Part shown: positions 1 through 64,000 of the stretch, one piece after another
Numbering within the stretch: the stretch's first letter is position 1
How the letters are laid out: each line of letters begins with the position of its first letter
Assembly (NCBI RefSeq): GCF_013372225.1
Contig: NZ_CP053832.1
Coordinates: 1,116,001-1,180,000 of the forward strand
Length of the DNA: 64,000 nucleotides
Direction of reading: 5' to 3'
Source: Campylobacter ureolyticus
Lineage (GTDB): Bacteria; Campylobacterota; Campylobacteria; Campylobacterales; Campylobacteraceae
Made by a program: the position numbers and the translations under genes
The notes under the pieces: generated by a model
Told to the model about the DNA's origin: nothing
What the model saw: the letters and a program-made list of their open reading frames with translations, nothing else
The model's database searches: none

Positions 1-306
1 CTCATCTTTTCTTTTATAAATCACACCCAAATCTAACATTTCTTTGGTGGTTAGATTTAAGTCTTTACGAGAGCTGCCCTTATAGTGGTATGCACTATTT
101 ACATGCCAAATATGGTCTTTGTCTGCTGTGATACTACTGCCATCGCTAAATTTTACATCATAACAGTCGTGGTTATGCATAATATCGCTTATTAATGTTA
201 TTTTTGTAGGCTTTCCATCAAGACTAAAAACTTCATCACCCACCTTTAAATCAGCCATTTTTATAAAGCCTTTTGGAGTTGGTATAAGAGTGTTTATGCT
301 TAGAGC
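1..306 (-). other. Intein N-terminal (Hint) splicing domain within TerL, partial
   Basis: The visible 102 residues begin ALSINTLIPTPKGF, an N1-block pattern in which the first splicing residue is Ala instead of Cys or Ser. They continue with KMADLKVGDEVFSLDG (block N2) and SITADKDHIWHV (block N3-like, T..DH). The insertion point is directly after NGK of the terminase P-loop, a typical intein position because it disables the host protein when empty. Whether a homing endonuclease domain and the terminal His-Asn/Cys+1 junction are present cannot be seen. An Ala first residue implies splicing without the first N-S shift, as in KlbA-type inteins. Confidence 0.8.
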
Positions 307-612
307 TTTACCGTTTTTTCTAGGGATAAATAAAAGTGCTGATGAGTAACGGCGTGAGTTGGTATCTTTTTTAAAAGTAGCTATGGTATCGATAATGAAC
401 TTAATTTGAAAATCCAAAAGCTGAAAATTAACCCCTGCAAACTCTCCTGCGGTGTGTTTTAAAAGACTTATAAACTTAATAGCCCTAAAAGCTGTTTTTT
501 CATCTATAAAATAAGGTGTATTTTTTAGATTTTCATTTTGAGTTTTGATATACTCATCGGCATTATTTAAAATCTCTTTTCTTAAGATTATTTTATTCAT
601 TTTTTCATCCAT
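1..612 (-). CDS. Phage terminase large subunit, N-terminal part, interrupted by an intein (runs off the window)
   Basis: TerL is the packaging ATPase/nuclease. An open frame from ATG at 612 runs off the left edge without a stop. Residues 1-102 look like the N-terminus of a Terminase_1-type TerL, ending in the P-loop-like IPRKNGK. At residue 103 the sequence changes abruptly to an intein splicing domain (separate entry), so the ATPase would be inactive until splicing. An alternative start at 600 is also in frame; neither has a strong ribosome binding site. A 20-bp near-repeat (about 620-645 and 675-695) lies between this start and the end of the small-subunit gene. The C-extein and nuclease domain are outside the window. 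Confidence 0.8.
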   Translation of the reverse strand, partial: MDEKMNKIILRKEILNNADEYIKTQNENLKNTPYFIDEKTAFRAIKFISLLKHTAGEFAGVNFQLLDFQIKFIIDTIATFKKDTNSRRYSSALLFIPRKNGKALSINTLIPTPKGFIKMADLKVGDEVFSLDGKPTKITLISDIMHNHDCYDVKFSDGSSITADKDHIWHVNSAYHYKGSSRKDLNLTTKEMLDLGVIYKRKDE

Positions 613-680
613 TTTTTAAAATTTAAAACCTTATTCATCTATTCAAGTATTCATCTTATCTGTTTTGAAATTTAAAAACC

Positions 681-1316
681 TTATTCATCTATCAATCCAT
701 CCATTTCATCTGCTTCAATAGGTGGCGTGGCATCTATACCCTTTCTATTTCCTGCGCCTATACCAAGAGCTTTTTCTCTTTTTAATTGTAATTCACTAAG
801 TTTTAAATACCCATCAAATTTAGCACTCAGCCACTCTTTACCCTTTTCATCTTCAGTTGTTATGCCATCACTATCAAAACTTTGTCTTATGCGATCTAAA
901 AAATAAGCATCTTTTATATATGCCTTTAAAACAGGCGTGTCAATATCAAGATAAAGCCCTAATGTCTTAAATATAGTTATGAGCTCTTTAAGTTGCGTGT
1001 TTATAGAACCAGACAAAGTGCTAGACGCAAATTTTAGCTTATTATCTTTTATCTCTAAAGACAACACATTTTCATTTTTTAATTTATTATGGGCTATTTC
1101 TTTTTCCAAAGCTTGTTTTGAGCTTGATTTTTTATGTGGATTAGTTTCTCTATATTTTTTAAGTTTTATCACCTCATCCTTGTAGTAAAAAACTTCTCTC
1201 CATTTTTTTACGCGATTTAAATTCTCTTTTTTAGCGAGCTTGCTCATAGCACTTTTTGTTTGTATAGATAAAAGCCTCATAGCCTCTTCATTTGATATCA
1301 TCTTTTTATCCTGCAT
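681..1316 (-). CDS. Phage terminase small subunit
   Basis: A 211-aa protein directly upstream of TerL in the same direction. The first 60 residues (ISNEEAMRLLSIQTKSAMSKL) look like a helix-turn-helix DNA-binding start, followed by a Lys-rich middle and a helical region, as in P27-type small subunits that recognise the packaging site. The start is supported by AAGGAAG a few bases upstream. Identification rests mainly on position between an HNH gene and TerL, a common phage packaging order, plus overall length and composition. Confidence 0.65.
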   Translation of the reverse strand: MQDKKMISNEEAMRLLSIQTKSAMSKLAKKENLNRVKKWREVFYYKDEVIKLKKYRETNPHKKSSSKQALEKEIAHNKLKNENVLSLEIKDNKLKFASSTLSGSINTQLKELITIFKTLGLYLDIDTPVLKAYIKDAYFLDRIRQSFDSDGITTEDEKGKEWLSAKFDGYLKLSELQLKREKALGIGAGNRKGIDATPPIEADEMDGLIDE

Positions 1317-1432
1317 AAAAAACTTCCTTTGTCATTGTCATTTGTCCTATAACTTTTCCAAAAAAAATGGTGCACATAAAATCAAAACTCCCCCACTCGG
1401 TGTTTAGGCAACATTAATTAGAGATTAAACCA

Positions 1433-1440
1433 CCCCCCCC
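1433..1440. repeat. C8 (G8 on the coding strand) homopolymer at the HNH stop codon
   Basis: Eight consecutive C on the plus strand. On the gene strand the first G is the last base of the HNH stop codon TAG, so the tract lies in the leader between HNH and TerS. Poly-G tracts of this length are classic slippage sites in Campylobacter, but here no reading frame would be switched unless a small upstream frame is involved. Confidence 0.6.
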
Positions 1441-1799
1441 TATTTATATAAAATTTCGTCGTTTAAAGTCTTTTGATTATGGCATTTATGGCAAAGTGAT
1501 TGTAGGTTTTTTCTAGCTAATTTACTTCCACCTGATTTTATAGGAATTATATGATCTATCACATCGGCTTTTTTGCCACACACTCTACAAAACGGCTCTT
1601 CTATAATTACTCTTGCTCTTGCCTTTTTCCAAGCAACTGAGCTATAAAATTTAGCACTTAGCTTATCTCTTGAAAAATTATCATAAGTTTTATTGTAAAA
1701 TTTAGCACTTAGCTTTTTACACTTATTGCACTGATATTTATGTAGGGGGATTTTTTCACCACACTTACAAAGCTTATACATACTGGCCATTATTTCCAA
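1440..1799 (-). CDS. HNH endonuclease (phage packaging type)
   Basis: A 119-aa protein with an N-terminal Cys cluster (C11, C13, C24, C27) and a C-terminal HNH nuclease core: CRVC at 71-74, DH at 82-83, N98 and CHKCH at 103-107. HNH proteins beside terminase genes often help cut concatemeric DNA during packaging. The segment KLSAKFY occurs twice (residues about 29-35 and 46-52) with a matching repeat of about 20 bp in the DNA, a recent internal duplication. The gene starts 10 nt inside the upstream gene, indicating translational coupling. Confidence 0.8.
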   Translation of the reverse strand: MEIMASMYKLCKCGEKIPLHKYQCNKCKKLSAKFYNKTYDNFSRDKLSAKFYSSVAWKKARARVIIEEPFCRVCGKKADVIDHIIPIKSGGSKLARKNLQSLCHKCHNQKTLNDEILYK

Positions 1800-2065
1800 A
1801 ACCCTATCTTTGTTTTTTTAGAAATTTGATAAATTTTGTTTATACTAAGCTCTTTTAAGTCATCTTTATCTCTTATAACAAAGCCTTGATACCCATCTTC
1901 TAAAAGTTCCCTTACCCAATCAGGTAGCTTTACAAAAATCACGCCTGAAACTTTTACAAGCTCGAGATTATAACGTTCTTTGTTTCCAAGTCTTAAGAAT
2001 CTGTTGTCTAGATTTAGTGCAAAACACAAATCTTTTGCACTGCAATATTCACCTATAAAATTCAA
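1790..2065 (-). CDS. Hypothetical phage protein, 91 aa
   Basis: I do not recognise the family. The protein is mixed charged/hydrophobic with no membrane segment. The central part (LELVKVSGVIFVKLPDWVRE) resembles small DNA-binding proteins that precede HNH or terminase genes, but this is only an impression. It overlaps the HNH gene by 10 nt and seems to be the first gene of the packaging operon. Confidence 0.55.
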   Translation of the reverse strand: MNFIGEYCSAKDLCFALNLDNRFLRLGNKERYNLELVKVSGVIFVKLPDWVRELLEDGYQGFVIRDKDDLKELSINKIYQISKKTKIGFWK

Positions 2066-2435
2066 TTTTAACTCTTTGAAAAATAAAAAAAGGGTTTCAT
2101 AAATTTAGATAACTAAATTTAAGGATAAACTAAAAAGACATTTTGATTATATCATAAAGTTTAAAGATTTCTATTTTAAATTTAATTTACTTTTTAAAAA
2201 GCAATTATAAAAAGCTAAAGATAAAAGAACCTAAAAAGCAAAAATACAAAGAGCCAAATTGCACACAATTAAGAGATTAAAAATTCAAATTGCATTAAGC
2301 TTTATTTTGCTATGATTTGCAAATATAAAAGCCATAGGCGTTTGCAATAGTTTTGTTATGGCACTTGGTATCTGCTACTTTAAGCGGCTATTAAGTTTTG
2401 TATCTGGCGTTTATGTCGGAAAATATTAAAAATCT
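2066..2435. other. Non-coding or weakly coding gap in the prophage
   Basis: About 370 nt between the packaging operon and the Dam methylase gene. The stretch 2,070-2,290 is AT-rich with no pattern I can support. A small plus-strand frame at 2,358-2,429 (23 codons, starting MALGICYF) is relatively GC-rich and hydrophobic, and could be a small membrane protein or the tail of a decayed gene. It has no convincing ribosome binding site, so it is not called. Confidence 0.3.
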
Positions 2436-3302
2436 TTACACTTTTTCAAAAGCTACTTTATCAAAAGAATTAACTAATGTTTTATGGCTTTTAAAAAAAA
2501 GTTCGAAAGCCTTTATTTTATTTTTGGCCGAATACCTAAGTGAATATTTTTTAGGGCTATAATCTTTATAAATTTGATATATTTCATCTTCATTGTCATA
2601 TGTCATAATCCAATGAAAGTCATCTAAAAGCTTGATAGACTCAAATAATTTTTTATGATCATCATGAATAAAAAAATTAGTGTATAAATTTTTACCTTGT
2701 TTGTAATATGGTGGATCAAAAAATATAAAAGTTTGACTTTTATCCATACGTATTAAAAAGTCTTTTATAAATTTATTAGCCTCTAAGTTAAAGAGCTCTA
2801 TTTTAGAGCTATATTTGGCTATTGTTGTTATCTTTTCTATTATATTTTCTTTATTAAATCTAGCATCTATTTTATATTGGCCACTTTGTTTTTGCCCACC
2901 TATAACACCACCCTTTATTATCCCAGATACACTTGTCCTATTTAAAAATAGTGTTGCAAAAGCTAAATCTATATCGTAATTTCTTATATCTTTTTTTAAT
3001 TTATATATCTCTTTTTGTTTTTCTCTTTCTGCCATTGTTATTTCTGTATTCAATATTTTTTTAATCAATTTACTTGTATCATCTATAACAGCTTTCCAAA
3101 AAGAATAAATAGCTACATCATAATCATTTAGCACAATTTTATCAACTCTGCTAGATAGTAATAAATTCATAGCAACACCAGCTCCACCACAAAATGGCTC
3201 ACAATATATAGGATTTTTTATATTATTTATTTCTATTGTGTATGATACAAATTCAGTTAGTTTTGATTTACCTCCAGGATAACGAAGAGGAGATGTAAAC
3301 AT
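2436..3302 (-). CDS. D12-class DNA N6-adenine methyltransferase (Dam family)
   Basis: The 288-aa product shows the D12 layout: RYPGGK at 7-12, the SAM-binding CEPFCGGAG at 34-42, a long recognition region and catalytic DPPY at 196-199. Such enzymes methylate adenine in short palindromes, often GATC. Start supported by AAGGA upstream. It lies 16 nt behind an AAA ATPase with TOPRIM-like residues, so the two are probably co-expressed. The methylase may protect the phage from restriction or act as the self-marking half of a defence module. Target specificity cannot be read from sequence. Confidence 0.9.
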   Translation of the reverse strand: MFTSPLRYPGGKSKLTEFVSYTIEINNIKNPIYCEPFCGGAGVAMNLLLSSRVDKIVLNDYDVAIYSFWKAVIDDTSKLIKKILNTEITMAEREKQKEIYKLKKDIRNYDIDLAFATLFLNRTSVSGIIKGGVIGGQKQSGQYKIDARFNKENIIEKITTIAKYSSKIELFNLEANKFIKDFLIRMDKSQTFIFFDPPYYKQGKNLYTNFFIHDDHKKLFESIKLLDDFHWIMTYDNEDEIYQIYKDYSPKKYSLRYSAKNKIKAFELFFKSHKTLVNSFDKVAFEKV

Positions 3303-3318
3303 GTAAAATCCTTAATAA

Positions 3319-4968
3319 TTAAATCTTATCAATGCCAAATGTCTTAGCGATTTTATTATATTCAAATTTAAAATTATCAACAAATTCATCAACCACTTCT
3401 TTATTCTCTTTTATCCAGTAATCCAAAAGAGCTTCTCCAAAAATTTCTTTATACTCATTAAACCACTCTTTATATATTTCTAATTCATTTTTTTCTTTGT
3501 GGCCAGATTTTAAATTTTCATAGTTTACATGAACACTCCTATAAACTATATTATCATCTACATTGTCTGAATAAAACTTATGATCCTCTTCTAAAGATAA
3601 CACATACTTACCCAAGATTTTTTCTACAGGTTCACTTCCTGGTAAAGTTAATATTGTTCTTTTATATTTTTGTTTTTTATCAAATGTAAAAAAGCTATCT
3701 TTTTTTAAAATATTATGAAGCTGGTGTTTGCTCTCATCTCTTTTTACATCTGGGTCTAATATTACTAGCGCATCTTTAAATATATTACTTGAAACTGCTA
3801 ATTTTACAATATCAACAAAGCCAAATTCCCCATCTAAAAAATTTAAATCAGATTTTATTTTTGTATTTTTTAGTATACCTTTTAAAAACCACCTTGAAAC
3901 ATCATCCTCCATAAAAACATTTATTTCCTTATTAATAATTCTGTTTTTGTATTTAACCATTAAATCAGCATATATACCTGACATAGTAGGATTTTTTATT
4001 ATCTCAATTTTTCCTATTGCATTTCTTAAGTACTGTATAATGCAGTAATTATTTTGTTCATTTAATTCTTTTTTGCATATGTGCTCCATCAAGCTAAGAC
4101 TATGTGTAGTAAAAACTATTTGTAAATCAAGTTCTTTAGATTTTTTATATAAAAATTCAAAAAGTCTGTTTTGAGCAGCTGGATGAAGAGTTGCATCTAT
4201 CTCATCTATTAAAAGTATTCCACCATGATAACAATCTTTTTGATTGTCTTTTAGTCTCTGAAATGAAAACACTGCAGCCAAAATTTGACCCAAATTATCC
4301 TGTCCAGAAGAGTTGGCCAAAGAGCCATATTGCTCAGTTATAATTCCTACACCCTTTTTTCGTTTTATTGAGTTAGGCTGAATAAATTCAGCCTTACCAC
4401 TTACACCATCTAAAGTAAAAATATAATTATACTCTTGAATTATCATGTTTTTATAGCTATTTTCTTTTATTGTTTTTTGCTCTACAGCATCAGCCTCTCC
4501 AAATGGAAAAAGCCTAGAAAGTCCTAAATAATATACTGGCCAAGATATTTTCTTTTCATCTTTTTTATTTTCATCTTTTATTGGAATTAACCTATATCTA
4601 AAATTTGCTTCATCTAGTTTTTGAGTTGTGGCTCTAAAACTCAACTCACTAAGATACCCATCTAATATATTTCCTTTTTCATCTCTTGGCAAATCATCAA
4701 AAAATATAGTGCACTTACGCCCTGAGCTATCTGCAATCTTATCATATTTTATAATATCTGAATAATCTCCTCTAAAAGCATCTCCATTAAGCAATTCTCC
4801 ATCTTTTTTCTTAATTTCAGCACAATTACTAAGCATAGCTAGTATAGTTGATTTGCCTATACCATTGTGCCCAGATATACAAGTTAAATTTGTTCCAAGC
4901 TCTATTTCATATACCTCATCTTTTTTAGAAAAAGCTCTAAAATTTTTAATTTTAATCTTTTTTATATA
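3319..4968 (-). CDS. AAA (SMC/OLD-like) ATPase with TOPRIM-like C-terminal region
   Basis: Numbered from an upstream in-frame TTG, the N-terminus IKKIKIKNFRAFS is followed by Walker A GHNGIGKST (39-47), an ABC-type signature SSGQDNLGQ (226-234), Walker B ILLIDEID (257-264) and an H-loop THS (294-296). The last 200 residues contain FMEDD (358-362) and LDPD (410-413), the E...DxD spacing expected of an OLD-type TOPRIM nuclease; the usual Gly after the first Glu is absent. I place the start at ATG 4968 because the TTG at 4986 overlaps the AAGG ribosome binding site. Overall length about 549 aa. OLD-like nucleases are anti-phage effectors, and the adjacent methylase suggests a module. Nuclease activity is inferred. 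Confidence 0.75.
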   Translation of the reverse strand, partial: YIKKIKIKNFRAFSKKDEVYEIELGTNLTCISGHNGIGKSTILAMLSNCAEIKKKDGELLNGDAFRGDYSDIIKYDKIADSSGRKCTIFFDDLPRDEKGNILDGYLSELSFRATTQKLDEANFRYRLIPIKDENKKDEKKISWPVYYLGLSRLFPFGEADAVEQKTIKENSYKNMIIQEYNYIFTLDGVSGKAEFIQPNSIKRKKGVGIITEQYGSLANSSGQDNLGQILAAVFSFQRLKDNQKDCYHGGILLIDEIDATLHPAAQNRLFEFLYKKSKELDLQIVFTTHSLSLMEHICKKELNEQNNYCIIQYLRNAIGKIEIIKNPTMSGIYADLMVKYKNRIINKEINVFMEDDVSRWFLKGILKNTKIKSDLNFLDGEFGFVDIVKLAVSSNIFKDALVILDPDVKRDESKHQLHNILKKDSFFTFDKKQKYKRTILTLPGSEPVEKILGKYVLSLEEDHKFYSDNVDDNIVYRSVHVNYENLKSGHKEKNELEIYKEWFNEYKEIFGEALLDYWIKENKEVVDEFVDNFKFEYNKIAKTFGIDKI

Positions 4969-5067
4969 CATAACAAACCTTATCAATGCTTTTATTTGTC
5001 TTTAACACACTATTTAAAAGTATATTGTCTATAATTCGACCCTTTTACACCATACTTTTATAACTTT

Positions 5068-5399
5068 TTATTTTTTAAGCTTTTTAACCTCATCCATATA
5101 GCTTCTTTGCTTTAATTCTTTAAACTTCTCATATTCGATATCTGCTTTTTTAAATTTTCCCTTTTACCCTCGTTTTGAACTATTAGGAAATTCCTAATAG
5201 TTGAATTATCAAGTTCATTGTCATTTAGGATATTTTTTATATGCTCGTTTATAGTCGACACACTCACGCCAAAAATTTCAGCTATTTGCTTTTGACTTAG
5301 CCATAAGGTTTCATTGGCTTCATCTAATAAAACTTGGATGTTTGTGTTGTTATTACCATCATTCCAGATAATAAAGTTTTTTTTGGTTGTATCTATCAT
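5068..5399 (-). pseudogene. Remnant of a RhuM-family gene
   Basis: Residues 1-95 match my memory of the RhuM N-terminus (ETLWLSQKQIAEIFGVSVSTINEHI), a DNA-binding-like domain of about 330-aa accessory proteins. The frame ends early after a stretch of AAAAAA. In the next frame the short segment DIEYEKFKELKQRSY looks like the C-terminal tail of the same family. The middle of the gene is therefore deleted and the join is out of frame. Confidence 0.6.
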
Positions 5400-5468
5400 C
5401 TAAACCTCACACTATACTCTTTACAACTTTTCCAACTATGCGAAAAAACTCATTGCTCTCATTAAGCT

Positions 5469-5774
5469 TTATCTCATAACCGAATTGTTTTTACCTGATA
5501 TTATTATGTTTTGAGAACCATCTACATTTATATTTATTTGTATCACAGCTCCATCTCTTAAAGACTGCAAGAAATTTTCATTTGAAAATACAGCGAGCAT
5601 CCCATCTGCTACGCCCTCACTTATTCTACTTATTTCCTCGTTTCTTACCGCCTCATAAATTCTTTGATTTTCTTTTTTAGTTCGCGCTATGCCTATTAGC
5701 AATATGACACCAAGCAAAACGACAAACAAAATTAAAGTACTAAATTTATCAAAAAACTCTATAAGCTCACTCAT
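5469..5774 (-). CDS. Small single-pass membrane protein with a C-terminal Gly/Asn motif
   Basis: A 101-aa protein: one strong membrane helix at about 12-30, a helical charged middle (31-75) and a C-terminal tail at 82-101 reading IN.DGSQNI..SGKNNSV. The same motif occurs, without gaps, in the two proteins encoded just upstream. The start codon overlaps the previous stop (ATGA), so the three genes form one operon. I do not know the family. The motif resembles short prion-like or amyloid-forming signalling motifs and may let this membrane protein bind its cytosolic partners. Confidence 0.7.
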   Translation of the reverse strand: MSELIEFFDKFSTLILFVVLLGVILLIGIARTKKENQRIYEAVRNEEISRISEGVADGMLAVFSNENFLQSLRDGAVIQININVDGSQNIIISGKNNSVMR

Positions 5775-6394
5775 CGTTTATCCTTTAAATGCTCTAATAT
5801 TGATAAAAATATTTTTAAAGCTTGATTTGCCTCTTCCATACCCATATCCTTTAAGGTTTCTATAATTTGATGAAATTTTTCTCTATTATCATTTTTGATT
5901 GTATTATTATCACCTGAAAAGGCGATATTATTATTGCCTTTTACGCTTACATTGCCACTATTCATATTTTCAATTGCTACATATTGTTCTATTTCGCTTT
6001 CTTGATTATCTCTTGGATCAAACTCCCCATATGCATAAGGGGATAATATATAATTTTGCTTAATCGGCTTTTTAATATATGGAAATTTTATGATGTCTTT
6101 ATAATCTTCTAATTCAGCATCTCTCAAAATATCATCAGGCTCAAAGAAAAAGCCAAGTTCTATAAAATCAAAACTGCCATCAAATTTATCTGCTACATTA
6201 TATATATGCTTAAACGGAACTTTGTTAGTAAGTATCCAATTATCGATAGTTTTTAACTTTATACCCAATTTTTTTGCAAGTCCTTTTTTGTCTTTGACTT
6301 TAGCCACAACACACATTCTACAAACGATATTTTTTGCGTCTTGTCTATCTTTTAAATTTCTTAATGACGATGGTTTTCTTCGTGGATTTATCAT
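5771..6394 (-). CDS. CI-like helix-turn-helix protein with a Gly/Asn motif
   Basis: The 207-aa product has an N-terminal repressor-type HTH (KKGLAKKLGIKLKTIDNWI, about 37-55), as in phage CI/Phage_CI_repr proteins, a middle region with no recognised peptidase dyad, and the motif VSVKGNNNIAFSGDNNTI at 149-166, followed by a helical tail. The motif is shared with the proteins on either side. It sits 4 nt from the preceding repressor-like gene. Likely a transcription regulator of the prophage or a sensor in the operon. It lacks an obvious LexA-type C-terminal domain. Confidence 0.7.
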   Translation of the reverse strand: MINPRRKPSSLRNLKDRQDAKNIVCRMCVVAKVKDKKGLAKKLGIKLKTIDNWILTNKVPFKHIYNVADKFDGSFDFIELGFFFEPDDILRDAELEDYKDIIKFPYIKKPIKQNYILSPYAYGEFDPRDNQESEIEQYVAIENMNSGNVSVKGNNNIAFSGDNNTIKNDNREKFHQIIETLKDMGMEEANQALKIFLSILEHLKDKR

Positions 6395-6398
6395 AGCC

Positions 6399-6803
6399 TT
6401 ACTCTTTTGAAATTTTTTCTATTTGTTTGAGTTTTTCGATGATTGGATCAAGCAACTTATCTAAGTTTTTATTGCCATATTTCTTATAAAGTGCTAAAAA
6501 TTCATTCACTTTTGGGGAATATACATTTGTTATATCAGCATTTTTACCAAATACGGTGTTACCATCCCCGCTAAATGCCAAGTTATTATCACCAGTTACT
6601 TTTACAGAACCGTTTAACAATGTATCCATACTCACTCCCAATTTTTCTGAAAATTCATATAATCTACCTTTTGGAATTTCTCCTCTTGTTTGCCAGGTAT
6701 TAAAAGTTCTATATGGAACTTCCAAAATTTCAGCTAATTCTTTTATAGTATTAGCATTTGTTAAATTCTTTAGAAATGCTATATTCTCGTCAAAACTCGT
6801 CAT
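6399..6803 (-). CDS. CI-like helix-turn-helix repressor with a Gly/Asn motif
   Basis: A 134-aa protein with an N-terminal HTH (TIKELAEILEVPYRTFNTWQTRG, about 19-41) of the phage CI type, the motif VKVTGDNNLAFSGDGNTVFG at 67-86 and a helical C-terminus. It is the first gene of the leftward operon and is transcribed divergently from the early genes. The intergenic palindrome near 6,850 is a natural operator for it. Small size and the absence of a cleavage domain suggest repressor control by oligomerisation and not by RecA-stimulated cleavage. Confidence 0.75.
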   Translation of the reverse strand: MTSFDENIAFLKNLTNANTIKELAEILEVPYRTFNTWQTRGEIPKGRLYEFSEKLGVSMDTLLNGSVKVTGDNNLAFSGDGNTVFGKNADITNVYSPKVNEFLALYKKYGNKNLDKLLDPIIEKLKQIEKISKE

Positions 6804-6825
6804 ATTTTTACCTTTATTGTAAATT

Positions 6826-6869
6826 TACTTCAAAATACCCTTGACAAATTACTTCATTTGAAGTATAAT
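6826..6869 (+). promoter_or_regulatory. Consensus promoter with palindromic operator between the divergent prophage operons
   Basis: TTGACA at 6,841-6,846 and TATAAT at 6,864-6,869 are separated by 17 bp, a perfect sigma-70-type promoter reading right. Between the boxes lies the palindrome TACTTC-ATTT-GAAGTA (6,850-6,865), and a second half-site TACTTC at 6,826-6,831. A bound repressor would cover the promoter, so this looks like the lysogeny switch operator. Confidence 0.8.
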
Positions 6870-7015
6870 ACCACCACTTACACCATAGAAAGAATTATAA
6901 CTATTTATAGCTTAATTTTGTATTGATGGTGCGTTCTTTAAATTTAGTAAAAAATGAGCCCTTAAAGGCTTTATGTTTTTTTAAAATGTCATATAAAACA
7001 TCTAACACTTAAATG

Positions 7016-7079
7016 GTGGCAACGCGTTCTTTATTTATAAGCCTTTTATTAGCAAAACACAACTTACATTCGTTGCCAC
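7016..7079 (+). other. Leader RNA with a long-range stem
   Basis: GTGGCAACG (7,016-7,024) and CGTTGCCAC (7,071-7,079) are exact 9-bp inverted copies separated by 46 nt, in the 240-nt leader between the early promoter and the first small gene. The leader has no frame of note. The stem may be an attenuator or protein-binding site; no U-run follows, so it is not a simple terminator. Confidence 0.4.
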
Positions 7080-7114
7080 TATCTAAGGGTTAAATTTAAT
7101 AAAAAGGAAAAGGT

Positions 7115-7198
7115 ATGAGCATAGGGGTTTTTATGTTTTTAGTGTGGTTTGTGGCTGGTGTGTGTATAGCTAGTCTTTATCTTTGGATGATGAGGTAA
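7115..7198 (+). CDS. 27-aa membrane peptide
   Basis: A small frame encoding one hydrophobic helix (about residues 4-24) and ending in Met-Met-Arg. It has a strong AAGGAAAAGG ribosome binding site and sits at the head of the early operon 16 nt before the next start codon. Function unknown. Small membrane peptides are common at this place in phage genomes. Confidence 0.5.
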   Translation: MSIGVFMFLVWFVAGVCIASLYLWMMR

Positions 7199-7214
7199 TT
7201 AAAGGAGTTTAAAA

Positions 7215-7448
7215 ATGAGTGAAAAAAACAAAATTATAGAGCTTGATTTTGACAAGATAAGAAAGAATTTTGGAAGTGTTGCAAATTTTACAAAATTTCA
7301 TGACTATGATCAAAATGTTATTTACAAAATACAGTTTAACAAAAGCTTTGTTGTTGGGTCAAAAAATGAAAAGATGTTTGGGTGGTTAAGAGATAACGGA
7401 TATGTAAAAAACATAAGCTCTTTACCAGCTAGTTTAAGGGGAATATGA
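7215..7448 (+). CDS. Small early prophage protein, possible DNA-binding (77 aa)
   Basis: Starts behind AAAGGAG. The segment FDKIRKNFGSVANFTKFHDYDQNVIYKIQ (quoted in part: NFGSVANFTKF) suggests a Cro-like helix-turn-helix in which a phage early regulator would bind DNA, but the match is weak. Position as the first full gene right of the divergent operator fits a Cro-like role. Overlaps the next gene by 4 nt. Confidence 0.55.
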   Translation: MSEKNKIIELDFDKIRKNFGSVANFTKFHDYDQNVIYKIQFNKSFVVGSKNEKMFGWLRDNGYVKNISSLPASLRGI

Positions 7449-7687
7449 TGAATAAAAAATTTAAGCAGTTAGAAAAAAGAGTAAAAAAACTAGAAGAAAA
7501 AATAGGCAGTAATATTTGGGTTAATTTTGATGAAGTTAGCATAGGCAAAGAGTTATATAGGCTTAATAAAAGGTGTGATGAGCTAGATAAAGACGTAAAT
7601 GGTTGGCGTGATGGACTAAATGATACTGATAAGGCGGTTATTAAAAAAGCTTTTGCCGCCTTTTTGGATAAGTTTTTAAAAATGTAA
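7445..7687 (+). CDS. Coiled-coil prophage protein, 80 aa
   Basis: The N-terminal 20 residues (KKFKQLEKRVKKLEEKI) form a heptad-type coiled coil; the rest is mixed helical. Two adjacent ATG codons mark the start. No known family recognised. It converges with, and overlaps by 12 nt, a small minus-strand gene. Confidence 0.5.
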   Translation: MMNKKFKQLEKRVKKLEEKIGSNIWVNFDEVSIGKELYRLNKRCDELDKDVNGWRDGLNDTDKAVIKKAFAAFLDKFLKM

Positions 7688-7864
7688 AAACATGTTTAGT
7701 TCATTTAAAAAAAAGTCAAGTGGTTTATCTTTGTTTTTTAAGATTAAATCTATTGCCTCTTTTGATTTTTCTTTATCTTTTGTGGAAAGATAAAGATTGG
7801 TTAAAGCTATTAAATTTGAGAGCTTTAACTCGTTAATTAGTTCTTGTAAAAGTTTAGTTTCCAT
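7676..7864 (-). CDS. Small helical protein on the opposite strand, 62 aa
   Basis: An all-helical Leu/Lys-rich protein preceded by a strong AAAGGAG ribosome binding site 7-8 nt before its ATG, which is why I accept it although it opposes its neighbours. Function unknown. It ends inside the convergent coiled-coil gene. Confidence 0.5.
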   Translation of the reverse strand: METKLLQELINELKLSNLIALTNLYLSTKDKEKSKEAIDLILKNKDKPLDFFLNELNMFLHF

Positions 7865-7979
7865 TTTGATGGCTCCTTTATGTGTATAAATTTTGTTGCA
7901 AAGATATTATACCAAAAGGGGCTTTTGGAGTGGAAAGGATAAGTTAAAAGTCCTAACCAAAATAAATAAAGGATAAACA

Positions 7980-8162
7980 ATGATATTAAATGCTTTTGAA
8001 GTAGCAAAAACAAAAAATGGTTATGTTGGCAAGAAGTCTTTTTATAAGGGTGTTAGTGGAACACTTTTTAACAAAAACAACTATGTTTTAGTATATAGCG
8101 GTGGTGATATTTATATCGCTGAAATTTTAACAAAACGTATAGTTGATACTTTAAAAAAGTAA
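7980..8162 (+). CDS. Hypothetical prophage protein, 60 aa
   Basis: Behind an AAAGGATAAACA leader, the same leader type that precedes several later genes in this operon. The protein looks like a small beta-rich domain (SGTLFNKNNYVLVYSGGDIY). No family recognised. Confidence 0.5.
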   Translation: MILNAFEVAKTKNGYVGKKSFYKGVSGTLFNKNNYVLVYSGGDIYIAEILTKRIVDTLKK

Positions 8163-8180
8163 GCTTTAAAAGGATAAAAG

Positions 8181-8462
8181 ATGAGTGGGTTTTTGGTGTA
8201 TTTTGAAGATGAAGTAAGCTTTTTAAAAAGGCGTGGGTTAGAGATAGCAGATATTTCAGCTTATAGTTTTTTTAAAGAAGTAAATATAAATTTTGAAGTT
8301 TATATCAAGAAAAACGGTGCTGATGATGTTAAAAAAGATATTGAGTTTGTGAAGTGCTTAAATGACTTTGCTTTAAAGTATGAAAACGAAATTGAGTATT
8401 TTGCACTCTTAACTGGTGTTGTTAAAACAGCTGGAAGAATAGCACTATGCAAAAAGATATAG
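8181..8462 (+). CDS. Hypothetical prophage protein, 93 aa
   Basis: Preceded by AAAAGGATAAAAG. Mixed alpha/beta, no membrane segment, no motif I can assign. It overlaps the next start by 16 nt, so the two are translationally coupled. Confidence 0.5.
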   Translation: MSGFLVYFEDEVSFLKRRGLEIADISAYSFFKEVNINFEVYIKKNGADDVKKDIEFVKCLNDFALKYENEIEYFALLTGVVKTAGRIALCKKI

Positions 8463-8632
8463 ACTACTTAAGAGCTTGTTTTTGGGGTTTTGAATATAAG
8501 TTTAAAACTGAAAAAGAGGCGATTTTATTTTTTGTAGATGAGAGTATAAAGGATCTAGAAAATAAAAGATATGAAAAAGTTAAAGAGTATTTATACTTAA
8601 TAAAGTTTGGTGGATATAAGTTAGATGAGTGA
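8447..8632 (+). CDS. Hypothetical prophage protein, 61 aa
   Basis: Starts inside the preceding gene and overlaps the next one by 8 nt. Acidic and aromatic-rich helical protein (YLRACFWGFEYKF). No family recognised; supported by its place in a chain of overlapping genes. Confidence 0.45.
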   Translation: MQKDIDYLRACFWGFEYKFKTEKEAILFFVDESIKDLENKRYEKVKEYLYLIKFGGYKLDE

Positions 8633-9557
8633 GCTTTTAAAAGACAAAATTTCAAGCAATATAAGTGAAGAAGAGCTTTTTTATAAAATAGCTGATAAAG
8701 GCATAGATGCCGTGTTTCATGTCATAGAAAAAAGAAGCTTTTTAAACACTATAAAAAAGCTAATGTTAAGCCAAAAACTAAGGCTAACAAACAGAAATCA
8801 GTCTATTAAAAAGTGGTGTGAAAAAAAGTTTGGATCTGAAATGGGTATAAGCAACTTTAGTGGAAATGTAAAAAACCCATTTAGGGTTAGATATATAAAC
8901 TTTGAAAGAGGTAATAAAAGCCTAAGTAACACAATGATAGTCATAGAAAATAGTGTTGAGCTAAACAATCTTTGCAAAGAGAGAAAGAAAAGATATGGAA
9001 CTTATGTAAAGGTTGTTTTTGCAGGGCTTTATCAACCAACTAGAGCCATAAAGCCCTTAACGATGAAAGTTTTAAAGACTTTTTTATCGAAATATAACAT
9101 TTGGGATATGGATTTTGCTGTTGATATTTTAAGCAAAGATAAAAGCAGTGATAAAAGCAAATTTAAAAACGCAGTTAAAGGCATAAGCAACAATGATAGC
9201 AAGATATACACACACTACTCTACAACTTATGCAAACTCATGCGTTAAAGGGGTAGAAAAAGTCCTTATTTATGATAAATACATAAAAGAAAGCATTTATC
9301 ATAAACAAAGACTTTGCAAAGCTTTGGAAGATTGGAAACGAATAGAGTTAAGGGTGAGATTTAGAAAAAGGTTTTCAAAAATAACCAATAAAGAGATACT
9401 TCACTATAAAGATATGCTTGATGATATAGCAAGGAATTATAGTGATTTTGTCTTATTTGGAGTATATGAAAAAACCTTAAATGCACAAATTGCATATCTC
9501 AAGGATGGAAGACGCAAAATTAAAAGCGAGGTTAAATTTAAGGAGTGGATAGCATAA
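8625..9557 (+). CDS. Putative phage replication-type protein, 310 aa
   Basis: The largest early gene. The region DKYIKES..., with a Tyr/Asp-Lys element followed about 30 residues later by WKRIELRVRF (around residues 238-248), is reminiscent of rolling-circle-type Rep or phage replication initiators, in which a conserved RIE(L/I)R strand follows a YDK motif. A basic middle region (KKFGSEMG...) would fit DNA binding. There is no Walker motif. The family is a guess from pattern and location; it could equally be an unknown phage protein. Confidence 0.45.
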   Translation: MSELLKDKISSNISEEELFYKIADKGIDAVFHVIEKRSFLNTIKKLMLSQKLRLTNRNQSIKKWCEKKFGSEMGISNFSGNVKNPFRVRYINFERGNKSLSNTMIVIENSVELNNLCKERKKRYGTYVKVVFAGLYQPTRAIKPLTMKVLKTFLSKYNIWDMDFAVDILSKDKSSDKSKFKNAVKGISNNDSKIYTHYSTTYANSCVKGVEKVLIYDKYIKESIYHKQRLCKALEDWKRIELRVRFRKRFSKITNKEILHYKDMLDDIARNYSDFVLFGVYEKTLNAQIAYLKDGRRKIKSEVKFKEWIA

Positions 9558-9731
9558 ATGAGTAAAAATAGTGAGATATTTAAGTTTAAAATGTTAAAAG
9601 CTGCAAATTGTTTTACATTAAAGGAATTAAGCCAGCTAATAAATGAGTTTCCAAATTTAAAGCACTTAAAACGAGCTTTTGAGCTTAGAGAAGAAAAACT
9701 AAAAGGGGTTAAAAATGCTTCCAAAAAGTAA
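9558..9731 (+). CDS. Hypothetical prophage protein, 57 aa
   Basis: An unbroken 58-codon frame (MSKNSEIFKFKMLKAANCF...) that starts just after the stop of the replication-like gene and overlaps the following start by 17 nt. Basic and helical (LKELSQLINEFPNLKHLKRA), possibly a small HTH. It fills an otherwise empty gap in a fully packed operon. Confidence 0.5.
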   Translation: MSKNSEIFKFKMLKAANCFTLKELSQLINEFPNLKHLKRAFELREEKLKGVKNASKK

Positions 9732-10047
9732 AAAGCTAGAGTATATAAACAGTAGCAAAGAGTTTTTAAGGCAAATTAAAGAGCTTGATAACAAAGATAG
9801 AACTAAAAAAGATGATAACACTAGCTGTGATGAAAGTTTTTTTAAAAATAGTGAGGAAAAAATTAAGCTTTTTTCAAACTCAGATAGTGTTTTAAAAATG
9901 TGGGACATAGGCGAAAGGATAAGAAAGTTTTATGGAGCTTTTAGAGATAAAAAAGCCTTATCATCAAGCCAAATAAATGATCTAAACTATAAAAAAGAGC
10001 TGTTTTGCGAGATGATAAATAAAATAGAGTTTTACAAATTTGATTAA
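9715..10047 (+). CDS. Hypothetical prophage protein, 110 aa
   Basis: A charged, mostly helical protein with a possible coiled coil at the start (KSKKLEYINSSKEFLRQIKE). No recognised domain. It shares its first bases with the preceding small gene. Confidence 0.5.
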   Translation: MLPKSKKLEYINSSKEFLRQIKELDNKDRTKKDDNTSCDESFFKNSEEKIKLFSNSDSVLKMWDIGERIRKFYGAFRDKKALSSSQINDLNYKKELFCEMINKIEFYKFD

Positions 10048-10059
10048 AAAGGATAAACA

Positions 10060-10296
10060 ATGGCTAGAACAAAACTAACAGATCTTAATAATATGCTTTT
10101 TGAACAGATGGAGCGTTTAAGAGATGATGATATAAAAGGTGATGCACTAAAAGAAGAGTTAGAGCGAAGCAAGGCAGTTGATAGTATAGCTGGCAAGATA
10201 CTAGATCTAGCAAATTTAAGCCTAAATGCGGCTAAATTTGATGCGCAATATGGCATACAAAAGCCAAATTTCTTTATAGAGAATAAAAATGCATAG
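10060..10296 (+). CDS. Small helical phage protein, 78 aa
   Basis: Behind AAAAAGGATAAACA. The pattern LTDLNNMLFEQMERLRDDDI...SKAVDSIAGKILDLANLSL is familiar from short phage proteins near replication or HNH genes, where it is usually left as a hypothetical protein. It overlaps the HNH gene by 8 nt. Confidence 0.6.
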   Translation: MARTKLTDLNNMLFEQMERLRDDDIKGDALKEELERSKAVDSIAGKILDLANLSLNAAKFDAQYGIQKPNFFIENKNA

Positions 10297-10750
10297 AGAT
10301 AAGCTTGGAAGATTTAAAAAAGGAAACAAGCCGTGGAATAAAGGTGTTAAGGGAGCGATGAAAAACAATAAAACAAGCTTTAAAAAAGGTAATATGCCAG
10401 CTACTACAAAACCAGTTGGAACTATAGTTTTAAGAACAAACATAAGAAGAAAAAACGAAAATTATTACTATATTAAAGTGGCTAACCCTAATAAATGGGA
10501 GTTGTTGCACCGACACATTTGGGAAAAAGAAAAAGGAGAAATTCCAAAAGGATATCTTGTGATGTTTAAAGACAATGATAGCTTAAATGTGGATATTTCA
10601 AACCTATGTTTAATAAAAAGAAGTGAGTTAGTAAAACTCAATAGTAAATTTAGCAATGTTGATAGAAAGCTTATCGACACAACCTTAAATGTAATCAAAC
10701 TTAAAAATGAAATAAGAAAAAGGGAGATAAAAAATGAAGCTACTAAATGA
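10289..10750 (+). CDS. HNH endonuclease with NUMOD3-like start
   Basis: The 153-aa protein opens with DKLGRFKKGNKPWNKG, the NUMOD3-type DNA-recognition motif that often accompanies homing-type nucleases, followed by an HNH_3-type core LLHRHIWEKEKGEIPKGY and NDSLNVDISNLCLI. Such genes are frequent in phage early regions. It overlaps both neighbours, which argues for a long-resident operon gene and not a recent free-standing insertion. Confidence 0.75.
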   Translation: MHRDKLGRFKKGNKPWNKGVKGAMKNNKTSFKKGNMPATTKPVGTIVLRTNIRRKNENYYYIKVANPNKWELLHRHIWEKEKGEIPKGYLVMFKDNDSLNVDISNLCLIKRSELVKLNSKFSNVDRKLIDTTLNVIKLKNEIRKREIKNEATK

Positions 10751-10940
10751 AAAAGAGGCGCAAGAGTATTTAGGATACTCAGTAAAAGGCAATATCTTAG
10801 CTAAAATGAGAATGAAAACAAATCAAGGCAAATGGGAGTTTACACCTAGATTTATCAAATTTAACGACTCTATAAGATATCCAAAAGAGTGGTTAGATGA
10901 AGATATCAATGCCTACATTCAAAGACAAGCCCAGCTTTAG
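10734..10940 (+). CDS. Excisionase/AlpA-like HTH protein, 68 aa
   Basis: A small protein starting LLNEKEAQEYLGYS, a winged-HTH start typical of MerR/AlpA/excisionase-type proteins, with a basic middle and WLDEDINAYIQRQ tail. It is the last early gene and faces the integrase gene, the usual place for a recombination directionality factor. No biochemical role can be proven from sequence. Confidence 0.55.
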   Translation: MKLLNEKEAQEYLGYSVKGNILAKMRMKTNQGKWEFTPRFIKFNDSIRYPKEWLDEDINAYIQRQAQL

Positions 10941-10948
10941 GGCTTGTC
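10924..10948. terminator. Hairpin between the convergent early operon and integrase gene
   Basis: GACAAGCCC and GGGCTTGTC are exact 9-bp arms around AGCTTTA. The hairpin overlaps the last codons of the HTH gene and lies just before the integrase stop codon. It probably ends transcription from one or both sides, though only short U-runs follow. Confidence 0.55.
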
Positions 10949-10956
10949 AAAATATC

Positions 10957-12119
10957 TCAAAACCCTAAAAACTCACACCACCACTCTAACAATCTTTTAT
11001 GCTCATCAGAGTTAAAATCTCTAAAATAGGCTTTATCCACTTCACTACCACGAGTATGCAGTAATACCTCATCGATTATTCTTTTTTCAAATTTACCTCT
11101 TTTTATGCCATTAATTGTTTCAGTTTCTCTTATAGCAAATGTAGCAAGTGTGCCACGAAAGCCATGAGCGTGTAAGTCAGTAATACCTAGTTTTTTCATA
11201 TTTGTCATTAAAGTCATATCGCTAACAGCATAACCACTTTTTAAAGAGCGTGTTTTTGACTTAAAAACTATACCCTCATTGCCAGTTAGTTTTTTTTGAT
11301 ATTCTAAAATTTCTTTAGCTTTTTTTGGTAGTGGCAATCTTGCGTTTATCTTTGTTTTGTTATCACTCTCACCAAAATATACAAAATTCTCATCTACCCT
11401 ATCCCATGTAAGTTCTCTTATTTGGTGTGGTCTTTGAGCCATTATTAAATTAAATAAAAAGATATTTTTAATGGTTTCATCAATGTTTGAGTTCATAACT
11501 GTTTTAATTATTTCTAAAAGTCTTTTTTTTTGCTTGTTATGATTTTTCTATGACCGGTTTTAGGCTTTGGAAAAAGTAAGGTTACATCTTCTAATATTTC
11601 ATAAATAAAACTAATATCATTAATTGCCCCTTTATTTTTGGCAATTTTTAGCATATCTCTATAAATTGCTAATGCTCTTTGAGAAATCTCTAAATTTGCA
11701 CCATTTAATGCATTTAATAACTCATCTTTATTTACTTCACTTATAAGCTTATTTCCTATTTTATCTAGTATCCACTTACTTACCCTATTTTTATATTTTC
11801 TTCTTTTGTTTTGATTTTCTTTTGTATTTGGATACCTTAGATCTAAAAGCTCACTAAATAAATCATTTATTTTCATTTGCCTTGATAGACTGCTTTGTTT
11901 TTCATAGTTTGTTGCTAATTCTCTAGCCTCAGCTAAGCTCAGCTCATTGAAGTTTCCTAAGGTTGCATACCCTGTTTTTATTCTCTTTTTGTATAACCTG
12001 GTTCCAGTGCTAAAACAGACTAGATATAAACTGCAATTACTATCTATACTAAAAGCTTTGAATTTCTTATCATTAGGGCATTTAAGCTTTTTAACTTGAG
12101 TGAATGTTAGAGTTGCCAT
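10957..12119 (-). pseudogene. int: Tyrosine integrase, split by a frameshift at an A9 tract
   Basis: Two frames together give about 390 aa, the normal size of this integrase class. The 201-aa N-part has a beta-rich arm-binding start and a core-binding helical domain. The 179-aa C-part has the catalytic set: Arg in AQRPHQIREL, HAHGFRGT (H-x-x-R), LLHTRG and Tyr in DKAYFR. The frames meet at nine A residues (complement of 11,523-11,531). One extra A, or a -1 ribosomal slip there, restores a continuous protein through RLLEIIKTV into the second part. The gene is therefore either dead or uses slippage. It faces away from tRNA-Asn, its probable target. Confidence 0.8.
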
Positions 12120-12148
12120 TTTCTTTACCTTTTTACATTTTTGTAGTT

Positions 12149-12288
12149 TTAGTTATACACTTAGTTATACAATTTTATCGTAAATAAAAAGCAATTTAAA
12201 AGAATGTAAAGCAATGTGTAATTTATGTAAATAGGCTTAAAATACCGATTTTAAGGGCTTAAAAGAATAAAAAACAATGTAAAGCAAT
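12149..12288. repeat. Direct repeats between integrase and tRNA, probable arm-binding sites
   Basis: TTAGTTATACA occurs at 12,149-12,159 and 12,161-12,171, 12 bp apart, near the expected integrase promoter. AATGTAAAGCAAT occurs at 12,203-12,215 and 12,276-12,288. Repeats of this kind beside an attachment core are what arm-type integrase or excisionase binding sites look like. Binding itself is inferred. Confidence 0.5.
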
Positions 12289-12306
12289 TGATTAAAAAAT
12301 GTATAA

Positions 12307-12381
12307 TGGCTCCGGATGCTGGATTCGAACCAGCGACCAAGCGGTTAACAGCCGCCTACTCTACCGCTGAGCTAATCCGGA
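12307..12381 (-). tRNA. tRNA-Asn(GTT)
   Basis: A full cloverleaf can be drawn: acceptor TCCGGAT/ATCCGGA, D-arm GCTC...GAGT, anticodon stem GGCGG/CCGCT with loop CTGTTAA (anticodon GTT) and T-arm GCTGG TTCGAAT CCAGC. Discriminator G and CCA are encoded. The 3' half adjoins the prophage integrase, so it is the likely attachment site, and the tRNA remains intact. Confidence 0.97.
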
Positions 12382-12426
12382 ATAAAGTAGAAGTTTTAAA
12401 CTAAAACTCTGTAAAAAAGAAATGTA

Positions 12427-12455
12427 ATTATAATACAAAAAAATTCCTTTGTCAA
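12427..12455 (-). promoter_or_regulatory. Promoter of tRNA-Asn
   Basis: On the minus strand TTGACA (12,455-12,450) and TATAAT (12,432-12,427) are 17 bp apart, about 45 nt before the mature tRNA 5' end. Both boxes are perfect consensus, as expected for a strong stable-RNA promoter. Confidence 0.85.
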
Positions 12456-12519
12456 GTAAATTTGCAAAATTTTATAAAAAATCTGCAAATTTACATAAAT
12501 TTAGAAAAAATATCTAAAT

Positions 12520-13800
12520 TTAAGCTATGAAATCTGGATATTCCCACACTATTTTTCCACTTTTTATGGTCGTAAAAGCTATGCCTTTTAGTTTTTTTCC
12601 AAGAAGTGGGGAATTTAAAGACTTTGATTTATTTAAAAACTCATCATACATATACTCTAAGTTTGGATCTATTATTGCAATATCAGCTAAAAATCCTTCT
12701 TTAATCTCGCCTTTATTTTTTAAATTTAAAATCTTAGCAGGATTGAAAGAAGTTAGCCTTACCATATCGTTTAAGTTTATAACATCTTCTTCAACAAGTT
12801 TTAAAGTAAGCGGTATGAGTGTTTGAAGTCCTAAAATTCCAAAACTAGCTTTGTCAAATTCTGTAAATTTATCATCTACATTATGCGGTGCATGATCTGT
12901 TGCAATTACATCTATAAGCCCATCTTTTAAAGCATTTCTAATAGCAAGTTTATCGCTTTCTTCTCTTAAAGGTGGAGACATTTTATAATTTGTATTATAG
13001 TCCATTAAGCACTCATCTGTAAAGCTAAAATGATGTGGTGTGGCCTCACAAGTTACATTTATACCATCTTCTTTTGCTCTTTTTATAAGTTTTAGTGAAT
13101 ACTCTGAGCTAACATGTGCAATATGAATATGCCCACCTGTTAATTTTGCTAAAAGCATATCGCGACTTGCCATAATTTCTTCTTTTTCTCTTGCCATACC
13201 TTTTAAGCCTAGAATTGCTGAAACTTTTCCCTCATGCATCACACCACTTCTGCACATTGAACAGTCTTCACAATGACTTATAACAAACGATCCAAAATGC
13301 TTTGAATACTCAAGTGCTGCACGCATGACATCACTAGAGCTTACTGGGAGCCCATCATCACTAAACGCCACAGCCCCAGCACTTATCATATCGCCCATCT
13401 CAGTTATGCCCTCACCTTTTAGGCTTTTTGAAATAGCGCCAATTGGCAAAAGATCTATAAGTCCTCTTTTTTTAGCTTTTTGTATCATATCTCTTGTGAT
13501 GGCAGCATTATCATTTACTGGATTTGTATTTGCCATAGGAAGCACGGTTGTCACACCACCCGCAACTGCACACTCGCTTCCTGAATTAATATCATCTTTA
13601 TACTCATATCCTGGATCACGAAAGTGTACATGCATGTCAATTAAACCTGGCATTACAAGCATATTTTTAGCATCTATTATTTTATCAGCCTCTAAAATTT
13701 CATCAGTTATTTTTACGATTTTATCATTTTCTATTAAAATATTTGCTTTTTTTGAACTATCATGATTTATTATAAGACCACTTTTTATTAGAGTTTTCAC
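12520..13800 (-). CDS. pyrC: Dihydroorotase
   Basis: The 426-aa product is a class I (PyrC/allantoinase-like) amidohydrolase that closes carbamoyl-aspartate to dihydroorotate in pyrimidine synthesis. Metal ligands are visible in DMHVHFRDPG (about 55-64), the later SHCED and HIAHVSSE segments, and the catalytic Asp in DVIATDHAPH. The start codon lies 4 nt inside the end of pyrB, so the two pyrimidine genes are co-translated. Length is normal and all key residues are present. Confidence 0.95.
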   Translation of the reverse strand: MKTLIKSGLIINHDSSKKANILIENDKIVKITDEILEADKIIDAKNMLVMPGLIDMHVHFRDPGYEYKDDINSGSECAVAGGVTTVLPMANTNPVNDNAAITRDMIQKAKKRGLIDLLPIGAISKSLKGEGITEMGDMISAGAVAFSDDGLPVSSSDVMRAALEYSKHFGSFVISHCEDCSMCRSGVMHEGKVSAILGLKGMAREKEEIMASRDMLLAKLTGGHIHIAHVSSEYSLKLIKRAKEDGINVTCEATPHHFSFTDECLMDYNTNYKMSPPLREESDKLAIRNALKDGLIDVIATDHAPHNVDDKFTEFDKASFGILGLQTLIPLTLKLVEEDVINLNDMVRLTSFNPAKILNLKNKGEIKEGFLADIAIIDPNLEYMYDEFLNKSKSLNSPLLGKKLKGIAFTTIKSGKIVWEYPDFIA

Positions 13801-14726
13801 GCTTTTCTCCTATTCGAGTTTAAAATATCTAAAATAGCCATTCTTACAGCAACTCCATTTTCAACTTGGTTAAATACCATATTAAAATCCCCTTCAAGTA
13901 CATCTGAATTTACTTCAACGCCTCTATTTATAGGACCTGGATGCATTATTAAAGGGTCATTTGCTAAAAGAACTCTTGCCTTTGTAAGTCCAAAAAATTT
14001 ACTATATTCACGGTTGCTTGGAAAAGGTGTTGAAGCGTTTTGTCTCTCAAGCTGAACTCTAAGCATTATGATAACATCGGCTCCATCAACTGCTTCTTCC
14101 ATATCTCTTGCTACTTTGCAGCCAAAAGCCTCTACGCCAAGTGGCATCATCATAGGTGGTCCAAAAAGTGTTAATTTAGCACCAAATTTACTCATTGCCC
14201 AAATATCACTTCTTGCAACCCTGCTATGCTCGATATCGCCTATAATAGAAATTTTAAGATTTTTTAAATCACCTTTATGTTCCATTATGGTAAAAATATC
14301 TAAAAGTCCTTGCGAAGGATGTTCATTTAACCCATCGCCTGCATTTACAACCGATGAGGTTGTGTGTTTTGCGACAAATGATGCAGCTCCTGAGGAAAAA
14401 TGTCTAAGGACAAAAATATCAGTTTTCATGGCTTCTAAATTATTAATGGTATCCATTAAAGTTTCACCTTTTTTTGTACTACTGCTTGCGGCTGAAAAAT
14501 TTATAGCATCAGCACCAAGTCTTTTAGCAGCAGTTTCAAAAGAAATTCTAGTTCTAGTTGAGTTTTCAAAAAAAGCGTTTATCACAGTTTTGCCACGCAA
14601 AGCATCACTTTTTTTCATATCACTATTGTTTAGAGCTTTGTATTTTTTAGCTAAGTTTAAAAAACAGCTCATCTCATCGACGCTTAAATCCCTAAGTCCA
14701 AGTAAGTCTTTTCGTGTATAATTCAT
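13797..14726 (-). CDS. pyrB: Aspartate carbamoyltransferase catalytic subunit
   Basis: A 309-aa enzyme making carbamoyl-aspartate. It shows the carbamoyl-phosphate loop FENSTRTRISFE (about 53-64), HPSQGLLD, and IMHPGPINRG near the C-terminus. It is the first gene of the pyrB-pyrC pair and overlaps pyrC by 4 nt. No regulatory subunit (pyrI) lies next to it. Confidence 0.95.
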   Translation of the reverse strand: MNYTRKDLLGLRDLSVDEMSCFLNLAKKYKALNNSDMKKSDALRGKTVINAFFENSTRTRISFETAAKRLGADAINFSAASSSTKKGETLMDTINNLEAMKTDIFVLRHFSSGAASFVAKHTTSSVVNAGDGLNEHPSQGLLDIFTIMEHKGDLKNLKISIIGDIEHSRVARSDIWAMSKFGAKLTLFGPPMMMPLGVEAFGCKVARDMEEAVDGADVIIMLRVQLERQNASTPFPSNREYSKFFGLTKARVLLANDPLIMHPGPINRGVEVNSDVLEGDFNMVFNQVENGVAVRMAILDILNSNRRKA

Positions 14727-14830
14727 TGTGTTTCTCCATTTTCGGGAATTTATGATAGCAAATTTTTCCTTAAAATTTGAAAATTTAACTTTTTAAGATA
14801 AAATTTTAATACTTTTTAAAAAGGAAAAAA

Positions 14831-15325
14831 ATGAAAAACATATTTTTAATACTTTCTATTTTAGCATTAAATCTGTTTGCAAATGATGATGCTATAAACA
14901 AAATAGGTTCGGTAAATACGGCTTGGAAACTGCTTGGTAAAAATGACAGAATAGAGATAATATCTGTAAAAGATCCAAAAATAGATGGAATAACTTGTTT
15001 TTTATCTTACGCTAAAAAAGGTGGAGCAAGCGAAATAGTAGGACTTGAAGAAGATACTAGCAACGCCTCAGTTTCATGTGTGCAAACTGCAAAAAAGATT
15101 ATCATAAAAGAAGATATCTCAAAAGACAAAGAAAATATTTTTAAAAAACGAAGCTCAGTTTTATTTAAAAAAACGCAAGTTGTAAGAATGTATGATGAAA
15201 AAGATAATGCAATAATTTATCTAGCCTACTCTGATAAGCTAGTTGATGGATCTCCTAATAACTCAATTTCAGTAGTTCCATGCAACCAAGCAGTTGGAAA
15301 TGTGTGCGAGTTTATAAATGAGTAA
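14831..15325 (+). CDS. creA: CreA family periplasmic protein
   Basis: 164 aa with a signal peptide (residues 1-17, ending NLFA). The mature part follows the CreA pattern: IGSVNTAWKLLGKNDRI, DPKIDGITCFLSYAKKGG, LEEDTSNASVSC. CreA proteins are of unknown function. The two Cys could form a disulfide in the periplasm. It is divergent from pyrB and ends in a shared terminator. Confidence 0.85.
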   Translation: MKNIFLILSILALNLFANDDAINKIGSVNTAWKLLGKNDRIEIISVKDPKIDGITCFLSYAKKGGASEIVGLEEDTSNASVSCVQTAKKIIIKEDISKDKENIFKKRSSVLFKKTQVVRMYDEKDNAIIYLAYSDKLVDGSPNNSISVVPCNQAVGNVCEFINE

Positions 15326-15346
15326 GGCTCTAAAAAGCCTTACTCA
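15315..15346. terminator. Bidirectional terminator
   Basis: AATGAGTAAGGCT (15,315-15,327) and AGCCTTACTCATT (15,334-15,346) form a 13-bp perfect stem with loop CTAAAA. It overlaps the CreA stop codon and abuts the stop codon of the convergent glutamate-synthase-like gene. Confidence 0.8.
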
Positions 15347-17041
15347 TTATAAGTGAAGCTTTTCCTCAAAATATTTATCTATATCAAAATAACAATTTCC
15401 ACTTTTTGTTTTAAAACTTATCATTTTACTATTAAATTTATCAACGCTGTCTATGCCTGAAATTGCCATTATGGTTTTTAAACTTTTTAGTAAATTTTTG
15501 TGATAATTTGCAATTGTTATAGCTTTTTCGTTAATTAAATATGAAAGGCGTTTTTTCTTATCTTGTGTTGCCATTCCAACTGGACATTGATGCTTTAAAG
15601 CACCCGAACAAACTCTTGCTCTAATACAGCCCCCACTCATCATAAATCCTCTTGCAATTCCAACTAAATCAGCTCCTAAGCATAGTGTAATAGCCACATC
15701 ATCAGGCGTTAAAACTTTGCTACTTCCAATTATTTTAAAATGCTCTCTAATGCCATATTTCTTCAGAGTAAAATCAACAATATATAAAGCATATGGGAGT
15801 CTTAATCCAACTGATTCCATTAACTCAAGCGGTGCAGCACCAGTTCCACCATCTCCACCATCAATACTTATAAAATCAGGTAGAGTTTTTTTAGTATCAA
15901 ATCTATCTTTTAAAATTTTTACCATATTTTCAACTTCATTTATATCTGAGACAATAATCTTAAAGCCAACTGGCTTTTCTGAAAGTTCTTTTAATCTAGA
16001 AATAAAATTAAAAAGCTCATTATAGTCGTTTGCATAAGGAAATCGATTTGGACTTATAATATCAACGCCCTCTTTTACACCTCTGTAATAAGCAATTTCA
16101 GGTGTAACCTTCTCGCCTAAAAGTCTACCACCAGTTTGTTTTGCACCTTGAGCTATTTTTATCTCAGTAGCCCTACAAAAACGCATAACTTTTTGATATT
16201 TTAGCTCGTCAAATTTAGCATTTTCATCTCTTACGCCATAAAGCCCTGAGCCAATTTGAAAAATTAAATCAGCTACATCACTAGGAATTTCATTAGGGAA
16301 ATTTTCCAAAGGTGCATTCCAGTTGATTCTATAAAAGCTTAAATTTTTCTTATCAACAGCAAAACTATCCTTTGCTTCAATACCTTTTAAAACTAAATTT
16401 CTGTATTTTCTAATGGCAACGGTGTGATTAAAAAGCCTTTTATAAATATTGTAAATTTGCTTTTGCGATGGTGTTCCTTCTATAATTTCAAGATATTTTT
16501 TATTCTCACTAGCTATTTTGTGTCTAAAAAAATAATTTGTTGTAAGCCCACCCTCTCCAATATTTATAGGAAACCTAGCCTCTATTCCGGCACTTGAAAA
16601 AGCACTTGTTGCCTCAGGGCTTAAAGCCCCATCGCTCATAGCCGATCTGACAATTACAGATTTTGTTATAAATGGATTTTTACAGGTAGAATTACCTATT
16701 TTTACGCTAAAATTACCATTTATTTCATCTGCATTGAAAACATGACTTGCATGTTTTAGTAAAAATCTACTTCCATCATAACTTTGAGAAACACTAAATG
16801 AAATATATAAATTTTTATCTTTTGAGGCCTTATAAACCCAGTCAATTTTATCTCTTGATTCATAAAAATCTTCCTTTGCAAAATACTGTCTAAATGGCTC
16901 TCTAAGTAGCTCAAAAAGATATCTAAATCTAGCAATTACTGGATAATTTATAAGAAGTGATGACTTTCTTTGAACATATCTATCATATACAAATAGCGCA
17001 AATAAAAACGCTACTAATAAAAAAATAATAAAACTTAGCAT
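15347..17041 (-). CDS. Membrane-anchored FMN-binding glutamate-synthase-like protein
   Basis: 564 aa. An N-terminal membrane helix (2-20) precedes a GltB central/FMN-type barrel with FISIDGGDGGTGAAPLELME and GADLVGIARGFMMSGGCIR, and a Cys set CIRARVC...HQCPVG like the 3Fe-4S site of glutamate synthase. The glutamine amidotransferase domain of true GltB is missing, so ammonia or another substrate must be used. The physiological role of these stand-alone proteins is not settled. It is followed on the same strand by HAD and patatin genes upstream in the operon. Confidence 0.85.
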   Translation of the reverse strand: MLSFIIFLLVAFLFALFVYDRYVQRKSSLLINYPVIARFRYLFELLREPFRQYFAKEDFYESRDKIDWVYKASKDKNLYISFSVSQSYDGSRFLLKHASHVFNADEINGNFSVKIGNSTCKNPFITKSVIVRSAMSDGALSPEATSAFSSAGIEARFPINIGEGGLTTNYFFRHKIASENKKYLEIIEGTPSQKQIYNIYKRLFNHTVAIRKYRNLVLKGIEAKDSFAVDKKNLSFYRINWNAPLENFPNEIPSDVADLIFQIGSGLYGVRDENAKFDELKYQKVMRFCRATEIKIAQGAKQTGGRLLGEKVTPEIAYYRGVKEGVDIISPNRFPYANDYNELFNFISRLKELSEKPVGFKIIVSDINEVENMVKILKDRFDTKKTLPDFISIDGGDGGTGAAPLELMESVGLRLPYALYIVDFTLKKYGIREHFKIIGSSKVLTPDDVAITLCLGADLVGIARGFMMSGGCIRARVCSGALKHQCPVGMATQDKKKRLSYLINEKAITIANYHKNLLKSLKTIMAISGIDSVDKFNSKMISFKTKSGNCYFDIDKYFEEKLHL

Positions 17042-17051
17042 AATTTTTTCC

Positions 17052-17690
17052 TTATTTTGGATTAATTATATTCCAGCCTTTTTCAAGTGCTATTTTTTTT
17101 AATTTATCATCAGGGTTTATACAGTTTGTAGAGTGTACGAACTCACACATCGCAAGATCATTTATCGAATCTGTATAAAAAACTATTTTTTGTGGGTTTA
17201 AATTTTTGTTTTTTAAATAAATTTTTAAAGCCTCAACTTTACCCTCTTGAAAACTTAAAGGAGGTATAAACTCATCTGTATAATGAGAGTTTTTAACCAC
17301 TAGATTTACGCCAATTGCTTCTTTTACACCAAGATATTTTGAAACTGGATTTACTATATAAGATGGTGTTGCTGAAATTATCAAATTTGGAGTTAGAGTT
17401 TTTATCCAAATTTTAGCTTTATTGTAAATAATAGGCTTAATTTTAGTTTTTAAAAACTCAGGTATTAAGTTTGAAATTTCATTCAAACTAAGGCTTTTTA
17501 GTGAAGTTATTGAAAATTTCAAATACTCATTCATATTAAGTTTTCCTTCATCATAAAGCTCTATCATTTTTTGATTATCTTTTATAAAATCATCTTTTAA
17601 AATACCTTTTTCAAGTAAAAATTCATGCCATAAATCATAACTATCACCATTAATTAGTGTTTTATCAAGATCAAAAACTGTTAAAGTCAT
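17052..17690 (-). CDS. HAD-IB family hydrolase (phosphoserine-phosphatase-like)
   Basis: 212 aa with HAD motif I FDLDKTLINGDS (6-17), motif II in LIISATPSYIV and motif IV YTDSINDLAMCE. The DxDxT and TDSxND signatures mark the HAD-IB group that includes SerB and CicA. The cap region is helical. The substrate is unknown, possibly a phosphomonoester such as phosphoserine or a lipid phosphate, given the patatin lipase gene 8 nt upstream. Confidence 0.85.
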   Translation of the reverse strand: MTLTVFDLDKTLINGDSYDLWHEFLLEKGILKDDFIKDNQKMIELYDEGKLNMNEYLKFSITSLKSLSLNEISNLIPEFLKTKIKPIIYNKAKIWIKTLTPNLIISATPSYIVNPVSKYLGVKEAIGVNLVVKNSHYTDEFIPPLSFQEGKVEALKIYLKNKNLNPQKIVFYTDSINDLAMCEFVHSTNCINPDDKLKKIALEKGWNIINPK

Positions 17691-17698
17691 AATTTTCC

Positions 17699-18481
17699 TT
17701 ATCTAAATTTTTCTTCATTAACACTATTATAACCAAGTTCAAAAAGCTCATCAAAGTTTTTAAAACTAAAAAGTGAATATTTCTTAATCAAATTTGATGA
17801 GATATAAATTGTATCTTTTGATATTTTTGGCTTTTGGGGACTAAGCATAACTCTTAAGGCCCTATTTACGCCAGTTATTAGATTAAAATCATCTTTAAAT
17901 TTTGGCTTTTTAAAAGGAAGTGAGATATCATATTTATTTATCAAATTTGAAATTGGCTGCAAATCAACAGCTACGGTTTTTTCTTTAAATTTTTCAAAAG
18001 GCTTTGTTGGGAGATTGTCTTTAAATCCACCATCTGCTAAAAAATAGTTATCATATTTTACCGCTTCAAAGATAGGTATTAATGCACAACTTCCTAAAAC
18101 TATTTTTAAAGTATCACCTTTATTAAAGTAAATTATCTCACCACTTTTTAAATCAAGTGCCGATAAATAAACAGGAATTTTAAGCTCTTCTAAGCGCTTA
18201 AATTTAAGTAAATCTTGAATAATCTTGTTGTTAAACTCAATTTTTGCAAAGCTTTTAAAGTCCAAATTTAAACTAAATGCGCTTTTAAACTCATCAGTTT
18301 TAATAATTTCTAAAATTTCAAGCGGTTTAAATCCACTTGCATACGCCACAGCTACAAATGATCCTATACTTGCCCCACTAATGCGTTTTATATAAACGCC
18401 AATTTCATCAAGTTTTTGAAGAACACCTAAATGATATGCCCCTCTTGCAGCTCCACCTGAAAGTGATAAGTTTATATCCAA
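17699..18481 (-). CDS. Patatin-like phospholipase
   Basis: 260 aa with the patatin features in order: oxyanion loop SGGAARGAYHLGVL (7-20), nucleophile Ser in GASIGS (G-x-S-x-G) and the catalytic Asp in DGGFKDNLP. The protein has no signal peptide, as is usual for bacterial RssA-like patatins. It lies 8 nt before the HAD gene and probably works on membrane lipids or acyl esters. Confidence 0.88.
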   Translation of the reverse strand: MDINLSLSGGAARGAYHLGVLQKLDEIGVYIKRISGASIGSFVAVAYASGFKPLEILEIIKTDEFKSAFSLNLDFKSFAKIEFNNKIIQDLLKFKRLEELKIPVYLSALDLKSGEIIYFNKGDTLKIVLGSCALIPIFEAVKYDNYFLADGGFKDNLPTKPFEKFKEKTVAVDLQPISNLINKYDISLPFKKPKFKDDFNLITGVNRALRVMLSPQKPKISKDTIYISSNLIKKYSLFSFKNFDELFELGYNSVNEEKFR

Positions 18482-18530
18482 AAATTAAACCTTTCTTTAA
18501 AATGTTTAAATTTTACAAACTATTTTTAAA

Positions 18531-18556
18531 TAAATACCCAAAAAATTGGGTATTTA
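18531..18556. terminator. Terminator after the cytochrome c gene
   Basis: TAAATACCCA (18,531-18,540) and TGGGTATTTA (18,547-18,556) form a 10-bp stem with a 6-nt loop, located just after the cytochrome stop codon on the minus strand and followed by AT-rich sequence. Confidence 0.65.
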
Positions 18557-18566
18557 AATTATTTAT

Positions 18567-18920
18567 TTATTTAGATAGATATTCTCCTAAAGCTTTTAGC
18601 TCCTCATCATTTATCTCGACTTTTCTAAAAAAAGGCATACTATGTTTTCCTTCCCTTACAAAATATTCAATTAACTCAGGATTTAAATCATCTCTTTTTG
18701 TTAATTCAGCAGGAATTGAGCCTTGATATAAGGCTTGCAAAGCATTTGTTCCTGGCATATTTGCCCCATGACATGGAAGACACCAATAATTATAAATTTC
18801 TTCTCCTGTTTTTGGCATTTTTGCCTCAACCCCGCCACTTAAAATATCTTTTTCTTTAGCATTTAAATTTATAAAACAAACAACTCCTATAAAAATCATA
18901 ATCTTAACTAAGTTTTTCAT
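18567..18920 (-). CDS. Periplasmic cytochrome c, probable cytochrome subunit of a p-cresol-methylhydroxylase-like enzyme
   Basis: 117 aa with a signal peptide (1-21) and one heme site CLPCHG (about 48-53). The probable Met ligand is in HSMPFF. Size and fold pattern match class I cytochromes such as PchC. It overlaps the flavoprotein gene by 17 nt, and in known p-cresol methylhydroxylases the flavoprotein passes electrons to exactly such a cytochrome. Confidence 0.85.
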   Translation of the reverse strand: MKNLVKIMIFIGVVCFINLNAKEKDILSGGVEAKMPKTGEEIYNYWCLPCHGANMPGTNALQALYQGSIPAELTKRDDLNPELIEYFVREGKHSMPFFRKVEINDEELKALGEYLSK

Positions 18921-20538
18921 CTTTTTTTCCTCTTAAATGTTTAGGCCAAATTCCGCCTCTTCCTGGTGCGATTATGCCATTTGGATCTATTGCATCTTTT
19001 AACTCTTGTGTAAATCTTTTTAAAATATGGTTATTAAAAGAATACACATTATAAACATCATCTTGAAAAGTTGGAGCAGCTCTATAATCTCCCCAGCCAT
19101 TTTCCGCAGCAACTTCAATCATTTTTCTATAAGCTTTTCTTAAATTTTTATTATGTTCAATATCTGTTCTTGAGTTTCCAAAATTTAGCATAAAACAAAA
19201 CGCTCTATACATCCAGCTTCTAGGATGTGAAAATGGTGTAATTGGCGAAGGCATCCCAAGCTCGTGAAAAACATCTATATAAACCTCTTGACATTTTAAA
19301 AGCTCTTTTCCATCTCTTGGAATAATTGGCGAAAACCAAACATGCCCATCTTGAGGCTCTAAACTCTCACCTCTTGTGCTAAGCCAAAAAATCTCCATAT
19401 TTGGAATTCCAAGGGAAATTTTATGTTTCATTTTAGCAATATCATCTTTGCTTAAAGGAAGTGAAAACTCTTGAACGAGCTTGAAATTTGAGCCCTCAAC
19501 TTCATCAAATCTGCTTTTTATATAGTTCGCATTTGCTTTAACTGATTCTTTGTTTCCATAAATAGGAATGTCAATTTGCCAGTAAGGAATTTTATTTTTT
19601 AATGCATAGTTTTGAATTTTTTCAAGGTCTGGTTTGCCATCTTTTGAGGTTAGATATGATTTTAACTCAGGGTTCATTTCTTTTCCATGAGGTGGATTTA
19701 AAGGACTTCTATAAAGTGGCCAACCGATAATAAAAGAATCTTCTAAATAATTTAATATTTCAACTATTTTTATTAAATCATCTCTTTTTTTAGCTTCCAA
19801 TGAATAAAGTGCGTAATATTCAGGTTTAGGCATAAGCCAAAATCCCATTTTTGTTACAATGCCAAAATTTGATTGCGCAAAAAGACCATCTAAGTAAGCA
19901 CCATATCCGTATTTATTTTCAGCAAAAGTCTTAGCTCCAGGTAAAGCTCCCATGCCGGTTCGCATTATCTCACCATTTGCTAAAACAACTTCCATTCCAC
20001 AATGTGCTCCAAAATGATCCCTATACATTCCATAAGTATATCCCCAACCATGATCAAGTGCATTTCCAACAGGACTTCCCCAACCAGGATCTGGTATATC
20101 CATAAAAACATTTAAGTTATTATCTTCACAATATTTATAAAAGTCAAAATAACTAACACCTGGTTCTAAAATACAGAAATTTCTCTTATCATCAACTTCT
20201 ATGATTTTATTCATTCTTTTTAAATCAATTACTATATCACCGCGATTATTTGGAGCTGAAGAGCCATAACCTAAATTTTTGCCTGTTGAAATAGGAAAAA
20301 GCGGTATTTTAAATTCATTTGCTACTTTAACTATTTTACTTACTTCTTCGGCGGTTTTAGGAGTTATTGCTAATGATGGGATTGGCTCAGTTTCTTCATC
20401 CCATTCAGGAGAATAAGCATCCCTATACAAATATATATCTTTTTGATTATCTATAACATTATCTTCGCCCACTATTTCTTTAAATTTTTTTATAGCTTTT
20501 TTAAAATTTTCAATACTTACACCATTTGGTAAAATCAT
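18904..20538 (-). CDS. FAD-linked oxidase, 4-cresol dehydrogenase (hydroxylating) flavoprotein-like
   Basis: 544 aa of the vanillyl-alcohol oxidase/PCMH family. The FAD domain shows PLFPISTGKNLGYGSS (about 96-111) and a conserved C-terminus FNNHILKRFTQELKDAIDP...IIAPGRGGIWP. Known members hydroxylate the methyl group of p-cresol or oxidise vanillyl alcohols using water, with electrons to a cytochrome c. It has no signal peptide of its own, although its partners are exported. It is flanked in operon by a Tat-signal protein (4-nt overlap) and the cytochrome. The substrate here is inferred from family and cytochrome pairing only. Confidence 0.85.
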   Translation of the reverse strand: MILPNGVSIENFKKAIKKFKEIVGEDNVIDNQKDIYLYRDAYSPEWDEETEPIPSLAITPKTAEEVSKIVKVANEFKIPLFPISTGKNLGYGSSAPNNRGDIVIDLKRMNKIIEVDDKRNFCILEPGVSYFDFYKYCEDNNLNVFMDIPDPGWGSPVGNALDHGWGYTYGMYRDHFGAHCGMEVVLANGEIMRTGMGALPGAKTFAENKYGYGAYLDGLFAQSNFGIVTKMGFWLMPKPEYYALYSLEAKKRDDLIKIVEILNYLEDSFIIGWPLYRSPLNPPHGKEMNPELKSYLTSKDGKPDLEKIQNYALKNKIPYWQIDIPIYGNKESVKANANYIKSRFDEVEGSNFKLVQEFSLPLSKDDIAKMKHKISLGIPNMEIFWLSTRGESLEPQDGHVWFSPIIPRDGKELLKCQEVYIDVFHELGMPSPITPFSHPRSWMYRAFCFMLNFGNSRTDIEHNKNLRKAYRKMIEVAAENGWGDYRAAPTFQDDVYNVYSFNNHILKRFTQELKDAIDPNGIIAPGRGGIWPKHLRGKKDEKLS

Positions 20539-20936
20539 GTCAAACTCCTTTTTATATTTAGATTACTACTTGGAAATAAAATCCAAGATACTAAACCATC
20601 ATCTAAAACTTTTTCTTTACTTTGATAGTAAAAATCTTTTGCTATATTTTTAATAACAAAAAAAGTTTCTTTTGATGTTATGCCAGATGAGATAAAGTCA
20701 TCTCTAAATTTATCTTTTAAATCAAAATAAATCTCACTTACATCTTTATTTATCCTTAGTTTTTCTTTATTTGCAAAAGTAAATGCATAGTTTTTGCTTA
20801 TTTTCAAATTTTCATCATAGATTAAAAAATTCTTATCTTCAAATTTAAAAGAATTAGCAAAAGAGTAATTAGAAAGAAAAAAGGTGGATAAAACGCCTGT
20901 TTTTAAAAAATTTCTCCTTGAAATTTCGCTCATCAT
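20535..20936 (-). CDS. Tat-exported small protein preceding the flavoprotein
   Basis: 133 aa with a twin-arginine signal (SRRNFLKTGVLSTFFLSNY, residues 5-23). The mature part (about 105 aa) is rich in Lys, Phe and Asp and has no cofactor motif that I recognise. Because it overlaps the leaderless flavoprotein gene by 4 nt, a plausible role is to carry the folded flavoprotein through the Tat channel or to anchor it in the periplasm. It is the first gene of the operon. Confidence 0.7.
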   Translation of the reverse strand: MMSEISRRNFLKTGVLSTFFLSNYSFANSFKFEDKNFLIYDENLKISKNYAFTFANKEKLRINKDVSEIYFDLKDKFRDDFISSGITSKETFFVIKNIAKDFYYQSKEKVLDDGLVSWILFPSSNLNIKRSLT

Positions 20937-21093
20937 TTAACTCCTTTCGAATTATAATGTAACTTAAAAGTTATTTTATCACATTAAGCAAAATTTTAAG
21001 ATAGAAATTAAAATTAGATATTTTTTTTAAAGATAGTTTAATATTTTAAAACACATTTATAAAAAAATTATAATTATCTTAAATTTAAAATCT

Positions 21094-22395
21094 CTAATCA
21101 AGTAAAATAAGTTTTGTGATTTTATTTAAAAGCAAGTTATTTTGCATGATGTTTGGATTATTTTGACCTATTTTTAAAGATGTGATTGCAGTTTGGGCTA
21201 TTAAAGCACGTCCATTATCTACTGTTTTTAGCCCCCAAACATTATGGATAACACTAACTTCACCATTTATAATACCACCATAAAGCATAATGTGCCCTGG
21301 CATATAAATAAGAGCTAGATATGGCGTAGCATTTTGCCTTATTGTTTCAAGCTTTTCATCACTGCTTAAAAAACTTAAATCTATACTTTTATGCCCAACA
21401 GTTTGAGCTTTTGAGTTTCTTCCAAGCCATACGCCAAAAGATGTCATAACATCTTTTGTAAAAAGCGAACAATCTCTATAATATCCAAACCCACCCCAAC
21501 CATAAGGCTCACCCAAAATACTATTTATTACTTTTTTAATATTTTCATCATTTAAAACAGCTGGAAATACAGTGGCACTTTTTTTAGAAATTTTATAATT
21601 TTCTAGGCCATTTTTTGTGAAAATTTCACCATAATAATATTTATCATCATATCTATGAACCATTAAAAGTGTCCCAACTCTTGCATTTAATAAAAACTTA
21701 TTATTTAAATTAAAAAGTGGTAATTTATCCTCTAAAATAGTTATAAATTTGGAGTTTTTTATCAAGTTTATTTCATCTTGTGATAAAATTTTTATATCTC
21801 TTGCATCTATCCAACCCCAAGCAGAATCAGTTTGCACAAAAACAAAATCTCTGTTTTTGCTAAAATGAGAAATTAAAACTGGATAATTAACTCCTAAAGT
21901 AGAATTTGCAAAATAATCAAAAGGATAGCCCTCACCCGCATCTTTAAAGCTTATAAATATTGGCTCATTTGTTGGAGCATTTCTTAAAAAAGTATTTTTT
22001 AAAGTAATTGCAGGAAAAAATAACTCACCAAATTTATTAGTGTTTGCATTTTCGTAAATTTTATCAAAGAATTTATCATCATAAACTCTTCTACTTGGTG
22101 AATAATATTTTTTATTTTTTGTGTTTTTATATGCATTTAATGCCCAAAAAGCCTCTTTTTTAGAAATTTTGGGTCTATTTTCTTGACTAAAATCCCACAC
22201 TCTAAAAAAGCGCTCTAAAAACAAGTCTCTATCAAAAAGTTTAGGATTTTTAACTTTTGGTAATATTTTAGAGTTTTGAGGAAATTCAAGCTTTAAAATT
22301 TCATATTTTTGATTTTGGTTTATTGTTTCATTTTTAGTGGCACAACCAGCAAAAAATAAAACTAAAACTAAGCTTAAAAACCACCTCAAAACCAT
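21094..22395 (-). CDS. Lipoprotein with SH3-like and NlpC/P60 (C40) peptidase domains
   Basis: 433 aa. A lipoprotein signal with lipobox FFAGC (Cys18). The middle has SH3-like beta segments (AWGWIDARD), and the C-terminal peptidase has the catalytic Cys in RDCSLFTKD and His in PGHIMLYGG. Such proteins cut peptide stems in peptidoglycan and help set helical cell shape or turnover. It is the last gene of the gyrA-to-hemE cluster. Confidence 0.85.
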   Translation of the reverse strand: MVLRWFLSLVLVLFFAGCATKNETINQNQKYEILKLEFPQNSKILPKVKNPKLFDRDLFLERFFRVWDFSQENRPKISKKEAFWALNAYKNTKNKKYYSPSRRVYDDKFFDKIYENANTNKFGELFFPAITLKNTFLRNAPTNEPIFISFKDAGEGYPFDYFANSTLGVNYPVLISHFSKNRDFVFVQTDSAWGWIDARDIKILSQDEINLIKNSKFITILEDKLPLFNLNNKFLLNARVGTLLMVHRYDDKYYYGEIFTKNGLENYKISKKSATVFPAVLNDENIKKVINSILGEPYGWGGFGYYRDCSLFTKDVMTSFGVWLGRNSKAQTVGHKSIDLSFLSSDEKLETIRQNATPYLALIYMPGHIMLYGGIINGEVSVIHNVWGLKTVDNGRALIAQTAITSLKIGQNNPNIMQNNLLLNKITKLILLD

Positions 22396-22407
22396 CGTAA
22401 AATATCT

Positions 22408-23430
22408 CTATTTAGCTGATAGCTCGTGAACTAAATTTATAAAATATTTAGTATTTTCAACTGGTATATCAGGTAAAATTCCATGTCCTAAGTTGAAAAT
22501 ATGAGACTTTCCTTTCATTGTTTTTACTATCTTTTCAACGCTTTCTTTAATAGCATTTTTGCTATAAAGACGGCAAGGCTCCATATTTCCTTGAAGTGTA
22601 TATTTATGGCTTAAAACATCTCTTGCAAGAGCTAAAGGAGTACTCCAATCAACTCCAAAAACATCGAAATTTCCATCAATTTTATCTAAATATGCACTAA
22701 TACCTTTTGGGAAAACAATAATTGGAATTTCAGGATATTTTGCCTTTAAGTAATCAACAATTTCTAAAATATATTTCCAACTAAAATCAAAATAAACATC
22801 TTTTTCTAACGCACTTGCCCAGCTATCAAAAATTTGAACGGCATTAACGCCAGCTTTTATTTGATTTTCAAGATAAATTTTAGTTGCTTGTGTAACTTTG
22901 CTTAAAATTTTATGTAAAAATTCAGGATTTTGATATAGAAGTTTTTTACATTTTGCATAGTTTTTTGTGCTTCCACCTTCTATCATATATGTTGCAACGG
23001 TCCAAGGTGCCCCACAAAAACCAATTAATGCTTTGTCTTTTGCAAGTTTTTCTCTAGTGATTTTAATGGTTTCATAAACATAATCTAGATTTTTAACGGC
23101 CTTTTGAGCATCTAATCTTTTTAAATCCTCTTCGCAAGTAATTGGATCATGAAAAACTGGGCCACGACCAACTATAAATTCTAAATCTATTCCCATTTCC
23201 ATAGGAACAACCAAAATATCACTAAATAAAATAGCCGCATCAACACCAACTATATCAACTGGTTGAAGTGTAACCTCACTTGCTTTTTTTGGATTTTTAC
23301 ATAAACTTATAAAACCACCTGCATCTTTTCTAACTGCTCTATATTCAGGTAGATATCTCCCCGCTTGCCTCATCATCCAAACTGGAGTATAAGGAACTTC
23401 TTTTTTTAAACACGCATCTACAAATATCAT
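22408..23430 (-). CDS. hemE: Uroporphyrinogen decarboxylase
   Basis: 340 aa, removes the four acetate carboxyls of uroporphyrinogen III in heme synthesis. Signatures [17 protein letters not shown] (16-32) and [13 protein letters not shown] are intact, as is [10 protein letters not shown] at the end. Start supported by AAAGGAGA. Position between a peptidase and a UPF0114 gene is a housekeeping cluster and not a heme operon. Confidence 0.96.
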
Positions 23431-23446
23431 TTTTTCTCCTTTAAAT

Positions 23447-23956
23447 TTAGTGTTCGCTTCCTTTGTGAAGGAAATAAAGTCCTATACAAAGTGCTAATAT
23501 GGAAAGTGCCAAATAGCCCATTTCAAGCGGTGTTTCAAACTTTGCGTGAAGCACCCTTTGAAAGAAATTTACGATTAAAACCATTACGATAACTTTGCCA
23601 ATTTTATCTTTTAGTTGGTCTAAGCTTTTTATTTCTAAAACTTTTGAGTGTTTTGAGTTTTTCATCGGCTCAATTTCAGAGATAAAAAGTTCATAAATTC
23701 CAAAACTAAAAATAAACAAAACTAACGCCATCAAATACAAATCAATCGCCCCAACTATCACACCAACAGCGTCTGAGTGAAGATCTATCTCCTTAACGCC
23801 ATTTACCAAATATCCCCACGCACCAAACATAACATTTAAAATATCATAACTTGCTATCACAAAGCAAATCACAGCTCCGATTAAGCCAAAAATCACAGGT
23901 AAAATCGTAACAAATCTCGAACTCCAAAGAACTCTTTCAAAAATTTTTTCAATCAT
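23447..23956 (-). CDS. YqhA/UPF0114 family membrane protein
   Basis: About 169 aa from the internal ATG at 23,956, which has an AAGAGA leader and a typical start [15 protein letters not shown]. The longer frame starting at 24,010 would overlap the upstream gene by 23 nt and is less likely. Three to four membrane helices and the conserved motif [12 protein letters not shown]. Function unknown. Confidence 0.85.
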
Positions 23957-23987
23957 TTTTTCTCTTTTTATTAATTTTATTTTAAAT

Positions 23988-24731
23988 TTAACATTTTTTA
24001 ATCTCTCCACTTATTTTAAAGCTTTTAAATTTATCACTATCTTTATAAATTTCAACAAAAAGTGGTTTATTGCTTGGCTGAATAAGCTCAAAAGAAGTTT
24101 TATTATTAATTAAATTTAAAATAACTGAAGCTGCCAAACTCCCACTTGCACAAGCACTTTCATAAAATAAAGTATTAATATCTCTTACAAAAACAACAGG
24201 TTTTAAAACCTCATCTTTTACATTTATAAAGCCACTTGCTTTAAGATTAGTCAAATTTAAGCTTTTTATCTTTTCAAAGCCAAATTTTTTATACTCATCA
24301 TCACTTTTAAACTCTAAATTTTCTAAATTTACAATATGAGTAATGCCATCTAAATTTACTAAATATTCGAAATCATTTAGCTTTTTTATATCAAATTTAT
24401 CACTAAAATTTGAAACTGTAAAAACCCCAAACTCATCTTTGCCACATTTAAAAACTTCACCTAAATTTTTAACCTTAACCTCATCTTGGCTAAATTTATC
24501 CATATAAAAAAGCCCTGCACATCTTATAGCATTTATGCAGCGCTCACCACCTGCCATAAAAAGGTTAAAATCATCATCAACAAAACCCACTTGTTCAACA
24601 AATGGGTGTTTTTGCATAATTAAATCATTTAAGCTTTTATCAAGTTTTTGACTAGATTTAATATAAATTAAAGCCGTGGGATTTCCACTAGGCTTATAAA
24701 TTTCATAATTTATCTTTGATAATCTATCCAT
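23988..24731 (-). CDS. DapF-fold amino-acid epimerase, CntK-like (histidine racemase-like)
   Basis: 247 aa. Two half-barrels each carry a Cys: GGERCINAIRC and LFYESACASGSLA, the positions of the catalytic pair in diaminopimelate epimerase. However, the canonical GNDF and CGNG signatures are replaced by KPSGNPTALIYIK and ERCINA, and VEQVGF is present. These read much closer to staphylopine-pathway CntK than to ordinary DapF as I recall them. It overlaps asd by 22 nt, which would fit lysine/DAP synthesis, so a divergent DapF remains possible. No opine synthase genes are next to it. Confidence 0.7.
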   Translation of the reverse strand: MDRLSKINYEIYKPSGNPTALIYIKSSQKLDKSLNDLIMQKHPFVEQVGFVDDDFNLFMAGGERCINAIRCAGLFYMDKFSQDEVKVKNLGEVFKCGKDEFGVFTVSNFSDKFDIKKLNDFEYLVNLDGITHIVNLENLEFKSDDEYKKFGFEKIKSLNLTNLKASGFINVKDEVLKPVVFVRDINTLFYESACASGSLAASVILNLINNKTSFELIQPSNKPLFVEIYKDSDKFKSFKISGEIKKC

Positions 24732-25741
24732 TTAAGTGCAATTCTCACAGCATTTGTAGCAGCGCCAACTCTTACTTGATCAGCTACGCAAAAAAGATGA
24801 AGTATTTTTTCATCAAAATTATCTTTTCTAATCCTACCAACATAGGTATAATCGGTATTTGTAGAAATAGTTGGCATTGGATAAGAGTTATTTTTAACAT
24901 CGTCAATAAGCTTTATGCTTGGAGCATTTCTTAAAATTTCTCTAACTTCTTCAACTTCAAAATTTCTTTCAAATTTAATAGTAATTGCTTCACTATGACT
25001 TCTTAAAACTGGCACTCTAACGCAAGTTGCTGAAAGTGGAATATTTTTATGAAGTATTTTACTAGTTTCATTTACCATTTTCATCTCTTCTTTTGTGTAG
25101 TCATTTTCCAAAAATACATCAATATGAGGAATTACATTTAAAGCAAGTTGGTGTGGAAAAACTTTATTTTCAAACTCATCAAGCTTAAAGGCAAAAAACG
25201 CTTGCATTTCATTAACAAGCTCTTCCATTCCTTCTTTTCCTGCTCCACTTGCTGCTTGATAGGTGCTTACATCAACTCTTAAAATATTAAAAATATCATC
25301 AAGTGGTTTTAAAACCTGCACCATTTGTATGGTTGAGCAGTTTGGATTTGCAATAATTCCTGTATTTTGCCATAAATTTATATCTTTTGGATTGCACTCA
25401 GGCACAACTAAAGGAACATTTGGCTCCATTCTAAAATGACTTGTGTTATCTATCACCAATGCTCCACTTTGGGTTGCAAATTTAGCAAAATGAGCTGATA
25501 CCGAACCGCCTGCACAAAAAAATGCAATATCAACATCATGCTCATCAAAAATAGTTTCAGTAAGTTCTTTTACAACATACTCTTTACCGCAAAACTCTAG
25601 CCTTTCTCCAGCACTTCTTGAGCTTGCGAGCAAAAGTAATTCATTAATAGGAAAATTCATCTCCTCAAGTATTAGTAAAATTTCTTCTCCAACCGCACCT
25701 GTAGCTCCTACAACTGCAACATTAAAACGCTCTTTATTCAT
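24710..25741 (-). CDS. asd: Aspartate-semialdehyde dehydrogenase
   Basis: 343 aa. NADP-binding start [15 protein letters not shown] (8-22), catalytic Cys in [10 protein letters not shown], and the substrate region [12 protein letters not shown]. It makes aspartate semialdehyde for lysine, threonine and methionine and for DAP in the cell wall. It sits between gyrA (8-nt overlap) and the epimerase gene (22-nt overlap), so all three are one transcript. Confidence 0.95.
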
Positions 25742-28319
25742 CGGATTCTCCTAAATTTAACTGATCTGACTCTTCGCTGGTTTCTTCATCTTCTATTTTT
25801 GGACAAATTGCAATATTTACAACCTCTTCTCCATCAACATTTACAACTTTTACGCCACTTGTATTTCGACCTGCTTTTCTAATGCTTTGCATATCTACTC
25901 TAATCATCTTACCACTAGTTGTTAAAGCCATTAAATCCATCTCATCATCAACTATTACAATACCAACTAAATCGCCTGTTTTATTTGTAAGTCTCATACA
26001 AATAACACCTTTTCCAGCTCTTTTTTGAAGTCTGTACTCTTCAGCTGTGGTTCGCTTACCAATGCCTTTACTTGCAACACTTAATATTTCTTGATCATTT
26101 GTTTGTAAAACTGCTGCACCTATTACGCTATCATCTTTTTCTTTAAATTTAATTGCAGTAACGCCTCTTGTAACTCTTCCAGTTTCTCTAACATCAGTTA
26201 CGTTAAATTTAATACACATTCCCTTTTTAGTAGCAACCAAAAGCATTTGACCATGTGGTGCAACTTCGCTTTCATCTTCAATCTCATCTACTACTTCATC
26301 ATCTATATTTTCATCATCAATGATTTCATCATCATCTGTATCAAGATCACCTTTTTCTATAATTAAAGATGTTACTACTGTATCATTATCATCTAAATTT
26401 ATAGCTTTTATTCCAACACTTCTTATGTTTGCATACTCGCTTAGTTTTGTTCTTTTTACAATTCCGTTTTTAGTAAATATTGTTAAAAATTTATTATCAG
26501 CAAAATCAGTTGTTGGGATGATAGCCATAATCTGCTCATCAGGTGCAAGATCTATTAAATTTACAACTGCTTTTCCTTTTGCAGTTCTGCTTCCTTCTGG
26601 GATTTTATAAACTTTTAACCAATAAAGCTGTCCTTTATCTGTTATAAACATAAGCGTATCGTGAGTATCGCAGACAAAGAAATTCTCTATAAAATCATCA
26701 TCATAAGTAGTTAATGCAACTCTTCCTTTTCCACCTCGTTTTTGTTTTTCATATGTTTTACTTGGAACTCTTTTTATGTATCCGCGGTGAGTTATGGTTA
26801 CAACCATATTTTCATTTGGTATTAAGTCTTCTATGTCAATATCATCATAATCATCAACTATTTCAGTAATTCTTGGGCATTTAAATTTATCTTTTATTTC
26901 TAATAGCTCATCTTTTATAATGCCTTCAATAAGTTCTTCACTTTTTAATATTTTTTCTAAATTTTCAATAAGTTCTAAAATTTCTTTTAGCTCAGCTTCT
27001 AGTTTTTCTCTCTCTAATCCAGTAAGCTTACTAAGTCTCATATCCAAAATGGCATTTGATTGAAGCTCACTTAGTCCAAATTTACTCATTAATCCATCTC
27101 TTGCTGAGCTGGTATCTGCACTATTTTTAATAAGTTCAATTACATCATCTATGTTATCAAGGGCTATTTTTAAACCTTCTAAAATATGAGCTCTAGCTCT
27201 TGCTTTTTGAAGATCAAATATAGTTCTTCTTATAACAACAGTTTTTCTATGATTTAAGAAAAGTTGTAAAAGCTCTTTTAGTGTGAAAACTTTTGGCTCT
27301 TTGTTATCAATGGCAAGCATTATAACACCAAAAGTTGTCTCCATCATAGTTGATTTAAAAAGATGATTTAAGACAATATCACTCATGGCATCGCGTTTTA
27401 GCTCAATGACCATACGCATACCTTCTCTATCGCTTTCATCTCTTACTTCGCTAATTCCATCAATTTCTTTATCTTTTACTAAATTTGCTATTTTTTCTAT
27501 TAAATTTGCTTTATTTACTTGATAAGGAAGTTCATCAACAACGATAATGTCTTTATTATTTTTCTTTTCAATATGAGTTTTTGCTCTTATTTTAATTCGT
27601 CCGCGACCTGTCTCATAAGCCTCAATAATACCTTTTTTACCAAATATAACACCACCTGTTGGAAAATCTGGTCCTTTGATGTGATGCATTAACTCTTTTA
27701 AAGTTGCATCTTTATTATCAAGTAAAACCAAAAGTCCATCAACAAGCTCATCAAGACTGTGTGGAGGGATGTTTGTAGCCATTCCAACTGCGATTCCACT
27801 TGAGCCATTTAATAACAAATTTGGAACGCGTGCTGGTAAAACATCTGGCTCACTCATGCTTCCATCATAATTTGGTGTAAAATCAACAGTTTCTTTATCT
27901 AAGTCTTTTAAAAGCTCTTCTGCTAAATTTGTCATTCTAGCTTCTGTATAACGCATAGCAGCAGCAGGATCGCCATCAACAGAACCAAAGTTTCCTTGTC
28001 CATCGACAGTTGTTATTCTCATACTAAAAGGCTGAGCCATTCTAACTAATGCATCATAAACTGCAGTATCACCATGTGGGTGGTACTTACCAATAACATC
28101 TCCTACGATACGGGCTGATTTTTTATATGGACTTCTACTTCCAACACCCAAGTCATTCATAGCATAAAGTATCCTTCTATGAACAGGTTTAAGCCCATCT
28201 CTTGCATCAGGTAAAGCTCTACCTATGATAACACTCATAGAATAATCAAGATAGCTAGTCTTTATCGAATCCTCAACATCTATTATCTCGACATTTTCAT
28301 CAAAAAGATTATTTTCCAT
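25734..28319 (-). CDS. gyrA: DNA gyrase subunit A
   Basis: 861 aa from ATG 28,319, chosen over the upstream in-frame start because AAGGAA lies in front of it and MENNLFDEN begins the protein. Catalytic Tyr124 is in AAMRYTEAR. The quinolone region reads [11 protein letters not shown] with Thr85 and Asp89 unaltered, so common resistance changes are absent. The GyrA box QKRGGKGR and six-bladed C-terminal domain follow. An acidic insertion of about 25 residues ([17 protein letters not shown]...) interrupts the C-terminal domain near residue 675. Confidence 0.97.
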
Positions 28320-28537
28320 AAAATTCCTTATATTTACACATTTATTTTTCAAAAATACTAAACATTATATCCAAAAATTAGTCATTTTCAAAACTAAGTT
28401 ATTAATAATTTTATTTAAAAATCCATTAGTATAAAAGTTTTTTAAACATAAAAAATATAGCTTTTTATTAAAGATAAATATAGTTAATTAATGATAAAAT
28501 CATTAATTTAAATTTTTTTAAAAATGAGGTTTGTAAA

Positions 28538-29332
28538 ATGCTAAAACCAAATCAACAAAAAGATAATAAGTCTTATAAATATAATATTATTGATACATTC
28601 TATAGGGCAGACAATTTTACAAAAGGAAGAGCTTTTAAAAAATTTTTTAGCAATTTTTGTCAAAAGGTTTTTGATATAAACTATAAAATGTTAAAAAATA
28701 AAGATTTACAATATTTTCCATTAGGATATAGTGAAAATAACGCCTATTCAAGCATTTCTCACGCATTACATTTACTAACACCTTATGTGTGGAGTGAAAT
28801 GTTCATTAATTATAAAAATAGAAAAAATATTAAAATTTTAAACAGTGCAGATATAAATAGTAAAGATTGTGATGATAAATGGAGGTTTGTGGATTTTTGG
28901 TTTATGAGCAAAGACAAAGAATTTGAAGTATGGCTAGAAGTAAAACGATTAAGTTTTAATGTCGGTAAAAATGCTAACTTAGATTTTGATCAAAAAACTA
29001 TTAAGAGAATAGAAGATGCCTTATATCAAATTTATAATATTAAAAACTCCAATAAAGATAATCCATGTCAAGATTCCAAACAAGCAAATTTAAAAGTTGC
29101 TTTTTTTATAACGCCTTTATGGTGTAAAAAAAGTCAAAAACCAACAAATAAAAGCATAAAATATATTCCAAATAAAATAGCAAATCTACTTAATGATTTT
29201 ATAGATTATAGGCGAAATATGGGGGTATTATGTGCGGTTTTTGAACTAGATTCACAATTTGAAAAAGAAAATTTAATATATGAAGGCGAATATACGCCTT
29301 ATTTTATGCTTAATGCCATTATACTAGAGTAA
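28538..29332 (+). CDS. Orphan protein with a possible PD-(D/E)XK nuclease core
   Basis: 264 aa, no family recognised. Residues FVDFW (Asp119), a short loop and then VWLEVKR (Glu134-x-Lys136) match the spacing of a PD-(D/E)XK nuclease active site, and a conserved-looking strand ANLKVAFFITPLW follows. The gene stands alone, divergent from gyrA, at the edge of an AT-rich accessory patch. It could be a small restriction-like or defence nuclease. The assignment is by pattern only. Confidence 0.5.
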   Translation: MLKPNQQKDNKSYKYNIIDTFYRADNFTKGRAFKKFFSNFCQKVFDINYKMLKNKDLQYFPLGYSENNAYSSISHALHLLTPYVWSEMFINYKNRKNIKILNSADINSKDCDDKWRFVDFWFMSKDKEFEVWLEVKRLSFNVGKNANLDFDQKTIKRIEDALYQIYNIKNSNKDNPCQDSKQANLKVAFFITPLWCKKSQKPTNKSIKYIPNKIANLLNDFIDYRRNMGVLCAVFELDSQFEKENLIYEGEYTPYFMLNAIILE

Positions 29333-29350
29333 GTGTAATTACAAAAACAA

Positions 29351-29917
29351 TTATACGAATTTTCCATCGGTATCTAATTCGTAAGTTTTACCAGAAAAAT
29401 GAAGCGTATAACTAGTTATATTGACAGTAATGTTACCATATATAGATAATATTTTTTGATTTTTATAATGATCTTTTACTATTTTTGATATAAAATTTAG
29501 TTGATAGGTTAAACTTTTAAAAAATAACTCACCCCAATAAGGTTCTAATCCTATATATCTTTGCCTGCTTAAACTCAATGCTGCATATTTTAACTGAGTC
29601 ATATCTCTTGGCTTAAAATCTGTATTTACATAAACATACGAACCTTTAAATTTTAACCTTTCTTCATAGTATCTTTCAGTTTTTTCAAACTCATCTTTAA
29701 TGTCTTTTTTAAAATATTTACTTAGTGCTAAAATAAGCGTTCTAGAATTATGAGTCCAATCAAAATGTCCATTTGATAAAAACTCAAAAAGGCTATTTGA
29801 TTTTTTTAAATTTATAAGTGCTTGTTTAAAATTTTGCTCTTTTGGGTACCCAAGCTCTTTTGAAATAACTTTCATATCGCTTTTCAATGTTAATTCCTTA
29901 ATTTCATTAAAAATCAT
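29351..29917 (-). CDS. Hypothetical cytosolic protein, 188 aa
   Basis: Unrecognised. It starts with a helix-rich region (KVISKELGYPKEQNFKQAL) that resembles a small HTH, and ends in beta strands (SIYGNITVNITSYTLHFSG). No membrane segment. It is in a patch with the TTG-start membrane family and the possible nuclease. Confidence 0.5.
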   Translation of the reverse strand: MIFNEIKELTLKSDMKVISKELGYPKEQNFKQALINLKKSNSLFEFLSNGHFDWTHNSRTLILALSKYFKKDIKDEFEKTERYYEERLKFKGSYVYVNTDFKPRDMTQLKYAALSLSRQRYIGLEPYWGELFFKSLTYQLNFISKIVKDHYKNQKILSIYGNITVNITSYTLHFSGKTYELDTDGKFV

Positions 29918-29941
29918 TTTTTATCCTTTTTTTTGATAATT

Positions 29942-30241
29942 TTAAATTCCAACAGCTAACAACCACATTTTAAATTTATTTTTATAAAATTCATTTAATT
30001 CATAGTCCCAAATAATTTTTACTTCTTCATTGCAGTTTTTTTCCACTTTATTTATTATTTCACACAAATCAAGCAAAAACATATTTGGATTTACAACAAA
30101 ATAAATGTAAATATATTTTGCTTGTTTTATTTTTAATTTTTTTATTTTATGCAAAGCTTTACTTTTATTAAGAATTTGATTAAAGCCGATAATTTTACCT
30201 TGAAAACAAAATGTATTTTTTAAATCCTCAAAATCCACCAT
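29942..30241 (-). CDS. Hypothetical protein, 99 aa
   Basis: Unrecognised, Lys/Ile/Tyr-rich, with a hydrophobic strand KYIYIYFVVNPNMFLLDL and a C-terminal hydrophobic end. It lies between two orphan genes and is followed by the broken TTG-start family member; no homologue known to me. Confidence 0.4.
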   Translation of the reverse strand: MVDFEDLKNTFCFQGKIIGFNQILNKSKALHKIKKLKIKQAKYIYIYFVVNPNMFLLDLCEIINKVEKNCNEEVKIIWDYELNEFYKNKFKMWLLAVGI

Positions 30242-30305
30242 AAAATCTCATTTTATGGTATATACAAATATTTTTAAAAAAATTTTAGTCAATTATTAAT
30301 TAGTT

Positions 30306-31165
30306 TTAAGATACTATAAAATTACATTGTGCTTTTTCTATATCTATATTAATTTTATCAAAGAAATATCTTTTTATTTCCATATTATCACTTTCTTTTG
30401 GCAAAAAATTTATGATGTTTTTCTCTGTTTTTATTAAATAACTAGTGTAAATTTTAAAACCAATTTTTTTATTTAAAAGAATAAAAACTACAAATTTACC
30501 AACTAAAAATACCGCAATAATCCATCCATAAACAAATAAAAATATACTGAAATCAAAAATTATCATTGTAATACCAACTAAAAGTATAGCCACAATTAAA
30601 AATTTTTTAGAGACAAGTTTTTGAGTTTGAAAATTTTCATTACAAATAGCAGTTTTATAAACTCCAATTATGTCGCTCAAATTTATTTCAAGTGCTGTAT
30701 CGCTTCCTTTTCTATAGACAATTTTTGAATCATAAAAAATAATAGTTTTATATGGGTGTTTAAGTAACTCTAAAAAAATTTCTAAAGTAATAAACATAAA
30801 AATAATATTTTTTGGTATAAAAAAACACTTATGCCGTTAGAAATAAAATTAACAAACAACAAAACTGGAATTGTTACTGCGAAAAAGGCTGTTTCGTGCA
30901 TATTGTAATCTCTTATAATTAACGGTTCTTTATCATAATCTCTTTTTTTAGGTTTTGCTTTATTGGATAAATTTTGAGAATTGTCTAAATTTGAGTCATT
31001 GTTTAAATTTGAATTATTCAAATTTGAATTATTCAAATTTAAATCATCTTCTAAATTTTTATTAGAATTTTCTTTATTATCAGAGTTATTGCCTAAATTC
31101 ACTCTATTTTTAGGTCTATTGTTTCTTAAATATTCTCTAAGTTTTTCTCTTTTATCATCACTCAA
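30306..31165 (-). pseudogene. TTG-start membrane protein family, member A, frameshifted at T7
   Basis: The N-part (127 aa, TTG at 31,165) begins SDDKREKLREYLRNN, has a low-complexity Asn/Leu/Ser linker and KRDYDKEPLII, and then a membrane segment. The frame is lost at GTTTTTTTATACC; with an eighth T it continues as VFFIPKNIIF into the 163-aa C-part, which has two membrane helices, a YRKGSDTALEINLSDIIG segment and the family ending IKRYFFDKINIDI. The gene is thus one base short of a full member. It could be inactive or in an off state. Confidence 0.75.
31005..31040. repeat. 15-bp tandem repeat in the linker of member A
   Basis: The unit AAATTTGAATTATTC is present in two full copies (31,005-31,034) and part of a third. 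It encodes repeats of Ser-Asn-Leu-Asn-Asn and explains why the linker differs in length from members B and C. Confidence 0.75.
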
Positions 31166-31482
31166 ATTTTAGCCTTTGCTGTTTTTATAAAAACGATGTA
31201 TTCTAGTCTTTTAAAACTTAAAATATTATTTGAATTTTTTATTAATATAAATTTAGCATAGTGGCTAATTTAGGATTATCTACTATAACTTATTGTAATT
31301 AAAAACTTTTATTTATGGTAAAGATTTAATATAAAAAAGAGTGTTTAGTTTATCATTATAAGAGTTTAAAGATGATTTTAAATTTAATTTTATATATTTT
31401 TCTGCCTTATCAAGCTTCTCTTTAGCTTTTATTTGCCTATCTAATAAATTCATAATTATCCCCTTTAAATAAAATTTTATTA

Positions 31483-32376
31483 TTAAAATATGTTATAACT
31501 TTTTGGTAAATTGTCTATATCAATATTTTTTTGCAAAAAATATTGTTTTACCTCTTTATAAATTTCATAATTATAAAGATAAATTATATAATACCGTTTA
31601 GCAAAAGAATTGTTATAGCTTAGCAAAAAAGTTGGTTTATAAATTTGTATAAATGGAAATATTTTAAAGCCATTTACTCTTTTGTTTATAAATAGATAGA
31701 TAAAAAATTTGATAAATAAATTTGAAAAATAAAAAGATATCACAATAAAAAATACAAAACCTTTACTAATAATTATAAGTACAACTAACGAAGAATATAT
31801 TATAATATCAGCAATATCAAAATTTGAATTTTTTGAATAATTTGTAGAAAATGGTAAAATCAACTCGCTAGCCACAATCTTGCTTTGCTTTTTTAATTTG
31901 CCATAATCATAAAATTCAATATATTTATTGCAAAATTTGATTTTATGATTTGAAAAATATTGTTTTTGACAAATAGTTACGACAAAAATATATCCAACTA
32001 ACAAAAACAATGCAGCTATATACCCATCAAAATCTATAACCGACCCTTTATATAAATCTTTGCAAAAACAAGAGATAATTAAAGATAAAATCAAAGACGC
32101 CATAAACATAATAAGAACAAAAAACTCTTCATAGCTTTGTATTATCAGCGGTTCTTTATCATAATCTCTTTTATTTAAGTTTGTTTTATTATCTGAAATT
32201 TGAGAATTGTCCAAATCTGAGTTATTATTTAAATTCAAATTATCTGAGTTTAAATCATCTTCTAAATTTTTATTAGATTTTTCTTTATTATCAGAGTTAT
32301 TGCCTAAATTTATTCTATTCTTAGGTCGATTATTTCTTAAATATTCTCTAAGTTTTTCTCTTTTATCATCACTCAA
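31483..32376 (-). CDS. TTG-start membrane protein family, member B (intact)
   Basis: 297 aa from TTG 32,376, with AAGGC upstream. N-terminus SDDKREKLREYLRNNRPKN, an Asn/Asp/Ser-rich linker (25-68), then NKRDYDKEPLII, a pair of membrane helices, a segment KYIEFYDYGKLKKQSKIV like a bacterial PH-type fold, another membrane pair and the C-terminal VKQYFLQKNIDID. The first 80 codons are nearly the same at DNA level as those of member C, 24 kb away, while the rest differs. Function unknown; probably an inner-membrane signalling or surface-stress protein. Confidence 0.75.
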   Translation of the reverse strand: MSDDKREKLREYLRNNRPKNRINLGNNSDNKEKSNKNLEDDLNSDNLNLNNNSDLDNSQISDNKTNLNKRDYDKEPLIIQSYEEFFVLIMFMASLILSLIISCFCKDLYKGSVIDFDGYIAALFLLVGYIFVVTICQKQYFSNHKIKFCNKYIEFYDYGKLKKQSKIVASELILPFSTNYSKNSNFDIADIIIYSSLVVLIIISKGFVFFIVISFYFSNLFIKFFIYLFINKRVNGFKIFPFIQIYKPTFLLSYNNSFAKRYYIIYLYNYEIYKEVKQYFLQKNIDIDNLPKSYNIF

Positions 32377-32602
32377 ATTTTAGCCTTTTTGCAAGTAAAA
32401 CCTAAATCTTAAATTTTGGGATATTGTATCAAATTTGGATTTAAAATATTGTTTAGATTAAAACATTTTAATTTTTAAATTTAGAATTTTTTTTATAGTT
32501 TAAAAACATATTGATAACTTATGTTTTTGTACAATGCTATGCGTGATATGAGGTGCATTTTATAAATTTGACTTAAAAATAGCAAAGCCTTAATATTACA
32601 CT

Positions 32603-32995
32603 TGGTGGAGGTGTGCGGTGTCGAACCGCAGTCCAAAAGCAAAAGACCAAAGTCTCTATACATGTTTAGCGAAAGTGAAATTTCGTTTAAGAAGGCCCAC
32701 TTTCATTTTGCTAGCAGTTAGAACAACTACTAAGCAAAAAACCAAACTCTTAAACTAAGACAAGAATTTCATCTAAATGTTTGTCAAACATCTAAACTAC
32801 ACTATTTAAATGACTTGCTACTTTGCCTAAATAGTATCAACAAATGCAAGGCTCAACTGAACTTACGCTACTTTTGCGTAAGCAGGAGCAAATTTAACGT
32901 TATTTGCGTTTAATTTTAATTTGAGCTTTTAACACTTTGCTCAAAGCGACATGCAACCGTGACCGTTTAACTCCTGTCGAAGCCAAGTCACCCCC
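32603..32995 (-). ncRNA. ssrA: tmRNA
   Basis: Transfer-messenger RNA rescues stalled ribosomes. The 5' end GGGGGTGACTTGGCTTCGACAGGAG and the 3' T-arm plus CTCCACCA are typical. The tag frame at 32,863-32,907 reads ANNVKFAPAYAKVA and stops at TAA, beginning with GCA as resume codon, the Campylobacter-type tag. Ends are placed by pairing of the 5' G-run with the 3' acceptor and may be off by a few bases. Confidence 0.96.
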
Positions 32996-33093
32996 ATTTA
33001 AATGTGTGTAATTTTACATAAAATACTACTTTTTGTCAAATTTTTATATTATTTTGGTAGAATATATATTTAATTTTAATAAAAAGGGCAAAA

Positions 33094-33759
33094 ATGAAAA
33101 AAACTATTATTTTATCTATTTTATTATCACTTAGTCTAAATGCAAGTGAAAAGGCAAGAGATTATTTTAGTGAAAATTTAAATATTGATGATGGACATCA
33201 AGCATTTGTTGAAAATAAATATGAAAAATCAAAAGAAATTTGGACTAAACTTTGTAATGAAAACGATGGCAAAAGCTGTACAAATTTAGCATGGCTTTTA
33301 GATAATGGTTTAGGTGTAGAAGTTGATAAGCAAGAAGCTATAAAGTTTTACGAAAAAGGCTGTGAGCTAAATAGTCCAGAAGGTTGCTCAAACATAGCAA
33401 TGATGTATTTTAGAGGTGAAGTTGTAGAAATGGACTTTGAAAAAGCTTTTAAATACTATGAAAAAGCTTGTGAGTTAAACCACCCTTTATCATGCGCGCA
33501 AGTTGGATATATGTATGAATTTGGTGATGGTGTAGAGACAAATATCCATAAAACTTTTGAATACTATGATAAATCATGCCAACTTGGATATGGTGAAGGA
33601 TGTACAAATTTAGGAGCTCTTTATGCAAATGGAAATGGTATAAAAATAGATATTGAAAAAGCTAGTGAATACTTTGCAAAAGGTTGCGACTTAGGACATG
33701 AGCAAGGTTGCAAATATGAAACACAACTAAAAGAGTTAAAGTTAAAGGGTGAAATTTAA
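33094..33759 (+). CDS. Sel1-repeat (Hcp-like) secreted protein
   Basis: 221 aa with a signal peptide (1-17). About five Sel1-like repeats of 36 residues follow, each with a Cys pair eight residues apart (e.g. [36 protein letters not shown]), as in Helicobacter cysteine-rich proteins. These are periplasmic or secreted solenoids that bind peptidoglycan fragments or partner proteins. It is 5 nt ahead of ruvB and probably co-transcribed. Confidence 0.9.
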
Positions 33760-33764
33760 AAGTA

Positions 33765-34778
33765 ATGGACAGAATCGTCGAAATAGAAAAAGTAAATTTT
33801 GAAAAAGAATATGAAGTAAGCCTAAGACCGCTAAATTTTGATGAATATATAGGCCAGGAAAAAATAAAACAAAATTTAAAAGTTTTTATAGGCGCTGCAA
33901 AAAAAAGAGCTGAGGTTTTGGATCATACTCTTTTTTATGGACCTCCAGGGCTTGGAAAAACAACATTGGCTCATATAATTTCAAATGAAATGAATGCAAA
34001 TATAAAAATAACTGCCGCACCAATGATAGAAAAAGCTGGCGATTTGGCGGCTATTTTAACAAATTTAGAAGAAGGTGATGTTTTATTTATAGATGAAATT
34101 CACCGCTTAAGCTCGTCTATTGAAGAGATTTTATATCCTGCCATGGAAGATTTTAGACTTGATATTATAATTGGTTCAGGTCCTGCTGCACAAACTATCA
34201 AAATAGATATCCCAAAATTTACACTAATTGGTGCAACTACTAAAGCTGGTATGATTTCAGCTCCACTTAGAGATAGGTTTGGAATTTCTTTTAGGCTTGA
34301 GTTTTACTCACCAGATGAACTAGCTAGTATAACTCAAAAAGCTTCTTTAAAATTAAATAAAAGCATTGATAAAGATGCCTCACTTGAAATAGCAAAAAGA
34401 AGTCGTGGAACTCCTAGAATAGCATTAAGATTATTAAAAAGAATAAGAGACTTTGCCGATATAAATGATGAAGAAAACATATCATTAAATAGAGCAAAAA
34501 CATCACTAGATGAACTTGGAGTAAATGAACTTGGTTTCGATGAACTTGATTTAAAATATTTGGGAATTTTATTTGAAGCAAATAAAAAACCACTTGGATT
34601 AAATACTATTTCAGCTGCATTAAGCGAAGATGAAGGAACTATTGAAGATGTAATAGAACCATATTTGCTTGCAAATAGCTATATACAAAGAACAGCAAAA
34701 GGCAGAATTGCAACTTACAAAAGCTATGAAATGCTTAAAATTCCATACCAAAAAGGACTTTTTGATGAAGACGAGTAA
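33765..34778 (+). CDS. ruvB: Holliday junction branch-migration helicase RuvB
   Basis: 337 aa. Walker [10 protein letters not shown] (about 60-68), Walker B LFIDEIHR, sensor region [19 protein letters not shown] and a winged-helix C-terminus. With RuvA it drives branch migration of Holliday junctions. ruvA is not in the window. Its end overlaps the next gene by 14 nt. Confidence 0.97.
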
Positions 34779-35814
34779 ATACTTTTTTGTGGGTTTTATA
34801 CTTTTTTTATTTTGTTTTGTGATTTATCTTTTTAACGGTTTTTTGCTTACAATTGCCATTGGGATACTTCTAGCTGTTTCAACTGCAAATATTAATAGAT
34901 TTTTCCTTAAACTAACAAATGATAAAAATCTACTTTCAGCAACTTCTACAACTCTTGTTTTGGCATTATTTTTTTTAGTGCCATTTATGTATGCAGTTAT
35001 TGAGCTTGCAAAATACGCATCAAGTTTTGATATGAAAAATACATCTATTGTATTAAATTATATACAAAATTTTAATTTTCACTTACCTGAAAAATTTGCA
35101 TCTTTTGAGCCAAAAATAAAAGAATTTATAGCCTCAATAAACATAAATTCCTTAGTAAAACAAGGTGCAACTTATCTTTCTACTATAGGCAAATCAAGTG
35201 CAAAATTTATTGTAGATATGGGTCTTATAATAGCATTTTACTTTTTTGCAAATTTATATGGAAAATCTCTTATGAGTTTTTTAAAAGAAACTTTGCCAGT
35301 TGAAGCCTCACATATAGATTCAATCTCTCATGAAGTAGCAAATACAATGAGTGTTGTTTTATACTCAACCATAGCAACTGCTGTTTTACAAGGGTTTTTA
35401 TTTGGTGTTTTTCTATCATTTTATGGATATGATGGCTTTTTAATGGGAATATTATATGCTTTTGCATCGCTTGTGCCAATAGTTGGTGGGGCTTTGATAT
35501 TTGTACCAATTAGTATTTATGAATTAGCCAATGGCAATACCTTAAACGCAATTATAATATTTTTATATTCAATAATCATGATAGCAACTATTGCTGATAA
35601 CTTTATAAAACCATTAATAATTAGATTTATAAACTCAAAACTTGTAAGTAGCCCTGCTAATATAAATGAGCTTTTAATATTTTTTGCCATGCTTGCTGGA
35701 CTGTCAACATTTGGCTTTTGGGGGATTATTCTAGGGCCTGCAATTGTAACATTATTTATTGCTTCATTAAATTCATATAGAATAATTACAAAGGAATTTG
35801 ATAATTTAGACTAA
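34765..35814 (+). CDS. AI-2E family transporter (PerM-like)
   Basis: 349 aa from ATG 34,765, which has AAAAGGAC just upstream and begins a membrane helix [17 protein letters not shown]; the longer frame inside ruvB is rejected. Seven or eight membrane helices in the AI-2E/PerM arrangement with a long extracytoplasmic loop after the second pair. Members have been linked to autoinducer or ion export; the substrate here is unknown. Confidence 0.88.
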
Positions 35815-36164
35815 CTTTAAACTTGTAAAAATTTAATTATCGAAATAGTTAAATTTTTACAGTTGTTAAATTTATTATAAATTCTTTTATTTAATATATC
35901 TATAAAAATATAGTTTTAGTCACCAAACAATCTCGATAAAAATTAATCTGTTTTTACAATTTTTTTAATTTAAATATCTAAAAATACTTAAATTTTACAT
36001 AAATTTTATGATATTAATTGAAATTATTATTTTACATTCAAGAATTTATTTTGATAAATCGTTTTGAGTAATTTAAAATATTATACAAAATTACTGACCA
36101 ATTTAAAAGTTCTTATTTTTGAAAAATTGATTTAAAAAATTTGAGAGTATATAATAAAAAAGTA
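35815..36164. other. AT-rich intergenic gap
   Basis: About 350 nt between the transporter gene and the shared terminator near frdB. No frame, tRNA or repeat is visible. Composition is over 80 percent AT. Confidence 0.6.
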
Positions 36165-36195
36165 AAATTTAGCAAGGAAAAACCTTGCTAAATTT
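36165..36195. terminator. Terminator of the frdCAB operon
   Basis: AAATTTAGCAAGG (36,165-36,177) and CCTTGCTAAATTT (36,183-36,195) form a perfect 13-bp stem with an AAAAA loop just after the frdB stop codon. The A/T flanks give a U-run in both directions. Confidence 0.85.
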
Positions 36196-36210
36196 TTGTG
36201 TAGTAAATTT

Positions 36211-36936
36211 CTACTTCGCACTTGCCATTTTGCGGCGTATAAATGCTATTTGATTTTGTAATGGTAAGTGTTTAGGACAAACATCCTCGCATCCTAGAAG
36301 CGACATACAGCCAAACACACCACTATCATCTCCAATTAACTCATAAAAGTCCTCGTCGGTTCTTTCATCAAGTGGATCTTGATGGAATCTTGCTATTCTA
36401 TTTAGTCCTACAGCTCCTAAAAAGTCACTTCTCATGATGGCTGTTCCACAAGCTGCAACACAAAGTCCGCACTCAACACATCTATCAAGTTCAAATGTTT
36501 TTTGAGCAAGTTCTGGATCAACTTTTTCTTCAAGTTTTGAGATATCAGTTTGTTTTGTAGTGTGTATCCAGCTCTCAACTCTTTTATCCATATTTGCCAT
36601 CCATTTTCCAGTATTTACACTTAAATCTTTGATTAAACTAAATACAGGAAGAGGCATAAGCTCGATTACTCCACTCTCATAATCTTTTGTCAAAGTTCTG
36701 CAAGCAAGTTTTGGTTTACCATTTACAAGCATGCCACAACTTCCACAAATTCCAGCTCTACAAACAAAGTCAAAGCTTAAATCTGGGTCAAATTTCTCTC
36801 TTATTTGAGTTAGTGCCACAAATAAAGTCATACCTGAAGTTTCTTCAAGCTCATATGAAGCAAAATGTGGCTTTGAAATTTTACTTAAAGGATTATATTT
36901 TAATGCTTTTATAGTTATTTTTCTACTCATTTTCAA
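36211..36936 (-). CDS. frdB: Fumarate reductase iron-sulfur subunit
   Basis: 241 aa. The [2Fe-2S] cluster site [10 protein letters not shown]...LAC lies near 60-80, and the ferredoxin-type sites [11 protein letters not shown] and [12 protein letters not shown] bind the [3Fe-4S] and [4Fe-4S] clusters. It links FrdA to the quinol-binding FrdC. Overlaps frdA by 14 nt. The start is [14 protein letters not shown] or two codons earlier. Confidence 0.96.
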
Positions 36937-38929
36937 CTCCTACTCTTTCATTTGGTGCTTTAAATTTAGGCTGCAACTCATAATGCATTAACGCATCTTG
37001 AATTTCATATCTACTTTTTCCTTCTTCTTTCATTTTAGCAACTATTTCATCAACTTCTTTTTGTCTTTTTGCACTATCAGGATGCTCGATGATATTTCCT
37101 TTTGCACCATAACCTCTAAATTTAGGAGGAATTTCCATCTTCATTATATCAAGTGGCTCATAAGTGATAGTTGGCATTGTATCGCCATCTTTCCATGAGG
37201 CAAGGGTTCTTTTTAGCCAGTTAGCGTCATCTCTTTTTGGATAATCTTCTCTATAGTGAGCTCCTCTACTTTCAGTTCTATCAAGCGCACCTTTTGCAAC
37301 ACAAAGTGAAAGTTTAAGCATCATAGGTGTTCTGTATGCATCTTCAAGTTCAGGATTTCCAAATAAAGCCTTATTTTCAACTTTTAAATCAAGTGATTTT
37401 TTATAAAGTTCTTCAAGTTCTTTAACAGCTTTTTCAAGTCCTTCGCCTGTTCTAAAGATAGCAACATTTTCCCACATTACATCTTTCATTCTGTTTTTTA
37501 TCTCATAAACATTATATTTGCCATCTTTTTCAACAAGACTCTTTAAATAATCTTCTTCTTTTTTTACAAATTTTTCAACATCTTTTGTGTTTATATCAAT
37601 ATCATGCTCTTTACAATAATCAGCAAAATAATCACCAACTATCATACCAGCTACAACTGTCTCAGCAACTGAGTTTCCACCAAGTCTATTAAATCCGTGC
37701 ATATCCCAACAAGCTGCTTCTCCAGCACTAAATAATCCCTTTAGTGTAGGGCTTTCTCCAGTTGGTTTTGTTTTAATACCGCCCATTGAATAGTGTTGCA
37801 TTGGTAAAATTGGAGCCCAACCTTTTCCAATACCATTTTCATCTTTTTCTGTATCTGCTGGGTCAATACCATTGAAAGTTTCACAAATTTCTTGAACGTC
37901 TCTTAGGTTCTTCTCTATATGCTCTCTTCCTAATATAGAAATATCTAGCCAAACATGATCACCATAAGGACTTTTTACACCTTTTCCTTTTCTAATGTGC
38001 TCCATAATTCTTCTTGAAACAACATCACGACTAGCAAGTTCTTTTTTCTCAGGCTCATAATCAGGCATAAAACGGTGTCCATCAACATCTCTTAAAATTC
38101 CACCATCACCTCTACAACCTTCAGTTAATAAAATTCCACTTGGAACAATTGGTGTTGGGTGAAATTGAACAGCTTCCATATTTCCAAGTTGTGCAACGCC
38201 TGTTTCAAGTGCTATTGCTACACCTATTCCCTCACAAATGGTAGCATTTGTAGTTTGTTTATAAATTCTTCCATAACCACCTGTTGCTATTAAAGTTCCT
38301 CTAGCAACATAGGCTTCTATTCTACCATCTATTAAATCTCTTACTATAGCACCATAGCATCTATTATCTTTATGGATAAGTGCAATAGCTTCTTTTCTAT
38401 CTCTTATATCAACGCCGTGTTTTGTACATTCATTTGCAACGCCAAAAAGCATTGTGTGTCCTGTAGCATCAGCTGTAAAACAGGTTCTCCATTTTTTAGT
38501 ACCGCCAAAATCTCTTGAGTGAATTAAGCCATGAACTTCATCTTTTTCAGTGATAGTTGTTTTTTGTGCGTTAATAATCGCATCTCTATCGCCTTTTGTT
38601 ATTCTTGTCCAAGGAACACCCCAACTAGCTAGCTCTCTAATGGCTTTTGGTGCTGTTTGAGTAAACATTCTAGCAACTTGTTGATCACATCCCCAGTCGC
38701 TTCCTTTAACTGTATCTTCAAAGTGCACATCTTCGTTATCGCCTTCGCTCATTTTTGAATTTGCTAAGCTTGCTTGCATACCACCTTGTGCAGCAGCTGA
38801 GTGAGATCTTTTAACCGGACAAAGACTTAAAACTATTGTGCTATTTCCTTTTGCAGCAGTTGCCGCAGCAGCCCTAAGACCTGCTAAACCACCACCAATT
38901 ACTAAAGAATCGCAATATATTATTTTCAT
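36923..38929 (-). CDS. frdA: Fumarate reductase flavoprotein subunit
   Basis: 668 aa. FAD-binding [13 protein letters not shown] (about 12-24), the covalent-FAD His in [12 protein letters not shown], and the active site region with [21 protein letters not shown] and R in [10 protein letters not shown]. The C-terminal helical domain is complete. In Campylobacterota the FrdCAB complex supports fumarate respiration with menaquinol. frdC-frdA-frdB order is typical. Confidence 0.97.
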
Positions 38930-38942
38930 AAATTTCCCTTTC

Positions 38943-39626
38943 TTACTTTGCTAACCAAACAAAATCAGCTATTACTGAAAGCACAAATAAACAGCCCCAA
39001 ACTATAAAAATAATTTTTTTGATTTTTTGTCTATGGGCTATCATTTCCTCTTTTTTAGCACCATCAATACTTATCCATTTTACATAAAGTCTATAAACTC
39101 CAATGCCAGCATGAACTACAGTAAATAATAAAAGTGCAAAATAAAATAAATGAAGCTCGTGAAATCTTCCTGCTGATACTTCAGCTGTTATTTGTTCACC
39201 AAAAATGATAGTTATAAGATGCGCACTCGCAAAGAAAAATAATAAAAATCCTGTAATGAATTGAAACCACCATAAGGTAGTATCACAGTGATTAAATCTA
39301 ATTTTGTGAGCTTTAAATGCTCTAAAAGCCGCATAATTTTGCGGAAATTTTCTCATTGCTAAAAATGCATGCAAAACAAAAACACAAAAAATAAAAAAAG
39401 CAATTAAATTTGTAATTTGCCAAATTCCAAAAGGCTCAGCAAAACTTACAATGCCTTCAAAAACACCTTTACCGATGATGATAGAACCCGTAAAAAGCAT
39501 ATGACAGATCATAAAAGCTGCCAAAATAAGCCCAGTAATACTTTGTAACTTATCTTGAAGTGCCGGAATACGACTCTTTTTACCATCAACGGATTTACCT
39601 AAAAATCCCTCAATCTTATTTACCAT
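38943..39626 (-). CDS. frdC: Fumarate reductase cytochrome b subunit
   Basis: 227 aa, five membrane helices with His residues at the ends of helices ([38 protein letters not shown]) that hold two hemes b, as in the Wolinella-type FrdC. It anchors FrdA/FrdB and oxidises menaquinol. It is the first gene of the operon. Confidence 0.95.
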
Positions 39627-39703
39627 AAGAACTCCTTTACTAGTAAAATTTTAACTATGTTTCACTATTGTTTAATTATATCTTAAATTTTCTTTTTAAT
39701 TGC

Positions 39704-40528
39704 TTAAATTTTTTTGATTATTTGTTTATATTTTTTTAAATGATAATAATATACAATTACACCAAAAATAAGCATTAAAAAAGATAAAATTTGCCCCATA
39801 CTAAAACCTAAAAACACACCAAGCTGGATATCTGGCTCTCTAAATATTTCACTTATAAATCTCATTAATGAATACAATATAACATAAATAGATATTAGCT
39901 CTCCATCAAATTTCTTATATTTTTTATAAAAAATTAAAATTATAAAAATTAAAATACCTTCTAAAAAAGCTTCATAAAGTTGGCTTGGGTGACGCAAAGC
40001 TCCATCTACATAAATTCCCCATGGAACTTCTGTGATTTTGCCAAAAAGCTCTTTGTTTAAAAAATTTCCAATTCTTCCAAAAACATAAGCTAGCGGAACA
40101 CTTAAAGCCACCAAATCAAGCAAAAGCCATAAATTTTCTTTATATTTTTTACAAAAAATATAAGTGGAAATCACAAAACCAATTAAAGCACCATGGTAAC
40201 TCATGCCACTAATTCCCACAAATTTACCATTATAAAATGGGTTAAAAATTTCCCAAGGATGAGTTAAATAAAAAATTTGCTCATTTGAATAAATAAAAAT
40301 ATATCCAAGCCTTGCACCCAAAATAACACCTATTTCAACAAAAATGAAATATTTATCAAGCATTTCATCGCTAAAAGGAAAATTACTTCTTTTTGCAAAA
40401 TATTTGGCTAAAAAAAGCGCTAGTAATAGCGCTATAACATACATAAGCCCATACCAATGCACTTTTAAGCCAAAAATTTCAAATGCTACTGGATCAAAAT
40501 GGCTATAAATTTCATTCCACCAATTCAT
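39704..40528 (-). CDS. lgt: Prolipoprotein diacylglyceryl transferase
   Basis: 274 aa, seven membrane helices and the Lgt signature [13 protein letters not shown] (about 152-164), plus early HWYGLMYV and MSYHGALIG. It adds diacylglycerol to the lipobox Cys of lipoproteins such as the NlpC/P60 protein in this window. Confidence 0.96.
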
Positions 40529-40554
40529 ATTTTTCCAATTTGTTTTTTAAAAAT

Positions 40555-41094
40555 TTAAATTTTAAGCCCTAAAGTAGTTTTTAACATATTTAAGTAATCT
40601 TCCAAAAACCAGCCAAGTGCTTTATAATAATCACTTTTTGATTTTGTTTTTAAAATTTCACTTAAAGCTCTAAAGCTTTCCATAAAATATTTTGTTAAAT
40701 AAAGACCTAAAAAATTATGTGTTTTTTCACCATCATCGCTTTTTAAAATTACTGCTAAAAATGCAAGCATATTTGCAGCATGACTTTCATCTAGCTCTTT
40801 AAAAGGTTTTTGATATCTTAATTTTTCAAAAAACAAACTCATATCTGTTTTACTTATAAGACAGTAATAATCCATTTTAAAAAACTTTTTTAAATTCTCA
40901 TAATCTTTACAAATTTCACTGTAATCTTCTTTTAAAGCTTTTTGCCAAATTTCATGAGCTGTTTTATTGGATAATGTTTCATTTTGTAAAATCCACTTAG
41001 GAGCCATTTTTTTAAAATTGTCTTCACTGATAACACCTTTGAAATTTGTAGCAAATATCACACAAATCATCGCATAAAGATCTCTTACTTTCAT
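40555..41094 (-). CDS. All-helical protein, possibly TorD-like chaperone
   Basis: 179 aa, wholly helical. The section DESHAANMLAFLAVIL...FLGLYLTKYFMESFRALSEILKT resembles TorD/DmsD-type chaperones for molybdoenzymes, but the diagnostic E-P-x-D-H motif is not clear. It is 10 nt from the polymerase gene. No molybdoenzyme gene is close by. An unknown family is equally likely. Confidence 0.45.
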   Translation of the reverse strand: MKVRDLYAMICVIFATNFKGVISEDNFKKMAPKWILQNETLSNKTAHEIWQKALKEDYSEICKDYENLKKFFKMDYYCLISKTDMSLFFEKLRYQKPFKELDESHAANMLAFLAVILKSDDGEKTHNFLGLYLTKYFMESFRALSEILKTKSKSDYYKALGWFLEDYLNMLKTTLGLKI

Positions 41095-41104
41095 ATTTTT
41101 CCTT

Positions 41105-42283
41105 TTAATTTTTAGCTTTTATCTCTTTTGCAAAAAGCAGTGAATTTACACCATATTTTTCTCGTATAACTTGCACTGCCTTATCTATCTCAATATCACT
41201 TTGTTTTATTTGATTAAAAAGAGTTTTTTCTATATTTTTCTCTTCAACAAAGCCACCAACCCCAACACTTATATAAATAATTGGCTTATTTATAAACTCA
41301 TCACATCTTTGAAAAAGTTCATTCATAATTTTATGCAAAACATTTTCATAAAATTTAAACTTATAAGTTAGAGATCTAGTGATAGTAATTTTATCTAAAT
41401 ATTTTATCTTGAGTTCAAATTTAGTTGGATTTTGACCAAATTTATAGATATCAAAACACAAATATCTACAAAGAATTAAGATTCGCCTTTTAATTTCATC
41501 TCTATTACTTATAGCTTTAAAAGTCCTGCCATGCGAAAAACTCTTTCTTTTTGAGTTTGTTTCGACTATGTTTTTACCACTTCCTGTGATGTTTTCATAT
41601 AATTTTATACCATTTTTACCAAGTTTTTCAAAAATAAATTTAGATCCTTTTACATCTCCTAGAGTAAAAATACCATATTTATTAAGGCGCTTTAAAGCAC
41701 TTTTTCCAACACCAGGAAATTTAGAAATATCAATATTTTTTAAAACTGTGTCAAAATCATCTTTTTTAATAATCTTAATACCGAAAGGTTTTGCTAAATC
41801 AGTTGCAAGCTTAGCTATAAATTTTGCATCACTTATGCCAATGCTTGATGGAAGTTCAAATTTATTTAAAATTTCATTTTGTAAAAATTTGGCAAATTTC
41901 AATGGATCTTTCATAGCATTTGTTCCACTTAGATCCAAAAAAAACTCATCAATACTGAATTGCTCAATATCTGGAGTAAATGTATATAAAAATTTATAAA
42001 GCTTTTTTGAAAGTTCTTTGTAAAAATGGTGATCTGATTTTACAACTATTAAATTTTTGCACAATACTTTAGCTTGCTTTAATACCATAGCAGACTTTAC
42101 TCCATACTTTCTAGCCTCATAGCTAGCACTTAAAACAACTGAATTGTTTATATCACTATTAGTTTCACCAAAGTCTTCATTTAGTCCACCTCCAATAACA
42201 GCTAAATTTTTACCAATCAATCTTTTATCTTTTATCCTTGCAGCTGCTACAAAAAAGCAATCTAAATCAATGTGTAAAATCAA
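41105..42283 (-). CDS. dinB: Y-family DNA polymerase (Pol IV/ImpB-MucB-SamB type)
   Basis: 392 aa. Palm motifs HIDLDCFFVAAA (4-15) and SIDEFFLDLSG with the catalytic Asp/Glu, HhH-type KFPGVGKSALKRLNKYG and a little-finger domain. It performs error-prone bypass of damaged DNA. The C-terminal beta-clamp motif is not obvious. Symbol given on family grounds; UmuC-like naming would also be acceptable. Confidence 0.88.
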   Translation of the reverse strand: MILHIDLDCFFVAAARIKDKRLIGKNLAVIGGGLNEDFGETNSDINNSVVLSASYEARKYGVKSAMVLKQAKVLCKNLIVVKSDHHFYKELSKKLYKFLYTFTPDIEQFSIDEFFLDLSGTNAMKDPLKFAKFLQNEILNKFELPSSIGISDAKFIAKLATDLAKPFGIKIIKKDDFDTVLKNIDISKFPGVGKSALKRLNKYGIFTLGDVKGSKFIFEKLGKNGIKLYENITGSGKNIVETNSKRKSFSHGRTFKAISNRDEIKRRILILCRYLCFDIYKFGQNPTKFELKIKYLDKITITRSLTYKFKFYENVLHKIMNELFQRCDEFINKPIIYISVGVGGFVEEKNIEKTLFNQIKQSDIEIDKAVQVIREKYGVNSLLFAKEIKAKN

Positions 42284-42292
42284 TACCCAAGC

Positions 42293-43303
42293 CTATTTAT
42301 AACCTATAATATCAAGTCCAAAACCACTAAGTCCAGCAAAATCTCTATTGTGACTTTTACTAATAATATTTATTTTTTCTATTTTTAAATGAGCTAATAT
42401 CTGAGCTCCTATACCGTAATCTTTCATAGAGCCATTTTGAAGTGCGTCAAACATTATTAAAACCCCACCCTCGTTCTCTAAAATATCTAAGCTTCTTTTA
42501 AATTCACTAAATTTATCAGTTGTTAAAAACTCATAATCACTTGAAATTTTATGAAATTTAACATTTGAAGTTTTTGAAATATCTCCAAAAATATAAACTC
42601 TTTGAATATTATTTTTGTGATCAACTACCTCATAAAATTTAGCCTTAATGCCAGCTAATTCTCCATATTTTAACTCACTAAATTTTATCAAAGTCTCATT
42701 TTTTAGACGGTATTTTACTAAATCAGCCACGCTTACCATGTTTAAATCAAATTTTTTACAAAATTTATCTAAATCATCTCTTCTTGCCATAGTTCCATCT
42801 TCATTTACTATTTCGCAAATTACACTTACTGGGGCAAGTCCGGCAAGCTTGCAAAGATCAATGCTTGCTTCTGTGTGGCCAATTCTTTCAAGCACTCCGC
42901 CATCTTTTGCAATTAATGGAAAAATATGCCCTGGAAAGACAAAATCATCTTTTGTTGAAGTTGAAAAATTTGTAATTAACTTTATAGTCATATCACGCTC
43001 AACTGCACTTACTCCAGTTGTTGCTTTTTTGGCATCAACTGTTATAGTAAAAGCGGTTTCGTGATTTGAAGTATTATCTTTTACCATAAGATCAAAACCA
43101 AGTTTTTTAGCAATTTCTTTATTAACTGGTGTGCATAAAACTCCTTTTGCGTGAGTTATGGCAAAATTTACCTTCTCAACATCACTAAAAGCTCCAGCAA
43201 AAACCAAGTCCCCTTCATTTTCCCTATCCTCATCATCAACAACTACTATCATTTTCCCATTTTTTATATCTTTTATAGCTTCTTCTATACTCACAAAACC
43301 CAT
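42293..43303 (-). CDS. ribBA: 3,4-dihydroxy-2-butanone-4-phosphate synthase with degenerate GTP cyclohydrolase II-like domain
   Basis: 336 aa. The RibB half is complete: VDDEDRENEGDLVFAG (20-35), HAKGVLCTP, the segment VFPGHIFPL, and TEASIDL. The RibA-like half keeps the ending YGIGAQILAHL and GLSGFGLDIIGY, but lacks the Cys triad and HSEC-type sequences needed for zinc and GTP. It probably makes only the four-carbon riboflavin precursor, a state known in Campylobacter and Helicobacter. Confidence 0.9.
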   Translation of the reverse strand: MGFVSIEEAIKDIKNGKMIVVVDDEDRENEGDLVFAGAFSDVEKVNFAITHAKGVLCTPVNKEIAKKLGFDLMVKDNTSNHETAFTITVDAKKATTGVSAVERDMTIKLITNFSTSTKDDFVFPGHIFPLIAKDGGVLERIGHTEASIDLCKLAGLAPVSVICEIVNEDGTMARRDDLDKFCKKFDLNMVSVADLVKYRLKNETLIKFSELKYGELAGIKAKFYEVVDHKNNIQRVYIFGDISKTSNVKFHKISSDYEFLTTDKFSEFKRSLDILENEGGVLIMFDALQNGSMKDYGIGAQILAHLKIEKINIISKSHNRDFAGLSGFGLDIIGYK

Positions 43304-43473
43304 AATTACCTTTCTAAAACTTCTAAATCTTGGTCATCTTTGTTTAAATCCTAGCAAATTTACTCACTAACATACAAAAAGCATACTCGGTTCGTAAATT
43401 CACTACGATCTAAACAAATACCCCTATTTTATCCTAAATTATTTTAAATTTAAAAACCTTATTCATAACTTCG

Positions 43474-43560
43474 TATTTTTGAAAATTTAGGATTTTAGTG
43501 ATTTAAATTTTTAAACACATAAAATTTAAATCACGGCAACAAAATAGATTTTCAAAAATA
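43474..43560. repeat. Nested inverted repeats upstream of ribBA
   Basis: An outer pair TATTTTTGAAAAT (43,474-43,486) / ATTTTCAAAAATA (43,548-43,560) encloses an inner pair GTGATTTAAATTTT (43,498-43,511) / AAAATTTAAATCAC (43,521-43,534) with a 9-nt loop. Both pairs are perfect (13 and 14 bp). No FMN-riboswitch consensus is seen. A cruciform or a transcribed hairpin is possible. Confidence 0.65.
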
Positions 43561-43571
43561 GGCGGTATTAT

Positions 43572-43642
43572 AAAAAACTTTTTAAACTTTCAAGGGAGTT
43601 ACCTTGTTGGTAACGACCGCAGGAGGTTTTGAAAAGTTTTTT
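43572..43642. terminator. Long hairpin after the HIT gene, probable terminator or small repeat element
   Basis: AAAAAACTTTT (43,572-43,582) pairs exactly with AAAAGTTTTTT (43,632-43,642), and within it GTTACC/GGTAAC (43,598-43,614) forms a second stem. The structure lies 10 nt after the HIT stop codon and gives a U-rich 3' side on the minus strand. Its relative GC-rich inner part (GACCGCAGGAGG) is unlike ordinary terminators. Confidence 0.5.
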
Positions 43643-43652
43643 AATAAGATCG

Positions 43653-44156
43653 TCAATCTTTTAAATCTTCCTTAAACCCTAATTTAATTTTTTCATAAAT
43701 ATCTCCAAAGGGCACACCATTTACCCTAACACAACCTATTGTAGTTATAAAATTTGTATCCCCGCTCCATCTTGGAACTAAATGATAATGCACATGCTGG
43801 GCGATACCTGCTCCTGCTGCACTTCCTAAATTCATGCCTATATTTACGCCACTTGCGCCAATATATTTCTTTAAGACCTCAACACCCTTTTTAACAAATT
43901 TGCTCATTTCAGTCCAAATTTCATCATCTAAGTTTTCAATGTTGTCAATATGTTTATAAGGAATTACCATAAAAGCTCCAGGACTGTATGGGTATAAATT
44001 CATCACACCAAAACAGTGTTTTGCTCTAAAAATAACACCATTTTTTTTATCATTTTCTCTACTATTTACAATATCACAAAATACACATTCACTTTTTTTA
44101 TGGCTAAAATATTCACTTCTCCAAGGTGCACAAAGATATTCTAACTTATTACCCAT
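43653..44156 (-). CDS. HIT family hydrolase
   Basis: 167 aa. N-terminal CVFCDI zinc-type Cys pair (about 20-25) and the histidine triad QHVHYHLVPRW. Family members split AppppA or AMP-linked compounds. It is larger than simple HINT proteins, closer to AppppA-phosphorylase-like types. It starts 26 nt after trpC and ends at a strong hairpin. Confidence 0.9.
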   Translation of the reverse strand: MGNKLEYLCAPWRSEYFSHKKSECVFCDIVNSRENDKKNGVIFRAKHCFGVMNLYPYSPGAFMVIPYKHIDNIENLDDEIWTEMSKFVKKGVEVLKKYIGASGVNIGMNLGSAAGAGIAQHVHYHLVPRWSGDTNFITTIGCVRVNGVPFGDIYEKIKLGFKEDLKD

Positions 44157-44182
44157 TTTACTTCCTTTTTATTTTTAAAATT

Positions 44183-44971
44183 TTATTCTAAACCTTTCAT
44201 TTTTAAAATAGCTTTTCTAACATCCTTTTCTCGCATAAAAGTTTCACCAATTAAAAATGCATCAACACCGATTTTATGCAATTGTTTTAATTGTTCACTA
44301 TCTTTTAGTCCACTTTCAGCAACGATTATTTTATTTTTTGGAATAAGTGGAATTAAATCAGAGCTTAAACCCATGTTCATCTCAAAAGTTTGCAAATCTC
44401 TGTGATTTATACCAAATATCTTTGCTCCAGCAAAAATAGCATTTTTAACATCTTCTTTATCATGTGTTTCAACCAAAGCCTCAAGACCTAATCTATGGGC
44501 AAATTGAAGTAAATTTTTAAGCTCATTTTTGCTTAATGCCTTAGCAATTAATAAAATAAAATCAGCTCCATAAACTAAACTTTCTAAAATTTGATATTCA
44601 TCAACAATAAAATCTTTTCTTAAAATTGGTATTTTTGTATATCGTCTAATTTGTGGAATGAACTCTAAATTTCCTTTAAAATAGTGTGGTTCTGTTAAAA
44701 TTGAAAAGGCGTTTGCTCCACCTTTTTCATACTCTACTGCAATATTTACTGGTTCAAAATCATTTCTTATAACGCCTTTACTAGGACTTGCTTTTTTAAC
44801 CTCAGCTATTATTTTAAATTTATCTTTTTCATCTGTTTTTAAGGCAGTTATTACATCTCTTGGAATAAAAGGATTAGCCGAAAGACTTCTACCAAGAACA
44901 TCAAAAGGAATATCTTTTTTTCTTTTTTCTAAGTCAGATTTTGTTTTTTTTAAAATTTCATCAAGTATCAT
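44183..44971 (-). CDS. trpC: Indole-3-glycerol phosphate synthase
   Basis: 262 aa TIM barrel. [15 protein letters not shown] (about 53-67) carries the catalytic Lys, followed by [13 protein letters not shown], and VAESGLK and LIGETFMRE near the end. Step of tryptophan synthesis. No other trp gene is adjacent. It overlaps the TPR gene by 4 nt. Confidence 0.95.
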
Positions 44972-46230
44972 TTTATATCTCCGCTATTTAAACACTTATT
45001 TATAGCTTCAAAATGCTCTTTTGCCTCGCTGCTGTTTAAAAAATCACTAAATTTATAGCTGATTTGTTTCATAATTTCATCAGCTTTTTTACACTCTTTT
45101 AATTTATAATATCCCCAAGCAAGCGAATCTAAATAATAAGGAGAATCTGGTTCTTTTAAGAGTGCCTTTTTAACAAACTCAATGCCTTTTTTATAGTCAA
45201 TATCATGATCAATCAATAAATATCCATAATAATTTTCATAAGTTGCATTATTTAAATCTTTAATAGACTTATCAAATTTATCTAAAATCTCTTTTAGTAA
45301 TTTTTGATTTACATTAGGAGCATTTTTTTCATATAAATTCATCGCTTCTAGCGCTAAAAACTCTGTATCATTTGTCTTTTTAAAAAACTCTTTTGATAGT
45401 TTTATGGCCTTATCATTTTGTTTTAAAAAACCATATAATTCAACCAACATTTTATTTTTATAGTCATATTTTTTCAACAAATCTACAGCCTTATCATACT
45501 CTTCAAAGGTTATGTAAAAACTAAGAATATAGTCTAAAAATTTGCTATTTTTTGTATCTTCATAAAGCTCTTCGCAAATTTTTACAACCATGTCAAAGTC
45601 ATTTTGTTGTCTATAAATATCAACTAGCATACTACAAACTGCCAAAGAACAGCCATTTTCTTTCTTATAGCTTTCTAGCTCTTTTAATGCCTCATCTGTT
45701 TGTTTCATACTTAATAAAACTTTTACATATCTTAAAAAATTTATCTCGTTTTCATCTAATTCATAGGCTTTTTTATAGCTTTTAAAAGTTTCATTTTGTA
45801 AATTTAAAACTTCTTCTATTTTTCCTAAAATAATAAAACTTCTTGCGCTATTATCTATTTTAGTAAGATTTCTTGCTAAATTTAAAGCCTCATAAAGACT
45901 ATTTTTAGATAAAAGATAAGCTATTTTTATCCTTAAAAACTCATCATCATCTTTTAATAAAACACTTCCTTTTTCAAGATAAAAACCTAAATTTGTAAAA
46001 TCTTCATAATTATAAAGTATCTTTATGACCTCTTTTAAATACTCAGGTTTTTTTGTCTTATCATATAAATATGTAAAAATTGAAACTGAATCTTTTGGGT
46101 CTTTTTCTTCTAGTAAAAGCGCTTTAAATACATTTAAGCTTTCATCGTAAGATTTCGTATCAAAGGCATTTAAATTTAGACAAAAAAGTGATATAAAAAG
46201 GCATTTTATAATTGTTTTACACCTATGCAT
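44968..46230 (-). CDS. Exported tetratricopeptide-repeat protein
   Basis: 420 aa with an N-terminal hydrophobic signal (about 6-22, ending NLNAF) and at least six TPR-like helical hairpins, several with the pattern AL.L......SF..LGK and [22 protein letters not shown]. It probably works in the periplasm as an assembly scaffold. The start overlaps the upstream gene by 25 nt; a shorter start is possible. Confidence 0.75.
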
Positions 46231-46577
46231 TCTTTCTCCAATTCATTATAATTTTTCTTAAAATATTCCCAAAACGGAAAAGTTCTGCACTGCTTTGGGC
46301 GATATTCATAAATAGAACAATTTAGATTTTTTTCATCAAAAAAAGCACATTTATAACCATTTTTATAAACGCTTTCTTTTATACTATACCTGACTCCAAA
46401 TTTTTCTAAATATTTAAATTTAAACTCATCAAAACTTAAATTTAAATATTTTGCCAAATCTTTAATTTCATTTTCATTTATCCAAATATAACCACTTTCT
46501 CCTGTGCAGCACTTTCCTTTGCAAATTTCACATTTTTTTTCATCAAAACAATAATTAAACCCATCTTTTTTAATCAT
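46206..46577 (-). CDS. YkgJ family cysteine-cluster protein
   Basis: 123 aa with CEICKGKCCTGESGYIWI (16-33) and later CSIYEYRPKQCRTFPFW, the Cys pattern of YkgJ-type proteins that may bind Zn or Fe-S. Function unknown. Part of the minus-strand cluster running into trpC. Confidence 0.85.
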   Translation of the reverse strand: MIKKDGFNYCFDEKKCEICKGKCCTGESGYIWINENEIKDLAKYLNLSFDEFKFKYLEKFGVRYSIKESVYKNGYKCAFFDEKNLNCSIYEYRPKQCRTFPFWEYFKKNYNELEKECIGVKQL

Positions 46578-47280
46578 AATTTTTACCTAAAACAATATCT
46601 TTACTTTCTAAATTAGCTTTTTTAAAAAGTTTTAAAGCTTCTTTTGTATAGCCATTTTCATCACTTAAATAAAATCCCTCATCAACTAAACATAAAGATT
46701 TTGAACTTTTTTTTGCTTCTATTAAAGCAATTTTTGCTTTTTTACCAATTTTTGGATAAATAAATTTTAGTTTTGTCATGCAAAATTTATTTTTTAAAAG
46801 CAAATAAGCTACATTCATAAGCTGTTTTGCATCATAACAAAATATAAGAGATCCGTGCGATTTAAGATGAGTGCTTGAGTTTTGGATTAAATCACTTAGA
46901 CTTAAATTTGATGAATATCTGCTTATATTTAGATGTAAATTTTCACTTTTTATAACTCCATCGTGATAATATGGCGGATTTGAGATAATTGTGTCATATC
47001 TTTTATCGCTTTTAAACTCTTTAAAATCAGCAAGAATAGTATTTACATCAAGTCTATTTTCGTTTGAGTTTATTTTACATAATTTTATATTTTCTTTTTG
47101 TATGTCCATTAAAGTTAAATTTGCATTTTTTAAATCTCTTTTTAATAAAAGTCCTAAAACTCCACACCCAGCCCCAACTTCTAAAATATCACCTTTTGGA
47201 CTAATATCAAAAATAAAATTATAAAGCATGATGGTATCACTATTGTAGCGATAGCCATCTTTTAGTTGATAAATTATCAT
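46570..47280 (-). CDS. tRNA1(Val) A37 N6-methyltransferase-like
   Basis: 236 aa Rossmann methyltransferase. Motif I LEVGAGCGVLGLLL (34-47), Asp in LMDIQ and the catalytic NPPYY (about 101-105) mark an N6-adenine/amino methyltransferase of the TrmN6/YfiC group, which modifies tRNA-Val. Overlaps its neighbours by 8 and 4 nt. Confidence 0.8.
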   Translation of the reverse strand: MIIYQLKDGYRYNSDTIMLYNFIFDISPKGDILEVGAGCGVLGLLLKRDLKNANLTLMDIQKENIKLCKINSNENRLDVNTILADFKEFKSDKRYDTIISNPPYYHDGVIKSENLHLNISRYSSNLSLSDLIQNSSTHLKSHGSLIFCYDAKQLMNVAYLLLKNKFCMTKLKFIYPKIGKKAKIALIEAKKSSKSLCLVDEGFYLSDENGYTKEALKLFKKANLESKDIVLGKNYD

Positions 47281-48230
47281 AAAGAGTTTATATGATTTAC
47301 AATTTTACTTGAGTGATTTAGGGCAAATACTATTGATCCGCCATTTTTTGTTATTAAATCACCACCGATATAAAGACCCTCAATATGTGTTTGGCAATTT
47401 TCATCAACTATTGGAATGCCGTTTTCATCTATCTTAACATCTGAGTTTTTTAAAAAATCAACTGGAGTTGTGCCGCCTATTGCATAAATAACTCTATCAT
47501 AGACAAACTCTTTGCCATCTTTAAATTTAACAACAACTTTTCCCTCTTCATTTTCAAGATTTTCAATATCTGAGCTTAACCTTAAAATAATATTTCCATA
47601 TCTTTCTTCATGGGCGATATCTTTTAAATTTATCGCATTTAATCTTGTAAAATTACTTTTTCTATAAGCAAGCGTTACGATATTATTACTAGAAAGACTT
47701 ATAGCGTATTCAACAGCTGAGTTTCCACCACCTACAACCAAAATCTTTTCATGGCTTCCACACTTATCAAGATTAAAATTTACAACGGGATTTAGCGATC
47801 TTGGAATTTTATAATCAGGTTTATTAGGTTTTCCCATTCTTCCTATTGCAATTATTACTTTTTTAGCGTAATAATGAGTTTTTGGAGCATAAATTTCAAA
47901 TAATCCATCTTCATTTTTTTTAACTTTTTCAACTTCTGTATTAAAAAATGCATCAATATCTTCACTATCCAAAAGTGTATCAAAATAGTTTAAAACATCT
48001 TCTTTTGTGCCAGTTTCAAACTTTACCATACCTTTTGTTTCACTATCTAAACCCTTATATTCTTTATCAACTCTTTTATTTTCTTTATAAAAAGTTCTGA
48101 TTGTTTGAGAGTGGTTTGAGCCTTTTTCAAGAAGTAAGACTTTATTAATTCCACTTATTTTGGCCTCCACAACCGAGGCTAACCCACACGGTCCGCCACC
48201 TATAATGGCAAGGTCATAAATTGTTTGCAT
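47277..48230 (-). CDS. NAD(P)/FAD-dependent oxidoreductase, YpdA/thioredoxin-reductase-like
   Basis: 317 aa. FAD-binding IGGGPCGLASVVEA (10-23), NAD(P)-binding VVGGGNSAVEYAISL (about 167-181) and a C-terminal GGDLITKNGGSIV. There is no redox-active CxxC pair, unlike true thioredoxin reductase, so it fits the YpdA-type reductases of low-molecular-weight thiols. Its physiological partner is unknown. Confidence 0.82.
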   Translation of the reverse strand: MQTIYDLAIIGGGPCGLASVVEAKISGINKVLLLEKGSNHSQTIRTFYKENKRVDKEYKGLDSETKGMVKFETGTKEDVLNYFDTLLDSEDIDAFFNTEVEKVKKNEDGLFEIYAPKTHYYAKKVIIAIGRMGKPNKPDYKIPRSLNPVVNFNLDKCGSHEKILVVGGGNSAVEYAISLSSNNIVTLAYRKSNFTRLNAINLKDIAHEERYGNIILRLSSDIENLENEEGKVVVKFKDGKEFVYDRVIYAIGGTTPVDFLKNSDVKIDENGIPIVDENCQTHIEGLYIGGDLITKNGGSIVFALNHSSKIVNHINSL

Positions 48231-48369
48231 AATATTACCTTTTTGTAAATCATTCTAAAGCTATATTATATTACCATTTTGATAAACAAATGCAAATATC
48301 CAAAGTCATTTTTACCAAATTAAATAAAATGTAAAAAATAGTAATAATAGCTTTAATATTTTATTTAAA

Positions 48370-48698
48370 TTTCGGTGCAACTATAAGCCGAGTTCTGTTT
48401 TTCAAACGATCATTTATCTAGACTAAATTTTACAATTTAGTTCAAGCGAAGGGTTTTATTCTAAGATTAAACCATCCCTTCTTGCTGCAAGTTGGGTTTG
48501 CAAAGCCGTTGATGTTGCCAAAAACGCTGGTAGGCTCTTACCCCACCATTTCACCTTTTCCACATTATTAAAATAAAGTGGTAGTTTACTTTCTGTTGCA
48601 CTATCCCTTGGGTTACCCCAGCCATTCGTTAAATGGAACTACATCTTAGAGCAGCTCGGACTTTCCTCGTATTAACGCGATCGTTCATTGCACCGAAA
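48370..48698 (-). ncRNA. rnpB: RNase P RNA
   Basis: On the minus strand the RNA begins TTTCGGTGCAATGAACG, with GAGGAAAGTCCGAGC soon after (conserved region I), includes GGTAACCCAAGGGATAGTGC-like pieces (CAACAGAAAG, GGTAAGAGCC) and closes with CTCGGCTTATAGTTGCACCGAAA. The two ends pair as helix P1. It is the catalytic RNA that trims tRNA 5' leaders. Ends are set from P1. Confidence 0.95.
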
Positions 48699-48776
48699 AA
48701 GGTATTTTAACAAAAAATCAATAAAAATTTTATGAATTTAAGAAGATTAGCTATAATGTAGTAAAAAAGGGAAAGA

Positions 48777-50480
48777 ATGGATGTTTTAACGCTTGAAAAT
48801 TTTACAAAATTAGACTACATGGGAATTTTACAAAATTTAAAAAATAAAACTTGTTTAAATTATAGTACAATTTTTAATAAATTAACTAAGTCTAACAAAT
48901 ATTCAAAAAATGCAAAAGAAATTTTAAATTTATTATCAAATATTTGTTCTATTGATCTAAAAGCAGATAGCTATAATGAACCATTTATTCCGATGTTTCA
49001 AAACTATCAAAAACAAACTTTTCTACCTGATGATTTAACAAAAGATGAATTATATTTTTTAAATCAAATTTTAAATGAATGTAAAGACTTTAGAATTAAA
49101 GCTAGAATAGCCGATATTTTATGGATTTACTATAAGCCAAAAAATATAAAATATTTAAAAATAGCTATTCAAGAATATTCTAAATTTCCTATAGATAATT
49201 TTGATAATACCCTTGAATTTAGTGAAGCTATCAACTCATATAAAAGAGCTATATTTCTTGCAAATTCCACAAAAAATAAAGAGTTATTAAGCGAAATAGT
49301 AAACAGGACTACTAATGCATTTTTAAATTTACAAAACAATAAGTATATACTCAAACTTAATGATATTTTAAAAAAATTACAATTAAAAGATAAATTAAAA
49401 TATGAAATAATAGAAAATCTCAAAATTAAAACTAACAACGCACAAAAAATAGGCTATCTAGAAGAAATTAGAAACTGGTATATAATTCTTGGCAATACAG
49501 ACGAAAAAAATAATACAACTATTGAAATAATCAACACTTATATAGAACTTGGAAATAATAAAAACTGTTCATGCTACTACAAAATGGCATTAAAAGAGTA
49601 TTGTTCCCTTCCCAATAAAATAAAAGAAAATTTAGATATAGAAAAAGATTTTCTTTATGGAAAAATTGAGCGAACTAATAAAATACAACTAAGAAGCATT
49701 AAAGGTCCGGAAACTTCACCTATTAATATAAGTAATTTAACAGATAGTAGTATAAATATGGTAAAAAATAAAGATATTTCTACTGCATTGCGATTTTTTA
49801 CAAATGGCAGACAAAGAGCTGATTTTGCTAATTTAAAAAAACAATCTGAAAATATCTCTCAAAACTCAATAGCATCAATATTTAAATACATACAATTATC
49901 ACAAGATGGTAAAAAAATATCAGAGGAGCCATATGAAAATATAGTTTTATCTATAAATTACAATATACACTTTAATCTTGCAGTATATAGCTTTATTATT
50001 CCAGCATTAAACCAAATTTTAATGGAGCACAGAATTTCCAAAGAGTATATTTATAATATATGTAATAATTCTTTACTTATAGATAAAAACAGGGTTAATC
50101 TTTGGACAAAAGGATTACATCTTGGTTTTAAGCATGAATTTTTACTATCAGCACATATACTAATACCCCAAATAGAGTACCTAATTAGATTTATTTTAAA
50201 AGCAGATAATGTTACAACTACCATAATTGATAACTGTGGAATAGAAACAGAAAAAAGCCTTAATAAGCTCCTAAAAGAAGAAAAATTACAAGAGATACTA
50301 GAAATAGACCTAATAAAAGAATTACAATATTTATTAATACAACCAACACTATATAATTTAAGAAACGAAATAATTCATGCTCTTGTAGATGACAATATTG
50401 ATAAAGTGGGAATTATATACTTATGGTGGCTATGCTTTAGGTTAGTTTATAAAAGTATTTGCCATATAAATAAAACTTAA
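48777..50480 (+). CDS. DUF4209-like protein with HEPN-type RNase motif
   Basis: 567 aa. The first 300 residues are helical, TPR-like hairpins. The last 180 read like the DUF4209 domain: LLSAHILIPQIEYLIRFILK and then LRNEIIHAL, where RNEIIH (about 529-534) is the R-x4-H motif of HEPN ribonucleases. HEPN proteins with an N-terminal sensor are frequent in phage defence, but no partner gene is adjacent. It stands alone between rnpB and a convergent heme gene. Activity is inferred. Confidence 0.65.
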   Translation: MDVLTLENFTKLDYMGILQNLKNKTCLNYSTIFNKLTKSNKYSKNAKEILNLLSNICSIDLKADSYNEPFIPMFQNYQKQTFLPDDLTKDELYFLNQILNECKDFRIKARIADILWIYYKPKNIKYLKIAIQEYSKFPIDNFDNTLEFSEAINSYKRAIFLANSTKNKELLSEIVNRTTNAFLNLQNNKYILKLNDILKKLQLKDKLKYEIIENLKIKTNNAQKIGYLEEIRNWYIILGNTDEKNNTTIEIINTYIELGNNKNCSCYYKMALKEYCSLPNKIKENLDIEKDFLYGKIERTNKIQLRSIKGPETSPINISNLTDSSINMVKNKDISTALRFFTNGRQRADFANLKKQSENISQNSIASIFKYIQLSQDGKKISEEPYENIVLSINYNIHFNLAVYSFIIPALNQILMEHRISKEYIYNICNNSLLIDKNRVNLWTKGLHLGFKHEFLLSAHILIPQIEYLIRFILKADNVTTTIIDNCGIETEKSLNKLLKEEKLQEILEIDLIKELQYLLIQPTLYNLRNEIIHALVDDNIDKVGIIYLWWLCFRLVYKSICHINKT

Positions 50481-50508
50481 CAAACCAAAGGAAAACACTT
50501 TGGTTTGT
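50480..50508. terminator. Bidirectional terminator
   Basis: ACAAACCAAAG (50,480-50,490) and CTTTGGTTTGT (50,498-50,508) form an 11-bp stem around GAAAACA, between the convergent DUF4209-like gene and the protoporphyrinogen oxidase gene, just outside both stop codons. Confidence 0.8.
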
Positions 50509-50511
50509 ATT

Positions 50512-51849
50512 TTAACCTTGTAAAACATCCCTTGCACATTCGCGTGAATTTTTAATACAATCATTCATAGCAACACCCTTATAGGCGTTTGAATTTAAAT
50601 AAAGTCCTTTTACTTGCCTTATATCTTTAAAAATTTCAGCCACATTTGATAGGTGACCTAAATTATAATTTGGTATGCCTTTTTCGTGTCTTTTTACATA
50701 TGTCATTACCGGCTCATCAGAAATTCCCATAGTATTTCTTATGCCAAGTCTTGCAAGCTCAACTAAAGTTTTTTCATCTTTTAAGGCTAAATCTTTATCT
50801 CTTTGACCGCCTATCATAACGCGAAGTAGTACCTTACCATCAGGCGCTCTATCAAAAAATATCGAGCTATCCCATAAAATTCCCAGCACTGGTTGCTTTG
50901 ATGAACTTGTTGTTAAAAGTCCAAAGCCTCTTAAGGCGTGATCAAGGTTTTCATATCCAAGCCCAACTACAGAAATAGGAGTGTATTCAATAGCTTTTAA
51001 CCTTTTTGATGTATCTGGAAGAAGCTTGTTTAAAAGTTCGCAAGCTCTATAAGCAGGAGTTGAAATAATAACTTTATCAAACTCTAAATTTTTATCGCCA
51101 TTTAGTATAAATTTATCATCTTTTTTTTCTATTTTTGAAATTTCAAAATTTGCAACAATCTTAGCATTTGATTTTTTGCCAACTTCTTTTATTAAGGTCT
51201 CACATCCACCTTTAAAACTCATCAAAACACCACTTGGGGCAGCACTTTTAGCTCTCATAGCAAGCATTGCTTTTATAAGTCCGCCATATTTTTTTTCCAT
51301 AGCTGTTATTTTCTCAAAACTTGCATTAACTGAAATTTTATCAGGACTTGAGCCATAAACTCCTGCAACCATTGGATCTAAAAAAGTTTCGGTAAGCTCT
51401 TTTCCAACTCTTCTATAACCAAACTCTTGCAGTGTTTCTTCCATGTCATCTTTTTTTTGCGGTATAAAATACTCACATGCAACTCTTATTTTTCCAAGTG
51501 GCGACATAATCCCACTTAAAAAGAAATCTTTTGCACTCTCTGGCATTTTATAGAGCTTATCTTTATAAATAAATCTAACTCTCGCATTGTCATTACTCTT
51601 TAAAAGTAAATTTTCTATGCCTGCATATTTTAAAAGCTCTAAGGTATCAGGTCTATTTGATAAAAAACCATTAGTTCCCTCTTCAATTAAAAATCCTTTT
51701 ATATTTTTAGTTCTCATTTTTCCACCAAGCTCTTTTTCTTTTTCAAAAACTGTTATATCGTATTTATCACCATCGCTATTACCAAAAAAATTTAGATAAA
51801 AAGCTGTTGTTAAGCCACTTATCCCTCCGCCGATGACTGCTATTTTCAT
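50512..51849 (-). CDS. hemY: Protoporphyrinogen oxidase (FAD type)
   Basis: 445 aa. FAD-binding AVIGGGISGLTTAFYL (4-19), FEKEKELGGKMRT, and a C-terminal GLYLNSNAYKGVAMNDCI that matches the PPO family. It oxidises protoporphyrinogen or coproporphyrinogen in late heme synthesis. Called hemG in some annotations. Confidence 0.9.
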   Translation of the reverse strand: MKIAVIGGGISGLTTAFYLNFFGNSDGDKYDITVFEKEKELGGKMRTKNIKGFLIEEGTNGFLSNRPDTLELLKYAGIENLLLKSNDNARVRFIYKDKLYKMPESAKDFFLSGIMSPLGKIRVACEYFIPQKKDDMEETLQEFGYRRVGKELTETFLDPMVAGVYGSSPDKISVNASFEKITAMEKKYGGLIKAMLAMRAKSAAPSGVLMSFKGGCETLIKEVGKKSNAKIVANFEISKIEKKDDKFILNGDKNLEFDKVIISTPAYRACELLNKLLPDTSKRLKAIEYTPISVVGLGYENLDHALRGFGLLTTSSSKQPVLGILWDSSIFFDRAPDGKVLLRVMIGGQRDKDLALKDEKTLVELARLGIRNTMGISDEPVMTYVKRHEKGIPNYNLGHLSNVAEIFKDIRQVKGLYLNSNAYKGVAMNDCIKNSRECARDVLQG

Positions 51850-51904
51850 ACTCTCTCCTTGTAAATTTAAACCTTATATTACAATAAATTTATAAAAACT
51901 TGAC

Positions 51905-53032
51905 TTAATCAAAAATTTCTTTATGTAAAATCTCTCTTAAAACCACAGTTGCATAACTTCCTTTTGTAAGTTCAAAACTCATGCTAAATTGAGCTAATTC
52001 AGGCGTGTATTTATAATTAACATTTTTTAAAAAACACCATGCAAAACGCCTACTCCCATTCATTTTTTCAATAAATTTAAATGAAGGATGATAAATTTCA
52101 TCTTCTATATCTTTTGCCAAATCTTCGCTTTCAAAAGCTTTATTTCCAGGAAGCAGACCAAAAGGAGTAATATCACGATTTAAAAATCTTTTAACCTCAC
52201 TTGCTAAATCTTTGCATAAAAATAGTTTTCCATGTGGATAATGCCCCAAAACATCTCCATTAAAAAGTTTGAAAAAATTAGGTTGAAATTTTAAATCTTT
52301 TATAGTTTCTTTATCAAATCCATAAATTTTATTTATTTCATTTTCATTAAAATCTCTTATAAATTTTGAAATTTCAACTCTTTTACTAAGCCATTTATTA
52401 AAAAGCTCACTTTGATAAGCTGAAATTAAGAAATTTTTAATTTTTGGATTTTTCATCTTTAAATTTCCACTTAAAATTTCCTCACCCTCTTTTGCGTTAT
52501 CTTCAAATTTACCAAATCTTTGAAAGCCAAAATAGTTTGCATAGCCATTTTTATCCAAATTTAAAAGAGCATTTTTAAGCTTTAAGGCATCAACCTCGCT
52601 AACTTTTTTAAGTCTTATAAAAAAACTATTTCCGCTTAAATGACCAATTCTAAGTTTATTTTTATGTGTAAAAGTATCAGTTATTTTCAAACTCTCGTGA
52701 GTAAAATTTGCTAAGTTTTTTTCAAATTTTTTAGGAAGTGAGATAAACTGAGTTGTAAAACCCTCTTTGTCTTTAAGTCCTGCATATCCAAAATCCCTCA
52801 TTTTAATACCTGAGTAATCACTTAAAATATGAAGTGCCTCAAAAGTTGTAAGTCCTTTTTTAGCGATATTTAGTATCAAGTGCTCACCCTCACCGCTAAA
52901 TTCATAAAGTGGAATTTCTCTAACTACAAAATCATCTGAATTTTTACTAAAATGTACATTTATGGGCGAATGATCAAGAGTGAAAAGTGGTTTAAAAATG
53001 CCAATTTCTTGCTCGTTTTTTATATTTTCCAT
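51905..53032 (-). CDS. truD: tRNA pseudouridine(13) synthase
   Basis: 375 aa. The TruD signature [18 protein letters not shown] (about 79-96) carries the catalytic Asp, and NYFGFQRFG and the C-terminal RRFAWCFL are typical. It modifies U13 in tRNA-Glu. It starts 41 nt inside the end of thiL, an unusually long overlap, but the N-terminal residues look native. Confidence 0.93.
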
Positions 53033-53816
53033 CTATTGTTTCTCCAAAAATAGTAAGTTTTATCCTAGCTTTTTTAGCCTCGTTTATGATTCTAAATTTG
53101 TTTTTTTTACTAAAACTAAAAAGCACCTCATACTCTTCACCGCTTAAAAACTCATATTTTTTAAGCTTTTTTATAAATTTAATATTTTTATTTTTTATAA
53201 ATTTAGGCAAATCACACGCAAGTCCATCACTTATATCCATAGCTGAGTTTATGAATTTTGATGAGTTGTAAAAAAAATTATCCCTTAAAACAATATTTCT
53301 AAATCGTGAGTTTTTGCCAAGAATTTTATAGTTTTTCGCACATCTTTGAAGCGTTTTAAGTCCTTTTAGACTTCCTCCTAAATTCCCTGTAAAAGCTAAT
53401 AACTCACCATTTTTAAGTTTTTTTCTAAAAATTGGTTTTTTTGCATAAGATATAATGCTTACACTAATTCCCAAAATATCGGATTTTACTGTATCGCCGC
53501 CAATTATTTTAACTCCGTATTGTTTTGAAATATCTAAAATTCCATTTTTAAGCTCATCGATCTCTTTAAAAGTTATGTTTTTAGGAAGCATTAAACCAAT
53601 TAATGTAAATTTAGGCTTTGCATTCATCACAATAGCATCGCTTAAATTTACACTCATTGCCTTTTTTCCTATTTCATAAAAGCTTAACCAGCCCATTTTG
53701 AAGTGGGAATTTTCCAAAAACAGATCCTTGCTTAAAACCAATTTTCCAAGCACTGCGCCGTCATCTCCGATAAATTTATTACTGAATTTTGATATTACAA
53801 AACTTTCTTTGTCCAT
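52992..53816 (-). CDS. thiL: Thiamine-monophosphate kinase
   Basis: 274 aa. The N-terminal [20 protein letters not shown] carries the Mg-ADP site, with GGDTVKSD and [13 protein letters not shown] following in the ThiL order. It phosphorylates thiamine monophosphate to the active diphosphate. It is a bit shorter than the E. coli enzyme, with an abbreviated C-terminus. Confidence 0.9.
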
Positions 53817-53901
53817 AACTTATTATTTTATATTAATTTTGATAAAAAACTCTTTATAAGATTAAATTTGATACAATTTAACGAAATTTTAAAGGAAAAA
53901 T

Positions 53902-54933
53902 ATGGTTGAAATATCACTTTTTCGTTTTGATAAAAAAATAGATTTGGAAAGTTATTATAAGCCTTATATTTATGAGCATTTTGAGTTTTTAACTTTAAGA
54001 GAGCTTTTACTAGATATTAAAAGAAACGATCCATACTTTAAATTTGGAAAAACTGAATTTGTAAAAATAAATGAAAAAATTGTAAATTTGGATGAGAATT
54101 TAGATGAAATTTTTAAAAAAACTGGCAATTTTATAAAAATCTCTGCACTTTGCCAAACTCGCTCTACAAAAGATTTGATAATTAACAATGATGATTTTAT
54201 AAAAACCTATGATAGATTTAGTGAAATTTTAGGTCAAAACAATGAAAAAGAGTTTTTTTTAAAATTAGAGCCTTTGTTTTATTCAAGTAAAATAAGGGAA
54301 TTTAAAGAGGATTTTTTAGGAAATTCGGCATTTGTTTTTGCAAACTATCTAATAGAAAAATTTCCTTGTAAAAAGGATGAAATTTTAAATTTAATTAAAG
54401 ATGAAATAATCTATTATATAAAACCACAATTTTTACTAAAGGATCCTTTTAAAACCGATGAAATAGTAAAAAATCTAGCTAAAATGTTAAATTTAAATTT
54501 TTCAAAAAAAGAGAATATAATAAGCGATGAAGAGATAAAAAATGCAACAAAAAAAGTTGATTTTTCAAAATTTAATATCGCAGTTTATAGTGATAAAAAC
54601 TTACAAAATTTGGTTAAAGTTGTAGCAAATTTAGTTAATTTTGAGCTTGAAAATGAAAATATCGGATATGATATTTTAAAATTTGATGAAAAAGTTGCTT
54701 TAAATTTGGCAGGTGAAATTTTATTTAACGCCTATGATAGCGGAGCTGATTTTTTGCTAGTAAATGATAAAAGAGCTTTTTATATGTTTGATGCACTTAG
54801 TAAAGAACTTCAAAAAGCACAAAATAGAAGTTTAAATAACTTCTATATACTGATGGCAGATGAGTTTTTATCACTTTTAAAAGGTGAAAAGATAGAGTTT
54901 AAAAATCATAAATTAGAGGTAAAAATACTATGA
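53902..54933 (+). CDS. DUF5644-like protein (HdrB C-terminal-like)
   Basis: 343 aa with no membrane segment. An N-terminal part begins ISLFRFDKKIDLESYYKPY and has an iron-sulfur-subunit-like FKFGKTEFVKINEKIV; the C-terminal part DFSKFNIAVYSDKNL...AGEILFNAYDSGADFLLVND resembles the cysteine-poor HdrB-like domain of Campylobacter DUF5644 proteins. Function unknown. It overlaps the SDR gene by 4 nt. Confidence 0.65.
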   Translation: MVEISLFRFDKKIDLESYYKPYIYEHFEFLTLRELLLDIKRNDPYFKFGKTEFVKINEKIVNLDENLDEIFKKTGNFIKISALCQTRSTKDLIINNDDFIKTYDRFSEILGQNNEKEFFLKLEPLFYSSKIREFKEDFLGNSAFVFANYLIEKFPCKKDEILNLIKDEIIYYIKPQFLLKDPFKTDEIVKNLAKMLNLNFSKKENIISDEEIKNATKKVDFSKFNIAVYSDKNLQNLVKVVANLVNFELENENIGYDILKFDEKVALNLAGEILFNAYDSGADFLLVNDKRAFYMFDALSKELQKAQNRSLNNFYILMADEFLSLLKGEKIEFKNHKLEVKIL

Positions 54934-55676
54934 AATTAAAAAATAAAGTTGCTATTATAACAGGTGCAACAAGTGGAATTGGTGCAAAAATATCTGAAAC
55001 CTTTATAGAAAATGGAGCTAAAGTTTTAATCATAGCAAGACATAAAAACGAAGAGTTTATTAAAACTCTTGGGAAAAATGCAAAATTTTTTAGCGCTAAT
55101 ATAACAGATGAAAACAGCGTAAAAGAAATTTATAAATTTGCTATAAAAAGCTTTGGAAAAATTGATATTTTGGTAAACAATGCAGGAATCACAGGTCCAA
55201 CAAAACCATCATTTGAGCTTAGTTTTGATGAATGGAAAGAGGTAATAAACTTAAATGTAAATGGCACTTTTTTAATGAGCAAATACGCACTTTTAGAAAT
55301 GATCAAACAAAAAAGTGGCAATATAGTAAATATCGCCTCCGTTCTTGGAATGGTTGCAAGTGAGGCTTTTAGTGTATATAGCACAAGTAAAGGTGCGATA
55401 ATAGCGATGACAAAACAAGATGCTTTAAGTGTAGCAAAGTTTAATGTAAGAGTTAATTCAATATCTCCTGGAACGATAAAAACTAATGCTGTGGCAAATT
55501 TAGAAAAACAAATTGGCAAAGAGGCGTTTGATGAGATGTTTAACAAACCTCATCCACTTGGCGGTGTTGGAAACGTAGAAGATGTGGCAAATATAGCTCT
55601 ATTTTTGACAAGTGATGAAGCAAAGTGGATAACAGGAGCAAATTTAGTCGTTGATGGTGGATTTACAATAAAATAA
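54930..55676 (+). CDS. SDR family oxidoreductase (FabG-like)
   Basis: 248 aa. NAD(P)-binding ITGATSGIGAKISE (10-23), NNAG, and catalytic Ser...YSTSKGA (Y-x3-K) are intact, with the C-terminal ITGANLVVDGGF. It resembles 3-oxoacyl-ACP reductase, but fabG is usually with other fatty-acid genes, so another short-chain substrate is possible. Confidence 0.88.
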   Translation: MKLKNKVAIITGATSGIGAKISETFIENGAKVLIIARHKNEEFIKTLGKNAKFFSANITDENSVKEIYKFAIKSFGKIDILVNNAGITGPTKPSFELSFDEWKEVINLNVNGTFLMSKYALLEMIKQKSGNIVNIASVLGMVASEAFSVYSTSKGAIIAMTKQDALSVAKFNVRVNSISPGTIKTNAVANLEKQIGKEAFDEMFNKPHPLGGVGNVEDVANIALFLTSDEAKWITGANLVVDGGFTIK

Positions 55677-55752
55677 ATTTATAATTACTATAAAAAAAAT
55701 TTGTTGTTTTTATAATTAAATTTCAAGCTGTTTTTTGCAACGATTTCTCTAC

Positions 55753-56613
55753 TCATGGTTTACTCTTTAAATTAAGTTTTTTATCCAAGTCAATAAGAAT
55801 AATGTCTAAAAAATATTTTCTTATTGCTAAATATTCATCAAGACTCATAACCAATATACTAGTTTTGTTTTCTCCATCGTCTACAACAATATTGTCAAAA
55901 ATCAAATCAGGTATGTCTTTATCTCTTTTTAAATGCATCAATATACTAGGTAGAAAAAATAAAGAGATTATACCAATAAAAATTAAGATAAATAAATATA
56001 AATTTTCTATAAAAATTTGGATAAAAATCAAAGAAAAGCAAAACAAAACTATAAAAAAAGGTATATTTTGCTTAAAGTTTCCTAAATTATCGTTGTAAAA
56101 TCCATAGAACATTTGTACCGTTTTTTTAATTTTAAGTTTGCTTGATATTTTTATCTCTTTTTGAAATGATTCTTTATAACATACTATTTTATCATTTTTA
56201 AATTCTGTTATTTTGCCTTTATTTGGGTCTGTTGCAAGTCTACTAGCAAGAATAATGACAGCAAAAAAATTAAATATTTTTCTATCCGTAGGAATATCAA
56301 CAATAAATAAACTAATAAAAACTAATACTAAAAAACAAAACCCACGAAAACTAGAAACATCTGGATTGTGATTTTTTATAAAAAGCGGTTCTTTATCATA
56401 ATCTCTTTTATTTGAATTTGTTTTATTGTTTGAAATTTGAAAATTGTCCAAATCTGAGTTATTATTTAAATTCAAATTATCTGAGTTTAAATCATTTTCT
56501 AAATTCTTATTAGAATTTTCTTTATTATTAGAGTTATTACCTAAATTTATTTTACTTTTAGGTTTATTATTTCTAAGATACTCTCTAAGTTTTTCTCTTT
56601 TATCATCATCCAA
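55753..56613 (-). CDS. TTG-start membrane protein family, member C (intact)
   Basis: 286 aa from TTG 56,613. N-terminus DDDKREKLREYLRNNKPKS, Asn-rich linker and NKRDYDKEPLFI match member B almost base for base, then a different membrane domain with two pairs of helices, a soluble PH-like stretch NDKIVCYKESFQKEIKIS and a tail IRKYFLDIILIDLDKK typical of the family. The transposon inserted about 180 bp upstream of its start, so its promoter may be affected. Confidence 0.75.
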   Translation of the reverse strand: MDDDKREKLREYLRNNKPKSKINLGNNSNNKENSNKNLENDLNSDNLNLNNNSDLDNFQISNNKTNSNKRDYDKEPLFIKNHNPDVSSFRGFCFLVLVFISLFIVDIPTDRKIFNFFAVIILASRLATDPNKGKITEFKNDKIVCYKESFQKEIKISSKLKIKKTVQMFYGFYNDNLGNFKQNIPFFIVLFCFSLIFIQIFIENLYLFILIFIGIISLFFLPSILMHLKRDKDIPDLIFDNIVVDDGENKTSILVMSLDEYLAIRKYFLDIILIDLDKKLNLKSKP

Positions 56614-56788
56614 ATTTCTGCCTTTTTTGTTTTTATAAAAACTATTTTATTTTAATATTTTAAATCTTAAAAATTATTCAAATTTTATTTTAGTTTAAAT
56701 GTTTTAAAAAATTTGTTGTTTTTTTATTTTTATTTACACTTTAAGTTTGGATTTTTTTAATTTTAGCTTTATCCACTTTTATGTAAAT

Positions 56789-56796
56789 TAAAATTT
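56789..56796. repeat. Left target-site duplication
   Basis: TAAAATTT immediately outside the left inverted repeat, repeated exactly at 59,868-59,875. Eight-base duplications are the rule for the IS1595 family. Confidence 0.9.
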
Positions 56797-56824
56797 GGCT
56801 CTGTTAAAATATTTTATTGATTTT
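56797..56824. repeat. Left terminal inverted repeat
   Basis: Starts GGCTCTGTTAAAATATTT and matches the right end in all 28 positions, ending TTGATTTT. The last eight bases contain the -35 box of the transposase promoter. Confidence 0.95.
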
Positions 56825-56875
56825 TAAGCTAATTTATATTATAATTTCCTATATAAAATAGCGATAGTAAGGAGG
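56817..56875 (+). promoter_or_regulatory. Transposon promoter and ribosome binding site
   Basis: TTGATT (56,817-56,822, inside the inverted repeat) and TATAAT (56,840-56,845) are 17 bp apart. AAGGAGG at 56,869-56,875 precedes the transposase ATG by 6 nt. Transposase bound to its own end would block the promoter, so the whole operon, including the RM genes, may be autoregulated. Confidence 0.8.
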
Positions 56876-56881
56876 TTTGCG

Positions 56882-57904
56882 ATGAAAAATAAGACAACAG
56901 AGTTAGATATAATTTTACAGCTTTTTAACTCTCTTTCAAATGATGATAAAAAATCATTCATAAAAGAGATAAAAAATAAAGAAACTTCTAACAAAGTATC
57001 TATCAAAAAAGAGATTAAATATTGTCCTCATTGTAAATCTACTAAATTTGTTAAAAATGGAAAAAGTAGCAATACTCAAAGATTTTTATGTAGAGATTGT
57101 AATAAAACATTTACTACTACAAATAATACGATATTTTTTAGTGTTAAAAAAGATATAAAAACCTGGAAATTATATATTCATTGTATGATAGAAAAATATT
57201 CACTTAGAAAAACAGCTAAGATTTGTAATATTTCACTACCTACTGCATTTGCTTGGAGACATAAAATTTTAGATGCTTTGCAAATTATGATGAGTGAAGT
57301 TGAATTAAATGGAATAGTTGAAGCTGATGAAACTTTTATACCGCTATCTTTTAAAGGTAATCATAAAAATTTTAAATTGCCACGCTTAGCAAAGAAAAGA
57401 GGAACACCTGCTACTAAGCGTGGATTAAGTAGAGAGCAGGTCTGTGTAAGTTGTGGAATAAATTTAAATTGTTTATCTATTGCAAAAGTATCAAATCTTG
57501 GCAAACCTAAATTAAAAGATTTAGAAAAGGTTTTAAATGGTAAAATTATAAAAGATAGTATGTTTGTAACTGATAGTTTTAGAGCTTATTTAAAACTTGC
57601 AAAAGATATGGAGTTAAGTCATATTAGAATACCAAGAAACAAATATAAAGCTGGAACATTTAATATTCAAACTATAAATAGTTATCATAGTAGATTGAAA
57701 GCAATGATAACTTATAATTTTAAAGGTGTTTCAACTAAATATCTTAATAACTATCTTGTTTATCATAATTTTGTAAATTTTGCAAAAGACAATAAAAATG
57801 ACAAAGAGATAATTCTATTTGATTTTATACAAGAGAATGATTGTATAAGTAAATCTATTAACATCGCTAATAGACCAAATATACCATTGCCAGATGTGGC
57901 TTAG
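56882..57904 (+). CDS. IS1595 family transposase
   Basis: 340 aa. An N-terminal zinc ribbon (C48, C51, C70, C73), an HTH segment KTAKICNISLPTAFAWRHKI, and the ISXO2-type catalytic domain: D149 in VEADETF, D231 in VTDSFRAY, N266 and H269 in INSYHSRLK with K273, giving the DDNK pattern of the family. No frameshift. Separated from the restriction gene by 11 nt. Confidence 0.93.
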   Translation: MKNKTTELDIILQLFNSLSNDDKKSFIKEIKNKETSNKVSIKKEIKYCPHCKSTKFVKNGKSSNTQRFLCRDCNKTFTTTNNTIFFSVKKDIKTWKLYIHCMIEKYSLRKTAKICNISLPTAFAWRHKILDALQIMMSEVELNGIVEADETFIPLSFKGNHKNFKLPRLAKKRGTPATKRGLSREQVCVSCGINLNCLSIAKVSNLGKPKLKDLEKVLNGKIIKDSMFVTDSFRAYLKLAKDMELSHIRIPRNKYKAGTFNIQTINSYHSRLKAMITYNFKGVSTKYLNNYLVYHNFVNFAKDNKNDKEIILFDFIQENDCISKSINIANRPNIPLPDVA

Positions 57905-57915
57905 AAAGGGAAACA

Positions 57916-58740
57916 ATGACACTATGGACACAAAACAGCTTAGAGCTTGCAAATAATTATGATTATTTAGACAGATTATATTCTGTTTATCCTGTAATAT
58001 CTAATATAAGAAGAAATTTAGATCAAGAAACTATTAATGAATTATCATCCATGCTTACAAGTCCGCCAAATTTTGAACGAGGTAATTTATTAAGATTATT
58101 ATTAAATTTAGATATTTTTCCTATTAAAGATTCTTATGTTGCATATCTTAGACGAGATAGAAGTGCAATTGATCGCAATCCAAATACTGTATGTAGAATT
58201 GAAAATATAATTGTAAATATGGGGCTTACAAATGTTTTGAATGAGATTACTAGACCTATTGAAGCAAATAGACAAATGGGTCAACATTTTAAAAATTGGG
58301 TAAATTCTACTAATTTTAATTTTGATAAAACAGATAATATAGATGTCTTTTTAAATACAGATACGCTAATGGTTTTTATTGGCAATGATAATATTATGTT
58401 AAATTTAGCAAAAGATATTTTTGGATACACAGGGAATAAAGGAATTGATTTTATTGCAAAAAGAGGTGAAAATGTAGCAATAGGAGAAGCTAAATTTCTT
58501 ACAGATTTTGGTGGTCATCAAAATGCACAACTAAACGATGCTAAAAATATTTTACTAGATGGTTCTTTTACGCCTTGCGATTATCAAATTTTTCCTATTG
58601 CAATATTAGATGGTGTATTATATATTCAAAATACAGCCACTAGAATGACTAAAAATCATATGTCTGAGTTTGTTAATAATTCAACTAATGAACTTATAAT
58701 GTCTGCATTATTGCTAAGTAGTTTTGTGGTTACGTTATAA
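57916..58740 (+). CDS. Type II restriction endonuclease (transposon cargo)
   Basis: 274 aa. The active site is visible as GIDFIAKRGENVAIGEAKF: Asp178 and Glu191-Ala-Lys193, a PD-(D/E)XK site, followed by DFGGHQNAQLNDA. The N-terminal 130 residues are helical. Start behind AAAGGGAAAC. It shares its last base with the start of the methyltransferase (TAATG), so the two are translationally coupled, with the nuclease first. The recognition sequence is not predictable by eye. Confidence 0.8.
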   Translation: MTLWTQNSLELANNYDYLDRLYSVYPVISNIRRNLDQETINELSSMLTSPPNFERGNLLRLLLNLDIFPIKDSYVAYLRRDRSAIDRNPNTVCRIENIIVNMGLTNVLNEITRPIEANRQMGQHFKNWVNSTNFNFDKTDNIDVFLNTDTLMVFIGNDNIMLNLAKDIFGYTGNKGIDFIAKRGENVAIGEAKFLTDFGGHQNAQLNDAKNILLDGSFTPCDYQIFPIAILDGVLYIQNTATRMTKNHMSEFVNNSTNELIMSALLLSSFVVTL

Positions 58741-59822
58741 TGTCTATATCTTTAAATTATGATATAAAAAAGACTGAAATTGAAATTTTAGAAAAAATAA
58801 ATAGATGTTCATCAGATAAATTAAATGTTATATATTCAGATCAAAAAACTAAACTTATATATCAAGATAATTTTCAAGCAATGTCTATTTTATTAAAAAC
58901 ATATAATAATAAAATAGATTTAGTTTATATAGATCCCCCTTTTAATACAGGTCAGGATTTTTTTTATTCAAATTCTAGAACATCTTCAATATCTAATTCA
59001 GAAACAGATAAATTAGCATATAGTGATATTTTTGAATTAGATGATTATCTAGAATTTATTAGAGAAAGACTTTTTTTGATTCATAAATTATTAAGCGATA
59101 AAGGAACTTTATATTTACATATTGATATAAAAATGGGACATTATATTAAAATTATATTAGATGAAATATTTGGAAAAGATAATTTTTTGAATGAAATTAC
59201 TCGTATAAAATCAAATCCTAAAAACTTTAAAAGAAAAGCATATGGAAATATAAAAGATACAATTTATGTCTATGCTAAAAAAAAATGTATGCAAATTTTT
59301 AATGACATATCTATAAAACTTAGCGATGAAGAGCTTTTAAAAAAATTTCCTAAAATAGACAAAAATGGCGAAAGATATACTACTGTTCCTTGCCATGCAC
59401 CAGGTGAAACACTAAATGGAAACACTGGAAAAAAATGGCGTGGCTTATTACCGCCAAAAGGAAGACACTGGAGAAGCTCTCCTGATGAATTAGAAATGTT
59501 AGATAAAACAGGTTTAATAGAATGGTCAAAAACAAACAACCCTCGCATTAAAAAATATGCAAAAGATCACAAAGGAAAAAAAATACAAGATATTTGGGGT
59601 AATTTTAAAGATCCACAATATCCAAAATACCCAACTGAAAAAAATTTAGAAATGTTAGAGCTTATTGTAAAGCAATCGTCTAATGAGAATTCTATTATAA
59701 TGGATTGTTTTTGTGGTAGTGGCTCCTTTTTAATTGCAGGTTTAAAAAATAATCGTAATGTTATCGGAATAGATATAAGTGAGCAAAGTATGAAAATTTC
59801 AAAGCAAAATATTATAAAATAA
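58740..59822 (+). CDS. DNA methyltransferase, beta class (transposon cargo)
   Basis: 360 aa. The catalytic DPPF(N) lies at 65-68, before the SAM-binding FCGSG (about 324-328), so the motif order is IV first and I last, the beta class of N6-adenine/N4-cytosine enzymes. The central region holds the target-recognition part. It is the modification partner of the overlapping endonuclease gene. The DPPFNTGQDF box looks like those of type III Mod and related adenine methylases. Confidence 0.88.
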   Translation: MSISLNYDIKKTEIEILEKINRCSSDKLNVIYSDQKTKLIYQDNFQAMSILLKTYNNKIDLVYIDPPFNTGQDFFYSNSRTSSISNSETDKLAYSDIFELDDYLEFIRERLFLIHKLLSDKGTLYLHIDIKMGHYIKIILDEIFGKDNFLNEITRIKSNPKNFKRKAYGNIKDTIYVYAKKKCMQIFNDISIKLSDEELLKKFPKIDKNGERYTTVPCHAPGETLNGNTGKKWRGLLPPKGRHWRSSPDELEMLDKTGLIEWSKTNNPRIKKYAKDHKGKKIQDIWGNFKDPQYPKYPTEKNLEMLELIVKQSSNENSIIMDCFCGSGSFLIAGLKNNRNVIGIDISEQSMKISKQNIIK

Positions 59823-59839
59823 AAATTTAATTTTTTAAT

Positions 59840-59867
59840 AAAATCAATAAAATATTTTAACAGAGCC
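59840..59867. repeat. Right terminal inverted repeat
   Basis: Exact inverted copy of the 28-bp left end, reading inward GGCTCTGTTAAAATATTT and ending TTGATTTT. It is followed at once by the second TAAAATTT copy. Confidence 0.95.
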
Positions 59868-59895
59868 TAAAATTTTATTATAAATAAAAATAGAA

Positions 59896-60407
59896 TTAAA
59901 ACATAAAAAATATATTACCAAATATAAAAAAATCATATTCAAAACATATAAAATTTGCATAAAAATAAAAGACCCAAGGTATTATGAATAAAAAATAATT
60001 TATACTAGAAATTTTTAAAAATAAAAATATGAAAAAAGCCATCATAGCAACGATGAAAAGCAAAACATTTATATATGAAAAATCAATAAATTTAAGCTTA
60101 ATAAATACAATAAAACAACCAAATAGCATATAAAATAAATGGTGATTAATTTTTATATTACTTGATAACATTGATATATCAAGTTCGATTTTACTTTTAT
60201 CAACGAAGGTCCAAAAAATCAAAATTGGGAAAAAAGCATAATAAGTAATAAAATCCAAAGACCAAATAGTAAAAAAGCCTCATTGCTACTAAAAACATAA
60301 GGAAATTTAAAAATATCTATATTAAAAAATAAAATAAAATAGGCCAATAATAAAATATAAGTAAATATATTATGCTTTAAAATTTGTGAAAATTTTAAAC
60401 AAGTAAA
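59896..60407 (-). pseudogene. Broken gene for a hydrophobic membrane protein
   Basis: The 120-aa frame at 59,896-60,258 is almost entirely membrane helices. In the next frame upstream (to about 60,407) another hydrophobic stretch (FTYILLLAYFILFF, FLLFGLWILLLIM) joins it if one T is added to the T6 run in GCTTTTTTCCC. No start codon is present. It looks like a decayed polytopic protein and lies just outside the transposon. Confidence 0.5.
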
Positions 60408-60686
60408 TTATTTCTTATTAGAATATATTTCGGTAAAAAAGGCATTAAATACTGTTCTTAGCAAAACAAAATCCTTATTTTATACTTTATAAATATCAAA
60501 AAGTTGTAAAATTTGGAGCTTTTTATCTCTTTCATTTCTTTTTCAAAAACATTATCAAAAAAAACCCACTTATTTACCTTTTATAAATTTAGCCTTTTTA
60601 ATAAACTAAAACTAAATATTTATATTAAAAGTATTTTTATCACATAACTTCTTTTATCGTTATTTAATTTTTTACAACCTCAGCCA
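60408..60686. other. AT-rich gap
   Basis: About 280 nt with no frame, repeat or RNA I can support, over 80 percent AT. Confidence 0.5.
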
Positions 60687-61211
60687 TTACATAACTGCAT
60701 TATATCCAGTAAATAAATACGCAGTTGTAGTATTGTCATCACAATGAATGACAATATTATATCTTTTGCCATAAATATAATTTTTATAAATATAACTTTT
60801 ATTATGTTTTTTGAAATTTTCTTTTTCTAAAATATCTAAATTAAGGTTATTTTTCTTTAGATAATCTAAAAAATCCTTTGTAATGTTATTGTCTGTTTTA
60901 TTTGCATTGCTATATATCAAATAACTTATAAATTTGCTTGGTCTTTTGTAGTAGATATGATAGACACTATAAGAAAAATAAATGAGCAAAAATAAAATTG
61001 TAACTGTTAATCCAAAATATGATATTTTATATGATTTTGTTTTTACAGACAGCAATAAATATAAAAATAAAAAAAGTAGTGTATATAAAAAATAATTTAA
61101 AAAAGAGTAATCTATAAAAGTGTCAAAAATAGCTAAAAAACCAAATATTATAAATAGAAAGAAAGATATGTTTTTTACAAATTTTTGTAAATTAAATTTC
61201 AAAACAACCAA
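60687..61211 (-). CDS. Hypothetical membrane protein, 174 aa
   Basis: Three or four membrane helices (11-95) followed by a soluble C-terminal region of about 80 residues (ANKTDNNITKDFLDYLKKNN...). No family recognised. The composition is like the TTG-start family neighbours, but the family N-terminus and tail are missing. Confidence 0.5.
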   Translation of the reverse strand: MVVLKFNLQKFVKNISFFLFIIFGFLAIFDTFIDYSFLNYFLYTLLFLFLYLLLSVKTKSYKISYFGLTVTILFLLIYFSYSVYHIYYKRPSKFISYLIYSNANKTDNNITKDFLDYLKKNNLNLDILEKENFKKHNKSYIYKNYIYGKRYNIVIHCDDNTTTAYLFTGYNAVM

Positions 61212-61419
61212 TATTCATACTCCTTAAAGTTTTGCAGCTTTTAGCTATTATATTAAATTTTGCCACTGTCTCTCATAAAAATATTCTCTTTAAATTTATT
61301 TCTCATCATTTTAACAAATCCAGCTTTAAAATATCATACAATAGTGGTCTAATTCTTGTTATGCCTTAGATAGCTCTTTAAAGCAGTATTAATTCTTTTG
61401 TATTTAACCTTGTTTTTTC

Positions 61420-62239
61420 TTATTTATCATTTAAAACAATATATTTTTTAGTTTTATTTAAATTTATCCCTGTTTTATCTAAAAGGTATGTTTTTAACTC
61501 GTTAAACTCATCATTGCTACCTATTGTTACTGAAATTTGAGTATTTTTTGTATATATTATAATGCTATCATACAATATAAATCTAAATTTAAATTTGAAA
61601 AATAAAAAAACTATAAATTTGCATATCGGAATAATAAAAATCGCCAATGCTGTTAATAAAAGTTGTTTTATATATTCCTCGTTTGCTATACAGTATAAAA
61701 AAAGCATAATCAATAAAACTAAACCGCAAAACAGATAAAATAGCTTGCTATCTAAAAGTTTTTTAGACCAACCTTGATTAATCATAGCTTTATAATCTCT
61801 TAAATAAATAGCTCTTTTTATCTCTATAATATCGTCAGTTTTTATGAGTTTTGTTGTTTTTCCATTCTCTTTTATTTCAATTGTGTTTGATTTAAACCAT
61901 ATATATTTTTTGTTGTAAATACATTGCTTGATATAAAATAATAAATATGACGACCCAAGAATTGGAAAAATTAAAAAAAGCTTTTAAAATTATCTTCACT
62001 TGGATAAAAAATGCAAATTAATATGAGATAAAAAAATAAAGCTATAAACATAATGAGAAAATACATATCTTTTTTATTTTTTATAATAAGTGGATGGACA
62101 TTATAGTTTGTATTAGATGGTACTAAATTTAGCATTATATATTTCTTTGATAAATTTTATTGTAATTTAAATTTAGCTTATTATTAGACATAAAAATTAT
62201 ATTTTTAAATATTTCTAAAAAATCTTTTTTATCACTCAA
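61420..62239 (-). pseudogene. TTG-start membrane protein family, member D, frameshifted
   Basis: A family leader (CAAATTCTAGCC) and start TTG-AGT-GAT at 62,239 are followed by a changed N-terminus and a stop. A further frame (MLNLVPSNTNYNVHPLIIKN) resumes the family pattern, with KDMYFLIMFIALFF as in member B. It breaks again at T7 in GCTTTTTTTAATT; with T8 it continues as SFFLIFPILGSSYLLF into KYIWFKSNTIEIKENGKTTKL and the 121-aa tail ending ELKTYLLDKTGINL. So the N-part is decayed and the middle is shifted by one T. Confidence 0.7.
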
Positions 62240-62267
62240 ATTCTAGCCTTTGCCGTTTTTATAAAAA

Positions 62268-62573
62268 CTAATATTCATCTTGCTCTTTGAACTCTTTTAG
62301 AGCTTGGATGAAAAAATCTTGCGTATCATCTTTAATCATAAAATCTCTTTCAAATTCTATCTGGGTATATGAGTTGTATTTGGCGTGTTTTTTAAAAAGT
62401 TTGCCAAGTTCATTTATGATTTTTAGTGCTAATCTTGGGAGTTTGCTAGCATAATAAACTTCTTTACAGTTGGCACAAATAAATTCATCTTGCTTAACCG
62501 AAATTATAAGAACTTCGGTTATTTTTTTACATTTTGGGCATACAAAAACAACTTTGGCGTTATTTATAAGAAT
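62268..62573 (-). CDS. Zinc-ribbon protein, start codon uncertain
   Basis: An open frame of about 100 codons, with VCPKCKK and FICANCKEVYYA forming a zinc ribbon, then a basic helical tail ending LKEFKEQDEY. No ATG, GTG or TTG is present before the first Cys pair; ATT at 62,573 follows AAGG and is the only candidate. It may be a truncated gene. It lies at the boundary of a Mu-like region, where small zinc-finger regulators such as Com occur. Confidence 0.45.
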   Translation of the reverse strand: MLINNAKVVFVCPKCKKITEVLIISVKQDEFICANCKEVYYASKLPRLALKIINELGKLFKKHAKYNSYTQIEFERDFMIKDDTQDFFIQALKEFKEQDEY

Positions 62574-62656
62574 CCTTAGTTATAAAGTTTGATAAAAATT
62601 ATAGCTAAGAATTTTATATTTCCAACTTAACAATGAAATTTAAGAAAGGGAACTTG

Positions 62657-62836
62657 ATGAAAAACACTACACTCGCAAGAGCTGTTAAGCGAAAGACAAA
62701 GTATGATTTAAGAGCGTGTTGCCAGATAAACAAACTTAGTCTTAGTAGCTTGTATAAGGGTTATGTAAGCAAAAGAGCTATGAAAATACTACAAAGAGAT
62801 GGGATAAAAGTAGATAATTATGTGGCTAAGCAGTAA
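62657..62836 (+). CDS. Mu-like HTH protein, 59 aa
   Basis: Start at ATG 62,657 behind AAAGGGAAC; the longer frame from 62,633 lacks a ribosome site. The protein reads RACCQINKLSLSSLYKGYVSKRAMKILQRDG, a small helix-turn-helix like Ner or Nlp regulators of Mu-like phages. Its last 17 nt overlap the transposase start. Confidence 0.65.
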   Translation: MKNTTLARAVKRKTKYDLRACCQINKLSLSSLYKGYVSKRAMKILQRDGIKVDNYVAKQ

Positions 62837-63695
62837 AGAAGCAGTTGAAATTTTGGGCGTAAATTTAAGAAAACTACAAAGAGTAATTTCAAAAGCACAA
62901 AAACAAAACCAAAAAATTTTGACCATTTATACGAAAATAATTTCGTATAAAATGACTGACGGCGTAGGTCGTGGTGGTAAAACTCTCTGAATTTGGATTG
63001 ACGATGTTCAATTAGATGGTCGTGATGGATTCTCAAGCGACTATGCATCAAATAACGGTATTGGCGAAAACGATGGTAAGCTGGATAATGTGCATGATAG
63101 TGGCTATGGTGTGGTAGATACCAGAAGTTATGAGTTAGTAAATCGTGGCGAACCAGCCCCCTAGTCATTGTGGTCGTGGTAGCGTGAGCGGTAACGAGAA
63201 CCTAGGTGATGCGGTGCATGATAGCATGATTAGTGATAGCACTCAGCTAAATTTAGAGCCTTTAGACACAAATAAAAAGGCTTTAAATTTAGATGATAAA
63301 TGCAGTGTGTGGTGGAAGTTATAGCGTAGGCGGTAGTGAGTGCGGTTGCGTGGGTGTCATGGCAAGCGGCGTAAGATCTAACAAAAAACCTTAAATGAAA
63401 ATCAAAAATTAATAACGAAGTTAAAAACATAACCGCCGAAGAGGTTAAAAAAGCTAAAAAAGAGTATCAAAAAACTCATATAACTCCTACAAAGAACTAT
63501 ATCAAGTCTTTAAGAGATGAAAAAGATGCTTACTATAAAGAAGTTGCTAAACAAAACTTAGATGAGAAAATGAAAGCTAAAAATAGTGTGATTAAGAAAG
63601 AAAGTGCGGCGAAAAAAGTAGAGGTTGAAGATAACAGTGGCGGGGAGATTTATCTGCCTGATATAAATGAAGTTTTAAAAGAATTTGTGGGATAA
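62820..63695 (+). pseudogene. MuA-like transposase, heavily disrupted
   Basis: The N-part WLSSKEAVEILGVNLRKLQRVI is a MuA domain I-type winged helix, followed by GVGRGGKTL. An in-frame TGA at 62,988 is followed by IWIDDVQLDGRDGFSSDYASN and a TAG at 63,162; another frame then carries a GC-richer, Gly/Asp/Ser-rich stretch to 63,324. The last 270 nt encode a charged coiled region ending GGEIYLPDINEVLKEFVG, which could be the C-terminal end of MuA. The catalytic DDE core is missing, so this is a deleted pseudogene. The identity of the middle is uncertain. Confidence 0.5.
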
Positions 63696-63777
63696 AACCA
63701 CTTCTTAAAGGTTTTTTAAAAGGCTTTTAAAAAGTGTTTAAATATTTGGGTCACAAATACCAACTCAAAGTTACAAC

Positions 63778-63933
63778 AACAGCCCTCACGAGCAACTTTT
63801 CGCTCGTATTTGCTTATGGGGGGGATAATGATGAGTTTGTAAATCCCTTGTTCGCATAAAAATAACAGCCCTCACGATTAATTTATGTGAAAAAGAACAG
63901 CCCAAAGGATTACTTTTTGCTGGTATTTGCTTA
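63778..63933. repeat. Short direct repeats before the last gene
   Basis: AACAGCCCTCACGA occurs at 63,778-63,791 and 63,864-63,877, with a partial copy AACAGCCC at 63,896-63,903. GTATTTGCTTA occurs at 63,806-63,816 and 63,923-63,933. The region 63,696-63,978 has no gene. The repeats could bind a phage protein or be leftover duplications. Confidence 0.6.
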
Positions 63934-63978
63934 AGGAACAAAAAATATGAGGATTTATAAAAAATTTAGGAGTTTAAA

Positions 63979-64000
63979 ATGATAGATGAAGCAACCAAAC
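63979..64000 (+). CDS. Start of a gene in MuB position (cut by window end)
   Basis: ATG at 63,979 after TTTAGGAGTTTAAA, reading MIDEATK before the window ends. Position after a MuA-like gene suggests the MuB-type ATPase that activates target DNA, but seven residues cannot prove it. Confidence 0.4.

Follow-up and report, generated by a model that had tools for sequence, protein, structure and literature searches.

Within the window, a 64,000-nucleotide stretch of the Campylobacter ureolyticus genome, a minus-strand operon encodes three proteins, here called P1, P2 and P3, in consecutive genes that are separated by 4 bases (P1/P2) or overlap by 4 bases (P2/P3). P1 (positions 6399..6803, 134 residues) is a short CI-like repressor composed of an HTH domain (residues 12-65, 6609..6770, delimited by Pfam and AF2), a Gly/Asn-rich motif and a helical C-terminal tail. 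It matches Pfam Phage_CI_repr (E 1e-7) and, along its full length, the 'transcriptional repressor' family phrog_27605 (E 2e-34), and it is 48% identical to the 'repressor protein' of CJIE4. The C-terminal peptidase/oligomerisation domain Peptidase_S24 is absent from P1 by Pfam search and is found in the relatives at loci L006, L009 and L110. P2 (5771..6394, 207 residues) is a second CI-like HTH protein with motif and C-terminal tail, matched by Phage_CI_repr (E 7e-5) and, over residues 137-204, by phrog_27605. P3 (5469..5774, 101 residues) belongs to a family of its own, phrog_22297 (E 5e-25), distinct from that of P1 and P2. PHROG, hydropathy and AF2 predict a single-pass inner-membrane protein with a cytosolic helix and the motif at its C-terminus. 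Hydropathy defines its transmembrane segment (residues 11-29, 5688..5744), with positive charge on the C-terminal side, and the charge around the segment places the motif on the predicted cytosolic side, as it does for the GGNNQIG membrane partner described below.

Divergent from P1, on the plus strand, lies a sigma-70-like promoter, TTGACA-17-TATAAT (6841..6869, 12 of 12 matches), presumed to be the early lytic one. Its spacer holds a palindrome, TACTTCA-NN-TGAAGTA (6850..6865), presumed from sequence only to be the operator, and an extra half-site, TACTTCA, was located by sequence search between the promoter and P1 (6826..6832). Because a divergent promoter with a palindrome in its spacer adjoins P1, we place P1 as the putative immunity repressor; the locus is best explained as belonging to a Campylobacter prophage, whose lysogeny operon it forms and whose CI-like repressor is P1.

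Downstream of P3, a GajA/OLD-like AAA ATPase is encoded on the minus strand (3319-4986), possibly as defence cargo of the lysogeny operon. Between the two lies a short HTH ORF (5112-5399, minus strand), which we take to resemble a RhuM-type protein reduced to its N-terminal part. The prophage integrase occupies two minus-strand ORFs (10957-12119), a catalytic part (10957-11496) and an arm-binding part (11514-12119), and because it is split in this way the prophage may have lost the ability to excise.

The shared motif and its probable fold

The ungapped motif [VI]xVxGxxNxxxSGxxN[TS][VI], proposed in the preliminary description, occurs exactly as described in all three proteins, and motif alignments and profiles locate it at residues 67-86 of P1 (VKVTGDNNLAFSGDGNTVFG, 6546..6605), 149-168 of P2 (5891..5950) and 82-101 of P3 (5472..5531). 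Chance sharing among the three is excluded. A profile built from the repressor motifs of other loci alone, and run against 1,064 six-frame fragments of the window, has P1, P2 and P3 as its sole matches (E 1e-4 to 3.5e-4; next-best E 2.9). In pairwise comparison with the P1 linker, P2 scores 86 and P3 scores 40 (rank 2 of 322), and the highest score among 321 background ORFs is 45. The further claim that the three proteins cannot be aligned outside the motif is correct for P3 but fails for P1 and P2, which have in common the Phage_CI_repr HTH domain and a C-terminal tail; PHROG 27605 spans the motif plus this tail in both.

For a profile of all motifs, whose presence in its source loci is expected by construction while its absence elsewhere is not, three sites were found in the 1.82-Mb host genome, every one inside P1, P2 or P3. 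In six other system-bearing genomes that were scanned, the strong matches of this profile amount to one adjacent pair and nothing more, and in four genomes of the same genus without the system it has no match below E 0.27. The preliminary description had named a common HTH linker, uncorrelated with its neighbours, as the finding that would undo its proposal. This explanation was tested and fails: in the host genome the motif occurs nowhere outside the operon, the four system-free genomes of the genus give no strong match, and the motif is correlated between neighbours. We therefore reject it.

Viral sequences seldom contain the motif either: from 2.9 million contigs, two DNA patterns retrieved six stretches in all, this prophage, a TM-motif-HhH protein without a motif-bearing neighbour, and an unrelated protein without motif context. 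The viral transmembrane proteins of L137 (3562-3903), L138 (1240-1581) and L139 (2226-2567) carry the same motif, IKVIGNNNVSIIGDNNSM, together with a ComEA-like helix-hairpin-helix, and none has a motif-bearing neighbour. Elsewhere in the window (30782-32376 and 55753-56613, minus strand), a near-identical Asn-rich N-terminus, DKREKLREYLRNN..., precedes differing membrane domains in three proteins, a further shared-tag pattern.

Structurally, the motif consists of two 8-residue units. The best solved match of its profile is the ice recrystallisation inhibition protein of Lolium perenne (3ULT, LbR_Ice_bind; E 4e-4), a left-handed beta-roll with the same coil pattern, xxGxNNxVxSGxxNxV; the motif-bearing partner at L102 matches LbR_Ice_bind at E 3e-4, below the curated cut-off. 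The plant protein stacks many tandem coils in one chain, whereas each protein here has about one (about 16-20 residues). AF2 models P1 with pLDDT 79-89 across the first 50 residues, but pLDDT drops to ~33-50 in the motif, where no more than two strands of 3 residues are predicted; P3 is modelled as a long helix (residues 2-63) with a disordered C-terminal motif. A single coil per chain would be too short to fold alone and may be completed by stacking on the coils of other chains. The likeness to amyloid signalling motifs that was suggested earlier holds in that adjacent genes have a motif in common, and beyond that it is conjectural: Pfam profiles of RHIM, HET-s, sigma and PP match neither P1, P2 and P3 nor 16 motif peptides, there is no NLR, and the nearest solved structure is a beta-roll.

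Partners of the repressor in other prophages

Searches with the repressor gathered about 20 distinct loci, in which the next gene is usually motif-bearing and the type of partner varies. The HTH and membrane protein pairs that the preliminary description proposed to look for in other prophages do exist, and so do pairs with non-membrane partners. In general, then, the master repressor of such Campylobacter prophages and the product or products encoded directly after it, in many cases a membrane protein, appear from their sequences to bear a common Gly/Asn-rich motif. The partners fall into at least six unrelated classes: three membrane families, a second HTH protein, an ORF6C antirepressor-like protein and a small 'FEVKE' domain.

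The single-pass phrog_22297 partner with a C-terminal motif occurs in the window and at L003, L004, L014, L017, L031, L035 and L058, and a second HTH protein takes the partner role in the window, L100 and L099. At L102, L091, L090, L106 and L107 the partner is of the ORF6C class and carries the motif N-terminally. Its ORF6C domain scores above the Pfam cut-off at L102 (E 6e-7) and more weakly at L090 and L106. It thus resembles ORF6C/Rha-type antirepressors, from which it differs in that the motif replaces the N-terminal half; P2 and P3 of the window have no ORF6C domain. Database matches of the ORF6C partner are only to Nitratiruptor phage antirepressors, and weak, and an order-wide search for further ORF6C partners gave weak matches only. 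A FEVKE domain and an unrelated membrane protein, each with a C-terminal GGNNQIGxxNTQNN, are the partners in L095, L096 and L098, and at L104 this motif is present in the repressor and the membrane protein only. L103 has a soluble partner with an N-terminal motif. L110 (544-1905, minus strand) is an independent locus, outside the host's family but within the same order. Its repressor is of the S24 CI type, with the motif in the linker, and is followed by the gene for a membrane protein that carries the motif at its N-terminus. At L002, L089, L097 and L088 the repressor keeps the motif and the neighbour has none. At L006 (1459-2418) the repressor forms one protein with an additional HTH and an S24 peptidase; its motif is decayed, having lost its first Gly, and it has no motif partner.

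The nearest named phages are CJIE4-1, CJIE4-2 and PC10 of C. jejuni, the only phages in which a P1/P3-type pair is known; the homologues are adjacent and annotated 'repressor' and 'hypothetical protein'. P1 has no match among plasmid records. ORF6 and ORF7 of CJIE4 are direct homologues of P1 (48%, phrog_27605) and P3 (43%, phrog_22297), and CJIE4 has no homologue of P2. iTRAQ detected both proteins in the two lysogens whose prophages encode them, and ORF6-10 take the position that an S24-type repressor module has in other CJIE4 prophages; the part of that paper dealing with ORF6 and ORF7 does not report the common motif (PMC3995785).

Pairing and exchange of motif variants

When each repressor linker was compared with its neighbours and 321 background ORFs, the neighbour ranked first of 322 in most loci. 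A motif-bearing neighbour accompanies 13 of 17 strong-motif repressors, compared with 2 of 55 HTH relatives without the motif (Fisher 3e-9), a comparison that is partly circular, as the profile includes these sequences, and that counts some related loci.

Motif variants are moreover paired within loci. Among 16 loci, none of 100,000 permutations reached the observed pairing, and after thinning 20 of 100,000 did, so that the observed value exceeds 99.98% of them. When each partner class was represented by a single locus, 346 of 20,000 permutations did so; the loci of the ORF6C class taken by themselves give a marginal signal (1,151 of 20,000). Inside the phrog_22297 membrane class pairing is no better than random, because the motif of P3 and its family is nearly invariant. 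The FEVKE domains offer the clearest instance of such pairing: those of L096 and L094 are clearly homologous (score 145) and carry different motifs, C-terminal GGNNQIGDGNTQNN in the former and N-terminal VNGNNSGNITN in the latter. Each motif matches the repressor of its locus (scores 70 and 69, respectively) and not that of the other locus (23 and 21).

In the repressors themselves, HTH and motif recombine as distinct modules. Those of L095 and L097 are 83% identical in the HTH domain and 35% in motif plus tail, whereas those of L002 and L089 are 32% identical in the HTH domain and 76% in motif plus tail. Because the recombination border falls just before the motif, operator specificity and the choice of motif and partner are exchanged separately. 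In the window and at L094, L096 and L104, identical residues of the motif have identical codons no more often than codon usage predicts, and it is therefore the protein rather than the DNA that is conserved at these loci. At L100 (2818-3800), in the repressor and second HTH genes, 16 of 17 motif codons are identical where 8 are expected, a sign that one of the neighbouring genes has recently received its motif from the other. L099 points to such copying between repressor and second HTH gene as well.

A probable docking tag and its alternatives

The motif is probably a homotypic docking tag that couples the repressor to its co-encoded partners. It would form about one coil of a beta-solenoid, two strand-turn units of 8 residues that fold poorly alone, and would stack by its edge on the corresponding coil of a second chain. 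In this way P1 could oligomerise and co-assemble with the products of the next genes, here the second DNA-binding protein P2 and the membrane anchor P3, whose motif would face the cytosol. The most likely consequence would be that the activity of the repressor is controlled. Binding to P3, or to the ORF6C antirepressor-like partner of relatives, may remove the repressor from the operator in the divergent promoter; alternatively, it may set the threshold at which the repressor lets go of the operator. The stacking, the recruitment to the membrane and the effect on lysogeny or induction are steps that we infer. The membrane partner does not simply abolish repression, because both proteins are present in stable lysogens. 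The homotypic assembly and inner-membrane link put forward in the preliminary description survive as the best reading of partner swapping, covariation, gene conversion and the rarity of the motif, with one amendment: the link to the membrane applies to P3 here, but the partner in relatives is not always a membrane protein. That the motif merely replaces S24/RecA-dependent cleavage is an idea weakened by L110, which has both the motif and an S24 domain.

The operon also invites comparison with lambda cI-rexA-rexB, in which a repressor, a DNA-binding protein and an inner-membrane protein are likewise encoded in one lysogeny operon and RexA is thought to trigger RexB (PMC12894663). By analogy, P1 and P2 could sense the DNA of a superinfecting phage, and their clustered motifs could template the motif of P3, so that membrane damage aborts the infection in a Rex-like or BELL-like exclusion. 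The parallel gene order speaks for this, as do the three unrelated membrane families among the partners and the genes downstream, the GajA/OLD-like ATPase here and an exonuclease and a KAP NTPase in CJIE4. Even so, we judge exclusion unlikely: P2 and P3 match neither RexA nor RexB in Pfam, PADLOC or NCBIfam and have no homology to them, P3 has a single transmembrane segment and not a channel-like bundle, the proteins here are joined by a common motif, and several partners (ORF6C, FEVKE, HTH) are soluble. Since ORF6C-type and other soluble partners take the same place as the membrane proteins, control of repressor availability is favoured over a Rex-like membrane effector.

Two further explanations need no coupling between the proteins. 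The motif could be only an oligomerisation element of the repressor, standing in for the CI C-terminal domain, with the copies in neighbours a by-product of duplication or gene conversion and any mixed complexes functionless. The recent copying at L100 and the status of P2 as a partial paralogue of P1 are what this would predict, but the motif sits at either terminus of unrelated partners, its residues are kept while codons have diverged, and in P3 it is nearly invariant, which makes the by-product explanation quite improbable. Alternatively, a conserved DNA element within the genes, an operator or recombination site, might be read as protein by accident. Nearly identical motif DNA would fit this at one locus, L100; in the window, L096, L104 and L094 identical residues are written in codons that differ at codon-usage frequency, and on these grounds the DNA element is rejected as hardly credible.

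The proposed docking tag has its closest counterpart in BASS1-10 and the fungal and RHIM-type amyloid pairs, where a short Gly/Asn motif of 20-40 residues likewise recurs in otherwise unrelated proteins of adjacent genes, several motif families exist and one side is often membrane-active. NLRs and their effectors are known to be encoded by adjacent genes with amyloid-type motifs in common (PMC7889193, PMC8086366), and BASS come mainly from filamentous Actinobacteria and Cyanobacteria (PMC7889193). The sensor side is an NLR there and a phage CI-like HTH repressor here, and searches with P1, P2 and P3 gave no known-family match to RHIM/HET-s, BELL, RexA or RexB; we file the system as a variant of the shared-motif gene pair and not as a member of BASS or RHIM. 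In the open-access literature, which cannot exclude one, no description of a repressor-based version was found, nor anything relevant on a link between repressors and amyloids or on membrane antirepressors.

A more far-reaching reading, which we offer tentatively, is that of a lysogeny switch built on a self-templating beta-solenoid tag of one coil, which would connect the repressor to partners that can be exchanged, be they membrane anchors, antirepressors or second regulators. This could be an NLR-free, solenoid/amyloid-type form of phage signalling, its specificity code kept by covariation and gene conversion. A 2021 review asks whether NLR-independent bacterial pathways contain signalling amyloids (PMC7889193), and the present loci supply a multi-locus candidate for one, in small and easily cloned prophage proteins. 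They also suggest an answer to how short CI-like repressors without a RecA-cleavable domain could be controlled. Finally, as repressor specificity (HTH) and partner choice (motif) appear to recombine freely, these prophages may provide a usable natural set of orthogonal protein tags.
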